DNA of 37,689 nt from a virus: the IMG/VR virus record IMGVR_UViG_3300042352_000874, positions 1 through 37,689 of that record, one strand, 5' to 3'. Both the position numbers and the translations under genes were made by a program. Under the pieces are notes generated by a model, which saw nothing but the letters and a program-made list of their open reading frames with translations, did not search any database and had not been told where the DNA came from. Of the stretch, positions 1 through 37,689 are shown piece by piece. Numbering within the stretch: position 1 is the stretch's first letter; each line of letters begins with the position of its first letter.

Positions 1-179
1 GCGGGTAATCGACGAAGTGTTCAGTAGTAGCAGTCTGCTGTTCAACCATTTAGAGTCGTGGCCAGGCAGGAACTTGCCACCCTTGGTCGGTTCGCCACAG
101 CAGAGACAGGCACTCGCTGTTTTGCCGACTCGGAGAGGTCGTGGGGCTTCTTGCACGGCTTTGATTTTGCGTTGGACTG
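1..179. repeat. Terminal direct repeat, left copy (matches 37511-37689)
   Basis: These 179 bases recur at the right end. Four positions differ (7, 22, 25 and 52), and each is the third base of a codon and leaves the amino acid unchanged. The copies are identical from 53 to 179. This is most simply an assembly overlap of a circular or circularly permuted genome sampled from a mixed population. True terminal repeats would not be expected to diverge within one molecule. Confidence 0.85.
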
Positions 180-441
180 GTGAGGCTGAGACTCGGGCTT
201 CAATCCTGGCTCGGCAGGCGTCGCGGTCGTCGCACAGCCAAGGTCGGCCTAGGTCGTCTTGGTTGGTGCTGTGACACTCGGTGCAACGCTGGGTCTTCTC
301 GTCTGAGCAGGAGCAGGCGCACTGGATTAGCGAGAGGTTGCCGTTGCGGATTACGCCCTTGCAGGTCTCGTGGTGGCCTGTCATGCAGAACCCGCAGGGG
401 TTGGTGCCTTTGGTGATTGTGTCGATGAAGGTCTGTGCCAT
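1..441 (-). CDS. Cys-rich putative zinc-binding protein, N-terminal part (continues at the right end)
   Basis: ATG at 441, preceded by a purine-rich stretch (GGAGAGAAAA). The 147 codons seen here run off the left edge and join in frame with the fragment at the right end, giving a 170-residue protein whose stop overlaps the RuvC-like gene start. It is rich in cysteines: an early CGFC, then CACSC, a CTEC, and a late CLCCGE followed by FLPGHDSK. The CxC...PGHD signature is common in short actinophage proteins of unknown role and occurs again in the 135-residue protein at 30271-30678. Zinc binding is inferred from paired cysteines and histidines. No enzymatic domain was recognised. Confidence 0.8.
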   Translation of the reverse strand, partial: MAQTFIDTITKGTNPCGFCMTGHHETCKGVIRNGNLSLIQCACSCSDEKTQRCTECHSTNQDDLGRPWLCDDRDACRARIEARVSASPVQRKIKAVQEAPRPLRVGKTASACLCCGEPTKGGKFLPGHDSKWLNSRLLLLNTSSITR

Positions 442-459
442 TTTTCTCTCCTGGGTCCC

Positions 460-488
460 GAGAGGGGGGCTTACGCCCCCACCCTCTC
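460..488 (-). terminator. Hairpin overlapping a stop codon
   Basis: GAGAGG...GGGGGC pairs with GCCCCC...CCTCTC around a four-base loop. The loop contains the TAA stop of the 471-1013 gene. There is no U-tract, so it may act as an RNA-stability or partial termination element before the Cys-rich gene. Confidence 0.4.
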
Positions 489-1013
489 TACTTCGACGAT
501 TTGGGCGGTGTAGCCACGACGGCCAGACCACTTGTTGAACTGGGTGACGGCTAGGTCGTAGCGGCCGCACCAGGTGACGATGCCCCAGTTGCCCCAGTGT
601 CCCTGCTCTTTGGTGGTTGCGATGTTGTCGTAAAACTTGGCGATTCGCTTGTCGTAGTTGCTGATGTAACCCTCGTAGTTGCTGATGGCCTGAGCGGTTG
701 CTTCTTCTACGGTGATGTCGCCAGGGCGGTGAATGCCGTTCAGGAAGATGCGCTCGCCGTTTACTTGGAAATCGGCCCATACGGTGCCAAATGACACTCT
801 CTCGGTGATGGTGACGCCGTGCTTTTTGAGGGCGGCGACTCGTTCAACCGCTTCGGCCTTGCTTGCTTCTTGGGTTGCGATGTCGTTGGTGAACTGCTCG
901 ATTGCGACTTCTAGTGCTAGTGGTGAGACGGCGATTGCGTGGGTGTAGACGCGGTTCTCTGAGTTGCGGGTTGACTTGGTGCCGTCTGGGTGGATTACGA
1001 AGTGCTTGTTCAT
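471..1013 (-). CDS. Hypothetical protein, 180 aa
   Basis: Function not recognised. The ATG at 1013 is chosen because it sits behind GAGACACACA, the same leader used by the other genes driven by this promoter type; an ATG at 1025 would add four residues. The protein starts MNKHFVIHPDGTKSTRNSE, has a helical centre rich in E, A and K (about residues 35-65) and a Trp/Gly-rich end (GHWGNWGIVTWCGRYDLAV). The N-terminal style, a short substrate-like sequence with Ser/Thr before a mixed domain, recalls small early actinophage proteins. It is the first gene after the 1066-1117 promoter and is probably expressed early. Confidence 0.8.
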   Translation of the reverse strand: MNKHFVIHPDGTKSTRNSENRVYTHAIAVSPLALEVAIEQFTNDIATQEASKAEAVERVAALKKHGVTITERVSFGTVWADFQVNGERIFLNGIHRPGDITVEEATAQAISNYEGYISNYDKRIAKFYDNIATTKEQGHWGNWGIVTWCGRYDLAVTQFNKWSGRRGYTAQIVEVERVGA

Positions 1014-1065
1014 TGTGTGTCTCATTTCTGGTTGCGGGAGAGGCCTGTCCTCGCCCTATATTTCA

Positions 1066-1117
1066 ATTCAATCATATCGTGTGCCTCTTTGTCAAGTTTG
1101 TGCACATCGGCGTGTCG
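1066..1117 (-). promoter_or_regulatory. Promoter P1 with upstream CGACACGCCGA box
   Basis: On the minus strand: TTGACA (1090-1095), an 18-base spacer, then TTGAAT (1066-1071) preceded by TGA as an extended -10. The box CGACACGCCGA lies upstream (1107-1117). The same arrangement recurs at 24954, 31072 and 33711. The predicted transcript start is near 1059, leaving about a 45-base leader. Confidence 0.75.
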
Positions 1118-1132
1118 CGAATACAGCGAAAG

Positions 1133-1171
1133 GCGGGAGCCGACCAGCCCAAAAGGCCAATCGACTCCCGC
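1133..1171 (-). terminator. Hairpin terminator after the short gene at 1180-1326
   Basis: GCGGGAG...CTCCCGC forms a long stem (with G-U pairs) around a TTTT loop, nine bases past the TAG stop. On the minus strand it is followed by CTTTCG, a weak U-tract. It separates the end of the structural and lysis operon from promoter P1. Confidence 0.6.
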
Positions 1172-1179
1172 AAAAAACG

Positions 1180-1326
1180 CTAGTCGTCTGTAATCACGTG
1201 GTTGACGAAATACTCAAGAAAAAGCATCTCGGGGTCTTCCCCCACATACGCCCGCCTGACCATCTCCTGCAACTCGCCCCAAGTTATCTCTAACTCGAAA
1301 GGCTCCTGCTCCTGCTCCCCGTCCAC
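1180..1326 (-). CDS. Small acidic protein, 48 aa
   Basis: GTG at 1326 follows a strong TAAGGAG ribosome site that also contains the stop codon of the metallophosphoesterase gene, implying translational coupling. The protein begins with alternating Gln and Glu, and continues with ITWGELQEMVRRAYVGED and LEYFVNHVI, consistent with one or two helices. It is strongly acidic. Function unknown. It is the last gene before the hairpin at 1133-1171. Confidence 0.6.
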   Translation of the reverse strand: MDGEQEQEPFELEITWGELQEMVRRAYVGEDPEMLFLEYFVNHVITDD

Positions 1327-1335
1327 TGTCTCTCC

Positions 1336-2478
1336 TTACAGAACCGTCAAACTAGAAAGGTCAAACCCGCGCTCATTCACAACGAACACCAACAAGCCAG
1401 GGTCAGAATCGTCCCCAGACGTGTTACGCCACCAAGAAGAGCCATTGTCCAAAGTAGGAGCCTGAAGCCACCACTTAGACTTACCCGTGAACGGGTTACG
1501 CCCAGACGGTTGAATCCTCAAGTGGTGGTAGTGGCCAGTGACCAAGACATCAGCATGAGCCAACGGTTGGCCACCATGCACCTGCCCAGCCCACCACTTA
1601 GGCATGGCGTCAGGACCAGACGTGCGGTGACCATGAGCCAGGCCAACCATCGTGCCATCAACATCAAGCACCAACGACTCAGACCAATCCTCAGGTCGCG
1701 CGAACTCAATCGGCCAATTCACCAACTGAGCCATCTTCGCGTGTTGCTTCTGAATGAAAACGCCCCAGTCGTCACTAGGACGGCCAAGGCTAGACTTACC
1801 AGAACGCCAAGCCGCGTGATTCGACGGAACTACAGCCGAAACAACTCGGCCGTGAGTCTTCACCAAAAGTTCAAGCATTTGCCACTCAATCGTGGCCTCA
1901 AGGTCAACCTGGTCCATCAGGCTCAAGTCGTTAGTGAACGCTTGGTTGGCCACGTTCTCGAAACCCTCCACCGAGTCACCCGCGTTTAGGAAAAACGCAG
2001 AACTGGTCTTGTGCTTCTTGATATATTCCGCGAGCGCGGCACGCTTCTCAGCGACACGAACCAACAACTCCTGGGTTCCGCCGCGAGAGTCAGACTTGCC
2101 CAGTTGAGGGTCAGCCCAGACTACGACAAGCGCAGAACCTGGCTTTACCTCGGCTGGCTTCACCTTGGTGCGGCGAGCCTCCGCAACAAGCGCAGGCAGG
2201 TCAATAGCCTCGCGACGTTGTGAGAATGTAAACCTGTAACTGGTCAGCCACTCGCCGTCGTAACGTTGCCAGCGAGAAGTGCGAACTGGGCCTACAATCT
2301 CAACCAGTTCAGGGTCGTGGCCGTGTTCACGAAGTAAATCGTCTAAGTTAGGTTGAGCCGTCAACGGCTCACTGGTGATTTCACCACTCTTACCGTCCCA
2401 AACTGCAGACGGCCGCCAATCGGCAGGCACATCTCGGGTTGGCATTGCTTTTAGAGCGTCTCTAATGGTTTTGGACAT
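1336..2478 (-). CDS. Metallophosphoesterase (calcineurin-like)
   Basis: 380 aa. The C-terminal two thirds holds calcineurin-type motifs in order: VVVWADPQLGK (divalent-metal D), LNAGDSVEGF (GD), VVPSNHAAWR (GNH-type, here SNH), then GLAHGH and VLVTGHYHHLR (GHxH). The first 100 residues carry no motif I recognise. Such enzymes cleave phosphomonoesters or phosphodiesters with two metal ions. In actinophages similar genes lie near lysis or replication genes and their substrate is unknown. ATG at 2478 overlaps the end of the next upstream gene by 17 bases. Confidence 0.85.
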   Translation of the reverse strand: MSKTIRDALKAMPTRDVPADWRPSAVWDGKSGEITSEPLTAQPNLDDLLREHGHDPELVEIVGPVRTSRWQRYDGEWLTSYRFTFSQRREAIDLPALVAEARRTKVKPAEVKPGSALVVVWADPQLGKSDSRGGTQELLVRVAEKRAALAEYIKKHKTSSAFFLNAGDSVEGFENVANQAFTNDLSLMDQVDLEATIEWQMLELLVKTHGRVVSAVVPSNHAAWRSGKSSLGRPSDDWGVFIQKQHAKMAQLVNWPIEFARPEDWSESLVLDVDGTMVGLAHGHRTSGPDAMPKWWAGQVHGGQPLAHADVLVTGHYHHLRIQPSGRNPFTGKSKWWLQAPTLDNGSSWWRNTSGDDSDPGLLVFVVNERGFDLSSLTVL

Positions 2479-2692
2479 GGCGACGGAATCCGTCCTTACT
2501 GACTGTTAGGCCGTTGGCCTGGCACAGTCTATAGAGGTCAACGACAAACCAGGCCCCCGAGAGTATCGCGTCATCGAGGGCCTGGCGGTCGTCTGGGCTG
2601 AGGGTTTTCAGCCACTCACACGTCAGGCAGGGCCTGGAACGGTGGGTCTTGTCGGGTTTTGCTTGGGATAACTGTTCAGCGAGGGTCGGCAC
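2462..2692 (-). CDS. Small putative DNA-binding (helix-turn-helix) protein, 76 aa
   Basis: GTG at 2692 behind AGAGGT. The protein has a CLTCEWLKTL segment, then DRQALDDAILSG, and a C-terminal stretch (VVDLYRLCQANGLTVSKDGF) resembling a helix-turn-helix recognition region ending in RRHVQNH. Actinophages often pair such a protein with a metallophosphoesterase, as here. The DNA-binding role comes from this resemblance only. Confidence 0.65.
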   Translation of the reverse strand: MPTLAEQLSQAKPDKTHRSRPCLTCEWLKTLSPDDRQALDDAILSGAWFVVDLYRLCQANGLTVSKDGFRRHVQNH

Positions 2693-2703
2693 GGTTGCTA
2701 CCT

Positions 2704-2967
2704 CTACTTCTTTTCGCTCTTAGACTGCACGTTCTCAATCGCTGAGTTGATGTGCGAGTCGAAGTCGCCGTCAGGCACTTCGCCTTTAGCGGCGAACGTG
2801 AACGACAGAGCGCCAATAAGTCCAAGCACTGCCATGATTGCGCCAAAGGTCGCACTCTCAACAGCGCCCAGGCCGATAACGCTACCTGCTCCTAGAGCAG
2901 TGATGCCGACACCAAGCGCAAAAGCGCTAACACGTGCGGCTCGTTTCAGTAGTTTCTGGATTTTCAT
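2704..2967 (-). CDS. Holin-like membrane protein, 87 aa
   Basis: Two hydrophobic segments (about residues 13-37 and 40-60, containing FALGVGITALGAGSVIGLG and FGAIMAVLGLIGALSFTFAA) follow a basic N-terminus and precede a charged, Lys-rich tail ending KSEKK. That is the layout of a class II-type holin. The ATG overlaps the endolysin stop as ATGA, so the two are co-translated. It may form the membrane lesion that releases the endolysin, or act with the other small membrane protein at 3473-3688. Confidence 0.7.
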   Translation of the reverse strand: MKIQKLLKRAARVSAFALGVGITALGAGSVIGLGAVESATFGAIMAVLGLIGALSFTFAAKGEVPDGDFDSHINSAIENVQSKSEKK

Positions 2968-3464
2968 TCTGCCTTTGCTTTCGGTGTGGCTACGGCCGCA
3001 GGTTTAGCGGCGGGTTTTGGTTTTCCGTGGGCTAAGATGTGCTTCAACGGGTCAATCAAATCGCCGTAGCCAGCCAAGTGGCCGTTAGGCTTCTTCGAGA
3101 TTTGCATGTGTAGGTGCGCTCCAGTAGAGGCGGAACCTGACGGCGTCTTGCGGCCACCGCCAACTTTACCAATGATTTGGCCCTGTTTGACTAGGTCGCC
3201 TTTCTCCACTGTTGCAGTGCCTGGAGCGACGTGGGCGTATTGGACGAAGACTTTCTCGTCCTGCACCCACATCTCAATCACCCAGCCGAGGACGTCAGTC
3301 CAGAACACGTTGTGAACTTTAGCGTCACAAATTGACGGGATTGGGCTGAGTTCTGCAGGTGACCAGTCTTGGCCACGGTGCGGTCGGCCGTTGCGGTATG
3401 GTGCGAGGTTGCCGAACTCGTCGCCTCGCTGTTTCGCAGGGAATGGTTCTTTGTAAACGGTCAT
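2964..3464 (-). CDS. Endolysin, M23 family peptidase
   Basis: 166 aa from the ATG at 3464, which follows TAGGAGAG; a longer frame to 3542 lacks such a site. The LytM/M23 zinc-metallopeptidase motifs are present: HRGQDWS (HxxxD) near residue 30, VQYAHV, the KGDLVKQGQIIGKVG turn, and HLHMQI (HxH) near residue 125. It should cut peptide crosslinks in host peptidoglycan. A Pro/Ala/Lys-rich tail (KPAAKPAAVATPKAKAE) replaces a recognisable wall-binding domain. No signal peptide is seen, in keeping with holin-dependent export. Confidence 0.88.
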   Translation of the reverse strand: MTVYKEPFPAKQRGDEFGNLAPYRNGRPHRGQDWSPAELSPIPSICDAKVHNVFWTDVLGWVIEMWVQDEKVFVQYAHVAPGTATVEKGDLVKQGQIIGKVGGGRKTPSGSASTGAHLHMQISKKPNGHLAGYGDLIDPLKHILAHGKPKPAAKPAAVATPKAKAE

Positions 3465-3472
3465 TGACTCTC

Positions 3473-3688
3473 CTAAATTAGTAAACGGGACAGGGCGGCA
3501 CCAAGGCCACCAGAGGCCAGGGCGAGACCCACTAAAAGCCACTTGAACTGCTCCAGGTTGCGGAGCCGCGCTTCGTGGTCTTTGATGTTGCGCTCTACCC
3601 AGTCGACGTGGGTTGGGATTTTCTCGTTGAGACGTTCAACTTGGCGAATCATCTCAATGGCCCAAGCGGGGATTTGGTCATTCTCCAT
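3473..3688 (-). CDS. Small membrane protein with coiled coil, possible holin, 71 aa
   Basis: An amphipathic helical N-terminal half (IEMIRQVERLNEKIPTHVDW, then IKDHEARLRNLEQF) is followed by one transmembrane segment (WLLVGLALASGGLGAALSRLLI) at the very C-terminus. This resembles XhlA-type haemolysin or holin partners. It directly precedes the endolysin, with its TAG stop inside the endolysin leader. With the two-segment membrane protein on the other side it completes a three-gene lysis cassette. Confidence 0.7.
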   Translation of the reverse strand: MENDQIPAWAIEMIRQVERLNEKIPTHVDWVERNIKDHEARLRNLEQFKWLLVGLALASGGLGAALSRLLI

Positions 3689-3698
3689 CAGTTACCCT

Positions 3699-5222
3699 TT
3701 ACGACCAAGTGCCAACCGAGGTCACGCTGTTAGAGCCTAACGCCGTGAACTTAATGTGGCTGTTCGCTAGGAGTGACCCTGTGGCCGAAACTCCCGACAG
3801 GGTGCTGACAGGTCGGAATGAGCCAGCGCTTGTAATTCGGACGATTCCCTTGATGTGAACCCTGGTGTATAGGGCGACGTTGGGGGAAGTGGTCTCAATC
3901 ACCGTGGTTAGACCACCAAGCGTTGTGGACGAGAACATTTTTGCTGGTGCGATTGCCGAAGATGAGGCAGCCGCGTCAGAGAAGGTGCACTCGTAGGCCA
4001 GACCTGTGACTGTGGCAGTTCCGCCCATTCCAATCTGGAGTGAGGCGTCGCCAGCGGGGTTAGACGCGGAGAGATACATCACTGCTTCGAATTCGTAAGT
4101 CGTGTTCACGCCGATTGAGTAGTTCACGCCGAAAGTTGACTCTGCGGCGGTTGTGGTGAGTGAACGAGCGCTTGAGTTTACGTAGTGAGCACCAACTACC
4201 ACGCCAGACACTGGGCTGACCCAGGTTGGGGCGGCTGAGCCGTTGCTGGTTAGGAGGTTTCCAGCGGTTCCCACGGCGGTGTAGGAGGTCACTCCTGACG
4301 CTGACTGGTATGGGACGGTCCAAGCCGTCGTCCCTGCTAGCGCTGTGGCTTTCGTGGCCGTTCCAGAGGTCGTCGTGACTAGGCTCGCGCTCGCGGGAAT
4401 CGAGGTTCCGTTGACGGTGGTTACGCCTGGGAGCGTGGTGATGGTCCCGCCTAGCGAGACGTCCGTCGTGCCGATGGTGATTCCATCGTTTACCAACTGG
4501 GCGTTCGTGATTGAAGCGTTAGCGATACGGGCGTTAGGCAGGGTGCCTGACGTTAGTTTAGCCGCGCTGAGGTCAGGAATCTGGGCCACGTTTAGGGTGC
4601 CCGAATTGATTACTGAAGCATCTAGGCTTGTTGGTTTCAACTCAGCCCAGGCTGAGCCGTTCCAGAACTCCCAAAGAGAGGTGGTGGTGTTGTAACCAAG
4701 GTGTCCAACCTTTGGCGAGGCTGGTCGGCTAACGGTGGCCCAACGACCTACTGGGGTGCCTAGGAACGGACGAGTGTCCGAAACCGAGCCTGCGGTGATG
4801 GTCACTACGTTGGCACCTACGGTGACGCGGCCAATCTCCATCTCGTAGACGCCACCGTTTGCGGCGGTGTTTTGAGTTAGGGTTGGCGCGACTGGGCTGG
4901 CGGCTGGCGTTCCCGCCACCACTGCCAGAGTGATACTGTCCGAAGCAGGAGCGAGACGGAGAACCACCAAGTCAATACGCGGGTTGGTGTTAGCGGCCGC
5001 GATGGTTACGGTTTCTTGCGCGGTTGAATAAAACGCGAAACCGCGGACGATGGCGAAGCCTGCCGCAACTTTGACGTTCATGCCAGTTGAGTCGCCTGTG
5101 ACCTTTAGGTCAGTGCTAGACGGCTGGCCAGAAACGCCGAACTCGTTCTGCGCGCTGAACAACTGCCCAAACTGGGTCTCGGTTGTTGATTGGGCCGCGA
5201 ACGGCCACGAGGTGATTGCCAT
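3699..5222 (-). CDS. Putative receptor-binding / tail fibre protein, 507 aa
   Basis: Last and most Ser/Thr/Ala/Gly-rich tail gene. Residues 1-170 form a conserved-looking base domain (ITSWPFAAQSTTETQFGQLF, then FYSTAQETVTIAAANTNPRI) of the type seen at the start of actinophage minor tail proteins. Next come LGYNTTTSLWEFWNGSAWAEL and low-complexity repeats rich in TTxG and NAxI. The C-terminal 150 residues look like a compact beta domain suited to host recognition. The receptor role is inferred from position and composition. Confidence 0.7.
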   Translation of the reverse strand: MAITSWPFAAQSTTETQFGQLFSAQNEFGVSGQPSSTDLKVTGDSTGMNVKVAAGFAIVRGFAFYSTAQETVTIAAANTNPRIDLVVLRLAPASDSITLAVVAGTPAASPVAPTLTQNTAANGGVYEMEIGRVTVGANVVTITAGSVSDTRPFLGTPVGRWATVSRPASPKVGHLGYNTTTSLWEFWNGSAWAELKPTSLDASVINSGTLNVAQIPDLSAAKLTSGTLPNARIANASITNAQLVNDGITIGTTDVSLGGTITTLPGVTTVNGTSIPASASLVTTTSGTATKATALAGTTAWTVPYQSASGVTSYTAVGTAGNLLTSNGSAAPTWVSPVSGVVVGAHYVNSSARSLTTTAAESTFGVNYSIGVNTTYEFEAVMYLSASNPAGDASLQIGMGGTATVTGLAYECTFSDAAASSSAIAPAKMFSSTTLGGLTTVIETTSPNVALYTRVHIKGIVRITSAGSFRPVSTLSGVSATGSLLANSHIKFTALGSNSVTSVGTWS

Positions 5223-5233
5223 TTCTCTCCTTG

Positions 5234-5389
5234 TTAGGTGGTTGGGGTTTCAGGGTCTGGGACCACTAGTTTGTTGGTGATTAGTTGGCCGCAGACTCCA
5301 CATGCGCAGATTTCTGACGGGTCCTCAACTGGGATTGGGATTTGGCTGTTGCCGCACCCTGGTGTTTCGCAAGTGAGTAGAACTAGCAT
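5234..5389 (-). CDS. Small Cys-rich protein, 51 aa
   Basis: ATG at 5389 overlaps the preceding stop as TAATG. The sequence carries a CETPGCGNS pair and a CACGVCG pair, so four or five cysteines are arranged like a zinc ribbon, and it ends in a Pro/Thr-rich tail. Small rubredoxin- or ribbon-like proteins between tail genes are common in actinophages, with unknown role. Confidence 0.7.
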   Translation of the reverse strand: MLVLLTCETPGCGNSQIPIPVEDPSEICACGVCGQLITNKLVVPDPETPTT

Positions 5390-7977
5390 TATCCTGCCGC
5401 CGCTCCTGATGTCATTTGGATTGCTTGGAAGTAGACGTCGTAGTTAGTGCCTGTCGCGTCTGACACGTTGCGGACAGTCAACGGGACCGAGGTTGTGGTG
5501 ACGGTTCCAATTGCTAGGACGTAACGTGGTGAGGTGGACAAGGCTGTCACAATCGGTGCTACAGTGAACTTACCTGTCGGTAGGGTCATTGTGATTGTGG
5601 CTTGGGCGTTAGCGGCTAGGGCAGTTCCGCCGAGGTAGGAACCTGCGGCGATTCTAAATGGGACGCTTACGCCGTCTTGGACTGCGATTTCTTTCCAGGT
5701 TGACCAGACGGAGTTGTAACGGCCGCGGAAGAACCGTCGGTTCGTCGTGCTGTAGGTCTGGTATTCTTGGTAAATATAGGCGCTGTCTTCCCAAACCCGC
5801 AACATACCTGCGTTCGCTACTGGGTAGTTCACGCCACCGCTACCGCCGCCTGCCCAGGCGTTGGAGGCTTGGTGCCACAACCCGTCGGTTGTGTAGTTGT
5901 TGAGGTCAACCGAGGTGCTACCGATTAGGACTGGTCTGTCAAACTTCGCGTTTAGCGCAGTTTGGGTAGCGGTGGAAATTGGCTTGTTGGCGTCTGTAGT
6001 GTTGTCTACGTTGGCCAGGCCTACCGCGGTTTTGTCCAGTGTCTGCCACGACTTGTCGCCGCGCCAATACTGGGCGGTGGTGCCTGCCGTGATTGACGGC
6101 TCTTTACCGCTCAACGAGGAAGACAGGCTGGTAACGTCTGCGATGGCGTGCGTGTGTCCAACTGCGGAAACGTTAGCCTCAGCGAGGGTGTTGTTCACCC
6201 AGGCTGTGCCGTTCCATTTTAGGATTTCGCCATTGGCGTTGGCCGTGATGGTTACGTTGCTTAGGCTGTCTAGCGAGTGGTTGTGGCTAGTAGCGGAGAT
6301 GCCTGCCTCGGCCAGGGTCTGGTTAATCCAAAGCGTGTTGCCTGCGTTGCGAACGATGACTTCGCCACCAGCCACTGAAGTTATTGAGACGTCGTGTAAC
6401 TCGTCCAACTCGAAACCGTTTTGAATCTTTACAAACAGGCGACCAGTAACGGCGTGTGAACGGATACAGAAGCCAACTAGAACCATGTGGTTAGGCGCGG
6501 ACGGCTTGGTTGAGGTCATACCGCCTGCAACAGTTGGTGACAGGTAAACCGCGGCACCCTCAGTTAGGGCTGAGGTGTCGATATTCTCCACCATGCCGAA
6601 AGTAACGGCGTAGCCGTGGCCGCCGTTTGCTATGGCCTCGTCCAGGACACCGAACGTTTTCGAACTTGTCGACTCGGCGTTAGCCTGTGATTTAGCCACA
6701 AGTTTGTTAGCGCCTGTCGAGCCTGTCGGGTATACAACTGTGCCTTTAGCCATGGACGAGCCTGTGGCGTTTTTGACGTAGGCCACCTGACGTTCAGAGC
6801 CGAGACTGCTGGTGTTCACCGTTCGCTCTAGTGCTGAGACGCGGTTCTCGGTGTTTACCTGTTTCTGGCTGATTTTCGCTTCAAACGAGAAACCAGTAGG
6901 CTCACCGACGGTTGCAGTGACAACCACTCCCTCTTTGGACATTTGCAGTCCAACTTCGGTGATGGTCGTGCTGACGGTTTGGTCAGCCACCACAACTGAG
7001 ACTTTGTCGCCCAAGTTCCAGTCGACGCCATACTGCATTGTGGTGTCGTCGGTTGGGGTTACTGAGACCTTGGTTAGGGTGGTGCCGTTGACGGCGAGTT
7101 CTTCAGCCCCTGCTTGGTTGAGAGCGGCCACGGTTGCCCCGTTGCGGCTGTCGATGAAACGCTCTACGCGTCGGCCCCAAGCAGTTTCTGAAGCCAGGGA
7201 TTCTGTGCTGGTGGCTTCAATGAGTGTGCGGTTTACGCCCTCGCCCTGGCCAGCGACAATAGCGCGGGTGGTGACTGGGGCTGAGTAGACGTATTCGGTC
7301 TGGGTCAACTGGTTGTTGTCAATGTCCATACGGACGTAGGCTGAACGGTCAGTTGGCACGAATACGGAGAACTCTAGCACGCCGCCGTTTTGGACTACGT
7401 CGAACCCTAGGCCCGATTCTTCAGCGATTGGCCCGATTAATTCACCAATACGGTCAAACCTGGCCGAGACGGTGACGGTGTTGCCACGGCCAAGGTCGGT
7501 CCCTAGAGTGAGTTCTGGGATTTGGCGGGCCACCGATGCTGACGGCCCGATGTTTGCGTCTACATAGTGGTAGATTACAGTTTCGGCCGCTCCGCTTTGT
7601 GTGTCGAACTCGGTGTCTTGGGTGGTGACGTCTGAGTTGCTTGGCTGTGGGTAGGCGAGGCGCTCGCCAAGTATTACGGAGTCGTCCACGCCTTGAATTA
7701 CCCAGTCGCCGTCTGGGTGTTCAGCATTGGCGGTGTAGGTCGCGTTGGTCATCGGGCCAGACAGGACTACGCCTGATGGGCCAGTGACGACAATACCTGC
7801 GCCAGTGGCGCGTAGGTCGTCGACTAGGTGGTGGTCGTTAGGTAGGGTGATGGCCCAGGACCCGACGTTGCGGAGACGCAGAACAGCCTGGAACTTGACT
7901 AGGTCAACTGGTAGGATTTGCCCTACTCGTTCGAGGTTGGCGTTGCGGACTTCAATCGTCAGGTCGCTGGGTAACAT
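5389..7977 (-). CDS. Gp37-like minor tail protein with fibre repeats, 862 aa
   Basis: The ATG at 7977 overlaps the previous stop as TGATG; a TTG one codon upstream is less likely. The first 370 residues match the siphovirus ReqiPepy6 Gp37-like pattern (VDLVKFQAVLRLRNVGSWAI, IVVTGPSGVVLSGPM, WVIQGVDDSVILGERLAYP). These proteins sit at the tail tip, bridging baseplate and fibres. A central block (about 480-640) holds two imperfect copies of a 45-residue unit ending HNH or HTH, then YWRGDKSWQTLDKTAVGL and NTTDANKPIS, typical of fibre repeats. The C-terminal part (from about 690) resembles a fibre head. Confidence 0.8.
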   Translation of the reverse strand: MLPSDLTIEVRNANLERVGQILPVDLVKFQAVLRLRNVGSWAITLPNDHHLVDDLRATGAGIVVTGPSGVVLSGPMTNATYTANAEHPDGDWVIQGVDDSVILGERLAYPQPSNSDVTTQDTEFDTQSGAAETVIYHYVDANIGPSASVARQIPELTLGTDLGRGNTVTVSARFDRIGELIGPIAEESGLGFDVVQNGGVLEFSVFVPTDRSAYVRMDIDNNQLTQTEYVYSAPVTTRAIVAGQGEGVNRTLIEATSTESLASETAWGRRVERFIDSRNGATVAALNQAGAEELAVNGTTLTKVSVTPTDDTTMQYGVDWNLGDKVSVVVADQTVSTTITEVGLQMSKEGVVVTATVGEPTGFSFEAKISQKQVNTENRVSALERTVNTSSLGSERQVAYVKNATGSSMAKGTVVYPTGSTGANKLVAKSQANAESTSSKTFGVLDEAIANGGHGYAVTFGMVENIDTSALTEGAAVYLSPTVAGGMTSTKPSAPNHMVLVGFCIRSHAVTGRLFVKIQNGFELDELHDVSITSVAGGEVIVRNAGNTLWINQTLAEAGISATSHNHSLDSLSNVTITANANGEILKWNGTAWVNNTLAEANVSAVGHTHAIADVTSLSSSLSGKEPSITAGTTAQYWRGDKSWQTLDKTAVGLANVDNTTDANKPISTATQTALNAKFDRPVLIGSTSVDLNNYTTDGLWHQASNAWAGGGSGGVNYPVANAGMLRVWEDSAYIYQEYQTYSTTNRRFFRGRYNSVWSTWKEIAVQDGVSVPFRIAAGSYLGGTALAANAQATITMTLPTGKFTVAPIVTALSTSPRYVLAIGTVTTTSVPLTVRNVSDATGTNYDVYFQAIQMTSGAAAG
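6140..6410 (-). repeat. Two tandem diverged fibre units inside the Gp37-like gene
   Basis: Unit 1 begins LDELHDVSIT and contains WINQTLAEAGISATSHNH. Unit 2 begins LDSLSNVTIT and contains WVNNTLAEANVSAVGHTH. Both share the TLAEAxxSAxxHxH end. They are about 45 and 43 codons long, and their tandem order suggests internal duplication. Confidence 0.7.
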
Positions 7978-8843
7978 CAATATACCAATTCGTGTCTAGG
8001 GTTGAAGTAACACTGGATTAGCGTTGCGGACGTGGGGTTCGTAGCCGTCACGGTCACAGTGCTAGTGCCTGAGGGTAGGCTGAATAGTTTCGGTGCGGCG
8101 GCGAGGTTCGCGTAGAGGTTAGCCCCTGCACTGCTCTCCACAGTTCCGTCTTTCGTGTTCACGATTACGACTGCACCTGAGGCTATTGCCGCGCTGTAGG
8201 TGAAGCCTGTCCCGTTTAGTGAGACGGTGAACGCGTCACAAGGTCCTGTGATTTGCCACACTGGCCAGGCTTCCACCTCGCCTGGGTTGCTAACTGTCGT
8301 GCTACCTAGGCTTTGGCCGTCGGTTAGTCGCAGTTCGCCCAAGTAGGGGAGCAAGCCGTCTGTGTCGGCGTTCTGTTGAACCTTGAATGAAACCACGTCT
8401 TCACTGGTCCAGTAAGGGTCTGGACATCTCAGTGAGACCACCCATCGGCAAAATTGTTGGTTGGCGTCTGACCCGTAGGTCACGTCGCCACCGTCAATCA
8501 AGTGGCCGTAGGTGTAGACGGTCGCGGTCTCGTCTTGAAACTCAACCTTGATTCGGGTAGGGCCGAGTCGGTCAGACAGAATCTTCGCTAGTCGGCGCAG
8601 TTTCGCTTGGATGTCGGTCCTGTTGTCACCAAACACCAGGATTGGCAGGTCGATAACGCGTGGGTTGCGGCGAGTTCTACGCCATACCCCGCCGTCTCCC
8701 GCTCCCTCTGCGATGTCTACGTTCGCTGTGGTTAGTCCAAGTCCTGAGACGTTGGTCCCGAGCATGTAGTCGGTTTGGTAGTCAGTGCCTAGGGCGATTG
8801 AGTCGCCGTTGGCCCCAACCAGGGTGAGTTGTGCTGTTACCAT
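7977..8843 (-). CDS. Distal tail (Dit-like) protein, 288 aa
   Basis: Follows the tape measure directly, overlapping it by seven bases, in the position of the siphovirus distal tail protein. Visible features: LGTDYQTDYMLGTNVSG, then a strand pattern with RVIDLPILVFGDNRTDIQAKL, a CPDPYWTSEDVV segment typical of Dit/phage tail family proteins, and a beta-sandwich-like C-terminal half. It would form the hub joining the tail tube to the tip proteins. The assignment rests on order and these segments. Confidence 0.75.
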   Translation of the reverse strand: MVTAQLTLVGANGDSIALGTDYQTDYMLGTNVSGLGLTTANVDIAEGAGDGGVWRRTRRNPRVIDLPILVFGDNRTDIQAKLRRLAKILSDRLGPTRIKVEFQDETATVYTYGHLIDGGDVTYGSDANQQFCRWVVSLRCPDPYWTSEDVVSFKVQQNADTDGLLPYLGELRLTDGQSLGSTTVSNPGEVEAWPVWQITGPCDAFTVSLNGTGFTYSAAIASGAVVIVNTKDGTVESSAGANLYANLAAAPKLFSLPSGTSTVTVTATNPTSATLIQCYFNPRHELVY

Positions 8844-10687
8844 CCTGCAATAACCTCTGCTCGTCTCATGGCCCTTAGTAGTTCAGTCTCGGCGTCGAGG
8901 CTGGCGTTCGGGGCCGCGTTGTAGATGATGGTTTTGCCGTTGCCGTTGTTCATCATCTGTTGGAAGTCGGACAGCGGGGTGATTACTTCTGGCTGTCCTG
9001 CTTCGGCTAGCAACGCTGGAACACCACCGCTACGAGGATAAACCACGCCACCCTGAGCCAGTCTTGGTAGTTTGGCTTTAGGGATTAGGCTGATTTCGAT
9101 TTTCTGGCCGATGAGGTCACCTAGGAAGCCTAGGCCTGCGTTGGCGGCTTTGAGCAGTTCGTTGACTCCGTTGATGAAGAAGTTAATGAACGTCTCAATG
9201 ATGCCGAGCCAGCCATTGACGGTGCCTTTGAAAATGTCTCCAACAAACTTGAAGATTCCACCGAAGACGTCGCCAATGACTTTGACCGCGTTGCCTATCC
9301 ATTTGGCGAACGTGTCCCAGGATTTCTTAGCGCCTTTCCAAATGTCGCTGAACCAGCCGCCGATTGCGGCAAACGAGTCCTCAAAAAAGCCTACTACGGC
9401 ATCCCAGGCAATCATGATTGCGTCGACCATGGCGGTCCAGACGTCCTGGAAGAACGTCGTTTTTGTAGCGACCCAAACGATGGCCGCTACTAGGGCCGCG
9501 ATGGCTATCACGATTAGAGTGATAGGGTTTAGGGCCATCACCGCGTTGAACACTGCCTGGACGGCGGCCCAGACGCCTGTGGCGATTCGGATTGCGTTGG
9601 TGGCGACAAGCCACGCACCGAGGATGCCTACAAAGGTTCCTACGACTGGCAGGTTCTCACCAATCCACGTGGCCAGGCCAGTGAACATGGTTAGCAAGAA
9701 GTTGCCAGCCTCGGTTAGGGCTGTCATGGCTGGTAGGAGCAAGGTGCCTACCGCGATTCCAAGGTTCTTGGTGTTCGCTTCCATGATTCGTTGCTGGTTG
9801 GCCAGGCCCTCGCTGGTGCGAGCGAAGTCACCCTGTTGGGTGGCTGTCTGCTCCATGATGAGGCCTTGTGCGGCCAGGACTTTTTGCTCTTGGGTGAGTT
9901 GGTCGATTTTGCCTTTTTTAGCCGCGCCCACCTTTTCTTCTGCGTCTCGCAAAAGTAGTAGTGCGTCTTGGGCTTGCTTGCTGTTAGGGCCGAACTTGGC
10001 CACCGCGTCGTTGTAGGCGACTTGGGCTTTTTCCGAGTCGGCTTGCGCTTTGGTTAGTTTGGCTTGGTCGACGTTCAGGTCGACGATTCCCATTTTCAGC
10101 GCTTGGGCTTTGAGTGAGTTTTCGTCCATCAAAACACCGAAGCGTTTCAGCGGTTCTGACTCTCCGCGAAGACCTGCACCGAGGGCGAGGATAGCGTCGT
10201 CAACCGAGGTGTTGTTGAACGAGGCTAGGTCAGTGGCTAGGCCTACAAGGTCGGACGAGAACTTGGCGTTTTCTTCACCCGACAGGTTTGCGGCTTTACC
10301 GTAAACACCGAATGTTTTAGCCGCTTCAAGCAACTGGTCTTTCGACATACCGAACGAAGTGGCAGAGGTCTCGGCCAGTTTCTGCAGTGCGGCTGAGCCT
10401 TCTTCACCAAAAACTTGTGCGACGGCCGCGCCTTGCTCGGCAAAGTTAGAAGCACCCTCGATAGCGTCACCAAAGAACTTACCAACTGCGGCGGCACCTA
10501 GGGTTAGGGCGAGTGGCCCTGCGAGGCTCTTGATGTGAGCACCCATTTTTCCAGCGAAACCTTTTCCTGCGGCGTCACCAGCGTTAGTGGCGATGCCTGG
10601 AACTCCGCCAAGTTCGCCAGCGATTTGCTGGCCGATACCTGAGGACGAGACCGCAAGGGTTACATAGGCTACGCCGACTTCACTCAT
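8837..10687 (-). CDS. Tape measure protein, 616 aa
   Basis: Gly/Ala-rich start (IGQQIAGELGGVPGI, GDAAGKGFAGKMG), several hydrophobic stretches (around 340-420, including ALNPITLIVIAIAALVAAIV) and a coiled central part (QAKLTKAQADSEKAQVAYND). The C-terminus carries LAQGGVVYPRSGGVPALLAEAGQPEVITP, usual for actinophage tape measures. It sets tail length; 616 residues at about 0.15 nm each would mean a tail near 90 nm, short for siphoviruses of actinobacteria. It follows the frameshift-linked chaperone pair, as in lambda-like phages. Confidence 0.92.
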   Translation of the reverse strand: MSEVGVAYVTLAVSSSGIGQQIAGELGGVPGIATNAGDAAGKGFAGKMGAHIKSLAGPLALTLGAAAVGKFFGDAIEGASNFAEQGAAVAQVFGEEGSAALQKLAETSATSFGMSKDQLLEAAKTFGVYGKAANLSGEENAKFSSDLVGLATDLASFNNTSVDDAILALGAGLRGESEPLKRFGVLMDENSLKAQALKMGIVDLNVDQAKLTKAQADSEKAQVAYNDAVAKFGPNSKQAQDALLLLRDAEEKVGAAKKGKIDQLTQEQKVLAAQGLIMEQTATQQGDFARTSEGLANQQRIMEANTKNLGIAVGTLLLPAMTALTEAGNFLLTMFTGLATWIGENLPVVGTFVGILGAWLVATNAIRIATGVWAAVQAVFNAVMALNPITLIVIAIAALVAAIVWVATKTTFFQDVWTAMVDAIMIAWDAVVGFFEDSFAAIGGWFSDIWKGAKKSWDTFAKWIGNAVKVIGDVFGGIFKFVGDIFKGTVNGWLGIIETFINFFINGVNELLKAANAGLGFLGDLIGQKIEISLIPKAKLPRLAQGGVVYPRSGGVPALLAEAGQPEVITPLSDFQQMMNNGNGKTIIYNAAPNASLDAETELLRAMRRAEVIAGW

Positions 10688-10690
10688 TGG

Positions 10691-11092
10691 TTACTCCTTG
10701 GTTCGGCCACTCACGCGGGCAAGTATGGCTTTAGTTTCTTCTGGGGTGCGGGTATTACCGCGGCCAACCGTGGTGCTGTCACCTTGGCTAACTTCCCATG
10801 GCCTTGGGTAAGGCTTGGGTTTTTTGTTCTTTTTAGTGCTGTTCACCATGACGAGCAGGTCGTAGGTGTCGGCCAGTATTAATGCGGCTCTGGTGGTCGG
10901 ATATTTCCACTCTGCTATTCTGGCGTGTAGCCACGTCTCTGGGTCTTGGACCATGAGTTCTAGTAGCAGTGCGGCTTCCTCATAGGTTACCCGTTCCCCA
11001 AGGTCGTTCACTCCGATTCCCATTTTGCGGAAGTCGTAGACGAACTCGGACGGGTAAGCGAGTGCTACTGACCAGAGCCTAAGGATTCCCCC
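10691..11092 (-). CDS. Tail assembly chaperone, frameshift extension (gpT-like)
   Basis: No good start or ribosome site exists for a free-standing gene, although an ATG at 11023 opens a 110-residue frame. The frame is open back to the slippery stretch at 11086-11092. A -1 shift there fuses it to the upstream gene through LWSVALAYPSEFVYDFRKMG. The extension contains ERVTYEEAALLLELMVQDP and HARIAEWKYPTTRAALIL, typical of the longer chaperone in siphoviruses. The fusion product would act with the short form to load tape measure and tail tube. Confidence 0.82.
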   Translation of the reverse strand, partial: GGILRLWSVALAYPSEFVYDFRKMGIGVNDLGERVTYEEAALLLELMVQDPETWLHARIAEWKYPTTRAALILADTYDLLVMVNSTKKNKKPKPYPRPWEVSQGDSTTVGRGNTRTPEETKAILARVSGRTKE

Positions 11093-11382
11093 AGTTTAGA
11101 GTGGGCGGTCCATGCTTCGATTAGTGGTTGTAGGTCGGCTGGGTTTAGGGCTTTTTTCAGTTCTGCTGGGATTACGTCAGACAGGAACACACGCATGGTC
11201 GCGGTTCCGATTCGGCCCTGCCAGGCTTTGATTTCGTCGTCGCTGGCGTTGCTGTTCAACGGCTCTGCCGAGATGACCTCAAGTAGGGACACTGGGGCGT
11301 TGCCTGGAAGTTTGTAGGTTTTACCGTCGTATTCGACTTCGAACGGCGGACGGTCGGTTTTTTTCAGTTGGAACACGGACAT
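11065..11382 (-). CDS. Tail assembly chaperone (gpG-like), 105 aa
   Basis: Lies between the major tail and tape measure genes. MSVFQLKKTDRPPFEVEYDG starts a domain with LPGNAPVSLLEVISAE and ends EAWTAHSKLGESLGSGQ. Acidic, helical and short, as expected for the abundant unshifted chaperone. The ATG at 11382 follows AAAGGAGAAAC. Its last dozen codons contain the slippery site that generates the longer form. Confidence 0.85.
   Translation of the reverse strand: MSVFQLKKTDRPPFEVEYDGKTYKLPGNAPVSLLEVISAEPLNSNASDDEIKAWQGRIGTATMRVFLSDVIPAELKKALNPADLQPLIEAWTAHSKLGESLGSGQ
11086..11092 (-). promoter_or_regulatory. Programmed -1 ribosomal frameshift site, GGGGGAA
   Basis: In the zero frame the ribosome reads CTG GGG GAA; slipping back one base gives GGA and continues in the frame of 10691-11023. 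The unshifted stop lies about 20 bases further on. Position, the run of G, and joining of two chaperone frames match the well-known conserved frameshift in siphovirus tail chaperones. Confidence 0.8.
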
Positions 11383-11420
11383 TTGTTTCTCCTTTTACAC
11401 GGTCACGGTTTGGGTTTGAA

Positions 11421-11455
11421 GAGTGAGGGAGCCGCCGTGCTCGGCTCCCCCACTC
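11421..11455 (-). terminator. Strong hairpin after the major tail protein gene
   Basis: GAGTGGGGGAGCCG pairs with CGGCTCCCTCACTC around a short loop, 16 bases past the TAG of the major tail gene. It is followed by TTCAAAC, not a true U-tract. It may partly end transcription or protect the highly expressed capsid/tail messages. Confidence 0.55.
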
Positions 11456-11470
11456 AGTTGTTAGAGTAGA

Positions 11471-12004
11471 CTACGCGGCGAGCGAGTCTACCCACTTCTT
11501 GACGGTGTAGCCAGCGTCTGAAGCGTAGGCGGTGATGGTTACGTTGTAACCAACTGGCTCGCCGTTTGCTAGGACCTGCTCACCAACGGATAGAACTTCA
11601 CCGTTTGGAACGTAGTAGCGGATGGTCTCGTCACCGTCGATAACGTCGATTACGAATGACTTACGGCCACCAGTCTCTCCTGGCTTGATTTCGATTCCGC
11701 CGTCTACTCCAACGGCTGAGCCGTAGAATAGTTCGAGGGTTGCTTCGGTGGTCTCCATCAACATGCCAGAGAAAGTCATTGAGGCTTCAGTGACTGACTC
11801 GCGGACGAGGTCCGAGTTCTGCCAAGCGCGCAGGGCGTTGGTTGAACGGTCGCGGGTGATGGTGATGCCGTCGCTTGAGACGTAACCGAGGTCAACAAAA
11901 CCCTCGGCTAGTGCTGATACAGCGGTAGTAGGGGCAGTAGTCGTGGTTGGCCCGACATACCAGGCTCCAGTTACTGCTACCCGCACGTTAGTTGAGTCTG
12001 CCAT
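11471..12004 (-). CDS. Major tail protein, 177 aa
   Basis: Placed between the connector genes and the tail chaperones. Starts MADSTNVRVAVTGAWYVGPT, with ALAEGFVDLGYVSSDGITI and FSGMLMETTEATLELFYGS, the usual pattern of actinophage tail-tube subunits. The C-terminal part (GEPVGYNVTITAYASDAG) looks beta-rich. It should polymerise as hexameric rings to form the tail tube. A strong hairpin follows, consistent with high expression. Confidence 0.9.
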   Translation of the reverse strand: MADSTNVRVAVTGAWYVGPTTTTAPTTAVSALAEGFVDLGYVSSDGITITRDRSTNALRAWQNSDLVRESVTEASMTFSGMLMETTEATLELFYGSAVGVDGGIEIKPGETGGRKSFVIDVIDGDETIRYYVPNGEVLSVGEQVLANGEPVGYNVTITAYASDAGYTVKKWVDSLAA

Positions 12005-12067
12005 TGTGGCCTTTCTCTTGTTGGGGGGTTGCTTGGGCCGATTGCCCTACTCGTCACGGTCGAGATT

Positions 12068-12454
12068 CTAATAAGTCACACCGCGGTGGTGGACTTCAAA
12101 ACGAATGAAACGTCTCTGACCAGTTTCGTCGCTGACGTCTTGCAGGGTGGTAATGGTGTCTACCATCACGACTGGGTCGCCGTCGGCCACCTTTTGAAAT
12201 GCCCAGGTGGTGACGTTGGCGAGTTCTTCGGCGGTTCCGTAGTCGTTGGTGTAAATTAATGCGCTAATGAACGAGGCGTCTACGATTTGGTTGACGTTTC
12301 GGCCACCGTCTCTGCGGAGGACTACAAACTTGTTGGCGTTTTTAGGAGCGGTAACTCCGACTTTTGCTCCTGTGATTTCGGCGGCCAGTAAGGGGCCGAT
12401 TTTGGCCACTAACGCGGCCATTAGGTCGACGTGTTTTACTGGTTCCTGCTTCAT
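12068..12454 (-). CDS. Tail terminator-like protein, 128 aa
   Basis: Fourth of the small connector genes, directly before the major tail gene, where the tail terminator normally lies. Segments visible: MAALVAKIGPLLAAEITGAK, FVVLRRDGGRNVNQIVDASF and WAFQKVADGDPVVMVD. Its start overlaps the preceding stop by four bases (ATGA). It would cap the tail tube and bind the head completion complex. The assignment is mainly positional. Confidence 0.7.
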   Translation of the reverse strand: MKQEPVKHVDLMAALVAKIGPLLAAEITGAKVGVTAPKNANKFVVLRRDGGRNVNQIVDASFISALIYTNDYGTAEELANVTTWAFQKVADGDPVVMVDTITTLQDVSDETGQRRFIRFEVHHRGVTY

Positions 12455-12765
12455 TCTAGGCCGTTGTCTTTCTTCTTTTTGCCAATTTTCGCGCCTGTGG
12501 CTGAGAGTGCGGCGAACAGGACCCCGTTGGCCGCTTCTTGTGAAGTGTTCTGGCCGTTGGTCAGTGTGACTTTAGCGCGGGCTTGCGCTTTAGTGCTTCG
12601 TCTCACTTCGGCTTTAGAACCTGCGATTGGGGCGGTCGAGTTTAGGGTTGATTCTAGCAGTGAGTAGACTGCTTCGTTGGTTCGCAACTCAACTAGGCCT
12701 TTTTCGAAGATGGTCAGTTTCAGGTTTGGGTTACCTGTGCGGATTTTCCAACTTCTACCGCCCAT
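12451..12765 (-). CDS. Head-tail connector (HK97 gp10-like candidate), 104 aa
   Basis: Small basic protein, MGGRSWKIRTGNPNLKLTIF, ending in GAKIGKKKKDNGLE. It overlaps both neighbours by a few bases. Third connector in a run of four, the usual place of the neck or tail-completion protein. No diagnostic motif seen. Confidence 0.65.
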   Translation of the reverse strand: MGGRSWKIRTGNPNLKLTIFEKGLVELRTNEAVYSLLESTLNSTAPIAGSKAEVRRSTKAQARAKVTLTNGQNTSQEAANGVLFAALSATGAKIGKKKKDNGLE

Positions 12766-13096
12766 CTTGGGTTCCCTTGCGTTTCAGGTCAACTTGGACG
12801 CCTGGGTTCCATGAGGTGAGTGGGCTGGCCCAGGAGAAACTCTCTCCGTTGAGCAGGTATTCGACTTCGCGAACTATGACGGTGTCGTTGTTGGTTATCT
12901 CTGTCCCTGCTGGCAGGTAGATGGTGATTTGGTCGTTTTCCAGGGCTTCCCCTGGTTGGTATTCGGTGCTTTGGCCTTTCAGCGCTACGGCCACTCCGCT
13001 GATTTCGATAGAAGTCTCAGTGGTGATTGGCTGGTTGTAGGCGTCGAGGGTCTCGGTGTCCGTGCGTCGCACGATTGTGATGGTCTCGCCGCTCAT
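12755..13096 (-). CDS. Head closure / stopper-like protein, 113 aa
   Basis: Beta-rich: ETITIVRRTDTETLDAYNQP, ISGVAVALKGQSTEY, DNDTVI-type turns and EVEYLLNGESFSWASPLTSW. Proteins with this sequence of strands and a final WNPGVQV segment are the stopper or head closure proteins of actinophage siphoviruses. It follows the adaptor gene with three bases between. Confidence 0.7.
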   Translation of the reverse strand: MSGETITIVRRTDTETLDAYNQPITTETSIEISGVAVALKGQSTEYQPGEALENDQITIYLPAGTEITNNDTVIVREVEYLLNGESFSWASPLTSWNPGVQVDLKRKGTQDGR

Positions 13097-13099
13097 GGC

Positions 13100-13669
13100 C
13101 TAGCCTAACGTTTCGATGGTGCCTTGCATGTTGGTGCGGTAGCGGTTTAGGGTGATTTGCTCCGCTGGGGACATCATCACTTGGCCACCGACTGCCCAGT
13201 TGGCGTAGGTCACACTGAATGGGCCGACGCTCTGCTGGGTTACACCTGCGGCGGCTTCGGTTGGGATTGAAATTGTTCTGGCCACCATGCTTGCTACGAT
13301 GGCTACCACGTCTTGTGGGACGGTTGCGTTTCCGTGTTCGTAGTTGACCACGAGGCGGTCGCCGTTGCAGGTGGATACGCTGTCGATGGTTACGGTTTGG
13401 AATCCGTCCCAAGTCCAGACTACGTCGTCTCCGTCAGTCGTGGTGATGGCGATTACGTCGGTTGCTGGTCGCTGGGTTAGCCTGATTTTGTTGCCTTGCT
13501 TTACCTGAAGCAGGTTGAACGATTCACCAGGCAGGAATTGTTGGCCTGTGTAGCCGACTACAAGGGCCGAGGCGTCATCTAGTAACGCCTCAGCCTTTGC
13601 AGTTTCGGACTCAGTGAGGGACCTGCCCAGGCGGGTCTCCACGTCGGTGGTTGTCGCTAATGCCGTCAT
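13100..13669 (-). CDS. Head-tail adaptor (gp6-like), 189 aa
   Basis: Located right after the major capsid gene. The helical N-terminus (TTTDVETRLGRSLTESETAK, ALLDDASALVVGYTGQQF) matches the adaptor fold of HK97 gp6-like proteins, which form a ring under the portal. The middle has beta strands (VVWTWDGFQTVTIDSV); the C-terminus has VVAIVASMVARTISIPTEAA and TLNRYR. ATG at 13669 follows GAGAGGACC. Confidence 0.78.
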   Translation of the reverse strand: MTALATTTDVETRLGRSLTESETAKAEALLDDASALVVGYTGQQFLPGESFNLLQVKQGNKIRLTQRPATDVIAITTTDGDDVVWTWDGFQTVTIDSVSTCNGDRLVVNYEHGNATVPQDVVAIVASMVARTISIPTEAAAGVTQQSVGPFSVTYANWAVGGQVMMSPAEQITLNRYRTNMQGTIETLG

Positions 13670-13697
13670 GGGCAGGTCCTCTCTCTAAAGGGTTTTG

Positions 13698-14594
13698 TTA
13701 GTCTTCGATTTCCATCTTGACGAACGACTGTGGGTCGTTTACGAGCCAGCCGTATTCAGCCTCTGCGAGGATGGCTACGAGGTTGTTCTCGAAAAGCGAG
13801 ACCAAGGTGCCGTCGATGGTGACTGCGGCTTCGGTGCTGACCTTGTACGAGATACCGCCAACAACGCCCCATGCGGCCTGTGACCAGTCACCTGCGTAAC
13901 CAACGATTCCGCCTGAGGCGATTTCGTTGACTAGGAACGAGTTACGTCCGATTAGACGACCTGGGCGAACTGCCGCGGTGGTCTCTGAAAGTGGGGTGTC
14001 GATGTAGATTGGGCGGCCGTTGCTGTCCACTGCGCTGAGCAGTAGAGGCTCGACAACCTCGTCTAGTGCGAATCCGTTCAGGCGCTTGCCGTCGTTGACG
14101 AGAAGCGACAGACCCGAAACGATGTCGGCGTGGATGCCACCGTTAGCAACGGTTGCGGTTCCTAGGGTTACAGACTTGGTGGTCTGGTCTAGGTAGGTCG
14201 AGAATGGCGACGAGGTGCCGTGAAGTGCGGCGGCGTCGAATGCTCGGGCGAATGCTTCACCAACCTGGTCGCGGACCAAGTTCATGTAGTTGCCTGGGTT
14301 TGCGCGAACAACTTCAGCCGAGACGATGGCCACGGTGGCAATCTTCTTCGGGTCCATGTTCTTTAGCGCTAGCGAACCAGACGATGCTGGCTTCTGTGCG
14401 CCTTCAGCAACCCAACCAGCCGACAACTTGCCAGTAACTACTGGAACTGAGGTGCCGTTGATTGATAGTGGAACCTCGCGGACGAGGGACTGAACTACTG
14501 AGGTGCGGGCGGCCTTTTCGAAAATCGGAGCGGCCTGCTCGCGGGTTAGAAAGCCCGAAAAATCGGACAGTTTGGTGGCGTTATCTACTGCCAT
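13698..14594 (-). CDS. Major capsid protein, HK97 fold, 298 aa
   Basis: The usual capsid order is seen: after the scaffold gene and before the connectors. Characteristic segments: FSGFLTREQAAPIFEKAARTS near the start, VPVVTGKLSAGWVAEGAQKP, ALKNMDPKKIATVAIVSAEV and DQVGEAFARAFDAAALHG. These match the E-loop, spine-helix and P-domain pattern of phage capsid family proteins. There is no long N-terminal delta domain; a separate scaffold gene precedes it. ATG at 14594 follows AAGGAGAG. Confidence 0.93.
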   Translation of the reverse strand: MAVDNATKLSDFSGFLTREQAAPIFEKAARTSVVQSLVREVPLSINGTSVPVVTGKLSAGWVAEGAQKPASSGSLALKNMDPKKIATVAIVSAEVVRANPGNYMNLVRDQVGEAFARAFDAAALHGTSSPFSTYLDQTTKSVTLGTATVANGGIHADIVSGLSLLVNDGKRLNGFALDEVVEPLLLSAVDSNGRPIYIDTPLSETTAAVRPGRLIGRNSFLVNEIASGGIVGYAGDWSQAAWGVVGGISYKVSTEAAVTIDGTLVSLFENNLVAILAEAEYGWLVNDPQSFVKMEIED

Positions 14595-14624
14595 TTGGTG
14601 TCTCTCCTTACAAGAGGTTGTGGG

Positions 14625-15143
14625 TTAATTGATGCCCAGTTTCGCTTTCAAATCCGCGAGTAGCGGGTCTGAGTTCAGGGCTGGTGCGTTGCCCCGAGTC
14701 CCCTGGCCAAGGTCTGGAAATGCTGGGGTGGCTGGGGTTGCGGTGTTCGAGTCCACCCATGCGCGCATGGCGTCGTCGTTGACGGTGCCATCTGCTTGGA
14801 TAAACGCTGACTTGTCGAATGCGAGTATTGCGTTAGCGGTGAGGGTTTTACCGTTGAGTAGGGTTTCCAGTTTTGCGTCTAGAAGTCTGCCTGCGTATTC
14901 TGCTACGGTGGCCTGTCTCGCTTCGGCTTTCGCCTGTTCGATGGCTCGTTCCGTGTCTGACAGCATGGAGCGCTTCAACTCTTCCAACTCGGCCGCGGCT
15001 TGGGCGTTGGCCTTGGCGCGTTCCTCGTGTTTACGCGCTAACTGCTTCCACTTCTCGGCTTCGACGACTGGGTCGACCGTGGCGGTCTCAGTTGCCTCTG
15101 GCTGGGTAGTGGTTTCTGCATTCTCTTGGGCGTTTTCGCTCAT
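14625..15143 (-). CDS. Scaffolding protein, 172 aa
   Basis: Just upstream of the capsid gene. Its first 30 residues are Glu/Thr/Ala-rich and disordered-looking. Then comes a long predicted coiled coil (EAEKWKQLARKHEERAKANA, LEELKRSMLSDTERAIEQAK), and a short acidic C-terminal capsid-interaction segment (DPLLADLKAKLGIN). This is the classic layout of siphovirus scaffolds in actinophages. Confidence 0.88.
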   Translation of the reverse strand: MSENAQENAETTTQPEATETATVDPVVEAEKWKQLARKHEERAKANAQAAAELEELKRSMLSDTERAIEQAKAEARQATVAEYAGRLLDAKLETLLNGKTLTANAILAFDKSAFIQADGTVNDDAMRAWVDSNTATPATPAFPDLGQGTRGNAPALNSDPLLADLKAKLGIN

Positions 15144-15206
15144 GAGTGTTTCCTTTCCGTGTCGGATTGGTTTTTCCCGTTTCGGGCATCGGCAATTTGC
15201 CGAAGT

Positions 15207-16031
15207 TTAGATGTCGCTCGGGCCTGTGAACTTGTGGCCTTTGACGGTCAACAGCGGGCCAATTTCGCCGTGCTGTTCGATAGTGATAAGTCGGTAGTCG
15301 ATGTCTCTGGCGTTTCGCGCTGAGGCACCAAATCGTTTGGCCACCGCTTCATGGGTGGCTTCCAGGTTGGCTTCGTCAATGACTTGGCCTGGGTCGCGGT
15401 TGCCGTAAATTGGCATCTCTCCGCAGTCACAGCCTGGGTGGATTGGGAGCAGGTCTTTGACGTTGTAGCGCTGAGTGCTGGCGACGTAACAAAGTCCGCA
15501 GTTTTCGGAGCCGCTCAACACTCGGGCGTAGCCGACGATGTTGGAGTTGCCACCGCGGACGAACAGGCCTGTCTGTGTTTTGGCCAGTTGCATATCGGTG
15601 CGGGCGATGTTGTAAATCCTGGCCGCTCCGAGGTTCAAAGCGGTGTCTAGCGGTTTCCCGTCACCTAGGGCGATGCGGGCGGTCACGAATCCGCGGGTGT
15701 AGATTTCAGCGGCTGTCACTGCACCGCCCCGCAACTCGCTAGGGTTTAGCAGGTTACGGGGCATGCGGCGAGGGTTGAACTCTTGCCCGAGAATTGTGGC
15801 TAGGGTTGCGTAGTAACCCCTAGTCAGGGTGGACATTTGGACAGTGCCTGCGGCGACTAAGGGTAGGACGTTTTTCAAGAACTTAGCCACTGCGGCGTCG
15901 TCTACGCCTCCGATTTCTAGGAATCGTTTCTTGGCGTAACCTGCCACCTCGTCGGTCAGTCGGTTAGACTGCCCCAGGTATTGTCTGCTGAGTTCCTGCG
16001 GTGTTGGCGGTTTGGGTTTCTTGCTGGCCAT
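15207..16031 (-). CDS. MuF-like minor head protein, 274 aa
   Basis: Overlaps the end of the portal gene by 68 bases; no better internal start was found. The centre holds the MuF signature: IYNIARTDMQLAKTQTGLFV, SENCGLCYVAS and HPGCDCGEMP. These Cys-containing motifs are typical of minor capsid proteins that line the portal or act in capsid maturation. A separate capsid protease gene is not seen, so this or the scaffold may cover maturation. Confidence 0.82.
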   Translation of the reverse strand: MASKKPKPPTPQELSRQYLGQSNRLTDEVAGYAKKRFLEIGGVDDAAVAKFLKNVLPLVAAGTVQMSTLTRGYYATLATILGQEFNPRRMPRNLLNPSELRGGAVTAAEIYTRGFVTARIALGDGKPLDTALNLGAARIYNIARTDMQLAKTQTGLFVRGGNSNIVGYARVLSGSENCGLCYVASTQRYNVKDLLPIHPGCDCGEMPIYGNRDPGQVIDEANLEATHEAVAKRFGASARNARDIDYRLITIEQHGEIGPLLTVKGHKFTGPSDI

Positions 16032-17343
16032 TTCCGAAGAGTCCTGTCAGTAGTTGCTCGCCTGCTTTTTCTGCTTCCATCTCGTCGATTTCGGCTGGGC
16101 TGAAGCCGCCGATTAGCGACATTCGGGAGCGGAACGGAACGTCGGTGAATTTCGCGATTGCGTCGCCTCGCTCGGCTAGGCTGTGTCGTTCTGGTGATTG
16201 CCACAGCGGTTCTAGGTCGAGTAGGCTGGCTCGGGCTTCGTCTCCGACGTAACGGAACATCAGCGACATGACGGTTGACCACGCACTGCTTACGCGGGCG
16301 ATTCTGTCTTCCGTCTTGAACACTAGGCCCTCGCGGGCCAGCGCGGCACCCTCGGCGCTTTGCGACTCGCCACCAGGGGTTAGGTAGTGGAGCGGGGTTC
16401 GCGTGACTGCGGCGAAGTCTTGAATGTCGTGTTTCGCGGCGGCCAGGATTCCTTGGATGTCGGTCTGTCCCGATTCCCAAATCTCAGAACCTGGCGGTAG
16501 TAGCCAGAGTGAGCCTGGGCCTGGGCTGAACAGGCCGTTGTAGTCGATGCTGTTGCCGTCGGCGTCAAGTTCTGGCAGGTCGCCTTTGATGGCTCGCTGT
16601 TTGAACGCTTGAGTGGTGACGATAACCAGTCGCTGTAGGACGGTGTGGTTGATACGGTCTAGAATGTCTAGGTGGGTCTCGAACTCGCCAAGGCCACCAA
16701 GGTTCTCGAACTGCACAACTGGGACGACACCTAGCGGGTTAGCGCCTGAACGTTCAGTGTCCAATTCCCAGCCAGCCATTTGAACTAGTGAGCCGTTTGC
16801 AGGCTTGTAGTAAACGACGACTTGGTCTGGGGTGTAGAAGTAGGCGTAGTCCAGTTCGACGTTGTCGTCGCGGTAGACTTTCATCGCGGCCAACACGCGA
16901 CGGCGGTCCACAGGGTCTGTGATAACCGTCATTTGCATTGGGTGTTCGATGGTCACCTGCGGAGCGCCAGTGAATGCCGAGACAGGGCCTACGATTGCGT
17001 AGGACTTGCCGTAGGTCAACATCCAGTCGTGTGCGTCTGCAGAACCGACGACTAGGTCGTTGGCTTTCCACAGGCGACGGGCCTCGCGGTCGCCGTTCTC
17101 ATCACCGTCTGCTCCTGTGCGGAAACCGCCGATGTTCATGCGCTCGCGGACTGCGGCCACCGACAGGTGAGCCAAGTTGGTGCGGGCTTTTTGTTGGAAT
17201 CTGCGGTAAGCGGCTGAGCAACCCTCTGCCCCCTCAGGGAGCGGTGCGTTGCCTGTCGCATAGCGGTGCAGGGTTTCCAAGCGTGGCATTTCGTCGGACA
17301 GTTGTTGCATCAACCGAGTGAATAGGGCAGGCAGTTGAGCCAT
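15964..17343 (-). CDS. Portal protein, 459 aa
   Basis: Follows the large terminase by 11 bases. Segments typical of SPP1/gp6-type portals of actinophages: LQRYATG-like LETLHRYATGNAPLP, FRTGADGDENGDREARRLW, YGKSYAIVGPV, EIWESGQTDIQGILAAAKHD and TRTPLHYLTPGGESQSAEGA. The protein forms the dodecameric DNA entry channel. Length is normal for the family. Confidence 0.92.
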   Translation of the reverse strand: MAQLPALFTRLMQQLSDEMPRLETLHRYATGNAPLPEGAEGCSAAYRRFQQKARTNLAHLSVAAVRERMNIGGFRTGADGDENGDREARRLWKANDLVVGSADAHDWMLTYGKSYAIVGPVSAFTGAPQVTIEHPMQMTVITDPVDRRRVLAAMKVYRDDNVELDYAYFYTPDQVVVYYKPANGSLVQMAGWELDTERSGANPLGVVPVVQFENLGGLGEFETHLDILDRINHTVLQRLVIVTTQAFKQRAIKGDLPELDADGNSIDYNGLFSPGPGSLWLLPPGSEIWESGQTDIQGILAAAKHDIQDFAAVTRTPLHYLTPGGESQSAEGAALAREGLVFKTEDRIARVSSAWSTVMSLMFRYVGDEARASLLDLEPLWQSPERHSLAERGDAIAKFTDVPFRSRMSLIGGFSPAEIDEMEAEKAGEQLLTGLFGNGQQETQTANTAGTQQTIPGAV

Positions 17344-17354
17344 GCGGGGGTCTC

Positions 17355-19022
17355 CTATCTAACACGGCGAACAATGGTGCGGGTCGGGCGGGCGAGGTCT
17401 TTCGATACCGCATCTACACGGGCGGCCCAGGCAAGGTTGGCGGCGATGGCCGCGTCAATCTTGTTAGGGCTGTCTGGGTGTTCTTTGTAGATTTGGATAC
17501 CGTTACGACCTGCGCGTCTTCTGGCATTTAGTATGTGGCGGGTCAGTGCTAAACTGCCGTCGTGGGTCATTTCTTTTTGAACGACGGAGTTGTAGAACTG
17601 CTCCAGTGAACGAACTACTAGGTAGGAACGGCCACCCGACATCCACCACTCAATAGGGTGTTGGAATGACGATTTGACCTTCAGTTTCTTACCGAAAGCG
17701 GCTTCCCATTCAGCGATGTAGGACTCCCATTTAGCAGGGTCGGCGTAGAAGCCGACGACGTTGTATTGCTCAAACGCACGTCTAACTTCGTTGTCGACTT
17801 CTGCAGTCGGGACTTCCCAGTCATCTCCTGCTGGGCCGTCTGGTTGTTCCCAGACGCGGATTTGGAACAAGTGGCCGTCCGAAACTCGACAACCGATTAG
17901 GGCTGTCGCGTCGGCCACGCCGCGGGAGCGTTTGCGGGAACCGTCAAACCCGAGGGTTATGACGTCGCCGCGGGCCATCTGCTTAGACGTGTCCAGACAT
18001 GCGTTCCATTCAGGAGCGGATATCCAGGCGTCTTTGCTTGAGGTCGGCTGGTTGAAGTAGTAACGACGTGAGTCTTGCGGGTCGTTACGTGGGTCCCAGA
18101 TTTCGGACAAGATACGGTCTAAGTCCATCACTTCTGCGAACGGGCCGTAGGCCTCGCGCAGTCCTTTGATAACTTCGACCTCGTCCGACATGTCGATGTC
18201 GGCGTCTGCCTCTCGGTGGTCAAACAGTAGGCGGGCTTTTTTCGCTTTACCCTCAACGATGGACTTGGCCAGGTTGTGAGTTTCTTCCGCTACTGAGTTC
18301 TCCCCAGGCATATACATTGTCGAGGTTTCAAGGCTCCACGGCTCGGCCTGTTTACGCTTGGCCAAGTTACGTCGAACTGTGGCATACATGCGTTTCAGGT
18401 CGGGACGGGTGTAGAGGTGGGTCTCGTCAAAGACCACCATCGACTCTTTACCACCATCTTTGGACGAGTTGCTGGCCGTAGATGGGACGATTTCGCCACC
18501 GCCTGGAATGAAGATACGGGTCAGACCTGCGGCGTCACGTGGTAGGCCTTCAGCCAACGGCCCCTCAGTTAGGTTGAAGTGGACGTTGTCGTAAGTGTTG
18601 CCTGCCTGGTTCTCTTCAGTCGCTAGACAGCGGATAACTGGGGCAGTTACGGTGTGGCCTACAGGTTCGCCCTCTTGGTAGAGGTAGGTCTCGCCTTTGT
18701 AGTCGTAGGTCTCGCCTGCTTCTGCCCAGTGGTCGAATCGGGCTGGCCCGAACGCTTCATACAGGACGATGAACCCTGCCAGTTCGGATTTCGCGCGACC
18801 TTTGGCTCGGCTTAGAAAGGCTGAGTCGTAGAGTCGGCGTCCGTTCTCGTCTAGGGCGTAGCAGTCGATGATGAACCCTGCGAACTCGTCGTCTAGTTCA
18901 ACTCGCTCGCCCTGGACGTCGCCTGGGCCGTGGATGCAGAAAGTCTCAATCCACCAGATGGCGTGCCACCCGAGTGACTTGGTGCGGTCGTGGTAGCCGT
19001 TAGTTACTAGTTCACGAGCCAT
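17355..19022 (-). CDS. Terminase large subunit, 555 aa
   Basis: Both enzymatic halves are visible. In the ATPase half, the Walker A-like loop is SRAKGRAKSELAG (about 71-83) and Walker B is MVVFDETH (about 195-202), followed by TSTMYMPGEN as coupling motif. In the nuclease half, LGFDGSRKRSRGVADATA (Asp about 360) and DSPNKIDAAIAANLAWA supply acidic residues. It packages DNA into the prohead with the portal. The start overlaps the small subunit gene by 11 bases. Confidence 0.93.
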   Translation of the reverse strand: MARELVTNGYHDRTKSLGWHAIWWIETFCIHGPGDVQGERVELDDEFAGFIIDCYALDENGRRLYDSAFLSRAKGRAKSELAGFIVLYEAFGPARFDHWAEAGETYDYKGETYLYQEGEPVGHTVTAPVIRCLATEENQAGNTYDNVHFNLTEGPLAEGLPRDAAGLTRIFIPGGGEIVPSTASNSSKDGGKESMVVFDETHLYTRPDLKRMYATVRRNLAKRKQAEPWSLETSTMYMPGENSVAEETHNLAKSIVEGKAKKARLLFDHREADADIDMSDEVEVIKGLREAYGPFAEVMDLDRILSEIWDPRNDPQDSRRYYFNQPTSSKDAWISAPEWNACLDTSKQMARGDVITLGFDGSRKRSRGVADATALIGCRVSDGHLFQIRVWEQPDGPAGDDWEVPTAEVDNEVRRAFEQYNVVGFYADPAKWESYIAEWEAAFGKKLKVKSSFQHPIEWWMSGGRSYLVVRSLEQFYNSVVQKEMTHDGSLALTRHILNARRRAGRNGIQIYKEHPDSPNKIDAAIAANLAWAARVDAVSKDLARPTRTIVRRVR

Positions 19023-19479
19023 TTGCGAGTCTCGCTCGTCGGTCGCTCAGTTGAGCCACTTGGGCCACCGCGGTGGGAGTGGTCTCTTCTTCCAAATCGA
19101 CGTAGCGAATGCGCAAGTCTCGGCGGGAGTCCACGGTAGTTCCCAGGATACGTTCACGTTGGCGGAGTTCTGCGGCCGCGGTGACGGAGCCGTAAACGCT
19201 GGCCGCGTGCACCATGGCGGTGTCTAGGGCAAACGTCCAGTCGGATTCAATCCAAAGTCTGCAGTGTGGCATTGTGCTGACTGCGTGCCACCAGTCGCGG
19301 GTGCGGTCTTCAATTGGGACCACTACGAGTTCGCCGTTTTTCACCATGATTTGGCGGACTAGGGGCAGTTCTGGTCTTGGGCCTGTGTAGGGCTTGTTCG
19401 GAACTTGGGTCCAGTCGTGGGTAGGGGCGTGGCGGGTCACCGTTGGGCGGCCGCTTGGCTTTGCTCCTGAAATTGGCAT
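19012..19479 (-). CDS. Terminase small subunit, 155 aa
   Basis: The ATG at 19479 sits behind GGAGACGAAA; a longer frame to 19584 has no such signal. The protein has a disordered Pro/Thr-rich start, RDWWHAVSTMPHCRLWIESD near the middle, and a helical tail (VTAAAELRQRERILGTTVDS, RRDLRIRYVDLEEE). These parts are characteristic of actinophage small terminases, where the helices bind DNA or oligomerise. It precedes and overlaps the large subunit. Confidence 0.8.
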   Translation of the reverse strand: MPISGAKPSGRPTVTRHAPTHDWTQVPNKPYTGPRPELPLVRQIMVKNGELVVVPIEDRTRDWWHAVSTMPHCRLWIESDWTFALDTAMVHAASVYGSVTAAAELRQRERILGTTVDSRRDLRIRYVDLEEETTPTAVAQVAQLSDRRARLANGS

Positions 19480-19487
19480 TTTCGTCT

Positions 19488-19517
19488 CCCGTGTCGGGTT
19501 GGCAAGCCCGTGTCGGG
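19488..19517 (-). repeat. Two copies of CCCGACACGGG with 19-base period
   Basis: Copies at 19488-19498 and 19507-19517, just upstream of the small terminase start. Each is a small inverted repeat (CCCG/CGGG). A related form (CCGACACGG) precedes the scaffold gene near 15157-15165. The core CGACACG is shared with the promoter boxes. Possible protein-binding site or RNA hairpins. Confidence 0.45.
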
Positions 19518-19629
19518 CTGGTTTGTTTTTTACGCGCGTGCGCGCATATGAAATGGCTTCGGTTTTGCACGCACAGCGAGCCACAGCATCCTACCAGTCT
19601 CAGACACACCCGAGGGGAAATACCCCCCC

Positions 19630-19947
19630 TTATCTAAGGCCAGGGTGTTTCTCTTTGGGGTGTCGTTCGCTGACTCGGCGTGCGGCTTTTTGGCCTTCAC
19701 GTGCTGATTTCTGTTTGTGGTGCCATTTGCACAGCCACTGCAGGTTGGAGAGTTCGTGGTTGTCGCCTGCAACGATGTGGTCGCAGTCGGTTCCTTGGTC
19801 TGGGCATCGGCGGCCGTCGGGGAGTGCGGTTTCGCATTGGCCGTTGGCTCTGGTTTTGGTTTGTTCTCGTAGGTGGGGCCAGTTTTTTGGCAGTCGCTGT
19901 CTACGGTTTGAACCTGCCCAGGGGGTGGGGGTAGATGGGGTATCCAT
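19630..19947 (-). CDS. HNH endonuclease, 105 aa
   Basis: HNH motif: CETALPDGRRC pair, DCDHIVAGDNHELSNLQWLC, then KWHHKQKSA. The first His (DCDH), the Asn (SNLQWLC) and the final His-His are in place, with two zinc-binding CxxC-like pairs. A short HNH gene beside the terminase is common in cos-type phages, where it helps the terminase cut genome ends. It is the first gene of the packaging and structural operon, after the 20049 promoter. Confidence 0.9.
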   Translation of the reverse strand: MDTPSTPTPWAGSNRRQRLPKNWPHLREQTKTRANGQCETALPDGRRCPDQGTDCDHIVAGDNHELSNLQWLCKWHHKQKSAREGQKAARRVSERHPKEKHPGLR

Positions 19948-20048
19948 GGGGCCTCGCTGTGGCGGGTGGGGGGATATCCTAAGATGATATATTCACGGAT
20001 ATGCTGAAACGGCCCCAGCCTTTGAATAGGGCTGTGCCGTGCATAAAA

Positions 20049-20102
20049 ATTATAACACGAACGGCGGGTTTGGTTTGTTTTGGTTAGTCTGTCGGCGTGT
20101 CG
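20049..20102 (-). promoter_or_regulatory. Packaging/structural operon promoter, extended -10 TATAAT with upstream box
   Basis: Minus strand TGTTATAAT gives a perfect -10 (20049-20054) with TGn extension and no good -35. CGACACGCCGA lies at 20092-20102, within the last codons of the preceding gene and about 46-48 bases from the -10, the same distance as in the four TTGACA promoters. A roughly 95-base leader precedes HNH and contains several GGATAT-like words. Confidence 0.65.
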
Positions 20103-20764
20103 TTGTTTTCGATTTCCCAGCCGAGTTGGCGGATTTCGGTTTCGCCTAGCCAGGTTTCGCCACAGTCTTGACATTCTCCTCGGCTGTTGTCGAATGACCT
20201 TTGCCAGATGATTCTGAGTGAGTGGCTGAGTTCTTTTTCTTCGTTTTCGTGCATTTCGGCTTGGCATGCTGGGCAGGGGACGGTGAGTTCGATTATGACG
20301 GGCGGGTCGAACTTGAGGTCGATTGCTTTGACCCAGTTGTTTAGGGTTTGGGTGTCTAGGGTTAGGGGTTCGATGTCTTGGTTTGGGCCGAGTTGTTTCA
20401 CTTTTTGGTGCCAACGTTTGATGGCTTGGATTAGGTCTTTTGGTCTGGGGTTTGTGCTGTAGGCGTCCCAGATTTGGCTCATTTCGCTGTCAATTCGTGT
20501 GAGCAGGGCTAGGGCTGAGAAGTCTAGGACGGCTCTTGTGTTGGCCAGGCCTTGGCCTCGGTTGATGGCGCTGTTTGTTGAGCCGATTGCGTCGTCTAGT
20601 TGTTCGATTAGGGGTGGCAGTTCGAGGATTGTGGTGATGAGTTCGCCGTCCCATTCTGGGTCGCCTGTTTCTTGGTAGACGATTTCGTGGTAGGGTTTGG
20701 TGAGTTTGGCGACGGCTTGGTCTAGTTGGATTAGTTGGAATTGGTGGTCTGCGTTGTTTTCCAT
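20084..20764 (-). CDS. Hypothetical protein with C-terminal zinc ribbon, 226 aa
   Basis: The ATG at 20764 follows AAGAAAGCG; a 14-residue longer frame exists. It is helical in the first two thirds, starting with FQLIQLDQAVAKLTKPYHEI, with WDGELITTILELPPLIEQLD and a long alpha region. The C-terminus has CPACQAEMHENEE...ECQDCGETW, a four-Cys zinc ribbon. It resembles the DUF7341-type proteins common in actinophages near HNH and terminase genes. Function unknown. It ends 30 bases before the operon promoter's -10. Confidence 0.8.
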   Translation of the reverse strand: MENNADHQFQLIQLDQAVAKLTKPYHEIVYQETGDPEWDGELITTILELPPLIEQLDDAIGSTNSAINRGQGLANTRAVLDFSALALLTRIDSEMSQIWDAYSTNPRPKDLIQAIKRWHQKVKQLGPNQDIEPLTLDTQTLNNWVKAIDLKFDPPVIIELTVPCPACQAEMHENEEKELSHSLRIIWQRSFDNSRGECQDCGETWLGETEIRQLGWEIENNDTPTD

Positions 20765-20825
20765 TGGTCGCTTTCTTGTTGGGGGCGGGGTGACGACAGG
20801 AGACATTGACTGCCGCCACCCCTAT

Positions 20826-20877
20826 CCGCTGACTGGCCCGAGCGGTGCTCGGTCAGGACCCAGTGAGCGGGTTTTTT
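20826..20877 (+). terminator. Intrinsic terminator facing the plus strand
   Basis: CCGCT.ACTGG.CCGAGC pairs with GCTCGG...CCAGT.AGCGG, then GTTTTTT. The U-tract is downstream only on the plus strand, opposite to every gene here. Its T-run overlaps the stop codon of the dUTPase gene. On the minus strand the same sequence is a stable hairpin without a U-tract. Confidence 0.7.
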
Positions 20878-21757
20878 ATCGGCCGCTTGAGCCGAAGCCT
20901 TGGTTGCCTCTTGGGTGGGTGTCTAGTTTGGCCACTTCTTTGGGGTGGTGTTGTGCGGTCCAGTTTGGCATGAGGATTAGTTGGGCGACGCGGTCTCCTT
21001 TGAAGATGGTGACTTTTTTGCGGCTGAGGTTGAATACTCCTGCGTAGAGTTCTCCTCGGTAGCCTGGGTCGATGATGCCTTGGTTGACCATGAGGCCGTG
21101 TTTGCGGAGTGTGCTACTGCGGCCTGTGAGCATGGCCCAGGTGTCGCTGTTGAGTTGGACTGCGACTGAGCAGGGGATGTCGACGAATTGGCCTGGTTTG
21201 ATTGTGGTTGTTTGGGAGACGTAGAGGTCGAGGCCTGCGTCGTCGGGGTATGCGCGGCTGGGCGAGAAGCCGTTCTCGTTGAGTTTGAGGAACGGGAGTG
21301 GGGTCAGAGCCTTTTCGAGGTCTCTCGTGGCTTCCGTGACCCATTCCGTGGCTTCTTCGACCCCTGTCTCGGTCAGTGGGTAGGTTTTGAATAGGTCTGG
21401 GTGGGTGAGTTTGGCCCAGGCTCCTGGCATGGCCCAGGTGTGGGGTTGGTTGGTTAGGAATGCGACGGGTTGGCCGTTTTCTAGGGCGCGTTCAACTTCG
21501 ACTGGCACTCCCCAGGATTTTGAGCCTTTTGGCCAGAGGACGATTAGGCCACTGGCTTGGTCTTGGGCGTGTCGGTTGATTTTTTCGATGGTTGGTTCTG
21601 GGGTTGCTTCTGGTGAGACCCAGAATGCTTGGCCTGGTTTGAACAGGTGGGCGTTGCGTTTGGCCAGTTCGTGTTCGATTGCCTGGGTGGCTTTCTGAAC
21701 GGTTTCGGCCACGTGGTTGTTGGCGAGGTCTATTGGGTGGCTGAGGTAGATGAGCAC
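20876..21757 (-). CDS. dut: Deoxyribosyltransferase-like (DUF4406-like) domain fused to dUTPase, 293 aa
   Basis: The GTG at 21757 follows AGAAAGAAA and begins at the first conserved residues (LIYLSHPID); a longer frame is the tail of the next gene's region. Residues 1-110 resemble the nucleoside 2-deoxyribosyltransferase/DNPH1-like fold: LSHPID, ASGLIVLWPKG, then GVPVEVERALENGQPVAFL (Glu). Residues 150-293 hold all five dUTPase motifs: DAGLDLYV (173-180), GRSS (212-215), GIIDPGYRGEL (227-237), GDRVAQLIL (254-262), RGNQGFGSSG (283-292). The dUTPase half removes dUTP and supplies dUMP. The first half may cut or rearrange deoxynucleotides; its substrate is unknown. Confidence 0.88.
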   Translation of the reverse strand: MLIYLSHPIDLANNHVAETVQKATQAIEHELAKRNAHLFKPGQAFWVSPEATPEPTIEKINRHAQDQASGLIVLWPKGSKSWGVPVEVERALENGQPVAFLTNQPHTWAMPGAWAKLTHPDLFKTYPLTETGVEEATEWVTEATRDLEKALTPLPFLKLNENGFSPSRAYPDDAGLDLYVSQTTTIKPGQFVDIPCSVAVQLNSDTWAMLTGRSSTLRKHGLMVNQGIIDPGYRGELYAGVFNLSRKKVTIFKGDRVAQLILMPNWTAQHHPKEVAKLDTHPRGNQGFGSSGR

Positions 21758-21954
21758 GGGGTTTCTTTCTTTTCGTTGTTGGTCCAGATTCGAAGCGCTG
21801 GTTGGCAGGGGTCTCCCCCTGCTTCCCAGTCTTCGTTTTCTTCGTCGGTGTTTTCTAGGCCGTCGTGTGTTGCGCATACGAGTTCGCTACAGTAGCCGAG
21901 TTTGATTCCGATTTGGAGCCAGTCCCAGAGTTCGAGTTCTGGCTGTTCAGCCAT
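21730..21954 (-). CDS. Small acidic conserved-looking protein, 74 aa
   Basis: Starts MAEQPELELWDWLQIGIKLG, then CSELVCATHDGLENTDEE, and ends near DPCQPALRIW. Similar short proteins with the CSEVVCATHDG sequence are widespread in actinophages, with unknown role. It overlaps the dUTPase gene by 28 bases and the next gene upstream by eight, so it belongs to the same transcript. Confidence 0.8.
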   Translation of the reverse strand: MAEQPELELWDWLQIGIKLGYCSELVCATHDGLENTDEENEDWEAGGDPCQPALRIWTNNEKKETPCSSTSATQ

Positions 21955-22225
21955 TGTTCTTTTCCAGGGTTTTGTGGATTTGGGTTGCGAGGGTTATCAG
22001 TTTGCTTGCTGTGGTCTCAACTCCCCAGTGGGTGGTTTCGGTTCCGTCTGGGTTTGTGGTCCAGCCGTGGATGAAGATTTGGCCTCCTGTGTAGTGGATT
22101 CTGGTTTTACTGGTGGGCATGTCTTCGTGGGTTAGGGTGTTGCCTAGGACGTCGGCTTTCCAGCCGAGGTTTTCTAGTGTTTCTCTGGTTAGGTCGAATA
22201 GGACCTTTGGGTCGGTGTTGGTCAT
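21947..22225 (-). CDS. Hypothetical protein, 92 aa
   Basis: MTNTDPKVLFDLTRETLENL is followed by alternating strand and turn regions (RIHYTGGQIFIHGWTTNPDG) and a short C-terminal helix. No family recognised. Start overlaps the stop of the MazG-like gene (ATGA), so it is co-translated with the nucleotide-metabolism genes. Confidence 0.75.
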   Translation of the reverse strand: MTNTDPKVLFDLTRETLENLGWKADVLGNTLTHEDMPTSKTRIHYTGGQIFIHGWTTNPDGTETTHWGVETTASKLITLATQIHKTLEKNNG

Positions 22226-22557
22226 ACTGGCCAGCCGCCTTTCTCGCGGATTCGTTGGACCATCTTGATGTAGATGGCGATGTCGTGTAGTGTGTCGTCG
22301 GATACTGGTTTGCCGTTTGCTATTGCGGCGGACCAGCGTCCTAGTTTGCCGACGACGTAGAAGTAGATTCCGAGTTCTGCGGCTTCTGCGTCGTTGACTT
22401 CTTGTTTGGCGATGTGGGCGAGGTCTCGTCCGATGTTGATTAGGTCGATTGCTCGTCCGTTTCCGCCATATTCAAGGATTTTTGGTAGCAGTGGTGCGAT
22501 TTCTGCGTCTGCTTTGTCTAGCCACCATTTGTGGAGTTCTTTTGGGTCGATTTCCAT
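22222..22557 (-). CDS. MazG-like all-alpha NTP pyrophosphohydrolase candidate, 111 aa
   Basis: ATG at 22557, two bases after the PurZ-like stop. Entirely helical: KELHKWWLDKADAEIAPLLP, GGNGRAIDLINIGRDLAHIA, then AAELGIYFYVVGKLGRWSAA and SDDTLHDIAIYIKMVQRIRE. The Glu in AAELG and the acidic SDDTLHD stretch before a DxAxY helix resemble the metal site of MazG/DUF1599-type NTP pyrophosphatases. The position after the PurZ-like gene suggests a MazZ-like role (dGTP to dGMP, the PurZ substrate), but the motif is weak and the function is inferred. Confidence 0.55.
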   Translation of the reverse strand: MEIDPKELHKWWLDKADAEIAPLLPKILEYGGNGRAIDLINIGRDLAHIAKQEVNDAEAAELGIYFYVVGKLGRWSAAIANGKPVSDDTLHDIAIYIKMVQRIREKGGWPV

Positions 22558-22559
22558 AG

Positions 22560-23690
22560 TTACCAGACCACCAGTGCTGAGGCTGGGCCTGTGGTCACGA
22601 TGCCGACTGGGACGCCTGCGTCGCGTTGGACTTCTTTGAGCAGGTTGTTTAGGTCGGTTTCGGTTTCTTCGTCTAGGCTTCCCCAGGTTTGTAGGTCTCG
22701 GATGCCTGGGATTTTCTGGTCGACCATGGTTAGGGCGACTAGGACTTCGACGCGGCCTTGGTAGAAGCCTTGTGGTTTCTTGTAGGTGGTTCCGCCGTTG
22801 GCTACTGCGGCGTCGCGGATTAGTTCTGCGTCCCATTCTCCTACGCGTCGCACTTTGTGGGTGACGGTGGTTTTTTCGATTGGTAGGCCGAGTTCTTCCC
22901 AGGTGGTTTCGCCTTTGAGTGGGCCTGAGTTGCCTGCGACGCGGATTGGGTAGACTCGGGCGACTAGCCACACGCCGATGGCTTCGATTCCTGGTGCCCA
23001 GGGGCTGATTCCTGCCATGGCTAGGAAGTCGATTGCTCTGGTGTCGGAACTGGTGCATTGTGGGTAGTGGCCTGCGTGCAGTCCGAGGCCGTAGCCTTGG
23101 GTGCCTTCAATTGCGATGATGGCGTTGTGTTTGTCGGTCCATTCTGCGATGAAGTGTAGGGCTTCTTTGGCGTCGATGATTTGGCCTCCGATTGCTTGGA
23201 TTCGTCGCATGGCGTCTTCGTTGTCGATGATGCGGTCTGCGGCTCTCATGATTCGGTCTGCGCGTGCGGCTCCGATGCCTTTACCTGTTGAGCCGAGTTT
23301 GTTGTGGATGTCGAGGTCGGTTTCGGTGTCTTTGTGTTTCTGTTCTAGCAGTGTGGCTTCTCCGCTGATTACGAGTTTGGAGACTGGGTGTCCGTGTTCG
23401 CGGAGTAGGGCCACTTCTGCTTCTAGGACTTCGAGTTCGATTTCGGAGCCTGGGGCGATGTAGAGGGTGGCTTCGTGGTCTACTGCGGCGGCCACTGGGA
23501 TTGTGCGTAGTGGGAATGCTTGGCCTTTTTTGTCTAGGACGGTGTGGCCTGCGTTTGGTCCTGCTACTCTGATGTTTAGGACGGTGTCGTGTTTGTCGCG
23601 GAATTCGTCGTTGGTGACGATTTGCGCGGTGACGTGTCCTTTACCCTCGGAGCCGAACATGGCTCCTGTGATGATGTGCACTTTACTCAC
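22560..23690 (-). CDS. purZ: PurZ-type adenylosuccinate synthetase homologue, 376 aa
   Basis: GTG at 23690 behind CAGGAG. The adenylosuccinate synthetase pattern is clear: P-loop GAMFGSEGKGHV (10-20), RVAGPNAGHTV (41-51, with the catalytic His), GSTGKGIGAARADR, and IEGTQGYGLGLHAGHYPQCT (SSDTRA next). PurA makes adenylosuccinate from IMP; PurZ instead joins aspartate to dGMP, the first step toward 2-amino-dATP. The P-loop has Ser14 where PurA has catalytic Asp13 (GDEGKG), and the GPNAGHT form matches archaeal-like PurZ. It heads MazG-like, dUTPase and related genes, with a methyltransferase upstream. Phage PurZ is more likely than PurA; activity is untested. Confidence 0.88.
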   Translation of the reverse strand: MSKVHIITGAMFGSEGKGHVTAQIVTNDEFRDKHDTVLNIRVAGPNAGHTVLDKKGQAFPLRTIPVAAAVDHEATLYIAPGSEIELEVLEAEVALLREHGHPVSKLVISGEATLLEQKHKDTETDLDIHNKLGSTGKGIGAARADRIMRAADRIIDNEDAMRRIQAIGGQIIDAKEALHFIAEWTDKHNAIIAIEGTQGYGLGLHAGHYPQCTSSDTRAIDFLAMAGISPWAPGIEAIGVWLVARVYPIRVAGNSGPLKGETTWEELGLPIEKTTVTHKVRRVGEWDAELIRDAAVANGGTTYKKPQGFYQGRVEVLVALTMVDQKIPGIRDLQTWGSLDEETETDLNNLLKEVQRDAGVPVGIVTTGPASALVVW

Positions 23691-23711
23691 GGTTGTTTCT
23701 CCTGTTTCTTT

Positions 23712-24560
23712 CTAGTTGGTTTCTGTTTCTATTCTTGTTTTAGCAAGTTGTAGGTATTCTGGGTTGATATCGATTCCGATAAAGTTGCGGCCGTTTTTGA
23801 TTGCGGCGACTCCTGTAGTTCCTGAGCCACAGAACAGGTCTAGGACTGTGTCTCCTGTGTTGGTCCCTGCTAGGACGCATGGTTCGATTAGGTCTTGTGG
23901 GAATGTGGCGAAGTGTGCGCCTTTGTATGGTTTCACTGGGACGGTCCAGACGTCGCGTTTGTTGCGTTGTTCGGTGCCGTTTTTGGTGGTGGTTGGTTCT
24001 TTTAGTTGGTTGAATAGGTAGTTTGGTTTTTTAGTGAGCAGGAAGATGTATTCGTGGCTTTTGGTGCATCTGTCGGTTACGCTTTCTGGGGTTGGGTTTG
24101 GTTTGGCCCAGATGATGTCTTGGCGCAGGTGCCATCCGTCTGCTTGTAGTGCGAATGCGAGTTTCCATGGGATACCGACTAGGTCTTTGTGTTTGATTGG
24201 TGTGTTTTTGAAACTGGAGGCCATGCGGTTGGCGGCGCTACCTTTGGGGACTAGTGTTCCTGTGCTGTTGCCTCGGTTGGTGTCTGGGGTTGCTTTTCCG
24301 TCTCGGTATGAGGCGTATGAGTCTCCGATGTTTAGCCACAGGGTGCCGTTGTCTTTTAGGACTCGTTTGGCTTTATGTAGCACTTTTACTAGGTTTTCGA
24401 TGTATTGGTCTGGGGTTGGTTCGTGGCCGATTTGGAGGTCGGTTCCGTAGTCTCTCAGGCCCCAGTAGGGCGGTGACGTGATGATGGTTTGGATGCTTTG
24501 GCCTGGGATTTGGTTTAGGACGTTTGAGGCGTGGCCTGGGATTAGTTGGTAGTTGGTCAT
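23712..24560 (-). CDS. DNA methyltransferase, N6-A or N4-C type (beta class), 282 aa
   Basis: Catalytic motif [12 protein letters not shown] (28-39) comes before the SAM-binding motif FCGSGTTG (243-250), then [15 protein letters not shown], which is the beta-class order. [20 protein letters not shown] and HEYIFLLTK lie between. SPPY does not decide between N6-adenine and N4-cytosine. No cognate restriction enzyme is seen, so it likely protects phage DNA from host restriction or marks it. It directly precedes the PurZ-like gene and overlaps the previous gene as TAATG. Confidence 0.9.
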
Positions 24561-24904
24561 TATGCGGCCACCTTTTCTTCTGAGGCGAACTGGGCTAGGA
24601 CGCGAATGTATGAGCCGATTTCGCTTGGCTTGAGGGTGATTTGCTTGCCTGTGAAGGTGATGTAGGTGCCGTGAATGCGGAATGCTTTGGCTGAGCCGCC
24701 TACGGTGTAGCGGCTTGCGTAGATGAAGATTTGGCCGCGGGCTAGGGAGTAGGTTGGTAGTTCGTGGCGGCCTTTTACTGAGATGTTGATGCGGTAGGTG
24801 TCGCGGTTCTGGTTTGAGTCGTCGTGGATGGCGACTTCGAGGTTGTGTAGGGTTGCGTCTGCTAGTAGGCGGTTTACTTTACCTGATTTTGTTGCTTCAC
24901 TCAT
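24560..24904 (-). CDS. Hypothetical early protein, 114 aa
   Basis: The ATG at 24904 follows GGAAAGAGACACAAA, the same leader form as the other P-type promoters; a longer frame runs through the promoter. The protein starts [20 protein letters not shown], then [20 protein letters not shown] and [20 protein letters not shown], suggesting a mixed beta domain. No family recognised. First gene of the methyltransferase-PurZ-dUTPase operon. Confidence 0.78.
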
Positions 24905-25227
24905 TTTGTGTCTCTTTCCTGTTGGGCGGGGGTCCTGTCCCTGCTGTATTTCCATTCAACCATATCGCGTGTCATTTTGTCAAGTTCTGTGTTTCGGCGT
25001 GTCGTGGAGCGTGTCGTGGGGGTTGGTAAGCGGTAAGCGTGGTAAGCACTATATGACCCTCGGGTGCGTGCGCGAGCGTGCGCGCGTGTTTGTGTGTTCT
25101 CTTGGGTGCTTACCATCTTACCAAATATATTAATAGGGTTTTCTTGCTTTTCCTGACGGGGGAGACGTGGTAAGACAAGGGTGCTTACCAAGCGCTTACC
25201 AAAACCCTCTAGACGCTTACCAGACAT
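24901..25227 (-). CDS. Doubtful frame across the origin region, 108 aa
   Basis: Its ATG overlaps the prim-pol stop as TAATG, which would couple it to that gene. However it is largely a translation of the GGTAAGC repeats (SGKRLEGFGKRLVS), an Arg/Ala/His low-complexity stretch from the GC-alternating DNA, and then promoter P2. I cannot exclude a short product but regard the DNA elements as the main function. Confidence 0.2.
   Translation of the reverse strand: MSGKRLEGFGKRLVSTLVLPRLPRQEKQENPINIFGKMVSTQENTQTRAHARARTRGSYSAYHAYRLPTPTTRSTTRRNTELDKMTRDMVEWKYSRDRTPAQQERDTK
24954..25004 (-). promoter_or_regulatory. Promoter P2 with upstream box
   Basis: TTGACA (24978-24983), 18-base spacer, TTGAAT (24954-24959) with TGG extension, and CGACACGCCGA at 24994-25004. 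A second partial box (CGACACGC) lies at 25009-25016. It drives the 24904-20876 operon that includes the methyltransferase and PurZ-like genes. Confidence 0.75.
25025..25221. repeat. Iteron-rich candidate replication origin
   Basis: The 322-base gap at 24905-25226 holds promoter P2 and this block. GGTAAGC occurs at 25025, 25032 and 25041, and in inverse form at 25108, 25183, 25194 and 25215; variants lie at 25116 and 25169. The right-hand copies are 11 and 21 bases apart, about one and two helical turns. Between the groups are an AT-rich stretch (25121-25143) and alternating purine-pyrimidine DNA (25063-25096). It abuts the prim-pol gene, a usual place for an origin. Confidence 0.6.
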
Positions 25228-27932
25228 TATTCTGAACCCTGGGCGCGGGTTAGGACGGCGTCTGCGTAGGCTTTCGGCAGTTTCCGATACCAGGCTTTGG
25301 TTCGGGTTCCGCTTACCGCCCAGGATTTGCCACGTTCCATGAGGAGCGAGTCGGCTTGTTGTTTGAGGGCCGCTTCGGTTTCAGTTCGCTGTTCAACTTT
25401 GTGGTTGCGGTCTCTTGCCCAGGCTTGCGCCAGCATTGGGATTGACACCCAGACTTCGAGTTGTTCGTCGTTGTCAGAGGTGAGGGTCCCATCCCACTCG
25501 GCTCCCCCAACAGGCCTGACGAAGACAGGGGTTCCGACACCTGCGAAACGGCCAGCCTCAGGTGCGGCCAACGGCGAGTTCGGGAACGACCACGTGCGCA
25601 ACGCCCAAGGCAGGATTTGAGTGGTTAGGGTGTTGTCCCTGTCTAGCCAGCCGTTCAACTCTTGCGCCGCAATCCAGGCCTCCACGCGTAGGGCATGCTC
25701 TCCTTGTCCTCTCCACGCCTCGTCGTGACCACAGAGGTGGTCGAGAAGGTGTGCGCCCGCTCTGAGGACTGCCATCTTGTCGTTGTGGCGTCCAGAGCCG
25801 TGCCGTTTGGCTTTCTTCAACGCTTCCATCACTTGGCTGGATGCGGCGAGCGCTGTCTGGACATACCAACCTGCGAGCGCGGTCAGGCCTTGAGTCTCGT
25901 CGGGGTATTCCGCTTTCAGGTCGAGGACGTCTTCCCACTGGGACCAGTCGCCCCTGGCCGATTTGCGGCCTTTCGGGCTTGGCACTTCTAGGACGATGCA
26001 ACGGTCGATGAGCGCTTTCTGCTGGTTCATGCCTAGCGATTCGCCTGTGATTAGGATTGGGGCGACCACTTGGGTGTTTTTGATGCCGCTCCTGTCCATG
26101 TCCATTTTGCTTGCGGTGCCGTTGCTGGTGCTGGCTCGGAGCAGTTCGCCGTAGGGTTCGAGGCTGTCGAGGTCGTCGGCCCAGACGATTCCGTTCTTGT
26201 TTGCGGACGAGTAGTCGCGCAGAACTGGGCGGGTTGGGGCGATTTGGCCTCGGTGGTTGCCGTTCATTTGGACCATGAGGTCGAAGAATCCGTTGGTCTT
26301 GCCACTCTCGCTGACGGCTTCCACTCCGAAGAATGGGAACAGGCTGGTCCTGGCTTGGATTTGCGGTTTGAGTAGGCAGGCGGCCCACCATGCGCCGAAC
26401 ACTGAGGTTACGGTTTCGTCTTGGAATGTGAGCACTTCTCGCAGGACGGCTTGTGCTTTGTCAATGTTGTGGTTGAAGCCGTAGTTGAAAGGGGCCACGT
26501 CACGTTCGACGAGTTGCGGGTTGGCGACGACTCCTGCGAGTTCTTTGTTCTTCCATCCGTCTTGGGTGATTGTCCCGTCGTGGGTGATGAACGCTTTGAG
26601 GTCGTCGTGCCAGCCGAGGGTTTCAACAATGTGGACTTGGCTTGGGTTTTGCGAGTTGAGGTAGCGGAGCAGGCGGACGCCTGTTGCGGTGCGTGGGATT
26701 GCGTTCATTGGTGGGTCTACTGAGAGGCCTCGCATCGCTAGCCATTTACGCAGGGCGCGGTCGTCGCCTAGGAGTTCTGCGTTCATGGTGGTGTCGATTT
26801 TCTGGTCATACCAGTGCAGTCTGACCCAGAACATGCGTCGGCCGAGTTCGTCAACTGCGACGCCGAGTGCTTCCATGTCGAAGTCTGCGAAGTTGGCCAG
26901 GGCGGGGATTGCTTCGTCGCCTTGTTTGATTACGACTTGGCACTGGATGGTGCGGCCGTCTCCGACTAGGTAGCCGTTCTCTTCGGTTGCGGCGCGTTCT
27001 TGGTGGTTCATTATCTCTGTGCGCCAGATTGAGTCTAGGGTTTTCTCCAGTTCGAACTTGGCCAGCGGCTCAGTTAGGAGCATGTTCGCTTGTTCGCAGT
27101 GTAACTGGTAGAGGTCGCGGTTGTTGCGGTGTTGTTTGGCGTAGTGGCCAGCGACTCGGGTTAGCCAGTCGTTTCGGCCACCTTGCGCTGGTGGGTTGAG
27201 TAGCAGGTCGGTTAGGCTGTTGTTGTGTGGGCTGGTTTCGCCTCGGTTGTTGACTAGGACTAGTCGGCCTGGGTCGAGTTTGGTCGCTGGTTTGCTTTTC
27301 GGTTTCTCGTTGCCTAGGGGGATTCCTGATTCTGCCCAGATGGCTCGAACTTCAGTGTCGGTCAGGGTGTGTTCGATTCCGTAGTTGGCGGTGCCGATGG
27401 TGTAGGGCTGGCCTGTGGCTTCGTGGCGTGTTGGTGGCATGACGATGTAGGAGCCTCGGCCGATTTTGATGTCGAGGCCTCGTCCTAGGGCGGCGGTTTT
27501 CGGTTTGATTTCGGAGCCGAGGGTGCCTGGGACGACTCGGTAGATGAGGTGTCGGTTTCCGTTGCCTCGGCCGCTGAGGTGGGTTCTGGTTGGTGGGAAT
27601 GCTTCTAGGATTTGGCCACCGTGTTGCAGGTCGATGTCGAATGCGACGCGGTCGTCTCCGAGGTTAGCGCCGATGCCTGCGTTTGGGACGCGGGTCCACC
27701 AGCCGATGATTCTGTCTTGGTCGGTGGTGCCGTCCCAGGCTCCGTGTCCGTCTTGGCCACATTCGCCTCGACAGGTGATGCCGTTGTCGTGCGCTCGCGG
27801 GAGCAGGGGGACTTTAGTGCCTGGGCGGAGCGGGAAGACGTTCCATCCGTTCTCGGCTAGTTCTAGGGCGGCGATTAGGTTGTGACCTGCGCTTGACTGG
27901 ACCTGTTCCAGTTGGTGGTCGTTGAGTTTCAC
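25227..27932 (-). CDS. Bifunctional primase-polymerase / ATPase (helicase) replicase, 901 aa
   Basis: N-terminal prim-pol (AEP) domain: NVFPLRPGTKVPL (31-43), catalytic FDID (98-101), a NRHLIYRV segment (His 128), and DIKIGRGSYIVMPPT. The C-terminal half resembles the DUF927-type ATPase: FFGVEAVSESGKTNG as Walker A and GIVWADDLDSL as Walker B, with a sensor-like VVAPILITGES. It should prime and unwind at the origin, which lies directly downstream. GTG at 27932 follows AGAAAAGAGACACC. A CRGECGQDGHG segment near residue 54 may bind metal. Confidence 0.88.
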   Translation of the reverse strand: MKLNDHQLEQVQSSAGHNLIAALELAENGWNVFPLRPGTKVPLLPRAHDNGITCRGECGQDGHGAWDGTTDQDRIIGWWTRVPNAGIGANLGDDRVAFDIDLQHGGQILEAFPPTRTHLSGRGNGNRHLIYRVVPGTLGSEIKPKTAALGRGLDIKIGRGSYIVMPPTRHEATGQPYTIGTANYGIEHTLTDTEVRAIWAESGIPLGNEKPKSKPATKLDPGRLVLVNNRGETSPHNNSLTDLLLNPPAQGGRNDWLTRVAGHYAKQHRNNRDLYQLHCEQANMLLTEPLAKFELEKTLDSIWRTEIMNHQERAATEENGYLVGDGRTIQCQVVIKQGDEAIPALANFADFDMEALGVAVDELGRRMFWVRLHWYDQKIDTTMNAELLGDDRALRKWLAMRGLSVDPPMNAIPRTATGVRLLRYLNSQNPSQVHIVETLGWHDDLKAFITHDGTITQDGWKNKELAGVVANPQLVERDVAPFNYGFNHNIDKAQAVLREVLTFQDETVTSVFGAWWAACLLKPQIQARTSLFPFFGVEAVSESGKTNGFFDLMVQMNGNHRGQIAPTRPVLRDYSSANKNGIVWADDLDSLEPYGELLRASTSNGTASKMDMDRSGIKNTQVVAPILITGESLGMNQQKALIDRCIVLEVPSPKGRKSARGDWSQWEDVLDLKAEYPDETQGLTALAGWYVQTALAASSQVMEALKKAKRHGSGRHNDKMAVLRAGAHLLDHLCGHDEAWRGQGEHALRVEAWIAAQELNGWLDRDNTLTTQILPWALRTWSFPNSPLAAPEAGRFAGVGTPVFVRPVGGAEWDGTLTSDNDEQLEVWVSIPMLAQAWARDRNHKVEQRTETEAALKQQADSLLMERGKSWAVSGTRTKAWYRKLPKAYADAVLTRAQGSE

Positions 27933-27964
27933 GGTGTCTCTTTTCTAAGTTGTGGTTGTGTGGG

Positions 27965-28010
27965 GAGCGACGGCCCGAGGACAAAGGGGGGAAACCTCGG
28001 ACCGCCGCTC
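27965..28010 (-). terminator. Strong intergenic hairpin before the prim-pol gene
   Basis: GAGCGGCGGTCCGAGG pairs with CCTCGGgCCGTCGCTC around a 14-base C/T-rich loop. It has no U-tract. It probably modulates read-through or stabilises the upstream ssDNA-binding protein message. Confidence 0.5.
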
Positions 28011-28037
28011 GCACGGGCGGGAGTTGAGCCTTGGGGG

Positions 28038-28541
28038 TTAGAAGGCTTCGTCGTCTCCCGCGGTCTTGACGGCCGCGTCGCCTGCTGGGTAGACGGCCTT
28101 TACGCCGTTCACCTGCTCGCCGCGTCGTGGGCCGTTCTGGATGGTGCGGACTTCGATTTCAATGATGGCCTGTTCGCCTAGCATTTCGTCGGTGTCCGAG
28201 TCGGTGGTGTAGCCGAATGCCTGGAAGAATGCCTTGACGCGTGCGGCTGACACGGCCTGGAACTTCTCCCATTTCTCTTCGCCGTTCACGTAAGAGGCTG
28301 GGGCCTTACCTGCGATTGGCAGGTTGAGGTTGAGCCACTGGCGGCCTGGCTGGCGGGTGCCGTCTAGGCTGTGAATCTCGTTGAACTCGGCTGACCACTG
28401 TAGGCCTCCGTGGTTGGCGTCTTTGACTTCAACCTTGGCCAGGGTTGCTAGGTAGCGGCCTGGTTCAATGAGTGAGTAGCCACCGCTGAATGCTTCGACG
28501 GTTTCTACTGCTTGCTGGGCTTGGGCGTTTAGTTTAGGCAT
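28038..28541 (-). CDS. Putative ssDNA-binding protein (DUF669-like), 167 aa
   Basis: Paired with a Sak4-like ATPase, as DUF669 proteins are. FSGGYSLIEPGRYLATLAKV and GGLQWSAEFNEIHSLDGTR give the early strands; GRQWLNLNLPI and ARVKAFFQAFGYTT follow. The tail is acidic (TAGDDEAF), as in single-strand binding proteins. It would protect ssDNA and load the annealase. Start overlaps the Sak4-like stop by eight bases. Confidence 0.75.
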   Translation of the reverse strand: MPKLNAQAQQAVETVEAFSGGYSLIEPGRYLATLAKVEVKDANHGGLQWSAEFNEIHSLDGTRQPGRQWLNLNLPIAGKAPASYVNGEEKWEKFQAVSAARVKAFFQAFGYTTDSDTDEMLGEQAIIEIEVRTIQNGPRRGEQVNGVKAVYPAGDAAVKTAGDDEAF

Positions 28542-29451
28542 TTGACTGCTCCTTAGGGGTTGGGTTGTTCAGTTGGGTTTGTAGTGGGTCGGTGTCTTCC
28601 GTCAAGGTGCCGTTCTCGTAGTCGAGGATTCGGCCGATGGTTGGGTTGACTAGGACTTTTGGCAGGATGCCGAGTCGGTCCTTGCCGCGATACTTGCCCG
28701 AGGAGCGGGTTAGTGCACGGAATGGTTTTCCCTCGGAGTCGTCGGCCGCTGAGCAGGCGAGGACGAGGTCCACGTAGCCTAGCAGGTCGGTTTGGACTCC
28801 TGGGGTGACGGCTGGGCCGTATTGGACTTTGCCTGTGTCGTCGTCTACGTCACGTCGCTCTAGGGCGGTGACTACGAAGTGGCAGGGCAGGTCGCGGAAC
28901 TTACGGAGTATGTCGCGGAACATCTTCGACATGGTGCCGTAGTCTGAGCGGTCGGTGAAGAACTGGTCGATTTGGTCGATGTTCACACCTTTTCGTTCTG
29001 CCTTGCTGATTCGGTCGTTTGCGACGAAGTCGACGAGGGCCTGGACCACTTCAGTGGCTGAGTCGAAGACGACTCCTGCCCATGATTTCGGGTCTCGTGC
29101 GAGGTCTGCCTTGATTTGGCGGTAGACTTCGTCGAGTCCTGCGTGGCTGATTGCGGTGCCTGATGGAGGCCACACTTGGATGCGGCTGGTGTCGATTCCG
29201 TGCCGTTTGAGTGTGTTCTTCTTCATGCCGCCCTCGGCGTTGACCACGAGGACGTTGCCGTAGCCGAGGTTGGCCAGGCTGACTGCCGCTGTGGTTTTTC
29301 CTGAACCCTCACGTCCGAATAGCAGGACGTTTAGGTATTCGTCTGTTTCGTCTAGCGACGCGAACAGGCTGGACTTGCTGGAGGCCACGGGGGTGACCTT
29401 AGCAGTCTCTACGGTTTCGGCGGGTGCCTGGCCGTCTGTGACTTTTGCCAT
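28534..29451 (-). CDS. Sak4-like RecA-family ATPase / ssDNA annealing protein, 305 aa
   Basis: Walker A FGREGSGKTT (45-54), then VLVVNAEGGMKKNTL, Walker B WAGVVFDSATEV, and FVVTALERRDVDDDTGK. This is the short RecA-like core of Sak4 recombinases, without the N- and C-terminal parts of RecA. A Sak4 protein with DUF669-like SSB and an exonuclease provides phage recombination. Ser/Thr-rich N-terminal 30 residues are likely flexible. Confidence 0.8.
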   Translation of the reverse strand: MAKVTDGQAPAETVETAKVTPVASSKSSLFASLDETDEYLNVLLFGREGSGKTTAAVSLANLGYGNVLVVNAEGGMKKNTLKRHGIDTSRIQVWPPSGTAISHAGLDEVYRQIKADLARDPKSWAGVVFDSATEVVQALVDFVANDRISKAERKGVNIDQIDQFFTDRSDYGTMSKMFRDILRKFRDLPCHFVVTALERRDVDDDTGKVQYGPAVTPGVQTDLLGYVDLVLACSAADDSEGKPFRALTRSSGKYRGKDRLGILPKVLVNPTIGRILDYENGTLTEDTDPLQTQLNNPTPKEQSNA

Positions 29452-29510
29452 TTGTTGCTTTCTGTTAGTGGTTTCTGCTGGGAACCGCCCAGTCGGTTTC
29501 TTGCCTGTCT

Positions 29511-29550
29511 ATCTTATCATGCCTCTCTGACAAGGCACAAGGCGACACGC
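29511..29550 (-). promoter_or_regulatory. Promoter before the Sak4-like gene
   Basis: Minus strand TGATAAGAT is an extended -10 (TAAGAT at 29511-29516); TTGTGC lies 18 bases upstream. CGTGTCGCC at 29541-29549 is the promoter box in the opposite orientation and closer to the -10. Leader about 55 bases. Confidence 0.5.
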
Positions 29551-29560
29551 GGGCAAAAAT

Positions 29561-29833
29561 CTAGTGGTCTGGTGTTGCTAGTTCGTAACCGAACCTTGGG
29601 TAGTCGTCGGGTGCTGTGACGAAGCGGTAACCTTTTGGTGCGTTGTGGTGGAAGAGCCACTCAATGGCTTGCCACTCGTTGGAGATGTCTCCGAAGTGGC
29701 TGGCGGCGTCGACCATACGGACGGCTTCTGCGAGCGCTCCGCCTTGCTTGTCTGCGTATTCACGCATTTGGGCCACGACGGTGAACGGGTCGGCGGAGTT
29801 GCCGACTTCGATGAATGTTGGCTGGTCGGTCAT
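29561..29833 (-). CDS. Hypothetical protein, 90 aa
   Basis: ATG at 29833 behind AAAAGGAGAACCAA. It contains FTVVAQMREYADKQGGALAE, WQAIEWLFHHNAPKGY and a Tyr/Asp-rich tail. No family recognised. Start overlaps the previous gene's stop; last gene of the short-protein cluster at 29561-31018. Confidence 0.75.
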   Translation of the reverse strand: MTDQPTFIEVGNSADPFTVVAQMREYADKQGGALAEAVRMVDAASHFGDISNEWQAIEWLFHHNAPKGYRFVTAPDDYPRFGYELATPDH

Positions 29834-30033
29834 TTGGTTCTCCTTTTAGTGAGGTTGCCGAGTTTAGTGAGCAGTTGGACTGTGAGGTCCAGAGCCTGGT
29901 TGGCCAGTCGTAGGCTGGCGAGTTTCAACTTTGGCTTGGTGAAGTAGTGCCATTTATTTTTGGCCGCGTAGATTAGGACGGGCAGTGGGTAGCGTTTTCT
30001 CGGGGTTCCGCGGTGGCGGGCGTGTTTGCTCAC
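29830..30033 (-). CDS. Small basic protein, 67 aa
   Basis: GTG at 30033 overlaps the preceding stop (GTGA). Very basic: HARHRGTPRKRYPLP, KNKWHYFTKPKLKLASLRL, and a final NLTKRRTK. Helical central part. DNA or RNA binding is possible but unproved. Confidence 0.65.
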   Translation of the reverse strand: MSKHARHRGTPRKRYPLPVLIYAAKNKWHYFTKPKLKLASLRLANQALDLTVQLLTKLGNLTKRRTK

Positions 30034-30152
30034 TTGGTTTTCTGCCTTTCCAGTTCTTGGACTTCTTCAAGTAGGTGTTTTAGGACGGCCAGTCTTCTGG
30101 TGACTTCTTCCAGGATTGCGGCTTGGCGGGCGGTGATTTCTTCGTTGCTCAT
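30030..30152 (-). CDS. Small helical protein, 40 aa
   Basis: Starts MSNEEITARQAAILEEVTRR, followed by VLKHLLEEVQELERQK: almost entirely a Glu/Leu heptad helix, so a coiled coil is likely. Overlaps both neighbours by four bases (ATGA, GTGA), which supports translation. Confidence 0.6.
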   Translation of the reverse strand: MSNEEITARQAAILEEVTRRLAVLKHLLEEVQELERQKTK

Positions 30153-30274
30153 TCGTCGTCTCCGTATTCGTCGTAGCGGTCTCGCACTGCGGTGATGAAC
30201 ACGAGGCCGATTAGGAACCAGAGGCCTAGGGCGACGAAGAGGATGGTGCCGAGCACGGCTAGCAGTTCGCTCAT
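30149..30274 (-). CDS. Small membrane protein, 41 aa
   Basis: One transmembrane segment (LAVLGTILFVALGLWFLIGL) then an acidic tail (YDEYGDDE). ATGA overlaps at both ends. It may sit in the host membrane during infection; function unknown. Confidence 0.6.
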   Translation of the reverse strand: MSELLAVLGTILFVALGLWFLIGLVFITAVRDRYDEYGDDE

Positions 30275-30678
30275 GCGGCCACCCACTCGCCTGTGCCGTT
30301 GGTCTTGAGGTTGCGGTAGATTGCGCCGTGCTTGTCTTGGCGGGCTGGGTAGAGCCAGCGGCCGATTTTCACTGGGGCGATGTCTTTGACGGTCATGGCC
30401 TCGGTGTTGACGTGCTTAGCCATTCTCTGGACTGCGCGGTTGGTTGCGCCTGCGGCTTTCATCTGGACGCGGATTTCGTAACGTCTGATGGCGTTGGCCA
30501 GTTTGACCTTGAGTGCTGGTGAGGCGATTAGGTCGACGGCTTGTGCCTCGGTTAGTCCGCCTCGTTCAAAGGCGGCCAGCAGAACTGCGACGTGGCGTGC
30601 GTCGTGTCCTGGGCAGTAGCGTGACTTGGTGGTTGCGGTTGCGTGGCCACAGCCACACTGGCAGATGTTTGCGGTCAT
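30271..30678 (-). CDS. Cys-rich DNA-binding-like protein, 135 aa
   Basis: MTANICQCGCGHATATTKSR, then YCPGHDARHVAVLLAAFE and a basic middle (IRRYEIRVQMKAAGATNRAV), ending GRWLYPARQDKHG. The CQCGCG...T.KSRYCPGHD motif is the same type as in the Cys-rich protein at the genome join (CLCCGEPTKGGKFLPGHD). These proteins are frequent in actinophages and poorly characterised. ATG at 30678 follows AAGGAGACACGCAA. Confidence 0.8.
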   Translation of the reverse strand: MTANICQCGCGHATATTKSRYCPGHDARHVAVLLAAFERGGLTEAQAVDLIASPALKVKLANAIRRYEIRVQMKAAGATNRAVQRMAKHVNTEAMTVKDIAPVKIGRWLYPARQDKHGAIYRNLKTNGTGEWVAA

Positions 30679-30703
30679 TTGCGTGTCTCCTTTTTCCTGT
30701 GGG

Positions 30704-31018
30704 TTACTTGGTTAGTGGTAGGCGGTAGATGTAGGCGGTGCGCTTGGTGCCTGCAACGTCTGGGACGATGGCTTTGACGAGTTCGAAGCCTGCGGCGTGT
30801 AGGTTCATGGCCTGCTGGGCGTCGATTGTGTAGAACTCGAAGCCGACGGCCACGACGTTCTTGTCGGTGCGGTAGGCGGTCTTGTTGTTCACGTCGTAGT
30901 TACAGCGGATGCTGAGTGCTAGGCGGCTGTATTCGTCGTTGTTGTTGACGCGGACGCCTGCTTTTTTGGCGGCGTTGCGGAACTGAATCTTGCTTGCGTA
31001 AACGGTGGTGCTTTCCAT
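30704..31018 (-). CDS. Hypothetical early protein, 104 aa
   Basis: The ATG at 31018 follows AAAAGAGACACCAA; the longer frame to 31111 runs through promoter P3. MESTTVYASKIQFRNAAKKA is followed by LALSIRCNYDVNNKTAYRTD, GFEFYTIDAQQAMNLHAAGF and a basic end. No family recognised. First gene of the 31018-29561 small-gene operon. Confidence 0.78.
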   Translation of the reverse strand: MESTTVYASKIQFRNAAKKAGVRVNNNDEYSRLALSIRCNYDVNNKTAYRTDKNVVAVGFEFYTIDAQQAMNLHAAGFELVKAIVPDVAGTKRTAYIYRLPLTK

Positions 31019-31071
31019 TTGGTGTCTCTTTTCAGTGGGGGCTTGGGACCTGTTCCCTTGCCTGTATTTCA

Positions 31072-31123
31072 ATTCAACCATATTCCGTGTCTGTTTGTCA
31101 AGTCCTAACACGTCGGCGTGTCG
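31072..31123 (-). promoter_or_regulatory. Promoter P3 with upstream box
   Basis: TTGACA (31096-31101), 18-base spacer, TTGAAT (31072-31077) with TGG extension; box CGACACGCCGA at 31113-31123 begins right after the helicase stop (TAG). Leader about 47 bases to the 31018 gene. Confidence 0.75.
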
Positions 31124-32524
31124 CTAAACCAACGCGCGGAAATCCGCCGCCGATAGAACCCTCATCTGTTGGTCCGTCTTCTGGCCCAGAAGCACCCGCT
31201 TGCGCTCGTCCACCGTCCCGACCGTCACATACTCGCGAATCGTCACGGGCCTGGTCTGGCCCATGCGGTGAACTCGGTATCTGGCCTGCTCGTTGCGGCT
31301 CGGCTTGTAGGACATCTCCACGAAGATGGCCATGTCAGCCACCGTCAAAGTGAGACCCTCGGCCAAGGTCTCCAAAGACCCGACGAGGACATCGAGACGC
31401 CCCGCCTTGAAGTCAGCAATCGCCTGGCTCTTCAGGGCCTCGGAGACCCCACCGTGGACCGCGGAGGCACTAAGACCGAGCGACTGGGCCACGGCCACGC
31501 ACGCCTCAACCGTCTGGCGGTAGTGGGCCAAAACGAGGGTAGGTCTGGAACGGCCCTCAAGGTCGAACTTCAACTGGTCGAACTTACCGCCACTAGGGAC
31601 GGCCGTTTTCGGGTCAAGCATCCACTCAGACGTGGTCAACCTGTCCAACATGACCTGTTTCGAGCCATTAGTCCAGGCCACCAACTCTTGGCCACTCTCA
31701 GTCGTGGTCACCAGTTCAGTCTTCAACTCACGGTAAACCCGCTTCTGGGAGGCCGACATCTCAATGCGGACCACTTGCTGGGTCAGTTCTGGTAAGTCCA
31801 GGCACTCGTCACGAAGACGACGTAAGAAACGGTCACCGAGGTTCTGCTTGGCGAAATATTCGAAGTGGACGCACGGGTCAAGAGGAGACCGAGAAGCACA
31901 GGCCCGTTCACAACGCTTCAACCCGCCAATGACTTGGCCAGTTGAGGAGAACGGAGACGGCGAAATCTGGAACCACTCCTCAGCCCACCGCCAAAACGAG
32001 CCGTATTCACGGCCCGCCCTGGCTTCATCAGGCCAAATCACCCGTAGAAGTGTGAACAACTCGTGCGCCCAATTCGGCATTGGCGTGCCTGTCATTTCCA
32101 GGACGTAGTTAGAACGACTGGCTATGTCTTCCACGGCCCAAGTCCACGAAGTTGCTCGGCCCTTGGTGTAGTGAGCCTCGTCGACAATCAACGCGTCCCA
32201 GTGACCTTGGAACTCTGGCCGCAACTGCTTGACGGGTTTAGTTCCGCGAGCGCCTGTCTTCACTCTGGCGTTCAACATTGAGTAGGGTGCTATGGTGAAC
32301 CGCTCTGGATGGTCGGACCATTTGGCCAGTTCGTCGTCCCAAGTTCCACCTGAAATGACCATGGACGGGGCGATAACCAAAATGCGCTCGCAGTCGTTGA
32401 ACGCTTCAATAGCGACACGTGACTTGCCGAGGCCAGGTTCGTCCCCGAGCAGGCCACGCTTGACACGGCGAATCCAGGCGATGCCCTCTTCTTGGTGTTT
32501 AGCGAGGGGCGGTCGTGTATTCAT
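31124..32524 (-). CDS. SNF2-type DNA helicase/ATPase, 466 aa
   Basis: HQEEGIAWIRRVKRGLLGD is motif Q/I region with Walker A GDEPGLGKS (27-35). DEAH box at IVDEAHYTKG (112-121), TGTPMPNW (motif III), and the C-terminal half has LVLAHYRQTVEACVA, GSLETLAEGLTL and ARYRVHRMGQTRPVTIREY (motif VI). It is a short SNF2 family enzyme of the kind found in actinophage replication modules, translocating on dsDNA. The start overlaps the XRE gene by 26 bases. Confidence 0.9.
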   Translation of the reverse strand: MNTRPPLAKHQEEGIAWIRRVKRGLLGDEPGLGKSRVAIEAFNDCERILVIAPSMVISGGTWDDELAKWSDHPERFTIAPYSMLNARVKTGARGTKPVKQLRPEFQGHWDALIVDEAHYTKGRATSWTWAVEDIASRSNYVLEMTGTPMPNWAHELFTLLRVIWPDEARAGREYGSFWRWAEEWFQISPSPFSSTGQVIGGLKRCERACASRSPLDPCVHFEYFAKQNLGDRFLRRLRDECLDLPELTQQVVRIEMSASQKRVYRELKTELVTTTESGQELVAWTNGSKQVMLDRLTTSEWMLDPKTAVPSGGKFDQLKFDLEGRSRPTLVLAHYRQTVEACVAVAQSLGLSASAVHGGVSEALKSQAIADFKAGRLDVLVGSLETLAEGLTLTVADMAIFVEMSYKPSRNEQARYRVHRMGQTRPVTIREYVTVGTVDERKRVLLGQKTDQQMRVLSAADFRALV

Positions 32525-32753
32525 CTAGCACGGCTTCGAACTTGTGCGCCCAGGCGTTGTCGCCCAGCATTCTGACTTGTAGTTGGTCAGCCGCTGGCCA
32601 GCCAAATGCGGCTTCGACTGCGAACATGGTCTGAACTCCTGGTTTGCGGTCACCTGACCTGAGTCGGCTGACGGCTGAGTGTGTGCGGCCGATTAGGCTA
32701 GCAATCTGCTCGTTGGTGAGGCGTTCGTTTTTGTTGTAGGTTGTTGTTTTCAT
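32499..32753 (-). CDS. XRE-family helix-turn-helix regulator, 84 aa
   Basis: HTH: LTNEQIASLIGRTHSAVSRL followed by RSGDRKPGVQTMFAVEAA, a Cro/CI-type domain; the rest (WPAADQLQVRMLG) may be for dimer or effector contacts. The ATG at 32753 coincides with the predicted transcription start, so it is probably leaderless; a TTG at 32765 lies inside the -10. It could control the repeated promoters. No integrase is seen, so a lysogeny switch is unlikely. Confidence 0.85.
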   Translation of the reverse strand: MKTTTYNKNERLTNEQIASLIGRTHSAVSRLRSGDRKPGVQTMFAVEAAFGWPAADQLQVRMLGDNAWAHKFEAVLDEYTTAPR

Positions 32754-32759
32754 ACGTCT

Positions 32760-32788
32760 ATTCAATCATACTTGTGGCCGTGAGTCAA
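32760..32788 (-). promoter_or_regulatory. Promoter of the leaderless XRE gene
   Basis: TTGACT (32783-32788), 17-base spacer, TTGAAT (32760-32765) preceded by TGA; the TATGATTGAAT core is identical to P1. There is no CGACACGCCGA box. The expected start, seven bases past the -10, is the A of the ATG. The -35 overlaps the stop of the upstream gene. Confidence 0.7.
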
Positions 32789-32955
32789 AAACTCAGGGTG
32801 GACGCGGCTACGATGGTCCAGTAGCCGATGGTCAGGAGCAGGGTGGCGTAGGCTAGGTCCCAGATGGTGCGAACTGCGCGGAGCAGTTTCCAGCCTCTGG
32901 CGTTTAGTCGGTGCTTAGTTCCCCAGGCAGTCCAGGGGTCGGTGTATTCGCGCAT
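32785..32955 (-). CDS. Small membrane protein, 56 aa
   Basis: ATG at 32955 follows AAAGGAGACAAACC. A basic start (TKHRLNARGWKLLRAVRTI) and one transmembrane segment (WDLAYATLLLTIGYWTIVAA) at the C-terminus. The stop lies in the -35 of the XRE promoter. Unknown role. Confidence 0.65.
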   Translation of the reverse strand: MREYTDPWTAWGTKHRLNARGWKLLRAVRTIWDLAYATLLLTIGYWTIVAASTLSF

Positions 32956-32980
32956 TGGTTTGTCTCCTTTGGTTTTCAGG

Positions 32981-33214
32981 TTAGTGGTCGATTTTGACGT
33001 AAAAGGTGTAGAGGTTGTCTGGGTCTTGCTCGGCTACGTAGAGTTCCTGTAGGTGGGTTAGGATTACGTTGTTCCAACGTGCTTCGCCAGAGTGCGAGAC
33101 CCTGGCCCACTCTGGAGAACCAGTAGCCTCAACCCTTACTGGCGGGGCGTCTGGAACTGCCTGTAGTAGTAGACGGCTGACGGTGATTAGTTGCTGTTCA
33201 ACGTTGGTTGACAT
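32981..33214 (-). CDS. Hypothetical protein, 77 aa
   Basis: MSTNVEQQLITVSRLLLQAV helix, then PPVRVEATGSPEWARVSHSG and LTHLQELYVAEQDPDNLYTF. Start overlaps the previous stop (TAATG). No family recognised. Confidence 0.72.
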   Translation of the reverse strand: MSTNVEQQLITVSRLLLQAVPDAPPVRVEATGSPEWARVSHSGEARWNNVILTHLQELYVAEQDPDNLYTFYVKIDH

Positions 33215-33480
33215 TAGTTGTTCTCCTTTTTTGCGTTCTTGATTGCACGGGTGACGGCTTTACGGGCGCTGGCCAGGCTGACGTCTGGGCGCTCGGCCAT
33301 GACCTTGCGGGTGAGGTCGCGGTGGTAGATGGCTTCGTAGGTCTGCTTCTCTAGTCCGTCTACCAGGGCCTGGGCCAGTGCGTGGCGGGTCTTGTCTTCT
33401 TCGTCGGTCTGGTCGACTTCGTAGCATTCGACTAGCATGTAGAGGAAGTTTAGGGCTTCTTTTTTCTCGTCAAGAGTCAT
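33214..33480 (-). CDS. Small helical protein, 88 aa
   Basis: Helical throughout: MTLDEKKEALNFLYMLVECY, DEEDKTRHALAQALVDGLEK, and a basic end SARKAVTRAIKNAKKENN. Probably a small interaction or DNA-binding protein. Placed between two early short genes of the P4 operon. Confidence 0.72.
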   Translation of the reverse strand: MTLDEKKEALNFLYMLVECYEVDQTDEEDKTRHALAQALVDGLEKQTYEAIYHRDLTRKVMAERPDVSLASARKAVTRAIKNAKKENN

Positions 33481-33490
33481 TGTCTGGTCC

Positions 33491-33658
33491 TTAGTTCTTT
33501 GCGGCTTCGACTGCGTCCCAGAACTTGGTCTGGAACTTGATTGTTGAGTATTGCAGTTTGGTCATGAAGTCGGCGTATTGGTTTGGGCCAGCAACTTCAG
33601 CAACCTCAAAGTAAGTAGCGACTGCCTCGTCTAGGTCAGCCATCTTGAACTTGTCCAT
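33491..33658 (-). CDS. Small hypothetical protein, 55 aa
   Basis: ATG at 33658 behind AAGGAGACACAG, the leader typical of the P-type promoters. Sequence begins MDKFKMADLDEAVATYFEVA and ends FQTKFWDAVEAAKN: acidic and helical. First gene after P4 and therefore likely expressed early. Confidence 0.7.
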   Translation of the reverse strand: MDKFKMADLDEAVATYFEVAEVAGPNQYADFMTKLQYSTIKFQTKFWDAVEAAKN

Positions 33659-33710
33659 CTGTGTCTCCTTGTACCTGGGCTTCGGGCCTGTCCCGCCGCC
33701 TCATATTTCT

Positions 33711-33765
33711 ATTAAATCATATTCTGTGACTTCTTGTCAAGTAATTCAACATTTCGGGCGTGTCG
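33711..33765 (-). promoter_or_regulatory. Promoter P4 with upstream box
   Basis: TTGACA (33735-33740), 18-base spacer, TTTAAT (33711-33716) with TGA extension. CGACACGCCCGA, with one extra C, lies at 33754-33765 directly after the polymerase gene's TGA. It drives 33658 down to the XRE/helicase genes. Confidence 0.72.
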
Positions 33766-35868
33766 TCACTTACCCCAACGCTTCATGTCCACGTCCCCAG
33801 GAACCCCAGGGAAGAACTTCGACCACAACTCCCGACCACGCGCCACGGCCGCCTCGGCAATCGCCTGGCCACCGTCCTCAGGCAGAAGCAAAACCATCGA
33901 GTCGTGAATCAACATAACCACACCGACACGGCCAATCGGCTCCAACGAGCCAGGGTCAACCTCAACCCCATCGCCCAGTTCAGCAGTGATAGTGGCCTCC
34001 ACGTCCAACCACCAATTCAACCCAAACTGAGCCAAGTTCGGCTGAACCCGCTGGTTGAACGCCTTGTGCGTGTCCTCGTCAGGTTGGAACCAACGGCGCT
34101 CGCCGTTAGCCGTAGCAACCCAGCCGAGGCCCCAAAAAGCCCCCGAGCGGCGACGGTCCTCGACCGCTTCCATGTGGTGCTTGATGGCCTGTTGGAACTC
34201 AGGGAACAAGGCATTCCAGTCACGGACAAGACGACGAGCCTCGTCCAAAGTCAAGACAACCCCAGTCTGGGTCTCAATGTCGGCCTGCAACTTCTCAGCC
34301 CCAACACCGAAAATCAACGAGAAGTTGGCACGTTTAGCCACGTTCCTCATTTTGCCCCAGTCTGGTGAATCGGGGGTCACCTTGAACAACTGAGTCGCGG
34401 CCTCGCCGTGCAAGTCCTGGCCCTCGTTAATCAAAGCCAGCATCCTTGTGCAGTTCGCGTATAGAGCGGCCACTCGCAACTCGGCCTGAGCCAAGTCCAA
34501 CTCCCACAACTCGAAACCAGACGGGACGCCCGCCCCGATTAACTGTCGAGGGGTAACAATGTCCGCGAGCGCGTCATAACCCGCCAAGCGGTAGTCGTGC
34601 GGGATAGCCTGGAGTTGGACACGTTCAACCGAGAAACGGCTAGACACCGTGCCGTTTTGACGGACACTCGCACGAAGTCGGCCGTCAGGGCCAACCATCG
34701 AAGCCCAACCAGAATACCAACGCGAGTCGACCGTGTTCAACTTCTGCAAATCGCGCCAAAGGTCAGCCGCAGGGACCTTGTCAGCCACCATTTTGTCAAT
34801 CACCTGAGCATTCAACTGAGGCTGGCCACTCTCGGTCTGAGCATAAGGGGCCAAACCCAGGCCAGCGACGCCATTCTTCACCCCAGTGCCAAACCAGTAG
34901 TGTTTAGCCATCGGTAGCGTGGCTGGCTTGAACGGCAACTTGGCCGTCAGCGCTTCTTGCCGTTTCGCAATCAACTCCGACTGGGCCACCGCCAAGTCAG
35001 CATTGAAAGGCAGGCCACGACGTTCAATCCTGAACAACATCAACGAAGTCGCCAAACGTCGTTCAATGACCTCGGCCAGTGACAGGTGACCCTTGCTCTG
35101 GTCGAACCACGTCTTGGCCAGGGCGAACTCGGCCTCTTGGTGTTCGTAGAGACGGATTGTCAGTCTGGCGTCTTGGTCGGCGTAAGGCCCGATGGTCTCC
35201 CAAGGCACGAGGTCCCAACGGCCGTTAGGCAGTTTCGACTTCGCGAGGTAGGCTTTGACGAGTTGCGACTCGTTCGTCTCAGCCACGCCCCAGAGCCTCT
35301 GCGCGGTCGGCTTCAACGAGGTGGTCTTCGCCTGGGGCCAGAATAGGTGGCAGACGTTCTGGGTGTCCCAAACCGTCCAAGGCGACAAGTCAATTCCCTG
35401 GCCTGGCCAACGTCTCACTCCTGCGTCCATCAAGTGCAGGTCGAACTTGGCGTGGTGGAAGACGAACCCGCAACAGCGGCCGACGATTCGAAGCCATTCA
35501 AGTAGGGCCTGCCATTCACTCTCGGGCAGGTTTTGGGTTTTGCCCCATAGAGACAGGTTCCCGAGGTCTTCAGGTTTGCCCGTCCCCTCAACCCCCTGGT
35601 CAAACGCCCAGGCCACGGAAGCCACGGGGAGGCTCTCGGAGCCGTGGACCCTCTCAAAACCCCACGAGGCCACGGAAGTGTCACGGAGACCCAAGAAAGG
35701 GCCGAAGAGACCCCGCCAAGACTCTCCGCGGTCAATCCAGGCCACTGAGACTACCGCTACCCTGGCCCCATCGTCCACGAAGAGACCCGAAGTCTCAGTG
35801 TCGAGAGCCACAGGGCCAGACGGGAGCGTTCCACGCAAAGCCAGTTGAAGTAGTTGAGAGGGAAGCAC
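33766..35868 (-). CDS. Family A DNA polymerase with 3'-5' exonuclease, 700 aa
   Basis: GTG at 35868 after AAGGAGAAAAACC. Proofreading motifs: ALDTETSG (Asp23, Glu25), HHAKFDLHL (Asp143), YADQDARLT (Asp233). Polymerase motifs: A LDLAQAELR (Asp458), B RNVAKRANFSLIFG (Lys512, Phe516, Phe520), C LIHDSMVL (Asp656). No 5'-3' exonuclease domain, as in T7-like phage enzymes. Two motif changes against E. coli Pol I: Phe520 at Tyr766 and Ser657 at Glu883. With a PurZ-like gene it may be a DpoZ-type polymerase that favours aminoadenine. Confidence 0.92.
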   Translation of the reverse strand: MLPSQLLQLALRGTLPSGPVALDTETSGLFVDDGARVAVVSVAWIDRGESWRGLFGPFLGLRDTSVASWGFERVHGSESLPVASVAWAFDQGVEGTGKPEDLGNLSLWGKTQNLPESEWQALLEWLRIVGRCCGFVFHHAKFDLHLMDAGVRRWPGQGIDLSPWTVWDTQNVCHLFWPQAKTTSLKPTAQRLWGVAETNESQLVKAYLAKSKLPNGRWDLVPWETIGPYADQDARLTIRLYEHQEAEFALAKTWFDQSKGHLSLAEVIERRLATSLMLFRIERRGLPFNADLAVAQSELIAKRQEALTAKLPFKPATLPMAKHYWFGTGVKNGVAGLGLAPYAQTESGQPQLNAQVIDKMVADKVPAADLWRDLQKLNTVDSRWYSGWASMVGPDGRLRASVRQNGTVSSRFSVERVQLQAIPHDYRLAGYDALADIVTPRQLIGAGVPSGFELWELDLAQAELRVAALYANCTRMLALINEGQDLHGEAATQLFKVTPDSPDWGKMRNVAKRANFSLIFGVGAEKLQADIETQTGVVLTLDEARRLVRDWNALFPEFQQAIKHHMEAVEDRRRSGAFWGLGWVATANGERRWFQPDEDTHKAFNQRVQPNLAQFGLNWWLDVEATITAELGDGVEVDPGSLEPIGRVGVVMLIHDSMVLLLPEDGGQAIAEAAVARGRELWSKFFPGVPGDVDMKRWGK

Positions 35869-35879
35869 GGTTTTTCTCC

Positions 35880-36797
35880 TTAGTGACGAGTGAAGTCTTG
35901 AACGAAGCCAGCCTCGGACAAGGCGGCCTCAGGGTTGCGGCCCTTGCGAGCCATCAGGTGAATCTCTTTGAAGTCACACTTCCACCCGCAGTTGCGAGGG
36001 TCAGGCGACGAATAGAGAGGACGTTCTTTACCCTCGACTGGGTAGGCGTTGGCCGCAACAGCCCAGGCGTCACGAGCGATGGCCTGCAACTCAACCTCGC
36101 TACGGTTCAACAACGTGCGCAGGTGTCGCTGTTCCAACGTCTGTGGACTCAACTTGCCTGTGTAGTCAGGGAAGTCGGCCGTGTTGCGAGTTGTGCGGGC
36201 CGCATTGTGAATCGCGCCGAGCACTGGCGTGCCGAGTTGCTTCATGGCCCAGGAGTAGAGGCCGAACTGGTCGTCAATCTCCAAATCCATCATGTTTGGC
36301 AGGTTCGCTCCGCTCTTGTGGTCAACCACCCACAGGTGACCAGTCATACGGTCACGCACGACGAGGTCAATCTTGCCTTTCAACTGGTAGGGCGACTCCT
36401 GGCCAGCGTCGTCAATCAACGGCAGTTGGAACGCCTGCTCAATCCCGACGATGTCCCAGTCAGGGTCGGCCCCCCACTTGGCCAAGTAGCCGTCGAACAT
36501 CCACTCAATCAGGGCCTGGGTCTCCGACTGGCTACCAGTCTTCTGGTCATACAGGTGAATCTTGACGGCCTCGCGGGACTCCGCCAGGGCGGCCTCGCAC
36601 GAAGTCGGGGTTTTGCGGTCGTGCTTCTGTAGCACGCCGTAGTGAGTCTCCATCACAAGGTGGAACAGTGAACCTTTGGCCAAGGCTCCGTCTGCGGCCG
36701 ACGGTCTACGCCAGCGTTCGACGTAGGACCACTGGTGCTTGAGTGGGCATTGACGGTAGGTGTCCAACTCTGAGTAGGACATGATGATTTCAGACAC
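35880..36797 (-). CDS. PD-(D/E)XK exonuclease (RecB/Cas4-like), 305 aa
   Basis: GTG at 36797 behind GAAAGG, just past the small Cys-rich gene; longer frames lack a site. Nuclease motifs: GSLFHLVMETHYG (GxxxHxxxE), LKGKIDLVVRD (GxxD) and WVVDHKSG (DxK). A Cys near residue 17 (TYRQCPLKH) and the C-terminal NCGWKC could hold an Fe-S cluster as in AddB/Cas4, though a fourth Cys is unclear. It supplies the exonuclease for Sak4-type recombination, eleven bases from the polymerase gene. Confidence 0.86.
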   Translation of the reverse strand: MSEIIMSYSELDTYRQCPLKHQWSYVERWRRPSAADGALAKGSLFHLVMETHYGVLQKHDRKTPTSCEAALAESREAVKIHLYDQKTGSQSETQALIEWMFDGYLAKWGADPDWDIVGIEQAFQLPLIDDAGQESPYQLKGKIDLVVRDRMTGHLWVVDHKSGANLPNMMDLEIDDQFGLYSWAMKQLGTPVLGAIHNAARTTRNTADFPDYTGKLSPQTLEQRHLRTLLNRSEVELQAIARDAWAVAANAYPVEGKERPLYSSPDPRNCGWKCDFKEIHLMARKGRNPEAALSEAGFVQDFTRH

Positions 36798-36972
36798 GGT
36801 TCGGGCCTTTCGGGTTAGTGGTTGTCGGTTCAGTGCTGTGGCACGCGCAAGTTTTCTGTTTTGCGCAGGTGTAGGGAGTCCAGCAACAGCCACGGCCGCA
36901 TGGCGTGACTTTGTCCCTGGGCTGGGTGCTGGGTGCAATACTGCGGCCCAGTTGGTAGCGAATTGGGTTCAT
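36790..36972 (-). CDS. Small Cys/His-rich protein, 60 aa
   Basis: ATG overlaps the RuvC-like stop (ATGA) and its own stop overlaps the exonuclease GTG by eight bases. It contains CGRGCCWTPYTC and KTCACH, a zinc-ribbon-like pattern common in short actinophage proteins. Unknown role, but its position in a tightly packed operon supports translation. Confidence 0.65.
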   Translation of the reverse strand: MNPIRYQLGRSIAPSTQPRDKVTPCGRGCCWTPYTCAKQKTCACHSTEPTTTNPKGPNRV

Positions 36973-37442
36973 GGTTCCATCCTATCAGACACCACGGACA
37001 AGCCGCGGCTGGTGAAGTAGTAAATGCCGTGGAGTTCAGCACTTTTGGCGTGGTTGCCGTGTTTGTTGGCCACTGAATAGAGCGGCACTCCCCTGTGTTT
37101 CGCGAGCCGTTCTGCGACTGCTTGGACGTTAGGGTCCTGGACCACCAGTTGTGAGGTGACGCCAGGGGTTCTGCGGTGCAGGTATTTGAGCACGCCAATG
37201 AACTGGACGGCTCGGAACTCGGAACCTGCTTGTTGTTGGGCTAGGTGTCCGAAGAGGCGGAATCGTTCGTAACCGACGATTTCATATTTGTTGCTGTTGA
37301 AGATGGACTGGACCATCTCCTCGCCAAGTTGTGGGCCAATCTCCCAGGCGTTGACACAGGCCCAGACGTCGGGTTCGATTTCTCGGAACTCGGCCATGCC
37401 GACGTGGACGTCTCCTGGGTCGATGAACAGGGCCAGGCTCAT
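36969..37442 (-). CDS. RuvC-like Holliday junction resolvase, 157 aa
   Basis: ATG at 37442 overlaps the stop of the Cys-rich gene (ATGA). RuvC/RNase H-fold motifs: LALFIDPGDVHVGMA with Asp in the first strand, IVGYERFRLFG (Glu), and NKHGNHAKSAELHGIYY at the end. It should cut branched DNA before packaging. Length is typical of phage resolvases. The longer frame upstream is a translation of the preceding gene in another frame. Confidence 0.85.
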   Translation of the reverse strand: MSLALFIDPGDVHVGMAEFREIEPDVWACVNAWEIGPQLGEEMVQSIFNSNKYEIVGYERFRLFGHLAQQQAGSEFRAVQFIGVLKYLHRRTPGVTSQLVVQDPNVQAVAERLAKHRGVPLYSVANKHGNHAKSAELHGIYYFTSRGLSVVSDRMEP

Positions 37443-37689
37443 GAGATTCTCTTCTTCAACTTGTCGGCCAGTGCGGGTGAGACTTCGGCCACTGATGCGA
37501 GCATCTCGTCGCGGGTTATCGACGAAGTGTTGAGCAGTAGCAGTCTGCTGTTCAACCATTTGGAGTCGTGGCCAGGCAGGAACTTGCCACCCTTGGTCGG
37601 TTCGCCACAGCAGAGACAGGCACTCGCTGTTTTGCCGACTCGGAGAGGTCGTGGGGCTTCTTGCACGGCTTTGATTTTGCGTTGGACTG
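37439..37689 (-). CDS. Cys-rich putative zinc-binding protein, C-terminal part (starts at left end)
   Basis: Remainder of the gene whose start is at 441. It holds CLCCGEPTKGGKFLPGHDSK and ends VSPALADKLKKRIS. Bases 37511-37689 repeat 1-179, so a closed molecule has one intact 170-residue gene. The TGA stop overlaps the resolvase ATG. Confidence 0.8.
   Translation of the reverse strand, partial: VQRKIKAVQEAPRPLRVGKTASACLCCGEPTKGGKFLPGHDSKWLNSRLLLLNTSSITRDEMLASVAEVSPALADKLKKRIS
37511..37689. repeat. Terminal direct repeat, right copy
   Basis: Matches 1-179 with four synonymous differences, all in its first 52 bases. See the left copy. Closing on this overlap gives about 37,510 bp. Confidence 0.85.

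Follow-up and report, generated by a model that had tools for sequence, protein, structure and literature searches.

On its minus strand, the analyzed window carries a purZ gene, a small partner gene, a further small ORF and a dmtZ-dutZ fusion, together with a primase-polymerase/helicase gene and, at some distance, dpoZ (Table 1). Presence, family, catalytic residues, synteny and exclusivity of these genes were determined by computation. The window comprises the IMG/VR record IMGVR_UViG_3300042352_000874 (positions 1-37,689) of an uncultivated phage. Due to the 179 nt direct repeat at its ends, the copies of which are 98% identical, it can be concluded that the contig wraps and that the genome of approximately 37.5 kb is near complete. 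A nucleotide comparison with isolates did not reveal any phage with similar DNA. Relatives of the terminase and of PurZ were found in phages of Actinomycetota, and the siphovirus-like phage very probably has an actinobacterium as host. A search of bacterial genomes for a host via prophages gave one match only, L017, located on a contig of a Verrucomicrobia bin. This contig is a PurZ0 locus, while a normal PurA is encoded on another contig of the same bin; L017 is probably a phage contig caught in this bin. Approximately 30 PurZ0 contigs (L126-L163), apparently from uncultured phages, constitute a freshwater-type cluster.

Table 1. Features of the window, with the evidence for their assignment. 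Gene functions are predictions.
Feature	Position	Strand	Evidence or remark
Terminal direct repeat, copy 1	1..179	.	98% identical to 37511-37689
dmtZ-dutZ fusion, 293 aa	20876..21757	-	Wayne identity, kept residues, dUTPase models
Small ORF between DUF6378-like gene and dmtZ-dutZ	21947..22225	-	Overlaps neighbor by 4 nt
PurZ0-linked DUF6378-like four-helix protein, 111 aa	22222..22557	-	Adjoins purZ; family alignment, distribution, fold
purZ (PurZ0 type), succino-amino-deoxyadenylate synthetase	22560..23690	-	NF038379, phrog_1211, 7vf6, residues, tree
N6_N4-type DNA methyltransferase, TSPPYW motif	23712..24560	-	PF01555, E 6e-55
Primase-polymerase/helicase, replication module	25227..27932	-	PF09250, phrog_5177; 983 bits to Wayne
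dpoZ, Wayne-type aminoadenine-incorporating family A DNA polymerase, 3'-5' exonuclease domain	33766..35868	-	NF038381
Terminal direct repeat, copy 2	37511..37689	.	

The purZ ORF starts with GTG and encodes 376 amino acids including the motifs GAMFGSEGKG and GPNAGHT. With the NCBIfam PurZ model the protein scored 337 bits (cut-off 300, E = 8.5e-101), while the best PurA-type model reached 193 bits and thus stayed under its cut-off of 368. The protein also matched phrog_1211, and its closest solved structure is PDB 7vf6, a 'PurA-like adenylosuccinate synthetase' (E 4e-83). The initial annotation had assigned a PurZ-type enzyme on the basis of a GSEGKG P-loop, in which the catalytic Asp of PurA is lost, and of the GPNAGHT segment. 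The loss of the Asp is real. In a residue alignment of 30 proteins (22 phage PurZ/PurZ0 and eight PurA rows), the position corresponding to S23 of S-2L is occupied by Ser in all 22 phage rows, here by Ser14, and by Asp in all eight PurA rows. The same alignment revealed, at the position of S-2L T273 in the aspartate loop, Thr in PurZ/PurZ0 and Gly in PurA; the loop of the phage protein (Thr274-Thr277) reads TTVT and is of the PurZ type. Further residues of the pocket also speak for PurZ. The GPNAGHT segment is present as described, its NAGHT core being common to PurA while the preceding Pro is typical of PurZ. A possible placement inside the cellular PurA clades was checked by a phylogenetic tree, in which the protein fell outside them. 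PurZ and PurZ0 together formed one group (100/100) and PurA a separate one (100/100), the nearest PurA being that of the archaeon Pyrococcus, while PurZ0 as a single group obtained a support of only 87/93. The phage protein clustered with that of the locus L003 (100/99) within the group of Wayne, Ghobes, Goodman and Parvaparticeps. By family models, diagnostic residues and tree, the predicted product of the gene is confirmed to be a PurZ of the actinophage PurZ0 clade and not a PurA. It is most improbable that the protein is a divergent PurA, which converts IMP to adenylosuccinate and aids the ordinary purine supply. The fold is the same, the protein is assigned to the Pfam family Adenylsucc_synt and 'PurA-like' is a frequent label in isolate records, but the replacement of the catalytic Asp by Ser, the PurZ-type loop, the well supported PurZ clade and the occurrence of DpoZ and DmtZ-DutZ in the same genome contradict this explanation.

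In the guanine pocket, the phage PurZ possesses Asp324 where S-2L has Gln308. This residue is Asp in PurA proteins using GTP, and Gln or Asn in PurZ proteins using ATP. GTP is reportedly the donor of PurZ0 according to the paper on this enzyme. One sentence in PMC12884076 gives the donors the opposite way round. Due to Asp324, GTP is the expected donor of the phage enzyme.

The family A polymerase that had been noticed along with purZ is indeed present, and the NCBIfam model identifies it as a true DpoZ (811 bits, cut-off 350). It is 50% identical to the DpoZ of Wayne. In its motif B, AKRANFSLIFG, the steric gate of helix O is formed by Phe520, and this exchange of Tyr for Phe is the sole change common to both DpoZ clades (PMC8599892). 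The dmtZ-dutZ gene probably starts with GTG at 21757, though the longest ORF begins at 21877. Its product is composed of an N-terminal DmtZ domain and a C-terminal, dUTPase-like DutZ domain matched by dUTPase models, and is 38% identical to DmtZ-DutZ of Wayne over the full span. Residues Y4, D10, P41, N61, E87 and W108 of DmtZ, of which Y4, N61 and E87 make up the triad, are kept and correspond to Tyr6, Asp12, Pro57, Asn77, Glu103 and Trp124 of Ghobes DmtZ. The phage also agrees with the PurZ0 subgroup, in which DutZ occurs in every genome and DmtZ in most, often as a fusion. For DutZ of Wayne and Ghobes, assays demonstrated hydrolysis of dATP and dGTP, and DmtZ was found to cleave dAMP by hydrolysis and to pass the sugar on to Z (PMC12884076). 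The activities of DmtZ, DutZ and DpoZ of the phage are predicted from homologues that are 38-50% identical.

Regarding the other neighboring genes, the primase-polymerase/helicase is syntenic with that of Wayne, and for the small ORF at 21947-22225 a homologue was found only in L003. The methyltransferase gene, which is specific to this lineage, lies 21 nt upstream of purZ. It was rejected as a component of the Z system because a homologue exists in only one of 86 PurZ0 loci. Its best relatives, which are about 50% identical, belong to marine cyanophages and Pseudomonas phages. A 45-nt element occurs four times on the minus strand (1056-1100, 24944-24988, 31062-31106 and 33701-33745). It contains TTGACA followed, after a spacer of 18 nt, by TTGAAT or TTTAAT. 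All copies are located upstream of minus-strand genes, the first three at a distance of 30-41 nt and the last one further away. With their conserved spacer, these elements are probably repeated sigma70-type promoters.

The gene after purZ had been described as MazG-like, but neither sequence nor profile nor fold sustained this description. Sequence searches of Pfam, NCBIfam and the PDB with the 111-aa protein gave no match. By hhalign, a probability of at most 1.5% was obtained with MazZ of S-2L, two genes located downstream of purZ in phiVC8, and the DUF5664 protein of Wayne (gp51), homology to the latter not being detected (0.1%). DUF1599 (PF07659), which was suspected from the motif pattern, was rejected since nine of nine records gave no match. 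The AlphaFold2 model, which is confident (pLDDT 90.7), exhibits four helices. No match was obtained against the PDB apart from a very weak one to the MazG-like NTPase DR2231 (E 4.7), while a viral structure library returned the protein's own family and then repeatedly DUF6378 (probability 0.98-0.99, TM approximately 0.55). At the sequence level, DUF6378 (PF19905) scored weakly in two relatives (E 7e-4 and 4e-3) and not in the 111-aa protein itself; the best relative attained 14.8 bits and did not reach the Pfam cut-off of 27.1 bits. It is rather unlikely that the partner is a true MazG/MazZ pyrophosphohydrolase. Such an enzyme would fit the all-helical model, the position next to purZ, which is also that of mazZ, and the faint similarity to DR2231. 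On the other hand, the hhalign probabilities are very low, the ExxE/ExxD pattern is absent among the invariant residues of the family alignment, and the nearest fold outside the protein's own family is DUF6378. The gene immediately preceding the PurZ-type purZ of Ochrobactrum phage OH (L092, 16029-16529) is annotated as phosphofructokinase but belongs to phrog_474. This phrog was also weakly matched by one member of the partner family, but hhalign between the two families gave no match.

The distribution of the partner gene is remarkable. It was detected in 72 of the 86 PurZ0 loci, on the same strand 0-939 nt after purZ, where it constitutes the following gene or the terminal part of that gene. 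The remaining 14 loci harbor a DUF5664 homologue instead, and there is not any locus with both or with neither. In approximately 100 terminase-related loci of PurZ-less kin, the gene was not found. Thirty-one isolate records contain it (Microbacterium 18, Gordonia 6, Streptomyces 5, Curtobacterium 1, Micrococcus 1), and the main PurZ0 matches, Arthrobacter excepted, are distributed over the genera in exactly the same numbers. A text search of PMC12884076 did not reveal any mention of the gene. DUF5664-1 hydrolyzes dATP and dGTP, so that a functional replacement is the most economical interpretation, and from its distribution the DUF6378-like protein is probably a stand-in for DUF5664-1.

PurZ, a Wayne-type DpoZ and a DmtZ-DutZ protein with its catalytic residues kept make a 2-aminoadenine genome likely. 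The Z genome, put forward as a possibility in the initial annotation, is now supported as probable by family models, residues, tree, DpoZ, DmtZ-DutZ and gene order. We therefore assume, with a probability of about 0.85, that this siphovirus-like phage, whose genome is contained almost completely in the window, makes a Z genome by the PurZ0 route; the enzyme activities and the virion's Z content are deduced from homology. In the proposed pathway, PurZ would convert dGMP and aspartate to dSMP, from which PurB and kinases of the host would produce dZTP. No adenylosuccinate lyase gene (purB) was seen in this near-complete genome and hence, as in Wayne, the host enzyme would be needed. DutZ would degrade dATP and dGTP to the monophosphates, by which a competitor is removed and dGMP is supplied. 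DmtZ may destroy dAMP or move its sugar phosphate to free Z, the DUF6378-like protein most probably takes the role of DUF5664-1 of Arthrobacter phages, and DpoZ would prefer dZTP over dATP.

The initial annotation had further suggested that the phage resists host restriction by replacing adenine. The frequencies of restriction sites do not agree with this suggestion. Compared to the counts expected from the trinucleotide content (37.5 kb, no N), CCGG (0, 161 expected), AGCT (0, 102), GATC (0, 96) and GTAC (2, 88) are almost completely absent, and in 30 second-order Markov shuffles none of these four sites ever fell below 69. GCWGC is also rare (1, 79 expected), while for GGCC, TCGA and other sites the counts are close to expectation. 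Three of the four purged sites contain A, and the Z genes themselves do not harbor a single copy of the four. Since AGCT, GATC, GTAC and probably GCWGC have been almost wholly purged, restriction resistance through Z is not supported for this lineage. L003 (G002) is devoid of AGCT, CCGG and GATC but has kept GTAC and is short of GCGC, indicating that the avoided set changed among PurZ carriers. In phiVC8, a reported Z phage, GATC occurs four times instead of the expected 152, although in Vibrio the frequency of this site may have other causes (Dam-linked functions).

Among 29 nucleotide clusters of PurZ0 loci, there are nine in which one or more A/T-containing tetramers are avoided. With 7/29 clusters, AGCT is purged more frequently than any other tetramer, an indication that AluI-type enzymes are able to act on ZGCT; it is purged in this phage and in L003, L007, L013, L017, L116, L120, L121, L123 and L160. 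Many contigs of the L126-L163 cluster lack CCGG and about half of them also GATC. Avoided sites were A/T-containing or GC-only at a ratio of 17:5 in the PurZ0 clusters and of 9:4 in ten clusters of PurZ-less kin (p 0.70), counts which are small, in which clustering is not a full phylogenetic correction and in which some control fragments might be Z phages. By locus, the values were 43:34 for Z phages and 48:22 for the kin (Fisher p 0.13). Avoidance of A-containing sites is thus not lower in PurZ0 clusters than in PurZ-less kin and there is no sign of relief. The idea that Z phages avoid only GC-only sites was rejected on the basis of the same counts. L040/G028 was discarded as PurZ-free kin because the fragment ends before the replication genes.

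These data suggest that the swapped base alone is not enough to stop DNA-cutting enzymes of the host. Host restriction, as the presumable cause of the purge, would persist despite Z and A-containing palindromes would be counter-selected, because either host enzymes cut Z-DNA at the purged sites or the virion keeps some A. A phage with complete and protective Z would have no need to purge A-containing sites, and substitution may therefore be incomplete. It is conceivable, if not very likely, that only part of the A is replaced despite expression of the Z pathway, so that sites containing A in a mixed virion DNA can still be cut. The virtual absence of AGCT, GATC and GTAC, the scarcity of GATC in phiVC8 and the equally frequent avoidance in Z clusters and PurZ-less kin are in line with this assumption. 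By contrast, phiVC8 and related phages are reported to be fully substituted (PMC12884076, PMC8342488), yet phiVC8 avoids GATC, and DpoZ and the dATP-removal genes of the phage look intact. There is still less reason to regard the purge as a relic predating the acquisition of the Z module. Although the PurZ-less relatives G029 and G030, which have similar head genes, also avoid AGCT and GATC, a relic would hardly explain why none of the sites exists inside the Z genes, nor why L003, whose PurZ is 33% divergent, shares the avoidance of AGCT, CCGG and GATC but differs in GTAC and GCGC. Moreover, mutation would restore the sites if selection were absent.

The phage has the complete set of known Z genes, which is ordinary for its family and represents a known system, that of the PurZ0 phages characterized in 2021-2026, to which the Z-genome call adds one more, well-diverged member. 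Possible novelties are the DUF6378-like partner specific to PurZ0 phages and the continued purging of sites with A; the literature searched, mostly without subscription papers, reported neither of them. Tentatively, and with slightly less than even odds, both can be linked in one proposal. In nature, Z would be unprotective against type II restriction of the host at sites with A, for instance AGCT, GATC and GTAC, which are still purged, and the DUF6378-like protein, obligatory where DUF5664-1 is missing, would be a further, unrelated enzyme of the Z-DNA nucleotide pool or a required partner of PurZ0. If the first part is true, Z must pay for itself in some other way. The partner gene provides a clear candidate for a small enzyme that published accounts of the PurZ0 pathway lack, a point of importance for attempts to reconstruct Z-DNA synthesis in cells.

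Phages with an ATP-type PurZ (phiVC8, SH-Ab 15497 and S-2L) have the Ser at the catalytic-Asp position and the logic of the Z genome in common with this phage. Their PurZ proteins are only 27-30% identical to that of the phage and belong to a separate clade, DatZ together with MazZ or DUF550 takes the place of DutZ, DmtZ and the DUF6378-like protein, and their DpoZ is of a different clade or, in S-2L, missing. The partner protein is distantly similar to DUF6378 in sequence and fold, albeit below the family cut-off. The best PurZ match among isolates (51%) is Curtobacterium phage Parvaparticeps (MZ357096), which shares the DUF6378-like partner domain, DpoZ and DutZ and also avoids AGCT. In this phage, however, a fused DmtZ was not seen in the dutZ gene and the partner domain ends a protein of 300 amino acids. 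Ghobes (Gordonia) and Wayne (Arthrobacter), whose PurZ proteins are 42% and 48% identical, respectively, to that of the phage, share PurZ0, DmtZ, DutZ, a Wayne-type DpoZ and PrimPol with it (PMC12884076). Contrary to the phage, Ghobes has purB. Annotated adenylosuccinate lyase genes (purB-like) lie at 1419-2552 in Ghobes (L019) and at 15532-16905 in Spocter (L024), and some PurZ0 phages thus bring the next step of the pathway with them. Wayne differs by its DUF5664 partner and by an HNH gene upstream of purZ, where the phage has the methyltransferase, but its DmtZ and DutZ are likewise fused and the order of purZ, partner, small ORF(s) and dmtZ-dutZ is alike in both phages.
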